A stretch of DNA of 38,564 bases from Geobacteraceae bacterium GWC2_55_20. GTDB lineage: Bacteria; Desulfobacterota; Desulfuromonadia; Geobacterales; Pseudopelobacteraceae. A program made the translations under genes and the position numbers. The notes under the pieces are model-generated. The model searched no databases. It was not told the origin of the DNA and was given only the letters and a program-made list of their open reading frames with translations. Location of the stretch: positions 1 through 38,564 of the forward strand of contig MGZK01000126.1 in NCBI GenBank assembly GCA_001802125.1, written 5' to 3'. Below, one piece after another: positions 1 through 38,564 of this stretch (position 1 is the first letter of the stretch; the number at the start of each line of letters is the position of its first letter).

Positions 1-1
1 T

Positions 2-1636
2 TCCCAGACCCTGGCGCAGACCAACCAGCGCATGTCCCAGATGACCGTGGTTATGGGCGATATCGTTGAAAAAGCCGCCGAGGATTTTTCCCAGGAAGAC
101 ACCCGCTTTGACAGTTCGCTGCAGGGCGCCGGCAGCGCCAGCAGTATCCTTGGGGTTTCCAGTGAGCTGATCGCGGAAGGCTCCGAGATCAGCCGCCTGA
201 TCCGGGATATTTTCAGCGTTGCCAATGCCAAGGAGTTGGCCGACATAAAAAGTGCAATGAACTCCGCATTTGGCCGTGCCTCGGCGTTACAGGGCAAGGT
301 TGGCGGCAGGAAAAACGGCAAGGTTGAAGGCACCTCAGCCATAAGCGGTGTAATCGGATCGCTGAACGAAGTTCGCGGTCAGCTGCTGGCCAAGGGGGGC
401 GTTGCCGACACCATAGAACAGTTGCTGGCGGTCAAGAAACAGGCCGCCGATCTGAATGTAAAGCTGAAAGATCTGCTGCATGCACAGCGAGAAGAGGGGA
501 AAAAAGGGATGACCTCGGCCCAGGCCGAGCAGGAAAAAGCGGTCAAGTCGGTCAACAAGGTTTTCCGGACCAATATTGCAACCGTATCGATCCTTGGCTT
601 GTCGGTGCTGATAATCGGTGTGCTGTTGAGCGGACTGGTTTTGCGCTCCATCAGCAAGCCCATAACGGAATTGTCGCAGATGGCGGAACGCTTCGGAGGC
701 GGGGACTTTTCCGGACGCCTGGATGAGCAACGCAAGGATGAGTTTGGAACGCTGGCGGTTCATTTCAACACGGCGACAGCAAAACTTGCCGAAATAACGC
801 AGAGCCTGCGCCGGGCCATCTCCGATCTCAACACCGGCGCCAAAGAGCTGGCCCAGTCTTCCGGTGAACTTTCGGCCGGTGCCGCCCGCCAGTCGAACGA
901 ATCTACCCAGGCCGCTTCAGCGATGACAGAAATGGCGCAGACCATTGACGACGTTGCCCGTAATGCCCATACGGCAGCTTCGGAATCAGGGAATGCCCTG
1001 GCACGCGCCACAAGCGGTCGCGAGGTCGTGGAGCGAACCGTCACCGGCATGGAGCATATCGCGACTTCAGTGCGGGATGCCGCCGGTGTCATAGAAGCGT
1101 TGGGTGAAAGCTCGACAAGGATCGGCGACATCATCAAAACCATTAACGATATAGCCGACCAGACCAACCTGCTGGCTCTGAATGCAGCCATCGAAGCCGC
1201 CCGCGCCGGAGAAGCCGGGATGGGGTTTGCCGTAGTTGCCGACGAAGTGCGCAAGCTGGCACAACAGACAGCCGATGCCACCAGGGAGATCGCCGATACC
1301 ATCGGGCAAATTCAGAAGGACACTGAGCGTTCCGTCAGCGCCATGCGCCAGGGGACACATAAAGTAGAAGAAGGCATCACTCTGGCACATGAGGCAAATC
1401 AGTCACTGATTGCTATCGTTGAGGCATCCAATCAGAGTGTGGCCGTGGTCAACCAGATTGCCGTGGCGGCTGAAGAACAATCCGCCGTGGCAGGCCAGGT
1501 TTCGCACGGAGTCGAGCAGATTGCCGCCATAACCCGTGATGCCGAACACGCAGCCGACAATATCAGCAAGGCAGCGGCACATCTGAATGAGCTGGCGGGA
1601 GAACTTGACCGAATGGCATCCTGGTTCAGATGCTGA
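2..1636 (+). CDS. Methyl-accepting chemotaxis protein, 5' end missing
   Basis: The C-terminal part of a chemoreceptor whose reading frame is open to the left edge, so the true start and first membrane segment lie outside the window. Residue numbers here count from the first Met at base 32. A mostly helical sensor remnant precedes a membrane segment at about 183-205, followed by a HAMP domain (about 206-258) and a long cytoplasmic methyl-accepting signalling hairpin. The hairpin tip has the highly conserved run around [20 protein letters not shown] and [13 protein letters not shown], which contacts CheA and CheW. No C-terminal CheR-tethering pentapeptide is seen. The protein would pass a ligand or redox signal to the chemotaxis or a Che-like pathway. 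The ligand cannot be told. A strong hairpin terminator follows the stop codon. Confidence 0.95.
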
Positions 1637-1662
1637 CAGCACACCTCATTGTGTGACACAGA

Positions 1663-1697
1663 AAGAGGCCGGTCAGAAATGATCGGCCTCTTGTTTG
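1663..1697. terminator. Rho-independent terminator, probably bidirectional
   Basis: A 13-bp stem (1663-1675 with 1680-1692, one G.T pair) closes a GAAA tetraloop and is followed by a T-rich run. It lies between the chemoreceptor stop and the end of the convergent arsR-like gene. The stem also sits directly downstream of that gene on the minus strand, though the T tract there is weaker. Confidence 0.85.
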
Positions 1698-2045
1698 TCA
1701 GCTACATTTTGAAGGTTTATTTTTGAGAAAGGAGATCAGCGTACTGCGATCGGAGGTCGCTTCAGGGAGGTCCGTTGCATGCTGTTTGAGGATCAGAAGA
1801 ATTTCCCGGCAAGTAACACAGCTTTCCCGGCTCAGGGTGTAGTGCATCCAGAGTCCCTCGCGGCGGATATCAACCCAGCAGCTGCGTTTCAGGTAGGCCA
1901 GGTGGCGTGACACCGTGGATTGGGGCAGTTTCAGCACCGCCATCAGGTCGCAGACGCACAGCTCCCCTTCTGCTTGCAGCAGGAGAATGATGCGCAGCCG
2001 GATTGGGTCGGAAAGGGCCTTCAAGGTTTGGGCAAGATGTTTCAT
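1698..2045 (-). CDS. arsR: ArsR/SmtB-family metalloregulator with arsenic-type Cys site
   Basis: A 115-residue winged-helix repressor, the usual length for ArsR. The sequence shows the helix-turn-helix region with STVSRHLAYLK at about 43-53. Just before it is the motif ELCVCDL (residues 28-34, C30 and C32), which in classical ArsR proteins binds As(III) or Sb(III). Further cysteines are at C56, C76 and C79 and near the C-terminus. On metal binding such proteins release DNA. The gene is divergent from the periplasmic sensor gene at 2218, and the 172-base gap holds an 8-bp inverted repeat suited to an operator. No arsenic efflux pump or ArsC reductase gene adjoins it here, so the regulated genes may be the divergent sensory operon, the repressor itself, or genes elsewhere. 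Family assignment is firm; the arsenic ligand is inferred from the motif. Confidence 0.9.
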   Translation of the reverse strand: MKHLAQTLKALSDPIRLRIILLLQAEGELCVCDLMAVLKLPQSTVSRHLAYLKRSCWVDIRREGLWMHYTLSRESCVTCREILLILKQHATDLPEATSDRSTLISFLKNKPSKCS

Positions 2046-2078
2046 GGTGAGCTGTTATAGAGCTGTTAATCGATCGCG

Positions 2079-2099
2079 TCAAGCTGGATTGCAGCTTGA
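2079..2099. promoter_or_regulatory. Inverted repeat, candidate ArsR operator
   Basis: TCAAGCTG (2079-2086) and CAGCTTGA (2092-2099) form a perfect 8-bp inverted repeat around GATTG. It lies 34 bases upstream of the arsR-like start and between the two divergent genes, where an ArsR dimer would normally bind. The TCAA...TTGA ends fit the general form of ArsR-family operators; the assignment is an inference. Confidence 0.5.
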
Positions 2100-2130
2100 T
2101 CGCTTCGGGAAGGGTATGGGGCAATGATTT

Positions 2131-2173
2131 TATAATGAGAGCTGAACTCTTGCTTTATCCGCAAAAGCGGATA
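2131..2173 (+). promoter_or_regulatory. Possible -10 box and leader hairpin upstream of the sensor operon
   Basis: TATAAT at 2131-2136 is a perfect -10 hexamer, but no good -35 element lies 16-18 bases upstream, so an activator may be needed. Downstream, TATCCGC-AAAA-GCGGATA (2156-2173) is a perfect 7-bp hairpin or operator-like inverted repeat in the leader. Both lie between the ArsR-like operator and the start at 2218. Confidence 0.35.
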
Positions 2174-2217
2174 TAGTTGGCGAAATTTCAATCCCCCACA
2201 AGCGTCCGGATCTCACT

Positions 2218-3084
2218 ATGAAGCGAATATCATTTTTTGCCTGCCTTATTCTACTGTTCATGCAGATGTCTGCGGCAGCAGCTGACAAGCCGCTCATACG
2301 TTTCGGTGTCATACCACGTTACAACCCGCTGGTCATGTACAAACGCTACCAGCCGATCATGGACTACCTGACCGCAGAGACCCCATATCGCTTCGAACTG
2401 AAGATCAGCAGGGACTACCCCGAGGCGGTCCGGTTCCTGCGGGATGGGACCACCCAGGTCAGTTCACTGGGGGATGTGACTTTTGCCGAGGCCAGCACCC
2501 AGTACGCAGCCGTTCCGATCCTCAAACCTCGCAACAGGGATGGGGTGCCATACTATCGCAGCGCGATAATTGTACGTAACGATTCTCCCTTGAAAGACAT
2601 CAGGGAGCTGCGTGGCAGTACCGTGGCCTTCGGCTCACCCCATTCCACTTCCGGCAACCTGATTCCGCGCTATCTGTTGTGGGACAACGGAATCGGACTT
2701 CGAGACCTCAAATCGTTCACCAATCTGCAACATCACGACGCCGTGGCCAAGGCCATCTTAAAGGGACAGTTTGATGCCGGCGCCGTCAAGGACGTGGTGG
2801 CGGAGAAGTACAAGACCCACGGCCTGCGCATTTTGGCCTGGTCTGCTCCGATTCCGGCGGTACCACTGGTGGTGCGTAAAGATGCCCCTCCGGATGTGGT
2901 GAAGGCGCTAACCACGGCACTCTTGAAACTTGACCGTAAAAATCCGGCACACCAGAAGATGATGCAGACCTGGGACGATGAGTTCCGCTACGGTTTTGCT
3001 CCGGCCACAAAAGAGGACTATCAGGGTATTTTTCGCATGATCCGCGACATTCCCCATGGCTGCGGCATCGGCTGTCATAAATGA
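2218..3084 (+). CDS. PhnD-like periplasmic binding protein, AioX/ArrX-type sensor component
   Basis: A 288-residue periplasmic substrate-binding protein of the phosphate/phosphonate (PhnD-like) type. A signal peptide covers about residues 1-21 with an AAA/AD cleavage region. The body shows family features such as RFGVIPRYNPL near the mature start, a segment GSTVAFGSPHSTSG and FDAGAVKDVV. There is no ABC permease or ATPase beside it. Instead the stop overlaps the start of a histidine kinase gene (ATGA), the arrangement known for AioX-AioS-AioR, where an oxyanion-binding protein feeds a sensor kinase. The only cysteines in the mature protein are C282 and C286 in a C-terminal CGIGCHK tail, which could bind a metalloid or heme. 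The ligand is inferred as arsenate, arsenite or a similar oxyanion. The Shine-Dalgarno sequence is weak. Confidence 0.8.
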   Translation: MKRISFFACLILLFMQMSAAAADKPLIRFGVIPRYNPLVMYKRYQPIMDYLTAETPYRFELKISRDYPEAVRFLRDGTTQVSSLGDVTFAEASTQYAAVPILKPRNRDGVPYYRSAIIVRNDSPLKDIRELRGSTVAFGSPHSTSGNLIPRYLLWDNGIGLRDLKSFTNLQHHDAVAKAILKGQFDAGAVKDVVAEKYKTHGLRILAWSAPIPAVPLVVRKDAPPDVVKALTTALLKLDRKNPAHQKMMQTWDDEFRYGFAPATKEDYQGIFRMIRDIPHGCGIGCHK

Positions 3085-4550
3085 AGCCGCGTTTCTTTGT
3101 CAGCATCAAGACCCAGTTCGTACTGCTGTCGGTACTGCTGGTTGCCGTCTCTTCTGTTCTGTGGGGCTGGTGGGCCTGGAAGAATGAACGCAATCTGCTG
3201 TATGAGAGCCTGGAGGGCGAAGGCAAGCAAATGCTGACATCACTGGCATCGCCGATCATCAATGCCCTGCTGTATGAGGAAATGGGAGTCATCGAAGAGG
3301 GGGGACTGCTTGACAATTTCGTCGAGGAAATCAAGAAAAACCCAGCCTTCCCGGTTCTGTACGTATTTGTCACCGATCAGAACCGCAAGGTTCTGGCTCA
3401 CAACGATTACACCCGCTTTGGCACAACCAGTACGGATGCACTGACCCTGACCGCACTTTCCGAAAAAAAATATACCAGCGCACTCATCCCTGGCGGCTCC
3501 TCCGGTGCACAGATCCTTGACATGGCGATGCCGCTTAATATCCATGGCAAGAGTTGGGGCGCTCTCCGGGTCGGGGTTTCCACAGAACCGCTTGAAACCG
3601 AATTACAGGCCCTGGCCCGCCGGATAACCGGGGCGGCCTTGTTTTTCTTCCTGTTCGGAGCCCTATTGTCATACCTGATCGGCCTGAACATGGCCCGCCC
3701 GCTGCAACGCCTGACAACGCTGATGGCGACCGTTTCCACCGAAAACCTGGCGGTTGAACTGCCACACCGGCGGCCGGACGAGATCGGCGTGCTTCAGGAG
3801 AGCTTTCACCAGATGCTGAAACGCTTGCAGCGTAGCGAGACCGAGCGCGAACGGGCAGTCAATCATCTGTTGCAGAGCGAGAAGATGGCTTCCATAGGCA
3901 AGATCGTGGCCGGAGTGGCCCACGAGGTAAACAACCCGCTGGCCACCATCGCTGCCTGTATCTACAACCTGGAGCAGGAGGCCGGAGGGAAAAACCGCAA
4001 CCTGGAGATTCTCAAGCAGGGAGCCGAACGGATTGAACGGATCGTACGCCAGTTATCGGATTTCAGCCGCGCCGGCGCACTGGAAATCCAGCCCGTCGAG
4101 AGCGGCCGCTTCTTTGAAGAAATCCGGGAGTTCGGCCGGATGAGCCTTAAAAACAGGGCGGTGGTGTTTGTCGCGGAGAATTTTTGCGACCCCTCGCTGG
4201 TGTTGAATCTGGACAAGGGCAAAATCCATCAGGTCGTGCTCAACCTGCTGATCAATGCGGCCGATGCATCGCCGGATCAGGGTGTCATACGATTGGCTGC
4301 ATCTGCCGGCAACGACAGTTACATGCTTTCAGTGCATGATCAGGGGGGCGGAATTCCCGTGGAGTTGCGCGAACAGATCTTCGATATTTTCTACACCACC
4401 AAACCGGCCGGTGAAGGGACCGGTATCGGACTGGCCATCTGCAGGAGCATCACCGAGATGCATGGCGGCAGCCTGCAATTCGAAAGCTGCCCCGGTGACA
4501 CGAGGTTTACCGTCAGTATCCCGATTTCAGTGCAGCGAGGTATTACATGA
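3081..4550 (+). CDS. Membrane sensor histidine kinase, ArrS/AioS-like
   Basis: A 489-residue sensor kinase. Membrane segments are at about 9-31 and 180-202 and flank a periplasmic domain of about 145 residues. A HAMP domain follows, then a HisKA dimerisation domain with the phospho-acceptor in GVAHEVNNPL, then a HATPase domain ending with GEGTGIGLAICRSITEMHGG. The periplasmic part has no cysteine, so sensing probably relies on the binding protein encoded just upstream. The gene overlaps both neighbours by four bases (ATGA), which points to coupled translation and a three-part signalling unit with the sigma-54 regulator that follows. Kinase type is certain. The role in sensing an arsenic oxyanion is inferred from the downstream reductase operon and the ArsR neighbour. 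Confidence 0.9.
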   Translation: MKPRFFVSIKTQFVLLSVLLVAVSSVLWGWWAWKNERNLLYESLEGEGKQMLTSLASPIINALLYEEMGVIEEGGLLDNFVEEIKKNPAFPVLYVFVTDQNRKVLAHNDYTRFGTTSTDALTLTALSEKKYTSALIPGGSSGAQILDMAMPLNIHGKSWGALRVGVSTEPLETELQALARRITGAALFFFLFGALLSYLIGLNMARPLQRLTTLMATVSTENLAVELPHRRPDEIGVLQESFHQMLKRLQRSETERERAVNHLLQSEKMASIGKIVAGVAHEVNNPLATIAACIYNLEQEAGGKNRNLEILKQGAERIERIVRQLSDFSRAGALEIQPVESGRFFEEIREFGRMSLKNRAVVFVAENFCDPSLVLNLDKGKIHQVVLNLLINAADASPDQGVIRLAASAGNDSYMLSVHDQGGGIPVELREQIFDIFYTTKPAGEGTGIGLAICRSITEMHGGSLQFESCPGDTRFTVSIPISVQRGIT

Positions 4551-5911
4551 AAGATGTAAAACTGCTGCTGGTGGAAGATGATCCGCTGTTGGGAGAATCG
4601 TTACATCAGGCGCTCGACAGGAAGGGGTATCAGACCCGATGGGTCACAAGCGGCGCCGAGGCGCTTGCATCCGTGTGCGACGAGTCATTTGACCTGTTGC
4701 TGCAGGATGTCAGGTTGCCTGATGCAGACGGACTTGACATACTCGGCGAGATCCTGAAGGCACAACCCAGGTGTAACGCTCTGGTCATGACCGGACAGGC
4801 AACCGTGGAGATGGCGGTACGAGCCATGAAACTGGGCGCCTTCGACTTCATCACCAAACCGTTCCCCGTGGATGTTCTGCTACTGAAGCTGGAGCGGCTG
4901 CTTGAATTCCGTTCCCTGGAAAAACAGCTGGCGCTGCTGTCCGCATCGTCCACGGCCTGTTCCCGCATTGTCACGCGTTCACCGGCCATGCGCGCGGTTC
5001 TGGATATCGTTGCCATCTCCGCTGCCAGCGAGGCCGGAATACTGTTGATGGGAGAGAGCGGCACCGGAAAGGAGCTGCTGGCCGAGTCCATCCATGCCGG
5101 CAGCGCCCGTTCCAGTGGCCCCCTGGTGAAGGTGAACTGCGCCGCCATCCCGGAAACGCTGATCGAGGCAGAGTTGTTCGGAGTGGAAAAAGGGGCATAT
5201 ACCGGAGCCGACCGAAGCCGGCCCGGATACCTGGAAGCGGCCAGGGGCGGTACTCTCTTCCTGGATGAGGCAGGCGAACTCAGTCCGGCGGTACAGGCAA
5301 AGTTATTGCGGGTGCTGGAAGAACGGCGCTCCACCCGCATCGGCAGCATTACGCCACATGATCTTGATTTCCGCCTGGTATGCGCAACCAACCGCGATCT
5401 CGCATCCATGGTTGCTTCAGGCAGCTTTCGGGCAGATTTGTATTACCGCATCAATACAATCGGTATCAGAGTCCCTGCTCTCCGGGAACGCCGGGAAGAC
5501 ATTCCTCTGCTTGTGGCGCATTTCATTGAATGTCACGGCCGGAAGCGGGGTAAAAAAATCCAGCTCACTCCGGATGCGCTCGATGCCCTGCTGCACCTGG
5601 GTTATCCCGGCAATGTCCGGGAACTCTCCAACATCATCGAACACCTCTCCCTGCTTTTCGCTGGCCAGACCATTCACGAACGGGATCTGCCGATCATCTC
5701 CGCTGTGGACCCACACCTTGGCACGCAATTTGAGAAGTTCACCATTGGCATGCCGCTCCGAACAGCTGTCGCGGCGTTTGAAAAGCGCTACATCATGCGG
5801 GTGCTGTCAGCTGCCGGAGGCCAGAAAGGCCGTGCCGCCGAGATCCTGGGCATCTCCCGCAAAGCTCTGTGGGAGAAGCTGCGGGAAGACACACCCGCTG
5901 ACGGGATGTGA
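4547..5911 (+). CDS. Sigma-54-dependent response regulator (NtrC type), ArrR/AioR-like
   Basis: A 454-residue NtrC-type activator. An N-terminal receiver (about 1-120) has the acidic pocket near VEDDP and the likely phospho-Asp D54 in LLLQDVRLP. A central AAA+ domain carries Walker A GESGTGKE, a sigma-54 contact loop GAYTGA (the common Phe/Tyr variant) and Walker B TLFLDEAGE. A C-terminal Fis-type helix-turn-helix contains GRAAEILGISRKALWEKL. Its start overlaps the kinase stop, so the kinase is the natural partner. The next gene begins 73 bases downstream behind a candidate -24/-12 promoter, making the cytochrome-reductase operon the obvious target. When phosphorylated it should drive open-complex formation by sigma-54 RNA polymerase there. 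Confidence 0.93.
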   Translation: MKDVKLLLVEDDPLLGESLHQALDRKGYQTRWVTSGAEALASVCDESFDLLLQDVRLPDADGLDILGEILKAQPRCNALVMTGQATVEMAVRAMKLGAFDFITKPFPVDVLLLKLERLLEFRSLEKQLALLSASSTACSRIVTRSPAMRAVLDIVAISAASEAGILLMGESGTGKELLAESIHAGSARSSGPLVKVNCAAIPETLIEAELFGVEKGAYTGADRSRPGYLEAARGGTLFLDEAGELSPAVQAKLLRVLEERRSTRIGSITPHDLDFRLVCATNRDLASMVASGSFRADLYYRINTIGIRVPALRERREDIPLLVAHFIECHGRKRGKKIQLTPDALDALLHLGYPGNVRELSNIIEHLSLLFAGQTIHERDLPIISAVDPHLGTQFEKFTIGMPLRTAVAAFEKRYIMRVLSAAGGQKGRAAEILGISRKALWEKLREDTPADGM

Positions 5912-5922
5912 AGTCAAAACAC

Positions 5923-5946
5923 CGGCATGTTACCTGCGGGTAACAT
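5923..5946 (+). promoter_or_regulatory. Candidate sigma-54 promoter overlapping a perfect inverted repeat
   Basis: GGCATG at 5924-5929 and CTGC at 5934-5937 place GG and GC exactly 12 bases apart, as in -24/-12 sigma-54 promoters (consensus TGGCACG, four bases, TTGC). A transcript would begin near 5949, leaving about 36 bases before the cytochrome start. The -12 half lies in a perfect inverted repeat, ATGTTACC (5927-5934) and GGTAACAT (5939-5946), which could be a second regulator's operator or a hairpin. Confidence 0.5.
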
Positions 5947-5984
5947 TTCATTGCGCACATAACACCAAGAAAGGAGGTAGGCGA

Positions 5985-6293
5985 ATGAAAAGAATTGCAG
6001 CAGTAACAGCCTGTATCGTACTGGCCGGATTCGGAAGTGCCCTGGCAACTGTCGGAGGCGGCGACATCAACCTTAAGAACAAGGGGGGCGATGTTGTCTT
6101 CAGCCACGATACACATGTGGAAGGGATGGCTTTGGCTTGTACCGATTGCCATGACAAGCTCTACCTGAGCAAGGGGCAGCACAAGACGGTCACCATGAAG
6201 CAGATGCAAAAGGGTAAATCCTGTGGAACCTGCCACAACGGCAAGAAAGCGTTTTCGGTAAAAGGCGATTGCGCCAAGTGTCATAAAAAATAG
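5985..6293 (+). CDS. Small triheme periplasmic cytochrome c (c7-like)
   Basis: A 102-residue cytochrome with a signal peptide (about 1-21) and three CXXCH heme sites: CTDCH 52-56, CGTCH 80-84 and CAKCH 96-100. Histidines H41, H44 and H66 could serve as the distal ligands, giving three bis-His hemes as in the c7 family (PpcA-like proteins). It would shuttle electrons through the periplasm. Placement directly before the reductase genes suggests it donates electrons to the molybdoenzyme, a role filled elsewhere by CymA or an ArrC anchor. The ATG at 5985 is chosen because AAGGAGGT lies six bases upstream and the signal peptide starts there. The longer open frame reaching back to 5265 only overlaps the regulator gene. 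Its stop codon is part of the next gene's ribosome site. Confidence 0.93.
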   Translation: MKRIAAVTACIVLAGFGSALATVGGGDINLKNKGGDVVFSHDTHVEGMALACTDCHDKLYLSKGQHKTVTMKQMQKGKSCGTCHNGKKAFSVKGDCAKCHKK

Positions 6294-6304
6294 GAGGAAC
6301 ATAA

Positions 6305-8872
6305 ATGGAAATCAAACGTAGAGATTTTCTGAAGTTAACAGCAGCGGCCGGCGCCGTGGCGGTAGTTGGATTGCCGAAGCTGAACGCTTTTGCCGCAAGT
6401 CACCTGCCGATGTCCGGTGATGCGCCCAAAAGTGAATGGATACCCTCCACCTGCCAGGGCTGCACCGCCTGGTGCCCGGTGGAGTTTCTGGTGCAGGAGG
6501 GACGCATCGTCAAGGTGCGCGGCAACCAGTTGTCAAAAGCAAACGGCGGTTACTGCTGCCCCCGCGGACACCTGATGATCCAGCAGACCTACGATCCTGA
6601 CCGGATCAAGGTGCCGATGAAGCGCACCAACCCTCAGAAGGGGCGTGGCATTGATCCGAAATTCGTTCCGATCTCCTGGGATGAAGCCCTGGATACACTG
6701 GCGGACAGGATGATGGAGTTGCGCAAGAACAACGAACCGGAAAAACTGATGTACATGCGCGGCCGCTACTCTCCGACCTCCACCAACCTGCTCTACGGCA
6801 CCCTGCCCAAAATTTTCGGCACCCCCAACTACTTTTCCCACAGCGCCATCTGCGCCGAGGCAGAAAAGATGGGGCCGGGCTACACCCAGGGTTTCTTCGG
6901 TTACCGTGATTATGACCTGGCCAAGACCAAGTGCCTGGTGGTGTGGGGCTGCGACCCGCTCTCATCCAATCGCCAGGTGCCCAACGCCATTGCCAAGTTC
7001 AGCGACATCCTCGACCGGGGCACTGTGATTGCTGTTGACCCCCGCATGAGCGCCTCGGCCGCCAAAGCCAATGAATGGCTGCCGATCAAACCGGGCGAGG
7101 ACGGAGCACTGGCAGCCGGTATTGCCCATGTGCTGCTGACCGAAGGTTTCTGGAGCAAGGAGTTTGTCGGCGATTTCAAGAACGGCAAAAACCTCTTCAA
7201 GACCGGCGCTACGGTTGACGAGTCAGCCTTTGCCGAGAAACAGACCCACGGTATCGTCAAGTACTGGAACATCGAGCTGAAGGACAAGACCCCGGCCTGG
7301 GCCGCCAAGAAGAGCCTGATACCCGAAGAGCAGATCATCCGTGTAGCCCGCGCCATGGGTAAGGCCGGCAGCGCCTGTGCCGTCTGGATGGGTCCGGGAG
7401 TAGCCATGACACCGCGCGGAACCTATGCCTCCATGGCGATCTACGCCCTGAACGGCATCCTCGGTTCCATCGAGACCGAAGGGGGCGTCTTCCAGAGTTC
7501 AAGCGCGCCCACCACGAAATTCCCCGAGATCAAGAAGTCCTTCATCGATGAAATGGCCGAGCATCACGGACACGGCAAGAAGATAGATGGCCGTGGCGCC
7601 AAGGATATGCCGGCCATGATGGGTGGCAAGCCGGGCAGTGGCGTGGTCACCAACAACGTGGCCAACGGCCTGTTGAAGAACCCTGACGCCATCAAGGTTT
7701 TCATCAGCACCTGGAGTAACTTCAATTTCTCGGCTACCGGCGCTCATCGTTGGGACAAGGCCATGGCCAAGATCCCATTCTTCGTGCACATGGTTACTAA
7801 CGCCTCGGAAATGTCCCAGTTTGCGGACATCATCCTTCCGGCCACCTTCGGCCCGACCGAGAAGCTCTCCATAATCACCAACATGGCCAACCTGCACGGC
7901 CACATGTCGATTCAGCAGGCGGTCACCAAGCCGCTTTGGAACGTAAAGGCCGAAGAGACCGAAGTCATGTGGCTCCTGGCTGAAAAGCTGAAGGTCAGGG
8001 GTTTTGCCAACCTGTACAATTACTACGCCTCCTTCGAAGACCCGGAAACAAAGAAGAAGCCGGCCAACGCCACGGAATTTGCTGAAATTGCCGCCAAGAT
8101 AAGTTCCCAGAAGGCCTGGGACGGCAAGGAAAAGATGAAGGGCGACCAGATTACCGGCTGGGCCGAGTTCAAGAAGAAAGGCATCTATAATTCCGAAACC
8201 TATAAATATAAGAAAAACTGGGGCAAGGACAATCCGGAGACCAAGAAATTCGAGGGCAAGTTCAAGACCGAAACCAAGAAGTTCGAGTTCTACAGCGAGA
8301 CCATGAAGAAGGCCCTCGGCGAACACGCCAAGAAGCACAACACCAGCATAGACGACATTCTCAAGTCCAGCGGCTATGAAGCCCAGGGCGAACTGGCCTT
8401 TGTGCCGCATTACGAGTCACCCAAGCGGCACGGCAGCGACAAGGAATATCCGTTCACCTTCATCGACTACAAATCCCGTCTCAATCGCGAGGGGCGCAGC
8501 CAGAACACGGTCTGGTACCAGGAGTTCAAGAAAGTTGACGTGGGCGATGACAGCTGGGATGACGTGGTCAAGATCAATCCGATTGACGGCAAGAAGCTCG
8601 GTATCAAAACCGGCGATACTGTGCGCCTGACTTCGACCACCGGTTCCATCGTCACCAAGGCCAAGCTTTGGGAAGGTGTCCGGCCCGGCACGATTGCCAA
8701 GTGTTATGGACAGGGACACTGGGCCTATGGCCGCGTCGCGGCCAAGGACTATGCCAAGGCACAGCCGCGCGGTGGCAACAACAACGAACTGCTGGTTGAT
8801 GATTATGATCGTCTCAGTGGCGCTACCGCACGCAATGGCGGCTTCACCGGCGTTAAAATCGAGAAAGCCTAG
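6305..8872 (+). CDS. arrA: Respiratory arsenate reductase catalytic subunit (molybdopterin oxidoreductase)
   Basis: An 855-residue DMSO-reductase-family enzyme that would reduce arsenate to arsenite in the periplasm with a bis-MGD molybdenum centre. A Tat signal is visible (RRDFLK at 5-10, cleavage near 30). The [4Fe-4S] ligands are C50, C53, C57 and C85, with ArrA-type spacing CX2CX3CX27C. The XRGRY motif (R154, Y155), which separates ArrA from ArxA as I recall, is present, as are H179-S180, C183 (likely Mo ligand), K188 and Y200, matching the arsenate pocket recalled from Shewanella ArrA. The N-terminal, middle and C-terminal thirds all resemble ArrA, including EWLPIKPGEDGALA and GQGHWAYGRVAAK. 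Just before Y200 the sequence is FFG where Shewanella has YWD. A close relative acting on another oxyanion (antimonate, selenate) remains possible. The ribosome site overlaps the cytochrome stop codon. Confidence 0.87.
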   Translation: MEIKRRDFLKLTAAAGAVAVVGLPKLNAFAASHLPMSGDAPKSEWIPSTCQGCTAWCPVEFLVQEGRIVKVRGNQLSKANGGYCCPRGHLMIQQTYDPDRIKVPMKRTNPQKGRGIDPKFVPISWDEALDTLADRMMELRKNNEPEKLMYMRGRYSPTSTNLLYGTLPKIFGTPNYFSHSAICAEAEKMGPGYTQGFFGYRDYDLAKTKCLVVWGCDPLSSNRQVPNAIAKFSDILDRGTVIAVDPRMSASAAKANEWLPIKPGEDGALAAGIAHVLLTEGFWSKEFVGDFKNGKNLFKTGATVDESAFAEKQTHGIVKYWNIELKDKTPAWAAKKSLIPEEQIIRVARAMGKAGSACAVWMGPGVAMTPRGTYASMAIYALNGILGSIETEGGVFQSSSAPTTKFPEIKKSFIDEMAEHHGHGKKIDGRGAKDMPAMMGGKPGSGVVTNNVANGLLKNPDAIKVFISTWSNFNFSATGAHRWDKAMAKIPFFVHMVTNASEMSQFADIILPATFGPTEKLSIITNMANLHGHMSIQQAVTKPLWNVKAEETEVMWLLAEKLKVRGFANLYNYYASFEDPETKKKPANATEFAEIAAKISSQKAWDGKEKMKGDQITGWAEFKKKGIYNSETYKYKKNWGKDNPETKKFEGKFKTETKKFEFYSETMKKALGEHAKKHNTSIDDILKSSGYEAQGELAFVPHYESPKRHGSDKEYPFTFIDYKSRLNREGRSQNTVWYQEFKKVDVGDDSWDDVVKINPIDGKKLGIKTGDTVRLTSTTGSIVTKAKLWEGVRPGTIAKCYGQGHWAYGRVAAKDYAKAQPRGGNNNELLVDDYDRLSGATARNGGFTGVKIEKA

Positions 8873-8892
8873 GAAAGGGGGGATACTATACT

Positions 8893-9663
8893 ATGTCTAA
8901 ACAATACGGAATGGTCATTGACCTTCAGAAATGTGTCGGCTGCGGCGCCTGCGCCCTGGCCTGCAAAACCGAAAACAATACCCAGGCCCGGTCCAACGGC
9001 CAGACCTTTAACTGGGCCGATTTCATCTACAAGGAAGAGGGGAAATTCCCCAAGCTTGCTTTCACCGCGATCCCGGTGCTCTGCAACCACTGCAGCGACG
9101 CACCCTGCGTCAAGGCCTGCCCGGTGCAGCCCAAGGCCATGTTCAAAACCGCCGACGGCATCACCATGCATAACGATGAACGCTGCATCGGCTGTCGCCG
9201 CTGCCAGAAAGCCTGTCCCTACAGCGCCACGGACGTGGCCAGGGAAAAAGCCGCTTACTCGGTTATCAGCGCCAATATCGGCAAAGAGGCCCCCCATGCC
9301 GCTTCACGCGACACCAGCGAGCTGATCAAGGACTGTACCGCTTCCGGCGCTGAGACAGCAAAAATGGCGGGTGGCGTTATCCCCAACCAGCACAAGTACA
9401 GCCATGCTGACTATGAAAGCATCCGCAAGCAGGGAGTGGTTGAGAAGTGCATCTTCTGCGCACACCGTGTTGCCAAAGGCGAACAGCCCAACTGTGTGGT
9501 GGCCTGTCCGGCCAAGGCAAGAATCTTCGGCGATCTGAACGACGCTTCCAGTGAACCGGCCAAGCAGCTGAAGAAGTACAAGCCGATGCGCCTCAAGCAA
9601 GAGAAGAAGACCCGGCCGAACGTGGCTTACATCCGTGCTTTCAAGGGTAGTAACAAGGTCTGA
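8893..9663 (+). CDS. arrB: Arsenate reductase iron-sulfur subunit
   Basis: A 256-residue ferredoxin-like electron-transfer subunit with sixteen cysteines arranged as four [4Fe-4S] sites: KCVGCGACALAC (C14, C17, C20, C24), LCNHCSDAPCVKACP, RCIGCRRCQKACP and KCIFC...CVVACP. The opening MVIDLQKCVGCG and the closing KPM..YIR.F pattern match ArrB of Shewanella as recalled. It is about 20 residues longer, mostly in the region between the third and fourth sites (about 120-175), which includes an extra cysteine in KDCTAS. It has no signal peptide, so it would be exported together with the Tat-bearing catalytic subunit, as is usual for such pairs. It would pass electrons from a periplasmic donor, perhaps the upstream cytochrome, to the molybdenum subunit. 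Confidence 0.88.
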   Translation: MSKQYGMVIDLQKCVGCGACALACKTENNTQARSNGQTFNWADFIYKEEGKFPKLAFTAIPVLCNHCSDAPCVKACPVQPKAMFKTADGITMHNDERCIGCRRCQKACPYSATDVAREKAAYSVISANIGKEAPHAASRDTSELIKDCTASGAETAKMAGGVIPNQHKYSHADYESIRKQGVVEKCIFCAHRVAKGEQPNCVVACPAKARIFGDLNDASSEPAKQLKKYKPMRLKQEKKTRPNVAYIRAFKGSNKV

Positions 9664-9694
9664 TGGCGCACCGTTGACTGTTGATGTACATTGC

Positions 9695-9720
9695 CGGGAT
9701 GGGGCGCAGGTCCCATCCCG
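9695..9720 (+). other. Intergenic hairpin between arrB and the chaperone gene
   Basis: CGGGATGGG (9695-9703) and CCCATCCCG (9712-9720) form a perfect 9-bp GC-rich stem with an 8-base loop. No proper T run follows, so it is more likely a processing or attenuation element than a full terminator. It lies just before the ribosome site of the chaperone gene. Confidence 0.5.
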
Positions 9721-9740
9721 CTTTCATAAGGATACAAACC

Positions 9741-10379
9741 ATGAAAGACTCTCCAGACCTCGCAGCATTTCGAGAAGATATATACCGCCTGCTGTCGGCC
9801 AGTTTCTATCCACCAACCGTGGAATTTCTGACTGAAAACTGCCGGGCCTCTCTTGCGGGGCTTCTAGAACAGAGTGTTCCGGATGCTGCGCGACATGCGC
9901 GCGATGCGGTTAAGGCCATTGGAACAAACCTTGAAAGCCTGGCAGTGGAACATGCCAGGCTGTTTATCGGTCCCTTCCACCTGGTTGCCCCCCCATATGG
10001 CTCTATCTATCTCGACGAGGCTAAAACCGTCATGGGAGATTCCACTGCCCGGGTCGCTGCCTTCTACCACTCCTGCGGCCTGCAGCTGGCCGATGACTTT
10101 CACGAACTGCCGGACCACTTTGCGGTAGAACTTGAGTTCATGTCGTTTCTTGCGTTCAGGCAACGTGAAGCGGAAACCGTCGGGGACCGGTGTGAAGTGG
10201 AGAAATATGCCGGTTTGCAAGGAGAGTTCCTTGAAAAGTTCCTGATGCCCTGGCTGGAGCCGTTTACCAGCGCCATCATCGATGACGGTGAATCCCCTTT
10301 TTACCAGGCGCTGGCCCGCTGTACCGCAGCTTTCATCAGCGCGGATTACGCCGCCTTGAAGCGCAAGAGCAATGCCTGA
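9741..10379 (+). CDS. TorD/DmsD-family maturation chaperone for the molybdoenzyme
   Basis: A 212-residue all-helical chaperone of the TorD family. Recognisable blocks are HARLFIGPFHLVAPPYGSIY and ELPDHFAVELEFMSFL, the latter the family's hallmark acidic-Pro-Asp-His segment. Such proteins bind the Tat signal of the molybdoenzyme and hold it until the cofactor is inserted, in the cytoplasm; the client here would be the ArrA-like subunit. The ATG at 9741 is chosen because AAGGA lies at 9728-9732; a longer frame from a TTG at 9681 would run through the intergenic hairpin and adds no conserved sequence. The stop overlaps the next gene by eight bases, suggesting coupled translation. Confidence 0.88.
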   Translation: MKDSPDLAAFREDIYRLLSASFYPPTVEFLTENCRASLAGLLEQSVPDAARHARDAVKAIGTNLESLAVEHARLFIGPFHLVAPPYGSIYLDEAKTVMGDSTARVAAFYHSCGLQLADDFHELPDHFAVELEFMSFLAFRQREAETVGDRCEVEKYAGLQGEFLEKFLMPWLEPFTSAIIDDGESPFYQALARCTAAFISADYAALKRKSNA

Positions 10380-11346
10380 CCGCAGAACGGACATTGGTGC
10401 CAGGGATGACCTGCGCATCGAATCTTCCCGCTGCAAGCGGATGCGCTTCAGTGAAAGCGATTGCAGTCGCTGTATCGACATCTGCCCGCACGGAGCGGTT
10501 ACACTTGAAGGCGGCCTCGCCATAGATCCCGAACGGTGCCGTGGCTGCCTGCTCTGCACGGCTGTCTGCCCGGTTGGGGCATTGGAACATAACAGCGACT
10601 TTGCCGCCTGCATGACACAATTGTCCCGAGTGCCGGAGCCGGTTTTGGGCTGCATCCGTACGAAAGAGTCCGCCAATGCAAGTCTGGCCTGTCTTGGAGG
10701 ACTCTCGGAAGAACATCTGCTGGCGTTGATCCATACGCTGGCAGGGAGCTTGACCCTCAACCTGTCGGTTTGTGGCGACTGCCCCAACAGCCACGGCATT
10801 TCCGAGATTAAATCGCGACTGGAGGCTGTTTCCGCGGCAGGGCTGGATTGCGGCGCCTGCCGTATCAACCTTGCGGAATCAGTACGGGAAATCCGTTACC
10901 GGGATGAATCCGTAGACCGTCGGAGCTTTTTCAAGTCATTTGGCAGCGCGCTGATTAAAAGTGCGGCGGTCGTGCTTTCCAGGCCCAGCGAACAGACCGA
11001 ACAGCGCAGTGAATATGCCTGCAAGCGGGTTCCGGCAAGAAGAGAGCTGTTGAATAAAACCAGGTCAGAACTATCACTGGAATTGACGGGCCTGATAAGG
11101 GAACATTTTGATTCGTGTGCCTCATTTGATCAGAGCTGTACCGCCTGCCAAGGGTGCACGACAATTTGTCCGACCGGGGCGCTGAAGACAGGGGAGTCTG
11201 ACATCCCGCCAACTTTTGACCAGCTGCTTTGCACCGGCTGCGGCCTGTGTCGTGAATTCTGCCTGGATGGCGCAATACGGGTTCTCAAGAATGCAAGCAA
11301 CTTACAACCTTCCTGCAGAACCGCCCAAGCAGCTAACTCCGGTTAA
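10372..11346 (+). CDS. Polyferredoxin-like 4Fe-4S protein at the end of the reductase operon
   Basis: A 324-residue iron-sulfur protein with two ferredoxin modules separated by a middle domain. The N-terminal module uses C21, C31, C34, C38 and C56, C59, C62, C66. The C-terminal module uses C256, C259, C262, C266 and C287, C290, C293, C297, enough for about four [4Fe-4S] clusters. The middle region holds more paired cysteines (C134/C137 and C160/C163) that might bind another cofactor. At 182-188 a Tat-like DRRSFFK followed by a mildly hydrophobic stretch occurs inside the protein, as if two genes had fused. It overlaps the chaperone gene by eight bases and so belongs to the operon. Its role may be electron transfer or enzyme maturation; no precise family is recognised. 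Confidence 0.75.
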   Translation: MPDRRTDIGARDDLRIESSRCKRMRFSESDCSRCIDICPHGAVTLEGGLAIDPERCRGCLLCTAVCPVGALEHNSDFAACMTQLSRVPEPVLGCIRTKESANASLACLGGLSEEHLLALIHTLAGSLTLNLSVCGDCPNSHGISEIKSRLEAVSAAGLDCGACRINLAESVREIRYRDESVDRRSFFKSFGSALIKSAAVVLSRPSEQTEQRSEYACKRVPARRELLNKTRSELSLELTGLIREHFDSCASFDQSCTACQGCTTICPTGALKTGESDIPPTFDQLLCTGCGLCREFCLDGAIRVLKNASNLQPSCRTAQAANSG

Positions 11347-11397
11347 TCATCCCGCTCAAGCTGCCGAAGTCGGATATCCCGGCCTCTTCCGGAAGTT

Positions 11398-13374
11398 TCA
11401 ATCCACGAGCACGTCCGAATCCAGGCAGACCTTGACGACGTTCGGATCAAAGTGCGTTCCGGCCAGTGAGCGGAGGTGTTCCCGCACCTTTTCCACGGAC
11501 CAGGAGTTCCGGTAGACGCGATCGGAGCGCAGCGCGTCCCATACATCGACCACGGCGAAGATACGCGCCACAAGCGGGATCTGTTCTCCTTTCAAGCCGA
11601 GCGGGTAGCCGCTGCCGTCCCATTTTTCGTGATGGGCGTAGGGGATGTCCAGCGCCGAGCGCAGGTAGCGGATGGGGGAAAGCATTTCGTAGGCGTACAC
11701 CGTATGTTTTCTCATTATGCTCCACTCTGCTTCCAAGAGTGGCTCCTGTTTGAGCAGAATTTGATCGGGAATACCCATCTTGCCAATATCATGCAGCAGT
11801 GCGCCCCAACGGACCCGCACCAGCTCGGCATCGCTCAGCCCGAATAAACGCGCCAGCCTGACCGTCAGATCGGCAACTCGCCGGGAATGCCCTTCCGTCT
11901 CGTTGTCGCGCAGCTCCAGCGCCCGGGACCACCCTTCGATAGTGGCGTCATAAGCCTGAAAAAGTTCGGTGTTGGAGCGCTGCAGGTTCTCGAACAGCGT
12001 GACATTGTCGATCGCGATCGCGGCCTGGTCGGCCAGCGCCTTGAGAAAATCCAGCCACTCCTCGTTGTGCTCTTGCCCGGTGCGCTGAAAGACCTCCAGC
12101 ACCCCCATTACCTCGCCCTTGGCTATCAATGGAACGGCATGGTAGCCGACCAGCTCTTCTCCGGCCGCAAGCATCTCTCCCAGGATGCCGTCATGCTCCT
12201 CTGTCAGATCTGGAATGTGAACCATTCTGCGTTCCCGCGCGGCCCGACCGGCATAGCCCCCGTCCAGGGAGCGGCGGGAGTACTCGGTGGTTTTAGTGCG
12301 GAATCCGCGTCCAGCAACATATTCCAGTGTCCGTGAAGCGGGGTTGAACAGCAGCACATCGGCGGCATCAACCCCCAATTGGACAATGACATGGGTCAGA
12401 AGTGTCGTCAGGCTGAGATTCAGGTCAAAACTGAAATTGATGGCGCGATCGATTTCAACCAGCGCTGTCAGATGCTCAAGGTTCTGCCGGGTCTTTTCTT
12501 CGGCGCTCTTGAGTTCACTGATATCCGCGAACGTCACCACAACCTGCCGTAATGTATTGCCGCCGTCAAACTCCGGATAGGCGTTCACCAGCACCCATCT
12601 GTATTCGCCGTCACCTTTCCCGGCAATTCCCATCACGAAATTTTTCAATACCAGCCCCGTGGCGATTACCCGCTTTACCGGGAATTCATCCACCGCCATG
12701 CGGGCGCCATCTTCGCGGACAAAATGCCAGTCCGGGTCGTCGGCGTCCTTGCCAAGCATCTGCACCGGAGTCATCCCCATCAGTTGCGAGGCTTCCGAGT
12801 TACACAGCACTACCTGGGTGTCGGGGGCGTGCAGAAAAACTCCGACCGGCAGATTTTCTATCAGCAACCAGTGGGCCTCAAGATTTTCGACCAGTGACAA
12901 ACGGGCCTCCTCCTTGGCCCGCACGGCCGCATCGGCCCGCTGGCGGTCGCTGATGTCTCGGATATTGCACTGGATGATCCGTTCCTCGCCAGCTTGAAAG
13001 ACGCTGCTGACCAATTCCACATGGATCGGATGAGCATCTTTCGTCCTGAGCGTCAGGTTCTCACAGTGTACAACTCCGCTTTTCCGCAATTCCCGGAAGC
13101 AGGCCACGGCGTCCTTGATATCCGCGAAGGCGCCGACTTCGCGGATATTTTTCCCCACGAACTCTTCCCGGGAGTAACCCAGCATATCGATCAGAAAGGG
13201 GTTGACGTCGCTGACCGTTTCGCTGCCGGCATCCAGAATCAGAATGCCCTCCCGCACCGATTCGAAGAGCATGCGATGACGCAGTTCGGCATTTCTGATT
13301 GATTGCTCTGCCGTGGTCTGGGCGGAGCCGGGTGGCCCGGCCGTTGCTATTCCGCTTGCGGCACTATGCTTCAT
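11398..13374 (-). CDS. PAS-PAS-GAF-HD-GYP protein, likely c-di-GMP phosphodiesterase
   Basis: A 658-residue cytoplasmic signalling protein. Two PAS domains (about 35-145 and 160-290) are followed by a GAF domain (about 305-455) and a C-terminal HD-GYP domain. The catalytic residues look intact: HDIGK in LLHDIGKMGIPD, the HH pair and HHEKWDGSGYP. HD-GYP enzymes hydrolyse cyclic di-GMP to pGpG or GMP; PAS and GAF would sense redox state, a small ligand or a nucleotide. There is no transmembrane segment or receiver. The start at 13374 is preferred because AGGGAG lies six bases upstream; the open frame reaches 37 codons further without similarity. The gene converges on the reductase operon with a 51-base gap. 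Confidence 0.92.
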   Translation of the reverse strand: MKHSAASGIATAGPPGSAQTTAEQSIRNAELRHRMLFESVREGILILDAGSETVSDVNPFLIDMLGYSREEFVGKNIREVGAFADIKDAVACFRELRKSGVVHCENLTLRTKDAHPIHVELVSSVFQAGEERIIQCNIRDISDRQRADAAVRAKEEARLSLVENLEAHWLLIENLPVGVFLHAPDTQVVLCNSEASQLMGMTPVQMLGKDADDPDWHFVREDGARMAVDEFPVKRVIATGLVLKNFVMGIAGKGDGEYRWVLVNAYPEFDGGNTLRQVVVTFADISELKSAEEKTRQNLEHLTALVEIDRAINFSFDLNLSLTTLLTHVIVQLGVDAADVLLFNPASRTLEYVAGRGFRTKTTEYSRRSLDGGYAGRAARERRMVHIPDLTEEHDGILGEMLAAGEELVGYHAVPLIAKGEVMGVLEVFQRTGQEHNEEWLDFLKALADQAAIAIDNVTLFENLQRSNTELFQAYDATIEGWSRALELRDNETEGHSRRVADLTVRLARLFGLSDAELVRVRWGALLHDIGKMGIPDQILLKQEPLLEAEWSIMRKHTVYAYEMLSPIRYLRSALDIPYAHHEKWDGSGYPLGLKGEQIPLVARIFAVVDVWDALRSDRVYRNSWSVEKVREHLRSLAGTHFDPNVVKVCLDSDVLVD

Positions 13375-13714
13375 ATGAATCTCCCTGGGGCTCTGCAGTT
13401 GCTTTCCTGATATCATGCGTAGTTTGCGTATGCAACAAGTGTTGCGCTTCGGCATGGCACGTCTCCCCACAATAAATTTCCACAATATCTTGAGGCTTCC
13501 ACAGAAAATTGAGAGTAAATACTCGTTTCCCCCTGCTGGGCAATACTTGCTGATTGCTCTAACTATACGTTGTTACGCTATAAATTGCTTGCTGTGAAAT
13601 GTTAAATACTTGGCAGGCTCTGTGCTTTGCTTACCATTGATACCGGACACTTCAACAACAGGAGGGGGCAGACTTTCAGTCTGTCTCCTTCAGCTGTTTC
13701 GAAATGGAGACACC
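13375..13714. other. Divergent regulatory region between HD-GYP and LuxR genes
   Basis: No gene is seen in these 340 bases. They hold a 14-base palindrome GCAACA-AG-TGTTGC (13432-13445), a 12-base palindrome GAGTA-AA-TACTC (13513-13524), two direct copies of ATTGTGG on the minus strand and a possible -10 box TATAAA (13579-13584) for the rightward gene. None has a convincing partner element, so promoters are only suspected. Confidence 0.4.
13661..13691 (+). other. Leader hairpin before the LuxR-type gene
   Basis: Bases 13661-13674 pair with 13678-13691 as a 14-bp stem (three G.T pairs) around a three-base TTC loop. It ends 14 bases before the Shine-Dalgarno GGAGA and 23 bases before the ATG. 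No T run follows. It could stabilise the leader, block ribosome access or mark a processed end. Confidence 0.45.
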
Positions 13715-13963
13715 ATGAACACAAAATGTATCCACAACCAGTTGAATAAAGAAGCAGCCATTATTTCGATTCTTACGCCCCGGGAACGGGATGTTCTCAA
13801 GCTCGTTGCCGAAGGCCGGAGCACCCCGCAGATTGCCGGCGATCTGGACATCAGCGCGAAAACAGTCGATACGCACCGGCAGCACCTTATGGATAAATTG
13901 GAAATCAGGGGTATAGCCGATCTCACCAGGTACGCAATCCGTGAAGGAATTACACCCCTCTGA
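13715..13963 (+). CDS. Stand-alone LuxR/GerE-type DNA-binding protein
   Basis: An 82-residue protein consisting of little more than a LuxR-type helix-turn-helix. The family core is clear in LTPRERDVLKLVAEGRST, then QIAGDLDISAKTVDTHRQHL and MDKLEIRGIADLTRYAI. No receiver, PAS or autoinducer domain is attached, so its activity may be set by expression level or by partner proteins. The ATG at 13715 is chosen for the GGAGA four bases upstream; the frame extends 35 codons further back through the leader hairpin. It lies between a divergent HD-GYP gene and a histidine kinase and may regulate part of the signalling island. It resembles the output domain of NarL/FixJ regulators and could descend from one. 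Confidence 0.88.
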   Translation: MNTKCIHNQLNKEAAIISILTPRERDVLKLVAEGRSTPQIAGDLDISAKTVDTHRQHLMDKLEIRGIADLTRYAIREGITPL

Positions 13964-14094
13964 CAGTGCCACGTTCGTTCTCTCAGACACTGCGAACATG
14001 ACCGTTTAGTCAGTACTTGTCCCGATAGTAATAACCCTTGGAGAAACGTAAACTACGGCTACTGCCAGATTGTTATTCAAGGGGACAAATAGCC

Positions 14095-15615
14095 ATGAAA
14101 ATCCGCACCCGTCTCCACATCGTGACTGCTGCATCAGCCGCCATGGTCGTTATCATGGCGCTTCTGGTCTACTGGTCGCAACACCGGCTTGCCATTGCAA
14201 ACAAAGCAAAGAACCTGGCGGACGAGATCGTCAGCAGTGTCTTTGAACGCAATACGCTGAGAAACGACTATCTCAATAACGACAACCAGCGGGCCAAAGA
14301 CCAATGGTTTTTAAAACAGAATCAGCTCAGAGACCTTTTGAAGTCGGCGCCGGCCAATCTGGTCTCGATGAGTGACCGGGAAATTTTTACAGACATACAG
14401 AAAAAAATGGAGGGAAGTTCAGCAATTTTTCAACAGATCCTGACTAACCGGGAGACAATAGGAATTGGTGTGCCGCGCACATCGGCGGCAATCGAGATTG
14501 AAAACAGGCTGGTTGCACAACTGCTGCTCAAATTTCTGGATACCATTGCCGATGCCCGCAAACTGCAGGTATCCGGAAATGAATTGATAACGTCCACCCA
14601 AAAGACCGCAGTGAGGGTCTCTCTCGCCATTATAGTCTCTGTTGCGCTCTTCATGACGGTTATCGCCTGGTCCATCAGCCGCATTATCAGCAAAGGGATA
14701 AAAAACCTGCAAAATGGCGCTGCTGCAATTGGCGCCGGAAATCTTCATTACACGATCCCGCTCACGGGCGATGATGAGTTCGCTTCCGTGGCAGCGGCCT
14801 TCAACACCATGTCCGGAAAGATGGCCGAGTCACATTCTGCTCTGGAACAGGATCTTGTGGCGCGAAAAAGCTCCGCTAAAGAGATTGAGGGGCTTAACCA
14901 GGAACTTAACCACACTGTTGCGCAGCTCCAGGGCGCTAACCAGGAACTGGAGGCCTTTGCCTATTCGGTCTCCCACGATCTGCGCGCACCGCTGCGGGCC
15001 ATGGGCGGTTTCAGTGAAGCGCTGATGGAGGACTTTGGTGACAAGCTGGAGGCGGAGGCGCGCGACTACCTCGACGAAATTGTCATCGGCAGCCGGCATA
15101 TGGGACAGCTGATCGATGGCCTGCTCACCCTGTCGCGCAGCACCAGGGGGGAATTGCGCCATGATCGGGTAGACCTTTCTGCTATGGCGGATTGTATCCG
15201 TGGTGAACTGGAGAAGTCAGAGCCGCAGCGCCTGATGGAGTGGTACGTCGAGCCCGGTTTGAGCATTGTGGGGGATGCGCGGATGATCGAGGTGATAATG
15301 AGAAACCTGCTGGGCAACTCCTGGAAGTACTCCACAGGCACGGCGGAGCCGAAAATCCGTGTCTATGCCGAAATGGAGGGGAGTGAACGCTTTTACTGTG
15401 TCGCGGACAACGGCGCCGGCTTCGACATGGCCCACGCCGAGAAGCTCTTTCAGCCATTCCAGCGTTTGCACCGGCAGGACGAGTTTCCCGGCATCGGCAT
15501 CGGCCTGGCCACGGCCCAGCGCATCGTGCACCGCCATGGCGGTACCATCCATGCGACCGGTACGCCTCACAAAGGCGCTTTGTTCAGCTTTTCACTGCCA
15601 TATGGGGAAGAATAA
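14095..15615 (+). CDS. Membrane histidine kinase with HAMP, phytochrome-style HisKA
   Basis: A 506-residue sensor kinase. Membrane segments lie at about 7-25 and 180-205, with a helical periplasmic domain between them of the kind seen in four-helix sensors. A HAMP domain and coiled coil follow, then HisKA with the acceptor in YSVSHDLRAPLRAMGGF and an ATPase domain ending FPGIGIGLATAQRIVHRHGG. This HisKA subtype is typical of kinases that pair with small Rcp1-type receivers, and such a receiver is encoded next, past a palindromic repeat. The ATG at 14095 follows AAGGGGA with nine bases between; an upstream TTG in frame has no support. The signal sensed is unknown. Confidence 0.92.
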   Translation: MKIRTRLHIVTAASAAMVVIMALLVYWSQHRLAIANKAKNLADEIVSSVFERNTLRNDYLNNDNQRAKDQWFLKQNQLRDLLKSAPANLVSMSDREIFTDIQKKMEGSSAIFQQILTNRETIGIGVPRTSAAIEIENRLVAQLLLKFLDTIADARKLQVSGNELITSTQKTAVRVSLAIIVSVALFMTVIAWSISRIISKGIKNLQNGAAAIGAGNLHYTIPLTGDDEFASVAAAFNTMSGKMAESHSALEQDLVARKSSAKEIEGLNQELNHTVAQLQGANQELEAFAYSVSHDLRAPLRAMGGFSEALMEDFGDKLEAEARDYLDEIVIGSRHMGQLIDGLLTLSRSTRGELRHDRVDLSAMADCIRGELEKSEPQRLMEWYVEPGLSIVGDARMIEVIMRNLLGNSWKYSTGTAEPKIRVYAEMEGSERFYCVADNGAGFDMAHAEKLFQPFQRLHRQDEFPGIGIGLATAQRIVHRHGGTIHATGTPHKGALFSFSLPYGEE

Positions 15616-15627
15616 TAAACCAAAGCC

Positions 15628-15706
15628 GACCACCTCCAGCCCCTCCTTATCAAGGAGGGGAGCCTTTAAAATCCCCCTCCTGGTTCAGGAGGGGTTAGGG
15701 GTGGTC
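15628..15706. repeat. 79-bp nested palindromic repeat element
   Basis: Two 33-base arms (15628-15660 and 15674-15706) are near-perfect inverted copies, starting GACCACC and ending GGTGGTC, around a 13-base A/T-rich centre containing TTTAAA. Each arm is itself a hairpin built on CCCCTCCT/AGGAGGGG. It lies between the kinase and receiver genes. The structure resembles dispersed REP- or MITE-like intergenic repeats and could act as a terminator or RNA-stability element. No transposase is present. Confidence 0.8.
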
Positions 15707-15750
15707 AGGTTTTATCTTGAAAATCATTGAACAGCAACAGGAGAAAACCA

Positions 15751-16191
15751 ATGAATATCAACAAAACCATACTGCTGGTGGAAGACAATTCTCAGGATGA
15801 AAAACTGATCCTGCGTGCGTTGCGCAAGGTCAATCTGGCCAATCAGGTGGATGTGGTACGCGACGGACAGCAGGCCCTCGATTACCTGTTCCGGGAGGGG
15901 GAGTTTGCCGGTCGTGAAGGAGTCGACTTTCCCGCCATTGTCCTGCTCGACATCGGCCTGCCGCGTGTCAGCGGCCTTGAGGTGTTGAAGAGGCTGCGTG
16001 ACGATCCGAGGACCCATCTTCAGCCGGTGGTGATTCTGACTTCATCCGACGAAGAGCGGGATCGCTTGGCCAGTTACGAAGATGGCGCCAACAGTTTTGT
16101 GCGCAAACCACTTGATTTTAGCGAATTCGCCGAAACGGTGGCGCGTCTCGGCATTTACTGGCTGGCGGTCAATAAGCCGCCGCAGGAGTGA
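15751..16191 (+). CDS. Single-domain response regulator, Rcp1-like
   Basis: A 146-residue CheY-like receiver with no output domain. Acidic residues are in ILLVEDN, the phospho-Asp in VLLDIGLPRVSG, the switch Thr in VILTSSDE and the conserved Lys in VRKPLDFSEF. The long loop before the phospho-Asp (YLFREGEFAGREG) is characteristic of Rcp1-type receivers, which act in phosphorelays with bacteriophytochrome-like kinases. The likely donor is the kinase ending at 15615. The ATG at 15751 follows AGGAG by seven bases. The next gene starts seven bases after its stop and is a REC-HK-REC hybrid, so the receiver may also pass phosphate within that chain. Confidence 0.93.
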   Translation: MNINKTILLVEDNSQDEKLILRALRKVNLANQVDVVRDGQQALDYLFREGEFAGREGVDFPAIVLLDIGLPRVSGLEVLKRLRDDPRTHLQPVVILTSSDEERDRLASYEDGANSFVRKPLDFSEFAETVARLGIYWLAVNKPPQE

Positions 16192-16198
16192 GTAAACA

Positions 16199-17770
16199 AT
16201 GTCCAATCCGCTAAATATCCTGATTATTGAAGACAGCAATGCCGACTTCCTGAGGGTCGAGCGACATATCAAGCAGAAAGAGCTGACCGCTCGCTGCAGA
16301 CGTGTGGATACTCTGGAAGATCTGAAAGAGGCCATCGACGGGGAAAATTGGGATCTGGTGCTGGCCGACTACAGCGTGCCTCAGCTTGGTTTCCAGGAGA
16401 GCCTTGACCTGATCCAGACGGCGCGCCCCGATCTGCCGATTATTATGGTCACAGGTTCCCTTGGTGAGGAAAAGGCGGTGGAACTCCTCAAGCTGGGGGT
16501 CTGTGACTTCGTGCTCAAGGGCAATCTTGCCCGTCTGGCGCCGGCCATCGAGCGCAGCCTCAGGGACGTCCTGGAACGCAAGGGCAAACGCGTGGCCGAG
16601 GAGCAGTACCGACAAGCCCAAAGGATGGAGGCGGTCGGTCAACTGGCCGGGGGGGTGGCCCATGATTTCAATAACATCATGCAGGCGATCCTGGGATATT
16701 CTCATTTGATCCTGACCCACTCCGGGGGCAACGAACCGGTAAAACGTTATGTCGAAGAATTGCTGAAAGCCTCAAAAAGAGCTGCAGATCTTACCAAGAG
16801 CCTGCTGGCTTTCAGCAGAAAGCAGGAGGTGACTCTGGCGGTAATCGAGCTCAACGAAGTAATATTGGGAAATGAGGTGTTTCTCCACAGGCTGATCAGG
16901 GAAGATATTGAAATGAAGATAACCTGTGCAAAAGAGTCCCTTACCGTTCTGGCCGATCGCGGGCAGATAGAACAGGTGTTCATGAACCTCGTTACCAATG
17001 GCCGCGACGCCATGCCGAACGGTGGCAGGCTGCTTATCGAAACGTATTCCATAACGCTGGGACAGGAATTTATAGATGCCCACGGCTATGGCACGGCCGG
17101 TGAATACTCTTCGTTTTCGGTTTCAGACAGCGGCATTGGCATGGACAAGGATACGCAGTCACACATATTTGAGCCGTTCTTCACGACGAAAGAACAGGGG
17201 GAGGGAACCGGTCTCGGCCTTTCCATGGCGTACGGAATCATCAAGAAACACAACGGTTTCATCACGGTCTACAGTGAACCCGGAAGGGGAACCATCTTCA
17301 AAATCTATCTCCCCACTGTACAGGCTTCAGCGCTTGCCGGAAAAACAGAGGTGCGGGAGGTGGCTCCCCCGCGTGGAGGGACCGAGACCATACTTGTAGG
17401 CGAGGACGACGATGCCCTGCGGAGGTTGTCAAAAAATGTACTGGGGCACTACGGTTATCAGGTGATTGAGGCGGTGGACGGTCAGGATGCGGTGGACAAG
17501 TTTGTTGAATACGGGAAAAGAATCGACCTCGTTATTCTCGACGCCATCATGCCGAAAAAAAACGGCAAGGTGGCGTGCGACGAGATGAGAACAATGCGTC
17601 CCAATCTGCAGGTAGTTTTTGTCAGCGGCTACACGAGGGACGTTTTTGCAGATAACAATGTATTTGATGAGAATTCCATATTTATCCAGAAACCGGTTTC
17701 ACCTGATGTGCTTTTGGCCAGGGTACGAGAGATGCTGGATAAGAGAGTACCCGCAGGAGGTGTCGCTTGA
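16199..17770 (+). CDS. Hybrid REC-histidine kinase-REC protein, cytoplasmic
   Basis: A 523-residue soluble hybrid. An N-terminal receiver-like domain (about 1-130, [10 protein letters not shown] and [10 protein letters not shown]) is followed by a HisKA domain with [20 protein letters not shown], an ATPase domain with [20 protein letters not shown] and a C-terminal receiver (about 395-515, with [20 protein letters not shown] and the Lys in IQKPVSP). No membrane segment or PAS domain is seen, so input should come by phosphotransfer to the first receiver, perhaps from the neighbouring kinase. It lies between the Rcp1-like gene (seven bases) and an HD-GYP gene whose TTG start overlaps its stop, which suggests one phosphorelay unit ending in c-di-GMP breakdown. 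Confidence 0.92.
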
Positions 17771-19272
17771 ATGCATTAATTCCTGTAATACTTTGCGTTG
17801 ATGATGAACCGGGCAACCTGAAACTTCTGGAAAGAACGCTTGGCACATCCGGCTATGAAGTTATCAAGGCTGCTGACGGCCGGGAAGCGCTCGACATTAT
17901 CGGCAGTCGCACTGTTGATCTGGTTCTCACCGATGTCATGATGCCGGGGATCGACGGGCTTGAAACCTGCCGGCGGATCAAGGGTGATGAACGTTACCGG
18001 CATATCCCGGTGGTCATGATTACCGCGCTAGGCTCAAAGTCAGACCGCATCCGCGGGATCGAGGCAGGGGCCGACGAATTTCTTTCCAAGCCTTATGATC
18101 ATGCCGAGGTTCTGGCACGGGTGAAGATGCTGCTCAGAACCAAACAGCTCGATAAAATGCTTGATGATTCATACAGCAATATCCAGAATCTGACTTCCTT
18201 CGGCAGCCACATCATGACCTCCTTTCGCCCGGCGGGGTTTGACCTCATGGTGCAGGTCGACAACCTTGCCAACCAGATCATCAGGAAAAACATCTATGGT
18301 ACAGGGAGGCCGTCAACAGTGCTGGTGCGCATTCTCACCGGCCATGTGTTTGCATGGTACATCTACGAGTATGATTCTGGAGAGTTGAAGAGGAACGGCA
18401 TCGACCTGGACATGCTGCTGTGCATATCGGACAAAAACACTACTGCATGCTTTTTAAATAGTCCCATGTCGTTGCCTCAATTCAGGTCGCTCGTAGAAAA
18501 TCTTGCCTCCAGAAACATCACTGTCGCGAACATGACCTGCTATCTCAGCGAAATGGCATCGGTTTTTGCGATCAATTACGGCAGGGAGGTGACGCAGTTT
18601 GACGCCACGGTATTGGAGAGTCTTGCCATGCAGACGCTCTTTTTCATGCATCTGGCGATTCAAATCAGGGAGAGCGACGATGCGTTCGCCTATACGGTGC
18701 ATTCCCTCGCCAGGGCTTCTGAGGCCAATGACGAGGATACCGGCGACCATATTCTCAGGGTAGGAGAGTATTGCGCAATTTTGGCTAAAAAACTCGAGCT
18801 TGCTGAAGAGTGGGTACAGAGCATCAAGCTGCAGGCAACCCTGCACGATGTGGGCAAGGTACACACTCCTTCGGACATTCTGAAGAAGCCGGGTGAGCTC
18901 AATTCGGAAGAGTGGGATATCATGAGACGCCATACAGTGAAGGGCGCGAAGATTATCGGCGATCATCCCAAGTTCAGTATTGCCAAGCAGATTGCGCTTT
19001 CCCACCATGAGCGATGGGACGGGAGCGGCTATCCGTTCGGCTATTCCGGAGAGCGGATCCCTCTTGAGGGAAGAATCATGAATATCGCCGACCAATACGA
19101 TGCCTTGAGGAATGCACGGGTCTACAAACCGGCTCTCGATCATAACACGACAATGCGCATCATCACCCTGGGAGATGGGAGGACAATGCCGCAGCATTTT
19201 GATCCGCAGGTGTTGAAGGTATTCGTGGAAACCGCACCACTGTTTGAGGAAGTGTATGAAAAATTTAACTAA
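17767..19272 (+). CDS. REC-HD-GYP response regulator, likely c-di-GMP phosphodiesterase
   Basis: A 501-residue response regulator. A receiver (about 1-125, with [22 protein letters not shown] and the Lys in LSKPYDH) is joined by a middle GAF-like region (about 130-300) to an HD-GYP domain. Catalytic motifs are intact: [12 protein letters not shown], the HH pair and [21 protein letters not shown]. It would cut cyclic di-GMP under control of phosphorylation. Translation most likely begins at a TTG (17767) that overlaps the previous stop codon; a GGAGG six bases upstream supports this, and the receiver begins only seven residues later, leaving no room for a later ATG. Coupling to the hybrid kinase gene suggests it is that kinase's output. 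Confidence 0.92.
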
Positions 19273-19361
19273 AGTGTCGGCCTGGCACGGCAGACCTCCG
19301 AGGTTTTGACCAAAACAGCGGGCCTGAACAAAACCACGGTGGTCTGTATGGGAACTGAAAT

Positions 19362-21836
19362 ATGAAGTTTTTGCAATCCCTCCAGAAGATGCCATATCTA
19401 CGGCTTTTTATCGTCACTATTGTTCTGACGGTCGCTGCCGGCTGGATTCTTACCGACTTTCTCGGCAGGGTTGCGGAAAAAGAATTTAAAGATAAGGCTG
19501 AGCGGGATGCAAATCTTATTTCCTTCTTCCTTCATGACAAACTGAATGAAGTTTCAAGCGCTGCCAAGTCGCTGGGACCGGCAGAAGCTATTGTTGCGGC
19601 ACTCTCAACAGGCAGTGCCACAGATCTGGAACGGGCAAACAAGCTGCTTGACCGCATCAAAAACAACTTTGAGATGTCACACAGCTTCCTAATGGAAAGA
19701 AGCGGCCTGACTGTCGCCTCATCGAACAGGAACGAAAAAAACGGTTTTGTGGGTAAATCCTTTGCAGGCAGACCCTATTTCACCGGCGCGGTGGCAGGAC
19801 GGCTAACCACATATTTTGCCCTCGGCAGAATCACCCACGAAAGGGGCTACTTTGCTTCGGTGCCGGTTATCGACAGTGCAGGTGCAACATCAGGCGTTGT
19901 CGTTGTCAAAAGAAACATCACCCCTGTCGAAGAGTTTTTCAAGAAGTACCCCCACGTGTATCTGGTCAGTCCCGACGGGATCATTTTCATCTCCAGCAGG
20001 AAGGAGTTCCTGTTCAGGAGCTTATGGCCGATTGATCAAAAAATACGTACTGAACTTGTGGCATCGGGGCAATTCGGAAAGATCTCGTTTGATCCACTGT
20101 TGGCGGCAGAGCCTCGGACCGGGAAGTTTGTCAGGTTTGAGAACGAGGATCATTACGTACTTCGCCTGCCGTTCGGCAGCGATGGCTGGACGCTCGTATT
20201 ATTGGATGACCCCCGTAGCGTTTCAGACTACCGCTTGTTCGGAATCATACTCGCAGTAGTGTTCGTTATCCTGCTCCTGCTCTTCTTCAATGTACTGCTG
20301 TACAAAGACAAGTCGCTGCAGGCGACCCGAAATCTTCTCAAATCCAGGGATGACTGGAAACTGACATTCGACACGGTGCCTGATCTTATAGCGATTATTG
20401 GTGCCGATTACCGCATAACAAGCATGAACAGGGCAATGGCGTTGCGTTTGGGCATCTCCCAGGAGGCGGCGGTCGGCAGGCACTGTTATGAGCTGATGCA
20501 TAGCTCCCAGGAACCGCCCTCCTCCTGTCCTCATCAAAGGATGCTTGAGTCGGGGAGAGCTGAATCAGGGTGCCAGTTTGAAAAGAATCTGAATGGCGAT
20601 TTTACCGTCACCGCGGCTCCGATCCTGGCAGAAGACGGCAAAATTGAATCGTCTGTCCATGTGATGCACGATGTCAGCGAGCTGAAGCGGATGGAGCTGT
20701 CGTTGAAAGAGTATACGCAGCGACTTGAATTCGTGCTGGAGGGGTCAAATGATGCCACCTGGGAATGGGATTTGATTACCAACCAGGGAATCCTGAATAA
20801 AAGATATTATGAAATGATCGAATATTCGCCCAGAGAAGTGAACTCGACGTTTGAATTTTTCCTGCAAACTATTCATCCCGATGATGTCGCCGATGTGCAA
20901 AGGCGAGTGAAAGAAAATCTGGAAGGAACAACCGCTGAATATCAGGCTCATTACCGCATGGTCACAAAATCGGGGAGAATTAAGGATGTCATGGGAAGGG
21001 GGAAGATCGTCAGGCATGACGAAGATGGCCGTCCAATCAAAATGGCAGGAGTTATTACCGACGTCACCGAAATGAAACGGCTGAACGATGAAATCAACAG
21101 GATCAATAACCTGGAATCGATCGGCCTCCTCTCCGGAGGGTTGGCCCACGACTTCAACAATGTACTGAACATAATTTACGGCAACATAACCTTCGTCAAG
21201 ATGCTTGCAGAGGGGGACGCGGCCATTGTTGAGCCTCTAACGGACGCGGAAGCAGCATGTGAGCGCGCCAAGGAGCTCGGCATCCGTCTGCAGGCCTTTT
21301 CGCAGGAGGGCATTCCGCTCAGCGAGCAGATAGTGCTTCCCGCACTCATTGAAGATACCGCAGGAGTTTTATTCAAGGATTCATCTGTTTCGCACAGCAT
21401 TTCCGCACTGGATGACCTCCTTCCCCTGGAAGCAGACCCACGCCAGATCAGGCAGCTGTTTGAAAATCTGCTGACCAATGCCAAAGATGCCATGCCGGAC
21501 GGCGGGACAGTCAGGATCGATATTGAAAACTGTGAAGTCGATGGCAACAAGGGATTGTCCCTCAGATCAGGTCACTATGTCCGTATTACAATCCAGGATG
21601 ACGGTACAGGTATCCCGGAGTCAAATTTATCGAAGATCTTCGATCCCTATTTTTCGACCAAGGATACTTACAGTCAAAGAGGGATGGGGCTTGGACTATC
21701 GATATGCCATGCCATCATGAAGCGTCATAACGGACACATTTCCGTAGAATCCACGGTGGGAACCGGTACCAGGGTTGCGCTTTATCTGCCGGTTTCCGTG
21801 GGAGATTCTGAGTGTACACCCGGGGGGAATTTGTAA
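19362..21836 (+). CDS. Cache-PAS-PAS membrane histidine kinase
   Basis: An 824-residue sensor kinase. Membrane segments at about 12-31 and 286-308 enclose a large periplasmic double-Cache-like domain with stretches such as FVGKSFAGRPYFTGAVAGR and YFASVPVIDSAGATSG, typical of small-ligand sensing. Two cytoplasmic PAS domains follow (about 325-440 and 450-575). The HisKA domain contains SGGLAHDFNNVLNIIYGN, and the ATPase ends near QRGMGLGLSICHAIMKRHNG. Cysteines in the first PAS (ending in SSCPHQRML) may be worth noting for a redox role. The gene is followed after one base by a REC-HD-type gene, its likely partner. The ligand is unknown. Confidence 0.92.
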   Translation: MKFLQSLQKMPYLRLFIVTIVLTVAAGWILTDFLGRVAEKEFKDKAERDANLISFFLHDKLNEVSSAAKSLGPAEAIVAALSTGSATDLERANKLLDRIKNNFEMSHSFLMERSGLTVASSNRNEKNGFVGKSFAGRPYFTGAVAGRLTTYFALGRITHERGYFASVPVIDSAGATSGVVVVKRNITPVEEFFKKYPHVYLVSPDGIIFISSRKEFLFRSLWPIDQKIRTELVASGQFGKISFDPLLAAEPRTGKFVRFENEDHYVLRLPFGSDGWTLVLLDDPRSVSDYRLFGIILAVVFVILLLLFFNVLLYKDKSLQATRNLLKSRDDWKLTFDTVPDLIAIIGADYRITSMNRAMALRLGISQEAAVGRHCYELMHSSQEPPSSCPHQRMLESGRAESGCQFEKNLNGDFTVTAAPILAEDGKIESSVHVMHDVSELKRMELSLKEYTQRLEFVLEGSNDATWEWDLITNQGILNKRYYEMIEYSPREVNSTFEFFLQTIHPDDVADVQRRVKENLEGTTAEYQAHYRMVTKSGRIKDVMGRGKIVRHDEDGRPIKMAGVITDVTEMKRLNDEINRINNLESIGLLSGGLAHDFNNVLNIIYGNITFVKMLAEGDAAIVEPLTDAEAACERAKELGIRLQAFSQEGIPLSEQIVLPALIEDTAGVLFKDSSVSHSISALDDLLPLEADPRQIRQLFENLLTNAKDAMPDGGTVRIDIENCEVDGNKGLSLRSGHYVRITIQDDGTGIPESNLSKIFDPYFSTKDTYSQRGMGLGLSICHAIMKRHNGHISVESTVGTGTRVALYLPVSVGDSECTPGGNL

Positions 21837-21837
21837 T

Positions 21838-23115
21838 ATGACAAACGAGACGTATAAAATTCTCATAGTGGACGACGAAGAGCCAAATCGAAAACTGTTG
21901 TCCCGCTGTTTAACTTGTGACCAGTACACCCTGTACAGCGCCGAAAACGGAATAGATGCACTGGAGCTGGCTAAAACGATAAGCCCTGATCTGGTACTTC
22001 TTGACGTGTCCATGCCAGTGATGGACGGTTATGAGGTCTGCCGGGCTCTCAAGGCGGATGAGGCCACTAAAAAAATTCCCGTCATTTTTGTAACTGCTAT
22101 GCAAAAAATTGCCGATGAAGCCGAAGGTTTCGAAGCCGGGGCGGTGGACTATATCACCAAGCCGATCAACGCCGCTGTTGTTCAGGCGCGCGTCCGGGCA
22201 CATCTGTCTCTCAAAGGGGCACAGGATGCGGCGGATGACTGGAATTCAAATCTCAAGAAGCGGCTGTTACAAAGCGTCGCGACCATCCGCGAAAAGACTC
22301 AGGCACTTGTTTCCGCGGAAGAGCGCGCTTCCGGTCTGCACGGGTATTTACTTGCTGTGGAACTGATGTCAGGTGCTTTTGAGATGATGGAAAACCTTCA
22401 CGGTGTTCATGCCCGTGCGGTCAGCGAGTTGGCAGGCGATGCCGCGCGCAGGATGAATCTCGGCGCCGAGGCGGTGGCTAAGATCAGGCTGGCCGGTCTT
22501 ATGCACGATGTCGGGACTCTGGGAGGCATACGAGGTGTGTCAGTTAAGCCCGAAACGGACATGTCTGCCAACGAACTGGGGAAATTTCATAATCATACGG
22601 CACTGGGACAAGAGCTTTTCAAGTCGTTTGAAGAGCTGCATGATGTGGGGGAAATGGTAATGTTTCATCATGAAGCCTTCGACGGGAGCGGTTTTCCCGA
22701 CGGGCTGAAGGGTGAGGGAATTCCTCTCGGTGCTCGCCTGGTAGCCATTGCTGATTTTATTGAAAAGGCGGCAAGCTCCGTGTCAGGGGAACATGCCGAA
22801 TATGCACTCATGAAGGCCCGCCTGCACGCAAGCACGCTGCTTGATCCAAGCCTGATTTCGTTTTTTTCGTCGATTACCCGAATCCTTTATTTTGAGGGGA
22901 AAAAGTCTGGGACGACAGGAGAAGTTGAAGTACCCCCTAATGAGCTAATCTCGGGCATGCAGCTCTCGCGGGATCTGTCGAATGAAGCCGGGGTGTTGTT
23001 ACTTCAGAAGGGTGATACGTTGGACGCCGCCGGTATTTCGCTCATTCGCCGTGCTAGTCGCATGAGTGGCTCTTCTGAGGGGGGCGTGTGGGTGATGATA
23101 ACCTGCGCGGAATAG
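21838..23115 (+). CDS. REC protein with degenerate HD-GYP domain
   Basis: A 425-residue response regulator starting one base after the kinase stop. The receiver (about 1-125) shows IVDDEEPNRK, LVLLDVSMPVMDG and ITKPINA. A helical linker leads to an HD domain resembling HD-GYP but altered: HDVGT replaces HDxGK, and the signature reads HHEAFDGSGFP instead of HHExxDGxGYP. A C-terminal segment (about 355-425, ELISGMQLSRDLSNEAGVLLLQ) is a small module also found after HD domains of RpfG-like proteins. The HD pair is kept, so hydrolysis is possible, but the lost Lys and Tyr suggest weak or no c-di-GMP turnover and perhaps a binding or adaptor role. The ATG at 21838 is chosen by GGGGGGAA upstream. 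Confidence 0.88.
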   Translation: MTNETYKILIVDDEEPNRKLLSRCLTCDQYTLYSAENGIDALELAKTISPDLVLLDVSMPVMDGYEVCRALKADEATKKIPVIFVTAMQKIADEAEGFEAGAVDYITKPINAAVVQARVRAHLSLKGAQDAADDWNSNLKKRLLQSVATIREKTQALVSAEERASGLHGYLLAVELMSGAFEMMENLHGVHARAVSELAGDAARRMNLGAEAVAKIRLAGLMHDVGTLGGIRGVSVKPETDMSANELGKFHNHTALGQELFKSFEELHDVGEMVMFHHEAFDGSGFPDGLKGEGIPLGARLVAIADFIEKAASSVSGEHAEYALMKARLHASTLLDPSLISFFSSITRILYFEGKKSGTTGEVEVPPNELISGMQLSRDLSNEAGVLLLQKGDTLDAAGISLIRRASRMSGSSEGGVWVMITCAE

Positions 23116-23138
23116 TTTTTGTAATCTGGATATTGTTC

Positions 23139-24686
23139 TTATTGCCGCACGATCCCGAATTTCTTCATGCGAAAGCGCAGTGTGCTGGGGTTGAAACCAA
23201 GGAGCAGCGCTGCCCCGTTTTTACCGTCGATCCGCCACCCGGTTTTTGTGAGCACCTGAATGATAAGGTCACGTTCCAATGCACCAAGGGCTTTGACGTC
23301 GTGTATAACCGGTGCTCCACTGTTCCGGAACGTATCGAAGTTGTCCAGTACCTGCAGTGCGCTTCCCCGGCTGATGATTACAGCACGCTCGATGACGCTT
23401 TCCAGCTCGCGTACGTTGCCTGGCCACTGGTATGCCTGCAGGCTGTTCAGGGTGTCTTTGGTCACGGTCTCAATCTTCTTGCCGATTTTCTTGTTGAATT
23501 TGGCGACAAAATGAGTGACGAGCAGCGGGATGTCTTCCGTGCGTTGCCGGAGCGGCGGGATGGTGATGGGAAATACGTTGAGCCGGTAGAATAGGTCCTC
23601 ACGGAACCTGCCGTTATTGACCTCTTCCTTCAGGTTGCGGTTGGTGGCCGCAATGATTCTTACGTCGGTTTTTATGGTACGGGGACTGCCCAGCCGTTCG
23701 AATTCGCCATCCTGAATAACCCGGAGCAACTTGGATTGCAGCTCCAGCGGCATCTCGCCGATTTCATCAAGAAATATGGTGCCACGGTCAGCCAGCTCGA
23801 AGCGTCCTATCTGCCGGGTATCGGAGCCGGTAAATGCACCCCGTTCCCGCCCGAACAGCTCACTTTCCACCAGGGCAGCTGGCAGTGTCGTACAGTTTAT
23901 CGTTATCAAGGGCAGGTGCTTGCGAGAACTGCTGCTGTGGATGGCGCGCGCGATCACGCCCTTGCCCGTGCCGGTTTCGCCAAGAAGCAGAACGGTCGCA
24001 TTCATTGGCGACACCTGTTCGACCCGCATGAATACGTCGGAAATGGCCGGGCTGTGACCAATAATTTCGCCGAAATTGTCCTGTCGGGCAACCTCCTGCT
24101 GCAGGTAGATGTTCTCGGCCTGGAGCCGGTCTTTCAAGAGCTTGATTTCCGCATACGCACTTTGCAGAGACTCTTCCGCCCTTGTGCGCTCCCCGATTTC
24201 CTGGGTGAGCTGCAGGTTTGCCCTGGTAAGTTCACCAGTCCGGTTCTGTACAGTTTGTTCCAGCACCTTGTTGTCCTGCTCGACCTGCCTGTACAGCAGC
24301 CGCACTTCCAGGATGTTGTGGATTCGTGTCGTTACCTCGACCAGATCAATCGGTTTGCTGATGAAATCCTTTGCGCCCGCTTTGAGTGCCCGCAGCTTGT
24401 GACCCGATTGGGAGGTAATCACAATGACCGGAACGTAGCTGCCGGTTTCGATTGATTTCAACTCTTCCATCACCTTGAAGCCATCCATGCCGGGCATCTG
24501 GAGGTCGAGCAAAATCAGGTCGTAGCGGTTTTTACGGTAGAGATCGCATACCGTGCCGGGATCCGTGGTCGACGTGATGTCCGTATATCCTGCTCTGCCA
24601 AGCATCTGCTCCAGCAGCAGCACATTCGCTTCCAGGTCGTCCACCACCATGATTTTGGCGCTGAGTATGTCGGTTAATGCATCCAT
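23139..24686 (-). CDS. REC-AAA+ sigma-54 activator with coiled-coil linker
   Basis: A 515-residue NtrC-type regulator converging on the previous gene. The receiver (about 10-130) has MVVDDLEAN, LILLDLQMPGMDG and ISKPIDL. A long coiled coil (about 130-195) connects it to the AAA+ domain with Walker A GETGTGKG and Walker B TIFLDEIGEM; the sigma-54 loop reads GAFTGS in place of the usual GAFTGA. The C-terminus has a Fis-like helix-turn-helix (GAALLLGFNPSTLRFRMKK). The receiver closely resembles that of the diguanylate cyclase gene just upstream on the same strand, suggesting duplication. The target promoters are not identifiable here; the cognate kinase is probably the hybrid kinase further upstream. 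Confidence 0.92.
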   Translation of the reverse strand: MDALTDILSAKIMVVDDLEANVLLLEQMLGRAGYTDITSTTDPGTVCDLYRKNRYDLILLDLQMPGMDGFKVMEELKSIETGSYVPVIVITSQSGHKLRALKAGAKDFISKPIDLVEVTTRIHNILEVRLLYRQVEQDNKVLEQTVQNRTGELTRANLQLTQEIGERTRAEESLQSAYAEIKLLKDRLQAENIYLQQEVARQDNFGEIIGHSPAISDVFMRVEQVSPMNATVLLLGETGTGKGVIARAIHSSSSRKHLPLITINCTTLPAALVESELFGRERGAFTGSDTRQIGRFELADRGTIFLDEIGEMPLELQSKLLRVIQDGEFERLGSPRTIKTDVRIIAATNRNLKEEVNNGRFREDLFYRLNVFPITIPPLRQRTEDIPLLVTHFVAKFNKKIGKKIETVTKDTLNSLQAYQWPGNVRELESVIERAVIISRGSALQVLDNFDTFRNSGAPVIHDVKALGALERDLIIQVLTKTGWRIDGKNGAALLLGFNPSTLRFRMKKFGIVRQ

Positions 24687-24703
24687 CTCTCTTCATCCCC
24701 ACG

Positions 24704-24727
24704 GGCAATTATGTACAGGCAATTATG
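24704..24727. repeat. Short direct repeat in the intergenic gap
   Basis: GGCAATTATG occurs at 24704-24713 and again at 24718-24727, a 14-base period, in the 81-base gap between two minus-strand regulator genes. It could be a tandem binding site or chance; the neighbouring bases also form a weak hairpin. Confidence 0.35.
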
Positions 24728-24767
24728 AAGGTTGAGGTATGAATGATGAGTTTTCATCCTTCACCCC

Positions 24768-25694
24768 TCATTTCGCAATTTTCCAAGTATTCTTGCCGGC
24801 ATGTTTGGCCTCGTACAAGGCCAGATCCGCGCTCTTCAACAGCGTTTCCGCGTCCTCGCCATGGTCCGGATAGATGCTGACACCCGCGCTGGTGGTAATT
24901 CTGACCACATTGCCATCAATATCATAGGGTTGCGACAGAGCCTCGATCGCTCTTGACGCCGCCAGGGACGCATAGTCGATGCCGCTGACGTGCCACAGGG
25001 CCAGTATGAATTCGTCGCCCCCCAGGCGCGCCACCGTATCCTCTTCGCGCACCGTTGCCAGCAAACGCTCCGCGACCATTTTCAGCAGAATGTCTCCGGT
25101 TCCGTGCCCCAGCGTGTCGTTGATCTGCTTGAAGCCGTCCAGATCCAGGAATACCACCGCCATGGCACTCCTGTTCCTGCGGGCGTGGACCAGGGCCATC
25201 GACATCCGGTCGGCCAGAAGCCGTCTGTTTGCCAGCCCGGTCAACGGGTCATTCAGCGCCAGTTCTTCCAGCATCTTGCCGTAATTGCGGGCGGCTTCGT
25301 GCAACAGGCGGACTTCCAGCAGGTTGTGAACCCGAATCAACACCTCGGCCAGATCGAACGGCTTGCTGATGAAATCCTTGGCGCCGCTCTGCAGCGCGCG
25401 CAGCTTGTGAGCCGGTTCGGCGGTGACGGCCAGCACCGGCAGATAGCCATCCGTTTCGATTTCCTTGAGCCCTTCCATCACCTGGAAACCATCCATGCCG
25501 GGCATCCTCAGGTCAAGCAGAATCAGGTCGTAGTGGTTGGCGCGATGCAGGTCGCAAACGGCACGAGGATCTCTCGTCGACGTAATGCGGGTATAGCCGG
25601 CAACTCTCAGCATCTGCTCCAGCAGCTGCACATTGGCCTCCAGGTCATCCACAATCAGGATGCCTGAATTAAGAATATCGGCGGGGCTGACCAT
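24768..25694 (-). CDS. REC-GGDEF response regulator, diguanylate cyclase
   Basis: A 308-residue WspR/PleD-like protein. The receiver (about 10-130) has LIVDDLEAN, LILLDLRMPGMDG and ISKPFDL. The GGDEF domain (about 145-305) has LNDPLTGLANRR, a typical FLDLDGFKQIND and an intact active site RLGGDEF. The RxxD inhibitory site (REED) lies five residues before GGDEF, so product inhibition by cyclic di-GMP is expected. It would make cyclic di-GMP from two GTP when its receiver is phosphorylated. Its ATG overlaps the upstream hybrid kinase stop by one base (TGATG) and an AGGAGG precedes it, so the kinase is the probable partner. Confidence 0.95.
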   Translation of the reverse strand: MVSPADILNSGILIVDDLEANVQLLEQMLRVAGYTRITSTRDPRAVCDLHRANHYDLILLDLRMPGMDGFQVMEGLKEIETDGYLPVLAVTAEPAHKLRALQSGAKDFISKPFDLAEVLIRVHNLLEVRLLHEAARNYGKMLEELALNDPLTGLANRRLLADRMSMALVHARRNRSAMAVVFLDLDGFKQINDTLGHGTGDILLKMVAERLLATVREEDTVARLGGDEFILALWHVSGIDYASLAASRAIEALSQPYDIDGNVVRITTSAGVSIYPDHGEDAETLLKSADLALYEAKHAGKNTWKIAK

Positions 25695-28240
25695 CAGCGG
25701 CCTCCTGGATTCTTATCGTTCGAATCATTTTCCGCGTGTTCCAGAGCCATGTCCAGCGCTTCCATGAATTCGTTGACATCGATCGGCTTGGTTATATAGC
25801 GCAGAAAGCCCGCCTCCAGCCCTTTTCTGATATCGTGCGGCATGGCGTTGGCGCTGATGGCCAGCACCGGGATATGCGCCGTCAGCGGATCGTCACGCAG
25901 GATTTCCAGAGCCTGGATACCGCTCATGCCGGGCAGGTTGATGTCCATCAGGATTACTTCCGGCTGACGGGTGCGCGCCAGCGCGATCCCGAGTATGGCG
26001 TCCCCGGCGCTCAACAGGCGCAGGTCGGGGCGCCGTTCGATCAGTTGTTCGACCAGCTGCATATTGGCCAGGTTGTCCTCCACATACAGCAGGGTGCGTG
26101 GCGTTGTTCCATGCGGAATATGCGCATGATACGGCGCCAGTGCTTCAACGGCGTCATCGTCAAGTTGCGGTTCCGTGGACAGGTCCAGCTCAAACCAGAA
26201 TACGCTGCCGGCCCCGGCACTGCTTTCAACGCCGATTTCGCCCCCCATCAGTTCGACCAGCCGTTTGCTCATCACCAGACCGATGCCGGTGCCCGGTTCG
26301 GAGCGGGCCTCTTGCCCTAGGCGGTTGAACGGCTGGAAAAGCTGTGCGATTTTTTCGGCGGACAACCCTTCACCGGTATCATGCACGCTGATGCGGATCC
26401 GGTTTTCGCCGGTCACGCTGCAGGTCACGTCTACCGCCCCCCCGGCACGGTTGTATTTGATCGCATTGGAAACCAGGTTGATCAGAACCTGCTTGACCCG
26501 TGTGCGATCGGCGTGAACAAAGCTGGAACATTCGAACTGGGGAAAGCTCAGGCGGATTCCGTTTTTTTGCGCCTGTGGCTCGATCATCTCCTGGCATTCG
26601 ACCATGACATCGTCCAGCGACATCGGTTCCAGAGACAGTAACAGCCGGCCCGACTCGATCAGCGCCAGATCCAGAATTTCATTGATCAGCTCCAGCAGAT
26701 ACCAGCCCGCCTTGAGAATTTGGCCGACACTTCCCTTTTGTGCGGCGGTCGGCGGTGGCTCTCCGGATTCCAGCAATTGGGCAAAACCGAGGATAGCGTT
26801 GAGCGGGGAGCGCAGCTCATGACTCATACTGGACAGGAATTCGGATTTGGAGAGGTTGGCTTTTTCGGCCACGGACCTGGCGCTTTCCAGCTCGACATTC
26901 TTCTCTTGCAGCACCTGGTCCAGGCGTTTGCGTTCGGTGATATCCCGTGCCGCTGCGAACACCCCCTGCAACTTCCGGTCGCGGTCATAGAAGGTGGTGG
27001 CGTTGAAGGAGACCACCGTTTCCTTGCCGTCCCTGGCACGGACGGTTAGTTCGTAGTTGGTGACCTTCTTTTCTCTCAACACCTGTTTGGTACTCTTCTC
27101 GGCCCGATCAGGATCGGTGAAGTGGTGCTTGAACGGCGCGCCGATCAGTTCATCGCGGGTGCAGCCGGTAAGAACCTCCATCTGTTTGTTGACATCGGTG
27201 ATGATGCCGGCCGGATCGGTGGTCATGATCGCATCGATGTTGGATTCGAACAAAGAGCGCGTGTAGAACTGATTGTCGCGCAGCCGTTGACTGAGCTGCA
27301 TCTGCTCTGCTTCAATCTGCTTGCGGGCGGTGTTGTCGGTGCCGATCAGCAGATAACCGATGATGGCATCCTGCTCGTCGCGCAGGGCCGTGACCGAGAC
27401 TACCGCCGGGAAGCGGCTGCCGTCCTTGCGGATGTAGGTCAGCTCGTAGATATCCTCGATGCCGCGCGAGGCCTTGAACACCAAGGCCTCGAAACCGGGG
27501 GTAATCGGGGTATCGAGCTCCAGGCTCAGCTCTTCGGCGCGCGCGATTACCTCCTGTGGATCGGAAATGTCAGCCGGCGTGATCTTGTTCATCACCTCGG
27601 CGGCGGTGTAGCCCAGCATCCGTTCGGCGCCGACGTTGAAGATCTGGATGACCCCCTTGGCGTCGGTGGCGATACTGGAGAAGTTGGCGCTGTTGAAAAT
27701 CGCGCTCTGCAGCGCTCCCGCCTTGAGCAGCGCCTCTTCGGCCTGCTTGCGGGCGGTGTTGTCGGTGCCGATCAGCAGATAGCCGATAATGGTTTCCTGC
27801 TCGTCGCGCAGGGCCGTGACCGAGACTACCGCCGGGAAGCGGCTGCCGTCCTTGCGGATGTAGGTCAGCTCGTAGATATCTTCGATGCCGCGAGAGGCCT
27901 TGAAGACCAACGCCTCGAAGCCGGGCGTAATCGGGGTTCCCAGTTCCAGGCTCAGTTCTTCGGCGCGGGCGATTACTTCCTGCGGATCGGAAATGTCGGC
28001 CGGTGTGATCTTGTTCATCACCTCGGCGGCGGTGTAACCCAGCATCCGTTCCGCGCCGACGTTGAAGATCTGGATCACCCCCCTGGCATCGGTGGCGATA
28101 CTGGAAAAGTTGGCGCTGTTGAAAATCGCGCTCTGCAGCGCCTCCGCCTTGAGCAGAATCGCTTCGCTACGAACCTCGGAGAGGATTTCTCCCTTATCGA
28201 CGGCATTTGCTGACAAGCTCTTGTTTTTGTCCTTTGTCAT
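25694..28240 (-). CDS. PAS-PAS-PAS hybrid histidine kinase with duplicated PAS
   Basis: An 848-residue soluble hybrid kinase. Two PAS/PAC units (about 29-170 and 171-312) are almost identical, followed by a third, different PAS (about 325-445). HisKA has the acceptor in LSSMSHELRSPLNAILGFAQLL; the ATPase ends with EPGTGIGLVMSKRLVELMGG. A C-terminal receiver (about 715-835) carries LYVEDNLAN, VILMDINLPGMSG and ITKPIDV. No membrane segment is present, so it senses an internal signal through PAS. The stop overlaps the start of the GGDEF gene, linking it to cyclic di-GMP synthesis. The receiver with ELRSPLNAILGF kinases often works in relays with further receivers such as the two encoded downstream. 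Confidence 0.94.
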   Translation of the reverse strand: MTKDKNKSLSANAVDKGEILSEVRSEAILLKAEALQSAIFNSANFSSIATDARGVIQIFNVGAERMLGYTAAEVMNKITPADISDPQEVIARAEELSLELGTPITPGFEALVFKASRGIEDIYELTYIRKDGSRFPAVVSVTALRDEQETIIGYLLIGTDNTARKQAEEALLKAGALQSAIFNSANFSSIATDAKGVIQIFNVGAERMLGYTAAEVMNKITPADISDPQEVIARAEELSLELDTPITPGFEALVFKASRGIEDIYELTYIRKDGSRFPAVVSVTALRDEQDAIIGYLLIGTDNTARKQIEAEQMQLSQRLRDNQFYTRSLFESNIDAIMTTDPAGIITDVNKQMEVLTGCTRDELIGAPFKHHFTDPDRAEKSTKQVLREKKVTNYELTVRARDGKETVVSFNATTFYDRDRKLQGVFAAARDITERKRLDQVLQEKNVELESARSVAEKANLSKSEFLSSMSHELRSPLNAILGFAQLLESGEPPPTAAQKGSVGQILKAGWYLLELINEILDLALIESGRLLLSLEPMSLDDVMVECQEMIEPQAQKNGIRLSFPQFECSSFVHADRTRVKQVLINLVSNAIKYNRAGGAVDVTCSVTGENRIRISVHDTGEGLSAEKIAQLFQPFNRLGQEARSEPGTGIGLVMSKRLVELMGGEIGVESSAGAGSVFWFELDLSTEPQLDDDAVEALAPYHAHIPHGTTPRTLLYVEDNLANMQLVEQLIERRPDLRLLSAGDAILGIALARTRQPEVILMDINLPGMSGIQALEILRDDPLTAHIPVLAISANAMPHDIRKGLEAGFLRYITKPIDVNEFMEALDMALEHAENDSNDKNPGGR
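27305..28156 (-). repeat. 426-bp tandem duplication encoding two PAS domains
   Basis: Copy 1 is 27731-28156 and copy 2 is 27305-27730, inside the hybrid kinase gene. The encoded 142-residue units differ at only a handful of positions (E33/G175, R53/K195, G101/D243, E149/D291, T150/A292 and a few at the junction), which indicates a recent in-frame duplication or ongoing gene conversion. Confidence 0.92.
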
Positions 28241-28273
28241 TACAACCTCTATAATTCAGTTTATCAGGTTTCC

Positions 28274-28351
28274 GTAGGGGCGCGGCCTTTTGGCCCGCCC
28301 GCCTTGTATTGTGGTACTTCCGACAAGGGCGGGGCAAGCCCGCGCCCCTAC
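28274..28351. repeat. 78-bp GC-rich palindromic repeat element
   Basis: The left arm (28274-28307) starts GTAGGGGCGCGG and the right arm (28323-28351) ends CCGCGCCCCTAC. The arms are imperfect inverted copies around a 15-base spacer, with the inner ends GCCTTGT and ACAAGGGC also pairing. It fills the gap directly after the stop of the UbiB-like gene on the minus strand, so it may end that transcript. The form is that of a dispersed intergenic repeat; this is an inference. Confidence 0.7.
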
Positions 28352-28353
28352 TA

Positions 28354-29991
28354 TCACCGTCTCCCGCTGCCACGGCCACGGTCGTTACGAAAAACACCTA
28401 TCCATACCAGGATCGTACTAATAATTCCCGCAATTACCATTATCTGACCGGCGCCATGATGCCAGCCGACGTCCAGTGGAGCGAGCACCAACATGGCGCC
28501 GCCGATCACCAGCGCCGCGGAAGCGATGGCTGCGGTAAGGCGCTCCAGGTTGCGGCTGATGCGGCCACCCAGCGCTTCGATAGCCGGAGACTGCAGGCGG
28601 CCCAGGTTGCCTTCCGCAAAGCGGCGCAGGATGCGGCGCGTGTCGCCGGGCGCATCACTCATCAGCCGTTCCATCTCGCGCGCCAGCTTGCCGGTCTTTT
28701 CCTTGATCCTCTCCACCGAGAAGTGTTTCGTGGTCAGGCGTGCGATCTCTTCACGGAACGATCCCAGGTAGTCGTGGTCCGGGTCCAGTTCGCGTATCAT
28801 CGACTCCAGGATCACGAACGTGCGCGTCAGCAGGAAAAACTCGCCGGGATTGTGCACCCCGTGCCGACTGCCGGCCTTCAACAGCGAATCGAATGAATCT
28901 CCGATGGAAACATTTGCCAGGTCGCTGCGGTGGATATCATAGAGTACCGCCTTTATGTCCAGGAGCAACGCCCCGCGATTTACCTTTTCGCTTCCTTGCG
29001 GCGCCAGTTCAAGATAGGACTCGGTGGCGGCCCGCGCATCGCCCTTGACAACTGCTTCCAGCAGAAGTGTCAGCGATTCGCGCATCGGCTCGTCAAGTTC
29101 GCCCGTCATGCCGAAATCCAGCAGCGAGAGGCGCCCGTCCGGCAGAACCAGCACGTTGCCGGGATGCGGGTCGGCGTGGAACAGCCCTTCTTCGAAGATT
29201 GTTTGCAGAGTCAGCCGTACCAGAGTGTTGATCAGTCGCGGCATCTCCTGCGGATGCTCTTTGGCGTAGAGATCCACCCTTTGGCCGGTCGAAAACTCCA
29301 TCGTGAGCACGCTTCCGCTCGAACACTCCGCCACTACGTCCGGAATCCAGAGGTCGGGGACGTCTGCCAACGCTGCCCGAAAGAGCATGATCGAACGCGC
29401 TTCGTGATTGAAATCGGTTTCCCGGTTGAGGCTGTTGGCAAATTCACTCACCAGAACCGGGAGGTCGAGCGCGCGCAGACGCGGAGAAAGTTTTTCAACC
29501 AGCGCCACCAGATAGGTCAATGCCGCGACATCCGTGGCAATCATCGCTTCAAGGCCGGGCCGTTGTACCTTGACAGCCACGTGACGCCCGTCCTTCATGG
29601 TCGCCTCATGCACCTGGGCGATGGTAGCGGCGGCCAGCGGAGCTTCTCCGAATGATGTGAAAATCTCAGTCAAGGGGGCGTCCAGTTCGGCTTCGACCGT
29701 TGAACGAACCGCTTCTATGCCCAGCGCCGGCAGCTGGTCATGCAACTGCTCCAACTCATCGATGTAGGCTGCCGGCAACAGGTCTCGACGCATCGCCAGC
29801 ACCTGTCCGAATTTGAGAAAGGCCAGTCCCAGTTCCTCAAATGTTTCGCGCACCTCTTTGGGCGACGGCCAATGACGTTTGCCGCGCAGGGCACTCAGAA
29901 AATTGTGCCGGGCCAGCACACGCAGGATTTGCATGAGTCTCGGCGCCGCCCGCAGAAAGCTGCTTTTATCAGGATCGACTATTATTGTCAT
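28354..29991 (-). CDS. UbiB/AarF (ABC1) family atypical kinase
   Basis: A 545-residue member of the UbiB/ADCK family, membrane-associated proteins with a protein-kinase-like fold linked to ubiquinone and isoprenoid-quinone metabolism. Seen are the KxGQ motif in FLKFGQVLAMRRDLLP, AAATIAQVHEA, the likely ATP lysine in VAVKVQRPG, the catalytic loop HADPHPGNVLV and the metal-binding LLDFGMTGE. Two hydrophobic helices at the C-terminus (about 490-540) would anchor it in the membrane. The ATG at 29991 is chosen because GGAGGT lies four bases upstream; the frame extends 22 codons further. It stands alone between a palindromic repeat and a long intergenic region. The substrate of this family is uncertain; a role in menaquinone or ubiquinone biology is the best guess. 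Confidence 0.92.
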   Translation of the reverse strand: MTIIVDPDKSSFLRAAPRLMQILRVLARHNFLSALRGKRHWPSPKEVRETFEELGLAFLKFGQVLAMRRDLLPAAYIDELEQLHDQLPALGIEAVRSTVEAELDAPLTEIFTSFGEAPLAAATIAQVHEATMKDGRHVAVKVQRPGLEAMIATDVAALTYLVALVEKLSPRLRALDLPVLVSEFANSLNRETDFNHEARSIMLFRAALADVPDLWIPDVVAECSSGSVLTMEFSTGQRVDLYAKEHPQEMPRLINTLVRLTLQTIFEEGLFHADPHPGNVLVLPDGRLSLLDFGMTGELDEPMRESLTLLLEAVVKGDARAATESYLELAPQGSEKVNRGALLLDIKAVLYDIHRSDLANVSIGDSFDSLLKAGSRHGVHNPGEFFLLTRTFVILESMIRELDPDHDYLGSFREEIARLTTKHFSVERIKEKTGKLAREMERLMSDAPGDTRRILRRFAEGNLGRLQSPAIEALGGRISRNLERLTAAIASAALVIGGAMLVLAPLDVGWHHGAGQIMVIAGIISTILVWIGVFRNDRGRGSGRR

Positions 29992-30484
29992 GTCTACCTC
30001 CAAACAGCCACTTGAGTTCCTGCATCGCTGGCGGCTTTCCCCGACACTTGAATTCAAGCCCGGAAAGCGTTTTGTTTGACTAGTGCTTTTTTACATTCTT
30101 TATTCATTCAGTGTATTTTAGCACATCCACGGATAAAGCGCCGATTAATTAAAAAAATTCCTGATTCCCGTTTTGGCAGCGCGGGAACGTGTCCAGAATC
30201 ATGATTGCCGCTTTGGTGTTTCCCCTCAGCGGAATGTGTATTCCGTGGTGTGTTATTAATATTTCTCGCAATAAACCTGATAACGGCGTACAGTTAAACA
30301 ACTGACCTGCCTCCTGAAATAATTCTTCTTAAACATTTCATCGCTCCGCTTTTCGGTCATCTCCAGCCACCTCTCTGTAATTCTTCCGGAACAGTACGCA
30401 CAGCTCCTTTGTGGGCTTTTCGTTAAATTCCAGTACCGGGCATTAAGAAGTTGTTGTTGTCAACCAGTTGGATGAGGAGAAAAC
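29992..30484. other. Long intergenic region, divergent promoters expected
   Basis: No protein or RNA gene is recognised in these 493 bases, which are more A/T-rich than the neighbours. Small symmetric sites are CTTGAATTCAAG (30047-30058, perfect 12-base palindrome) and CGGAAT-GTGT-ATTCCG (30230-30245). The region must hold the promoters of the leftward UbiB-like gene and the rightward small gene. A small RNA cannot be ruled out. Confidence 0.5.
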
Positions 30485-30742
30485 ATGATTATCAAAAGAG
30501 GAACCGTAGTTAACCATTCCGGAGCTGTTGAATGGGGCGTCGGCAAGGTAATGGAGGTAAATGCCCTCAAGGCTACCATCCAGTTCAGTGACGGAATTAC
30601 CAGGAAGATCGCTTCCTCACATTATACGATCCTTCAGCCGGGGGATCCGGCCGCTTTCGTCGATATTCCCGACAGCGTTCCGGCGGCCAAGGTCCGGGTG
30701 GCTGCCAAAAGAACGAAAAAGGTGAAACAGGCGGAAGCCTGA
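30485..30742 (+). CDS. Small basic protein, DUF3553-like
   Basis: An 85-residue soluble protein. Residues about 5-55 include AVEWGVGKVMEVNALKATIQF and a following SDGITRKIASSHYTIL, which look like a small beta-barrel (SH3/KOW-like) and resemble the DUF3553 family, whose hallmark is a W-G-x-G-x-V segment after a charged stretch. The C-terminal tail is lysine-rich (KVRVAAKRTKKVKQAEA), as in nucleic-acid-binding proteins. The family assignment is tentative and the function unknown. A GATGAGGAG-type ribosome site precedes the ATG, and a clear terminator follows, so it is a single-gene transcript. Confidence 0.8.
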   Translation: MIIKRGTVVNHSGAVEWGVGKVMEVNALKATIQFSDGITRKIASSHYTILQPGDPAAFVDIPDSVPAAKVRVAAKRTKKVKQAEA

Positions 30743-30760
30743 GTAAAGAGACTTCCTTGA

Positions 30761-30799
30761 AACTGTGAGCTGCCGCAAATTAAGTAGCTCACGGTTTTT
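30761..30799 (+). terminator. Rho-independent terminator after the small basic gene
   Basis: AACTGTGAGCT (30761-30771) pairs with AGCTCACGGTT (30786-30796), 11 bp with one G.T pair, and the stem runs into TTTTT (30795-30799). It ends the transcript of the 30485 gene and separates it from the metal-uptake cluster. Confidence 0.85.
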
Positions 30800-30850
30800 G
30801 CACGCAGCTTCGGATTGACAGGAACGTCGATAGGCCATATTGTAGCCCCC

Positions 30851-31114
30851 ATGCGTAAGCAACTGTCGATATTCATACTCTTCCTGCTGCTGTTCTCACT
30901 GACGGTTACGGCGCTTCATCATCACGATGATGCCGCCGATCATCAGGACTGCCCCCTCTGCGTAGCAAGCCATAACCAGTCGAGCGACTGTCCGCAGCCG
31001 TTCAGGCTGGATTTTATCCCTTCAGTTTCTCCGGCCGGCTATCATCCGCGGCCCTCAGCCGTAACTCTCACAGCACCTTTTACCCCCGCCAACAATCGCG
31101 CTCCACCAGTCTGA
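30851..31114 (+). CDS. Small secreted or membrane-anchored His/Cys-rich protein
   Basis: An 87-residue protein with a hydrophobic leader (about 5-22) followed by a metal-binding-looking stretch: HHHDD, then DHQDCPLC and SHNQSSDC. The C-terminal half is Pro-rich and not conserved in any way I recognise. Short proteins of this form (leader, His cluster, CxxC) occur beside metal transport genes. It lies 67 bases before a porin, ZnuA-like and ZnuB-like series, so periplasmic binding or delivery of zinc or copper is plausible but unproven. The ATG at 30851 is chosen because the leader starts there; an upstream TTG at 30815 is in frame. No good ribosome site is visible, which lowers certainty. Confidence 0.65.
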   Translation: MRKQLSIFILFLLLFSLTVTALHHHDDAADHQDCPLCVASHNQSSDCPQPFRLDFIPSVSPAGYHPRPSAVTLTAPFTPANNRAPPV

Positions 31115-31181
31115 CCCGCTCCAGACAACCCGACATATCCAATCACACTGAATCGCGTTGGACGCGACACGGGAGGAGTGC

Positions 31182-32537
31182 ATGCGCATATCTATCGTTG
31201 TGGCCCTGTTTGCGGTCACATTATCACCACTATCCGCCATGGCGGACACGGTTGAGCTTCGTCTGAAAAAGCTGGAAGAGGCGGTTTTACGCCAGGCTGA
31301 AATAATCGACAGACAGCAGAAGACCATCGAAGAAATGAAGTTGATGCTGGAAAACGGCAAAACCGCCGAAGTCCGGACGTCCGTTGACAGTTCGGCTAAA
31401 AACAGCGGGTTCTTCGGCGGCTCGCTGATGAACAACCCCTATATCTCGCTGATCCTGGATGCCAAGGCGCAGGTTTCCAACCTGAAAAACAGTGCACTGG
31501 AGGGTCGCGGCATCCCCGGATTCACCAGTGAAGGCTCCGGGCTGCGCAACGGTTTCAACGTTGACGCCGCCGAGCTGCTGATCTTTGCTCCGGTTGACCC
31601 CTATTTCAATCTCTACACCAACATTCCGGTCAACGGCGATGGCGCGGTCCTGGAGGAGGCCTATTTCGTTACGACCTCGCTGCCGCAAGGATTTCAGCTG
31701 AAAGGGGGCCGGTTCAAAAGCAACGCCAGCCGCCTCAATTCCCAGCACCCCCACGCATGGGACTTTGCCGAACTGCCCCTGGCGTATCGCTCGTTTCTCG
31801 GGCCGGAAGCGCTCGGCGGCGAAAATGGCGTGCAACTGACATGGATGCCCTCGCTGCCGGTCTACACGCTGCTGGGGGTCGAGGCGCTGCAGGGCGCCAA
31901 TCCGCTGCTGTTCGGCGATGACAGCAACTGGGGGCCGCACGCCTTTAGCGCCTTTGCCCGGCTATCCTTTGACACCGGCGAAGAGTCCACGTTGTACCTG
32001 TCACCCTGGGCCATGTTCGGCAAAACCAGAACCAGCGCTGTTCTGGCGGCTGACGAAACAACCGGGAACAGCTTCGATCTGCGCGGCGATAGCAGGCTCT
32101 ACGGCCTGGAGGCGGTCTGGAAATGGAATTCGGGACCTCACAAACTCTCCCTGCAGGGCGAATACCTCTATCTGGACCAGCGCGGAGATCTGGGAGAAAC
32201 CGACCCGGCCGGCGCCATGGTAAAGATTGAGCCTCTCAAGCGGCATCAGGACGGCGCCTACCTGCAGGCGGCATATCATTTCAACCGCTTTGGGGTTGGC
32301 GCGCGTTATGACCGCATGGAAATCTTTGCCGACACCTTCGAACGCTCCGGGGCAAAACAGAGCTTTGGCGGCAAGCCATGGCGCATAAGCGCGATGACCG
32401 AGTACGACTTCACCGAATTCAGCCGCATCCGCGCCCAGTTCAACCACGACCGCTCCGACCGCGACAATCGTGTCAACAACGAAGGCATACTGCAACTCAC
32501 CTTTACCATCGGCGCCCATGGCGCGCACCCGTTCTAG
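31182..32537 (+). CDS. Outer-membrane porin-like protein of the metal cluster
   Basis: A 451-residue protein with a signal peptide (about 1-23, cleavage after AMA), an N-terminal coiled coil (LKKLEEAVLRQAEIIDRQQK, about 28-50) as in many porins that trimerise, and a beta-rich remainder with alternating aromatic strands. It ends in Phe (GAHGAHPF), the usual outer-membrane C-terminal signature. It would form a channel in the outer membrane. GGGAGGAG lies four bases upstream of the ATG at 31182. The stop codon overlaps the next gene's ribosome site, so it is co-transcribed with the ZnuA-like gene and may admit metal ions or a chelate. The specific substrate is inferred from context only. Confidence 0.8.
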   Translation: MRISIVVALFAVTLSPLSAMADTVELRLKKLEEAVLRQAEIIDRQQKTIEEMKLMLENGKTAEVRTSVDSSAKNSGFFGGSLMNNPYISLILDAKAQVSNLKNSALEGRGIPGFTSEGSGLRNGFNVDAAELLIFAPVDPYFNLYTNIPVNGDGAVLEEAYFVTTSLPQGFQLKGGRFKSNASRLNSQHPHAWDFAELPLAYRSFLGPEALGGENGVQLTWMPSLPVYTLLGVEALQGANPLLFGDDSNWGPHAFSAFARLSFDTGEESTLYLSPWAMFGKTRTSAVLAADETTGNSFDLRGDSRLYGLEAVWKWNSGPHKLSLQGEYLYLDQRGDLGETDPAGAMVKIEPLKRHQDGAYLQAAYHFNRFGVGARYDRMEIFADTFERSGAKQSFGGKPWRISAMTEYDFTEFSRIRAQFNHDRSDRDNRVNNEGILQLTFTIGAHGAHPF

Positions 32538-32545
32538 GAGGAAAC

Positions 32546-33424
32546 ATGCTACGCATCATTGTTGCGCTTTTTGCGCTTGTCCTGTTTACGGCCCCGGCCG
32601 ATGCCGCCGTCAAGGTGGTGGCGACACTCCCCTGGATCGGCAGCCTGGCCAAGGAGATCGGCAAGGACCGGGTGACTGTGACCACCCTGGTAAAAACCTC
32701 GCAGGATCCGCACTCCATCGAAGCCAGGCCTTCGATGATCGCCGCCGTGCGACGGGCGGACCTGCTGATCTACAACGGCCTCGACCTGGAGGTCGGCTAC
32801 CTGCCGATCCTGATGGAATCGGCCAGAAACCCGGCCATCAATCCGGGCAACGCCGGAAACCTGAACTGTTCGGTGTATGTGGACCCGCTGGAAAAACCGG
32901 CCACTGCCAGCCGCGAAAACGGAGATGTGCATCCTTTGGGAAATCCCCACTACCACCTCTCGCCGGCAAACATCAAAAAAATGGCCATCGGCATCGGAGA
33001 ACGGCTGGCAAAGGTCGATCAGGCCAACGCCGGCTTCTATCGTGCCAATACCGCCCGCTTCGTCGCGCAGGTCGATCATAAAATGAAGGAGTGGAAGGGC
33101 AGGAAACTGCAGGGGAAACGGTTTGTCGCGCAGCACCGATTTTTTGAATATCTTGCCGCGGATTTCGGGTTCCGCATAGTCGGGTATCTTGAAGAAAAAC
33201 CGGGCATCCCGCCCAGCAGCGCCCATATTCAAGCGCTTGTCTCAAGCATGTCCGGACACCGTCCCGATGCGATCCTGAGTACTGAATACCACGACCGGAC
33301 CATATCCGGCTTCGTGTCGTCTAAAACCGGTGTCAAATCGGTTATCGTGCCCCATGATGTGGGAGCCAACGGAAGCAGGGACTGGTTTTCGCTGATGGAC
33401 AGCGTCATCAAGTCCCTGGAGTAG
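32546..33424 (+). CDS. ZnuA/TroA-family metal-binding lipoprotein-like periplasmic protein
   Basis: A 292-residue cluster A-I solute-binding protein with a cleavable signal peptide (about 1-20). The family metal ligands are visible as histidines in QDPHSIEARPS, PHYHLSP and VAQHRFFEY and an acidic residue in STEYHD. The His-rich flexible loop of many zinc proteins is absent; instead a short ENGDVHPLGNPHYH segment stands at that place. It would capture zinc (or manganese) in the periplasm and hand it to the permease encoded six bases downstream. The start at 32546 is preferred over the longer frame because AGGAGG, overlapping the porin stop, lies just before it and the signal peptide begins there. 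No lipobox is seen. Confidence 0.88.
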   Translation: MLRIIVALFALVLFTAPADAAVKVVATLPWIGSLAKEIGKDRVTVTTLVKTSQDPHSIEARPSMIAAVRRADLLIYNGLDLEVGYLPILMESARNPAINPGNAGNLNCSVYVDPLEKPATASRENGDVHPLGNPHYHLSPANIKKMAIGIGERLAKVDQANAGFYRANTARFVAQVDHKMKEWKGRKLQGKRFVAQHRFFEYLAADFGFRIVGYLEEKPGIPPSSAHIQALVSSMSGHRPDAILSTEYHDRTISGFVSSKTGVKSVIVPHDVGANGSRDWFSLMDSVIKSLE

Positions 33425-33430
33425 CCGGAT

Positions 33431-34228
33431 ATGGACAACCTGTCATTTCTGATCTGGCCGTTTGGCGCCTGCCTGCTGCTGATACTGATCCACACCTGGT
33501 TCGGCGTGCACATTCTGGAGCGGGGCATCATCTTCGTTGACCTGGCCCTGGCCCAGTTCATCAGCATCGGCATTGCCCTGTCGCTGCTGACCGGTGTGGA
33601 CCGCACCCTGCTGGCCGTTATCTTCGCCCTCGGCGGCGCCTTGATCATGACACTTACCGGCAGGGTGGCGCGCCACGTCAACGTGGAGGCCTTCATCGGG
33701 GTGCTGTACATATTTTCATTTGCCACCTGCACCCTGATCCTGGATCGCACAGCCCATGGCATGGAAGAGTTCAAAGCGATACTGAACGGCAACATCCTCT
33801 GGGTAACGCCGGGGATGCTCGGCTCGACCGCGCTGCTCTACGGGGCGGTCGGCCTGCTGCACTGGTTCCTGAGGAGGCGTTTCCACGACCTGACCTTCCG
33901 CGGGGAAGGGCCGCTGTGGGTGGAGTTCATCTTTTTTGCCAGTTTTGCCCTGGTGCTGGTCAAATCGGTGATGATCGCGGGAATTCTGCAGGTGTTTTCA
34001 TTTCTGGTGGTGCCGGCCCTGCTGGGCCGGCTTTTCTTTCGCGGCAGCGGCAGCATCCTGGTGGCCGGCTGGATTGCGGGAACCGTGGTGAGCAGCGGCG
34101 GTATCGCCGTTTCACACGTTCTGGATCTTCCCACCGCCCCGGTCATCGTGGCCGGTCTGGCGCTGCTGTTTTTCCTGGCGCTCGCCGCAAAGTCGTTCTC
34201 CGGTCGTAATGGCTTGAATCGGGTTTAG
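33431..34228 (+). CDS. ZnuB/TroC-type metal ABC transporter permease
   Basis: A 265-residue inner-membrane permease of the zinc/manganese ABC family with about seven or eight hydrophobic helices. Typical blocks are RGIIFVDLALAQFISIGIALSLL near the N-terminus and SFLVVPALLGRLF, the conserved segment near the ATPase contact. Together with the upstream binding protein it would import a divalent metal. The usual partner ATPase (ZnuC-like) is not encoded in the cluster, either before the porin or after this gene, so the ATPase must lie elsewhere or be shared. The ATG follows GGAG with a suitable gap. Confidence 0.9.
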   Translation: MDNLSFLIWPFGACLLLILIHTWFGVHILERGIIFVDLALAQFISIGIALSLLTGVDRTLLAVIFALGGALIMTLTGRVARHVNVEAFIGVLYIFSFATCTLILDRTAHGMEEFKAILNGNILWVTPGMLGSTALLYGAVGLLHWFLRRRFHDLTFRGEGPLWVEFIFFASFALVLVKSVMIAGILQVFSFLVVPALLGRLFFRGSGSILVAGWIAGTVVSSGGIAVSHVLDLPTAPVIVAGLALLFFLALAAKSFSGRNGLNRV

Positions 34229-34571
34229 AATGGGTGTATTGCCGATTCAGCCGCAACAGGGAGTTATGTCCAAGAGCCCTGTTCGTCTCGAACGGACTCA
34301 CTCCGGCCTGATCAGCCTCTTGACGGACTGATTTGGCAAGCGCCGCGAAGTATAACACTGATAAACAGAGTGACGGTTGTCCCGATCCGGAGGGCAATTT
34401 CCGGTAACCACACGTACTTACACCTGCCAATGCACCCAACCGCTTGACAAGCGAGAAATTCCGATTCTTTTATCCCGGAAATCCGTGATTGAACTGGATT
34501 TGCAAGAGTAAAAAAGAGGGGCATCCGAATGGTTGCCCCTCTTTGATTCATACCATGTTTCGCTAATGGTT
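34229..34571. other. Intergenic region after the permease
   Basis: No gene is recognised in these 343 bases. Short open frames on the minus strand show no family resemblance, and I see no trace of an ABC ATPase. It contains a palindrome CGCTTG-A-CAAGCG (34441-34453) and, at the right end, the terminator of the YaeQ gene. Confidence 0.5.
34509..34544 (-). terminator. Rho-independent terminator downstream of yaeQ
   Basis: AAAGAGGGGCA (34513-34523) pairs perfectly over 11 bases with TGCCCCTCTTT (34534-34544) around a 10-base loop. Read on the minus strand the stem runs into a T run (complement of 34509-34515), ending the leftward YaeQ transcript. It may also serve rightward. Confidence 0.88.
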
Positions 34572-35114
34572 TCAGCTGCCGCCAAGCTTGACCTGTATCG
34601 CGGTTTCCAGCGTTTCATCGCCAATTGTCAGGTAAAACATGCCTTCGGTTATGGTGATCGACCAGTTGATGGAGCGCTCCAGCAACGCCGCCAGCCGGCT
34701 GATGAAGGGTTGATCGATACTGAAGACGATCAGATTGTCAACCTTCCCCAACTTGGGCAACTGCTGCTGGTCCCAGACGGCAAGCGCCCGACCGCACGCC
34801 AGCAACGCCACCCGTTCAGAATGACGGCCGGCCTTGATGATGCGATCCGCCTCGGGCAGGCCTACCTCGACCCACAAGCGCACCCTGCCGTCAGCCCCTT
34901 TCACCCACAGGTCAGGTTCATCGGTGGCGCTGATACCCTTGGTAAAGCTCAGTTCCGGTTCCTGAAAGAGCGCGTACGCCAGCAGGCGGGCGACCAGCCG
35001 CTCCTCGGTTTCCGAAGGATGCTGGGCAACCGTTGCCTGCATGGTTTCATAGACGCCCCGGTCCACATCGGACAACTGGATGGACGCCTTGTAAACGGTG
35101 GATGGTAATGCCAT
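34572..35114 (-). CDS. yaeQ: YaeQ family protein
   Basis: A 180-residue YaeQ homologue, the usual length. The start region STVYKASIQLSDVDRGVYE, the block QHPSETEERLVARLLAYAL and DEPDLWVKGADGRVRLWVEVG match the family closely as recalled. YaeQ proteins have a PD-(D/E)xK nuclease-like fold; the DE..LW and WVEVG acidic residues are those of the putative site. A cellular role is not established; early reports linked it to RfaH-type transcription effects, without certainty. The gene stands alone with its own terminator and is followed on the same strand, further upstream, by a transporter gene. Confidence 0.9.
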   Translation of the reverse strand: MALPSTVYKASIQLSDVDRGVYETMQATVAQHPSETEERLVARLLAYALFQEPELSFTKGISATDEPDLWVKGADGRVRLWVEVGLPEADRIIKAGRHSERVALLACGRALAVWDQQQLPKLGKVDNLIVFSIDQPFISRLAALLERSINWSITITEGMFYLTIGDETLETAIQVKLGGS

Positions 35115-35243
35115 GTCTGGTATTTTCCTTGATCTGGAACCGGAATGAGTTATGAGGCATGCGGACAGCCGTATCAGTTATCACATAAAAACGGTCTTGC
35201 GTAAAGCCCGCCGGGAACGCAGCGTAATGACAATCAGCTATCT

Positions 35244-35289
35244 TGTTCCTGACGGTCGCCAGACCCGTATCATACAGCCGTCAGGAACA
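35244..35289. other. Perfect 12-bp inverted repeat at the transporter 3' end
   Basis: TGTTCCTGACGG (35244-35255) and CCGTCAGGAACA (35278-35289) are perfect inverted copies separated by 22 bases. The right copy lies in the last codons of the AEC transporter gene, the left copy just after its stop. No T run follows on the minus strand, so it may be a Rho-independent-like stem without a tail or an RNA end-protecting hairpin. Confidence 0.55.
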
Positions 35290-36175
35290 TGTGCCAGAAA
35301 TGCAATGTCAGAAAAGATAGTGGTATGCCGATTCCGACCAGCATGCCGACCAGTTGGGGGTTCAAATCATGATCGATGGCAATGATTCCGGCCGTTATCA
35401 TCGGAGCCATGGCGGCTTCAAAGATTGTCACCTGAACTGCAGTTCCGCTGGCGCCCAGCAGTGTAACATACAGCAGATAGATGATTGCCGGCCCCAGCAG
35501 CAGTTTGTAGGCCAGGCCCGCTGTTAACGGCTTTACCATGGCTTTCATTCCTCCGAACTGGAGTTGGAAGCCAACCGAAACAAGAGCAAGCGGTGTCAGG
35601 GTGCCGCCCAGTTTTTCCAGTATGGTTACGGCCCAGTCGGGAAAATTGAGCGGCCGGAGCAGGAAAGCAAGCAGCAACGCCTGAAATGGCGGAAACATCA
35701 GCACCTTTCGCGCCATCTGCCGGGGTGAGACCGAGCCGGAGGAGTAGTAGGTCGCAACGAAGATTCCCAGGGTTGAAAGCACCATGAATGAACCCAACTG
35801 GTCGGCGATGATGCCGATACCCAGAGCCCCATGGCCGAAATAGGCCTCAATCATCGGTAACCCGACAAAGGAGGTATTGCCGAGACCGGCCACCAAGATC
35901 AGCGCACCCACTGTTTTCCGATCAAGCTTGAACAGCTTTCCCGCCCAGCCGAACAACAGCCAGGCACAGCCGAACAGCAGCCAGGCCATGGCTGCGGTCA
36001 GGACCAGGGACGAATCCGGTTTCAGGTTGTGGATATGCAGGATCGCCAACGCGGGCAGCGAGATATGGATAATGAAGGCGTTCAGCGATGCCGGGGTGGC
36101 GGCGGGGAAACGCCCGGTTTTTTTCAGACCGATACCCGCCAGCAGGCAGACTGCCAGAAGAATGATGTTGGCCAT
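35270..36175 (-). CDS. AEC-family transporter (auxin efflux carrier type)
   Basis: A 301-residue integral membrane protein with about ten hydrophobic helices, the usual size and layout of the auxin efflux carrier (AEC) family. Family blocks are the N-terminal NAFIIHISLPALAILHIHN, the PMIEAYFGHGALG segment and the C-terminal QVTIFEAAMAPMITAGIIA. Bacterial members export or exchange small organic acids such as malate; the substrate here is unknown. GAGGA upstream of the ATG supports the start. It follows a crotonase gene on the same strand by 112 bases and might share its transcript. Confidence 0.9.
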   Translation of the reverse strand: MANIILLAVCLLAGIGLKKTGRFPAATPASLNAFIIHISLPALAILHIHNLKPDSSLVLTAAMAWLLFGCAWLLFGWAGKLFKLDRKTVGALILVAGLGNTSFVGLPMIEAYFGHGALGIGIIADQLGSFMVLSTLGIFVATYYSSGSVSPRQMARKVLMFPPFQALLLAFLLRPLNFPDWAVTILEKLGGTLTPLALVSVGFQLQFGGMKAMVKPLTAGLAYKLLLGPAIIYLLYVTLLGASGTAVQVTIFEAAMAPMITAGIIAIDHDLNPQLVGMLVGIGIPLSFLTLHFWHMFLTAV

Positions 36176-36287
36176 GAGTTATGATTCCTCGGGTAAAACG
36201 GGGATCTGCTTATGTGATCGCGCCATGTTCTGCCGGAGTCCGCCATACGCATTCACCCCCATGGGGTTGTCTGAATTCCGGCACGGC

Positions 36288-37070
36288 TCAGCGGTCACGA
36301 AATACGGCCGGCCGCTTTTCCAGAAAGGCGCCCATTCCCTCTTTCTGGTCACAGGTGGAGAAACTGTAGCCAAACAACTCGGTTTCGTAGGCACACGCCT
36401 TGCTGATGTCCATTTCCAGGCCATTGCCGACCGCCTCCTTGCAGAGTTTCACGGCGACCAGCCCCTTGGCGGCGATTTTACTTGCCAGCCGGCGGGCCTC
36501 CTGCGGTAATTCAGCCGGTGAAACAACCCGGTTGACCAGGCCGATACGCAATGCCTCCTGGGCATCGATCATGTCACCGGTCAGGATGATTTCCAGGGCA
36601 CGCCCTTTCCCGACCAGTCGAGGCAGTCTCTGGGTGCCGCCAAAACCGGGCAGAATTCCGATGTTGATCTCCGGTTGGCCGAATTTCGCATTCCCGGAGG
36701 CCACCCGGATATCACAGGCCATGGCCAGTTCGCAGCCGCCGCCTAGGGCATAACCGTTCACAGCTGCGATGAACGGTTTGGGCGACTTTTCGATGGCGGC
36801 GTAGATTCCGTGGGCCAGTTGGGCCAGCTCCCGGGCCTGAGTCGAGTTCATGTCCAGCAACATGGCGATATCCGCCCCGGCGACGAAGGCCTTGCTACCC
36901 GCTCCGGTAATGATCGCCACCCGGATATCGGGATTGCGGATGATCTCCGTGACCACCCTTCCCAGCTCCTCCAGGGTCGCTACTGTCATGGCGTTCATTG
37001 CGGAGGGGCGGTTTACCGTGATGGTTGCAATGCCTTCATTGATTTCCAACAGCAGGTTTTCCAATTGCAT
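36288..37070 (-). CDS. Enoyl-CoA hydratase/crotonase
   Basis: A 260-residue crotonase-fold enzyme that would add water to an enoyl-CoA, giving 3-hydroxyacyl-CoA. The CoA oxyanion-hole segment AFVAGADIAML and the two catalytic glutamates are present: one in GGGCELAMACDI and one in FGQPEINIGILPGFGGTQRL. Both match the pattern of true hydratases. It resembles short-chain (crotonyl-CoA) hydratases. The ATG at 37070 is chosen for the GGGAGGA five bases upstream; the open frame extends 34 codons into a palindromic repeat. Its neighbours are an AEC transporter and a YhdH/AcuI-type reductase, both of which fit short-chain acyl-CoA or organic-acid metabolism. Confidence 0.92.
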   Translation of the reverse strand: MQLENLLLEINEGIATITVNRPSAMNAMTVATLEELGRVVTEIIRNPDIRVAIITGAGSKAFVAGADIAMLLDMNSTQARELAQLAHGIYAAIEKSPKPFIAAVNGYALGGGCELAMACDIRVASGNAKFGQPEINIGILPGFGGTQRLPRLVGKGRALEIILTGDMIDAQEALRIGLVNRVVSPAELPQEARRLASKIAAKGLVAVKLCKEAVGNGLEMDISKACAYETELFGYSFSTCDQKEGMGAFLEKRPAVFRDR

Positions 37071-37104
37071 ATCTTCCTCCCGATACATTTGTACCTTAAA
37101 ACGG

Positions 37105-37247
37105 CAGTTAACCGCCGAGAAAAACGGATGCACGCCGATAAAACCTAGACTTACATCAAAAATGTTAATCACCTTATGGGTTAAACCAGTATTTTGATCA
37201 AGCTTTTGATTTCTCGGCGTGTATCGGCGTTCATCGGCGGTTAACTG
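37105..37247. repeat. 143-bp palindromic element with decamer repeats
   Basis: CAGTTAACCGCCGA (37105-37118) and TCGGCGGTTAACTG (37234-37247) are perfect 14-base inverted ends. Next to the right end, units of CGGCGT plus four bases repeat with a 10-base period (37215-37240), and a weaker mirrored series (GATGCACGCCGATAA) lies near the left end. The centre is A/T-rich. It separates the crotonase gene from the AcuI-like gene. It resembles a dispersed intergenic repeat or MITE-like element; no transposase is present. Confidence 0.75.
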
Positions 37248-37271
37248 GTTTTTCTGGGTTGTATAGTTCAG

Positions 37272-38273
37272 CTACGGTAATTTCACGATGACCCGCCCCC
37301 GAATTCCACCCTGCAGGATGGTCCGGATTTTTTCCTCCAACCCGTCCAGCGGCACCTCTGTCACCACTTCCACCAGATGACCCGGCTTCCACTCTCCGGC
37401 AAGTTTTTCCCAAACCTGCAGCCGGGTTCCGGCCGGGCAGCTGACCGAATCGATTCCGAGCAGACTCACCCCGCGCAGGATGAAGGGATAAACATTCATT
37501 ACCAAGTCGATTGAGCCGACCAGGCCGCAGCAGGTGACAACGCCACCATAGCGGGTCGATTTGACGGCCGCCGCCAGGGTTTCCCCACCGACCACATCCA
37601 CGACCCCGGCCCAGCGTTCTTTCATCATCGGGCGATCGCCGCCCTCCGTAACCTTTTCCCGTGGAATGACCTCTGCCGCGCCGAGGTTGTGAAGGAATGT
37701 TTCATCGGAAGTTTTGCCGGTGGCGGCCACTACCCGGTATCCGGCCCGGGACAGGATCGACACGGCGATGCTGCCGACCCCTCCGGTGGCGCCGGTAACG
37801 AGGATTTCACCGTCGTCCGGCTTTACCCCGGCCCGCGCCAGTTTGAACACCGACAGGGCCGCAGTGAATCCGGCGGTTCCGATCGTCATCGCTTCGCGCA
37901 GCGTCAATCCGGCCGGAAGCCGCACCGCCCAGGCGGACGGAATGCGGATATACTCCCCCCAGCCGCCGTCGGTCTCCATTCCCAGGTCGTAACCGGTGAC
38001 GATCACCTGCTCTCCCGCAACAAAAGCGCCGCTCTCGCACGAAACCACCACACCGGCGGCATCGATACCGGGGGTGTGGGGAAACTGCCGCGTAACTCCG
38101 GGATGGCCGGTGGCCGAAAGCGCGTCCTTGTAGTTGAGAGAAGAGTAATGGACCCGCACCAGCAGGTCTCCAGGCGGCAGGTCGGCTATTCTCCGCTCAC
38201 GGATCTCCCGCACGAACTGCTTGTCGCCGCTCTTTTCCACTACCACTGCCTTGAACTGTGTTGATGATTCCAT
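37272..38273 (-). CDS. YhdH/YhfP-family NADPH oxidoreductase, AcuI-like
   Basis: A 333-residue medium-chain dehydrogenase/reductase without catalytic zinc. An N-terminal GroES-like domain (YSSLNYKDALSATG, TPGIDAAGVV) is joined to a Rossmann domain with the dinucleotide motif GATGGVGSIAVSILSRAGY. The sequence fits the YhdH/YhfP group, which includes acryloyl-CoA reductase AcuI and NADPH quinone oxidoreductases. The substrate could be acrylyl-CoA or a quinone or other enone; the adjacent crotonase favours CoA thioesters. The ATG at 38273 is chosen because a purine-rich AGGGGG lies upstream; earlier in-frame Met codons fall within the promoter. A TetR regulator encoded just upstream on the same strand, with an operator in between, should control it. 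Confidence 0.9.
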   Translation of the reverse strand: MESSTQFKAVVVEKSGDKQFVREIRERRIADLPPGDLLVRVHYSSLNYKDALSATGHPGVTRQFPHTPGIDAAGVVVSCESGAFVAGEQVIVTGYDLGMETDGGWGEYIRIPSAWAVRLPAGLTLREAMTIGTAGFTAALSVFKLARAGVKPDDGEILVTGATGGVGSIAVSILSRAGYRVVAATGKTSDETFLHNLGAAEVIPREKVTEGGDRPMMKERWAGVVDVVGGETLAAAVKSTRYGGVVTCCGLVGSIDLVMNVYPFILRGVSLLGIDSVSCPAGTRLQVWEKLAGEWKPGHLVEVVTEVPLDGLEEKIRTILQGGIRGRVIVKLP

Positions 38274-38291
38274 ACTACCCCCTTGTGAGTA

Positions 38292-38324
38292 CATATTAGA
38301 CCGGTCGTATATGAAGTCTGACAA
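38292..38324 (-). promoter_or_regulatory. Promoter of the AcuI-like gene with TetR-type operator
   Basis: On the minus strand TTGTCA (38319-38324) and TCTAAT (38295-38300) are five-of-six matches to -35 and -10, 18 bases apart, with a start near 38288. CATATTAGACC and GGTCGTATATG (38292-38313) form an imperfect palindrome centred on GACCGGTC and covering the -10 box, as expected for repression by the TetR protein encoded next door. Confidence 0.6.
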
Positions 38325-38330
38325 AAAAAA

Positions 38331-38564
38331 CTACCGCTTTAATACGGTTGAAAAAAGAGTCTCGATAAAATCACGCATCGGTTGCGGGGATTTCATTACC
38401 TTGGCCCGCAAAATAGCGCCTTCCCAACCGGAGAGTATGAAACCGGCGATGATATTTACATCCAGGTCCGGAGCAAGCTCGTCAACACCCTGCGCCTCTC
38501 GAAGGCAAGCGGCGAAATGAACCTTCCAGGACTGAAAAATCTCGTCCAGGCGCGATCTGAAGCG
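38331..38564 (-). CDS. TetR-family regulator, C-terminal part
   Basis: The last 77 residues of a TetR/AcrR-type repressor whose N-terminal DNA-binding half lies beyond the right edge. The reading frame is open to the last base and ends at 38331. The visible part contains FILSGWEGAILRAKVMKSPQPM and ends SPQPMRDFIETLFSTVLKR, typical of the C-terminal ligand-binding helices of TetR proteins. It is read in the same direction as the AcuI-like gene, with 57 bases between stop and start that hold an operator-like palindrome. It probably represses that gene and responds to a small substrate, perhaps a fatty acyl compound or quinone. Confidence 0.85.
   Translation of the reverse strand, partial: RFRSRLDEIFQSWKVHFAACLREAQGVDELAPDLDVNIIAGFILSGWEGAILRAKVMKSPQPMRDFIETLFSTVLKR

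Follow-up and report, generated by a model that had tools for sequence, protein, structure and literature searches.

The operon at 30,851–34,228 on the plus strand of a 38,564-nucleotide contig from Geobacteraceae bacterium GWC2_55_20 (MGZK01000126.1; this whole stretch of analysed DNA is called the window) encodes a ZnuA-type binding protein and a ZnuB-type permease and no ATPase. The ATPase is the defining part of an ABC importer, and the question raised by this locus is how such a permease may be energised.

Gene content of the operon

The four genes for a small protein, a barrel, ZnuA and ZnuB were found where the initial annotation had placed them (Table 1), and its description of a compact metal-uptake set spanning outer membrane, periplasm and inner membrane without an ATPase was borne out. 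None of the open reading frames of the window matched ZnuC at an E value of 0.01, and no single frame across the window carried both a Walker A motif and an ABC signature. The −10 element of a promoter-like site ends 7 bases 5′ of the small-gene ATG; this site is also kept in one related locus (L006), and such a site was seen at a shuffle p < 0.05 in 16 of the 32 loci tested, window included. No recurrent fifth gene that could be an energiser was found near the operon across the loci, only common unrelated families. Assorted ABC ATPases were noted among these unrelated neighbours in eight loci.

Table 1. Features of the ATPase-less operon, in positions of the window
Feature	Position	Strand	Basis
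Promoter-like site	30815..30843	+	−35 TTGACA 30815–30820, 17 bases, −10 TATTGT 30838–30843; direct reading
Small secreted His/Cys peptide, 87 aa, DUF2946-like	30851..31114	+	Pfam PF11162 below cut-off
Outer-membrane beta-barrel without plug domain, 451 aa	31182..32537	+	PF00593 over cut-off
ZnuA-type periplasmic metal-binding protein, 292 aa	32546..33424	+	PF01297 168 bits; alignment
ZnuB-type (ABC-3) permease, 265 aa, ATPase-less clade	33431..34228	+	PF00950 68 bits; alignments, tree

The small peptide contains a signal peptide, HHHDDAADHQDCPLC and a RAPP motif at the C-terminus, and its score against DUF2946 (21.8 bits, E 3.4e-4) stayed under the cut-off of 23.7, so that it was not counted as a member of this family. 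Counting the window, 32 of 43 loci have a similar His/Cys peptide. It also accompanies a sibling operon that contains an ATPase (L027), and its presence is therefore no mark of ATPase-less operons alone. The next gene had been called a porin; an outer-membrane barrel is indeed encoded, and "porin" is only a label for it, since the match is to the barrel part alone of TonB-type receptors (PF00593, 32.6 bits, residues 243–420) and no plug domain was reported by the Pfam search. This barrel begins with a coiled-coil and ends with IGAHGAHPF, almost every related locus has a homologue 5′ of ZnuA, and the majority of these barrels have a C-terminus of the GAHxAHxF type. Comparison of the barrel with solved structures returned no meaningful match. 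The ZnuA protein keeps His56, His135 and His197 as a cluster A-I substrate-binding protein, and the alignment confirmed that it is devoid of the usual His-rich loop, which is present in the other ZnuA of the same genome. The initial annotation had suggested that the small protein might provide this loop in trans.

The permease lineage and its spread

The ZnuB score is well over the ABC-3 cut-off of 20.1 bits, and ABC-3 was the sole Pfam match of this protein. All the 59 ATPase-less permeases fell into one clade (support 0.83) in a tree built without the presumed docking segment. The 59 loci are 58 distinct ones, as L083 is the same locus as L008, and the residue table holds 54 clade rows after L083, L126 (truncated), L132, L133 and L013 (near-duplicate) were dropped. 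The dedicated ABC ATPase of a metal importer was found neither in the window nor in any of the 59 operons, whereas an ATPase is encoded next to the ordinary ABC-3 permease in 31 of 41 loci (Fisher 1.7e-17, with rows that are not phylogenetically independent). The loss of an ATPase gene in this strain only, which had been named as the finding that would undo the initial annotation, was thus excluded because none of the related operons holds one.

The segment between two conserved glycines, presumed to be the cytoplasmic ATPase-docking site, is 71 residues long in 41/41 ordinary permeases and in E. coli ZnuB and PsaB, both of which are solved. The window permease has 64 residues here (G120–G184), and the lengths in the clade are 64 in 19 members, 52–56 in 35 and 71 in 5, so that the segment is 7–19 residues shorter in 54/59, window included, and in 0/41 ordinary permeases. 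The five full-length members likewise belong to operons without an ATPase. The Pfam ABC-3 model was interrupted at the same place, at about positions 143–171, in several members. Judging by ABC importer structures, the coupling helix presumably lies within the shortened segment. A pair with 52 residues was set apart in the tree from the group with 53–64 residues, and the shortening may therefore have happened twice.

The clade also differs in the residues of the metal path. His42 and Asp86, each present in 41/41 ordinary permeases, are replaced by Gln in 58/59 and by Glu in 59/59 clade members, respectively, while D37 (59/59) and a conserved His21 (51/54) are new in the clade. Compared with the Asp-His-Asp metal triad of permeases, as in MntC (D47, H51 and D94; PMC8487065), the window protein has D37/Q42/E86, with H changed to Q, D to E and the first Asp one column off. 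The loss of the TM2 Asp was considered as a mark of the clade and was rejected, since this Asp was aligned in just 6/41 ordinary permeases; the metal-site argument uses the H to Q and D to E changes alone. The dN/dS of ZnuB was 0.11–0.22, which indicates purifying selection. An AlphaFold model of ZnuB made from four sequences had a mean pLDDT of 42.7, too low for use.

The ATPase-less module was found in 43/136 Aquificota genomes (the loci of 13 of these 43 carriers are outside the 59) and in 21/395 genomes of the window's phylum, as well as on a Sulfurovum plasmid and in Vibrio campbellii. As the initial annotation had proposed to check, the cluster recurs in related genomes, and its gene order is shared across distant phyla more than chance would give, with the same architecture in four phyla. 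The copy in G290 (L126/L153) is truncated, and the start of its barrel is fused to ZnuB in one frame. Among viral contigs, 80 pattern matches were obtained and no relative was among them.

Zinc and the source of energy

A link to zinc is suggested by one locus (L142), in which a Fur-family gene and a canonical znuACB are divergent from the ATPase-less operon. No Zur box was noticed in the upstream regions inspected by eye. The published omr-znuA2-znuB2 cluster of Vibrio (the vpa1307 locus, in the Zur regulon) resembles the window operon in that a barrel, ZnuA and ZnuB are listed and an ATPase is not (PMC9817125, PMC3794297). Its genes are induced 1034-, 543- and 283-fold by zinc starvation (PMC9817125). 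Vpa1307 was required for growth with TPEN in strain VP3218 (PMC3794297), whereas V. parahaemolyticus RIMD2210633 grew unimpaired after the single deletion of znuA2 (PMC9817125). Locus L031 of V. campbellii lies inside the clade with a segment of 52 residues, and no His/Cys peptide was found there, unlike in the window operon; it was equated with the published cluster by species and gene order rather than by sequence comparison with vpa1307.

We also searched for ATPases elsewhere in the carrier genomes. In the window's genome the single ZnuC-level match comes from a different contig, where it is part of a canonical znuACB operon, and the orphan ZnuC for which a search had been advised was not found there. 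Carriers usually hold a metal-type ATPase because most of them also have an ordinary ABC-3 permease (42/43 in Aquificota and 21/26 in the window's phylum), and other ABC ATPases are present in 69/69 genomes. Three genomes of one family, rated 100% complete (G246, G338 and G531), have one ABC-3 permease each, which is of the ATPase-less clade, and no ZnuC-level ATPase (best E 3.4e-42, 3.1e-45 and 5.5e-46). No such ATPase was found in G227 (90%) and G194 (93%) either. The clade permease is the sole ABC-3 in four of these five genomes, and the second match in G194 is marginal (21.9 bits). The ZnuC score divides imperfectly, as the ATPase adjoining an ordinary ABC-3 in G365 (C8) scored 156 bits, which is within background.

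The main rival explanation is that the permease borrows an ABC ATPase encoded elsewhere, which could be the canonical ZnuC or one whose docking surface differs, and we regard this as possible though rather unlikely. The complete znuACB in the window's genome, the ordinary permeases of most carriers and the full-length segment of five clade members agree with borrowing. In Aquificota an ordinary ABC-3 is commoner in carriers (42/43 vs 75/93, p 0.007, phylogeny and completeness uncontrolled), as sharing would predict, and ZnuC can sit apart from its permease, as in G058, where the ordinary ABC-3 is on C3, its flanks of ~7 kb each contain no ATPase, and C7 carries the best match to the ZnuC profile. 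Against borrowing stand the shortened segment, confined to the clade, and the five genomes without a ZnuC-level ATPase, in which a divergent, lower-scoring one may exist. The initial annotation had left it between a shared ATPase and a different way of working; the shortened docking segment together with the three complete genomes makes us lean to the latter.

It is improbable, in our estimate, that the permease is a zinc sensor, a regulatory partner of ZnuA or an exporter. The changed His and Asp of the canonical metal site would suit such a role, and the importer role of clade members is a prediction from sequence. On the other side, barrel, binding protein and permease stay together across phyla, the acidic and polar residues D37, Q42 and E86 of the pathway are conserved, and a Vibrio ZnuA of the same type aids zinc-depleted growth in VP3218 (PMC3794297). 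It is hardly credible that an ordinary operon lost its ATPase and survives here as a decaying or strain-specific remnant: a truncated copy is present in G290 (L153), and this reading is refuted by the conservation of the operon, whose ZnuB evolves at a low dN/dS and whose architecture is common to four phyla.

We therefore slightly favour the view that the operon is a ZnuA-fed zinc importer functioning without an ABC ATPase, and consider it marginally better than an even bet that a cross-phylum ABC-3 lineage dropped the ATPase and part of its docking site and became a binding-protein-dependent, ATP-independent zinc importer, either a secondary transporter or a gated zinc path. Zinc import without ATP appears possible because the motor gene is absent and the docking stretch is partly lost in most relatives. 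In such an importer the barrel would pass zinc(II) across the outer membrane, the secreted peptide might buffer it or pass it on in the periplasm, and ZnuA would take it up and dock on a ZnuB dimer. ZnuB, of ABC-3 descent, would no longer use an ABC ATPase, its lineage having probably lost the partner gene and, mostly, also part of the docking segment. The driving force may be the membrane potential or ion exchange, with affinity and direction given by ZnuA as in other binding-protein-dependent secondary transporters. If true, this is a natural example of an ATP-driven pump turning into a secondary transporter, and it poses the testable question of what ATP adds to zinc uptake when a binding protein and a membrane potential are already at hand. 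A search of openly available article texts yielded no report of an ABC-3 lineage that is devoid of the ATPase.

Comparison with known transport systems

The window ZnuA and ZnuB are homologous, over curated cut-offs, to the metal ABC importers of the ZnuABC/PsaABC type (ABC-3, PF00950), from which the operon differs in having no ATPase gene, a shorter cytoplasmic segment and the H to Q and D to E changes. The best NCBIfam match of ZnuA was AztC of AztABCD, at 118 bits far under the cut-off of 350; ZnuB reached just 43.6 of 280 bits against AztB and no AztA ATPase is present, which places the operon outside this system. AztC is likewise not known to carry the His-rich loop. In the solitary BioY and BtuM both fold and substrate differ from those of the window permease. 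These ECF S-components transport without the ECF module and are thus also ABC-related without an ATPase, and unlike the window operon they have no substrate-binding protein (PMC6072759).

The Vibrio system has been published as a zinc transporter, and the available parts of these accounts mention neither the missing ATPase nor the shortened permease (PMC9817125, PMC3794297); if our reading is true, this system would be re-read. TRAP transporters have other membrane subunits and take organic anions as substrates, whereas Pfam assigns the window permease to ABC-3 alone; they resemble the importer proposed here in that their import depends on a binding protein and is independent of ATP (PMC8276074).

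Operon structure and distribution

The four genes of the operon are separated, in order, by 67, 8 and 6 bases, and yaeQ on the opposite strand is the next gene downstream of ZnuB. The ATPase gene reported as missing from this cluster by the initial annotation is indeed absent, and none occurs anywhere in the window. Past the DUF3553 gene lies a terminator-like inverted repeat with a T run after it, which sets that gene apart from the operon. Elsewhere in the window, the translation of a histidine kinase gene contains two nearly identical tandem PAS-type repeats, a recent internal duplication.

Features of the window
Feature	Position	Strand	Length (aa)
Histidine kinase	25694-28240	-	
Inverted repeat and T run	30764-30804		
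Promoter-like site and start of peptide gene	30815-30853		
Secreted His/Cys peptide	30851-31114	+	87
Outer-membrane barrel	31182-32537	+	451
ZnuA	32546-33424	+	292
ZnuB (ABC-3 permease)	33431-34228	+	265

The peptide was present in 32 of 43 loci checked; among the other 11, L153 is truncated and four (L145, L159, L162 and L169) have no sequence upstream. The peptide combines a signal peptide with the motif HHHxD..HxDCxxC and, in most loci, a C-terminal RAPP or RGPP; the barrel ends in GAHxAHxF in most loci. In the window and related loci a strong promoter resembling TTGACA-N17-TATAAT often precedes the peptide gene and ends only ~6-11 bases before the ATG, which suggests a leaderless transcript. 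Such sites reached shuffle p < 0.05 in 16 of 32 loci, three of them with the site further upstream. No recurrent fifth gene was found near the operons. In two relatives the gene after the ATPase-less ZnuB encodes a further ZnuA, of lipoprotein type (L007, 7449-8408; L024, 6571-7533), and in L153 (G290) a 443-aa ORF joins the barrel-gene start in frame to ZnuB minus its first helix, by deletion or assembly error.

A clear orthologue (~63% identity or more) was found in six of 58 genomes comprising the window's own (G000) and its surroundings (G000, G010, G011, G032, G047 and G054), and the ZnuB of a close relative is 95% identical. In the window's phylum, sampled evenly, 21 of 395 genomes carried the family at E 1e-25. 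In Aquificota, 43 of 136 genomes scored at least 167 bits with the family profile A3, all others among the matches listed scoring 72 or less. Plasmid records added Sulfurovum mangrovi and a Vibrio campbellii replicon; a weak Leptolyngbya match was rejected as ordinary, an ATPase adjoining it.

We aligned 59 of these permeases (58 distinct loci, covering 30 of the 43 Aquificota carriers). None of their operons contains an ATPase (0/59), so the absence is not a local loss. The flanks of 51 loci held an ABC ATPase in two, both on the opposite strand. Wider flanks of 35 loci revealed same-strand ABC ATPases 2.9-3.9 kb downstream in L136, L147 and L159, scoring 64-124 bits against ZnuC, and opposite-strand ones in L139 and L164; L142 and L152 each also have an ordinary ABC-3, accompanied by an ATPase of its own. 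Control ordinary ABC-3 loci had an ATPase in 31 of 41 cases, the ten without being all Aquificota. Ordinary ABC-3 permeases of some Aquificota likewise have no ATPase close by at L172 (8046-8858), L173 (7638-8447) and L154 (7362-8180), two of them adjoining what we take to be a PhoU-like gene. In G058, the best ZnuC-profile match sits on a different contig from the ordinary ABC-3. A sibling operon that includes an ATPase was found at L027 (G032, contig C212); it encodes the His/Cys peptide, the barrel, ZnuA, an ABC ATPase and an ABC-3 protein of 553 aa, and adjoins another ATPase and ABC-3 system.

Presumed docking segment and metal site of the permease

The stretch between two conserved glycines (G120-G184 in the window) was exactly 71 residues long in 41/41 ordinary permeases, E. 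coli ZnuB (9oko) and PsaB (7kyo). Among the 59 ATPase-less permeases it measured 64 residues in 19, including the window's, 52-56 in 35 and 71 in five. Neighbouring segments were almost unchanged (medians 59 and 58; 30 and 30; 48 and 50). In ordinary permeases the sequence at the shortened stretch is SEELAKVSGIRTS or DEELARSSGIRVA. As an independent sign, the Pfam ABC-3 match is interrupted at this place in several members. Judged by the anatomy of ABC importers, this stretch is probably the coupling helix. A tree made without the segment placed all 59 in one clade on a long branch (support 0.83), with the 52-residue pair (L031, L131) apart from the 53-64-residue group and the five 71-residue members adjoining the latter. 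This placement is consistent with an order in which the ATPase was lost before the presumed docking segment eroded, the latter perhaps on more than one occasion. A cross-phylum ATPase-less lineage with a shortened presumed docking segment was not found in the open papers searched. The accessible text of the PsaBC paper emphasises coupling helices and gives no residue positions (PMC11779740).

Metal-site residues reported as essential include D47, H51 and D94 in MntC (PMC8487065) and Asp46 and His50 in PsaB (PMC11779740). In the clade, the metal-site His is replaced by Gln in 58/59 and the third residue is Glu in 59/59, against Asp in 41/41 ordinary permeases; Asp37 (59/59) and His21 (51/54) are new. 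The metal pathway has been re-laid rather than lost. The dN/dS of ZnuB against three relatives was 0.11-0.22.

Possible sharing of ZnuC

The window's genome (4.55 Mb, 99.9% complete) has two matches each to the ABC-3 and ZnuA families, in the window itself (contig C126) and on C142, which carries a canonical znuA-znuC-znuB. The C142 ZnuC as query scored 558 bits against itself and 96 bits against the next, the level of other ABC ATPases; the ZnuC profile gave 350 bits for it and 156 for the next among the matches listed. Given this drop in both searches, the orphan ZnuC suggested as a possible partner is not present, and the sole ZnuC-level ATPase sits in the C142 operon.

The permease could still share a ZnuC-type ATPase made elsewhere, which we consider rather unlikely. 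Ordinary ABC-3 is commoner in Aquificota carriers (42/43) than in non-carriers (75/93; p 0.007, a hand count with phylogeny uncontrolled), as sharing would have it. Since the ZnuC profile also detects other ABC ATPases, all 69 carrier genomes searched match it at E 1e-38, and it is the score level that discriminates. ATPases adjoining ordinary ABC-3 mostly score at least 185 bits and unrelated ones up to ~183, an imperfect divider, with low ATPases beside ordinary ABC-3 at 173 (G032, C212), 164 (G082, cut off by the contig end) and 156 bits (G365, C8). However, G246, G338 and G531, three genera of one family all rated 100% complete, have the clade permease as their sole ABC-3, and their best ZnuC-profile matches (E-values 3.4e-42; 3.1e-45, 154 bits; 5.5e-46, 157 bits) lie below ZnuC level, so that a typical ZnuC is unavailable for sharing in at least one family. 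G227 (90% complete) likewise has no ZnuC-level match and a single ABC-3, and G194 (93%) differs by a marginal second ABC-3 match (21.9 bits). G100, G105 (a 0.8 Mb assembly) and G106 also have no ZnuC-level match; G100 and G106 have ordinary ABC-3. A divergent ATPase below that level may serve the permease in such genomes.

Proposed zinc entry and comparison with known systems

At L142, the ATPase-less operon is divergent from a canonical znuACB and a gene of the Fur family (PF01475, 89 bits). The gene set is already known as a zinc system in Vibrio, PMC9817125 covering V. parahaemolyticus and V. vulnificus. The V. parahaemolyticus ZnuA, Vpa1307, was required for growth of VP3218 with TPEN, and mutation of H69 and H148 abolished this support (PMC3794297); single deletion in RIMD2210633 caused no defect (PMC9817125). 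The reported H69-H148 spacing (79) equals that of H56-H135 in the window and H68-H147 in the V. campbellii copy (L031), and the third reported His, H202, matches L031 H211 less simply. The accessible parts of both papers carry no remark on the missing ATPase.

We consider ATP-independent zinc entry through ZnuA and ZnuB the most likely mode of operation, favoured most strongly by the shortening of the segment and by genomes that have no ZnuC-level ATPase. Zinc-loaded ZnuA would dock onto a ZnuB dimer, in which D37, Q42 and E86 would line the route into the cell, and membrane potential or exchange for protons would supply the drive. Solitary BioY and BtuM are described as working ATPase-free (PMC6072759), and TRAP transporters offer a precedent that is both binding-protein-dependent and ATPase-free (PMC8276074).
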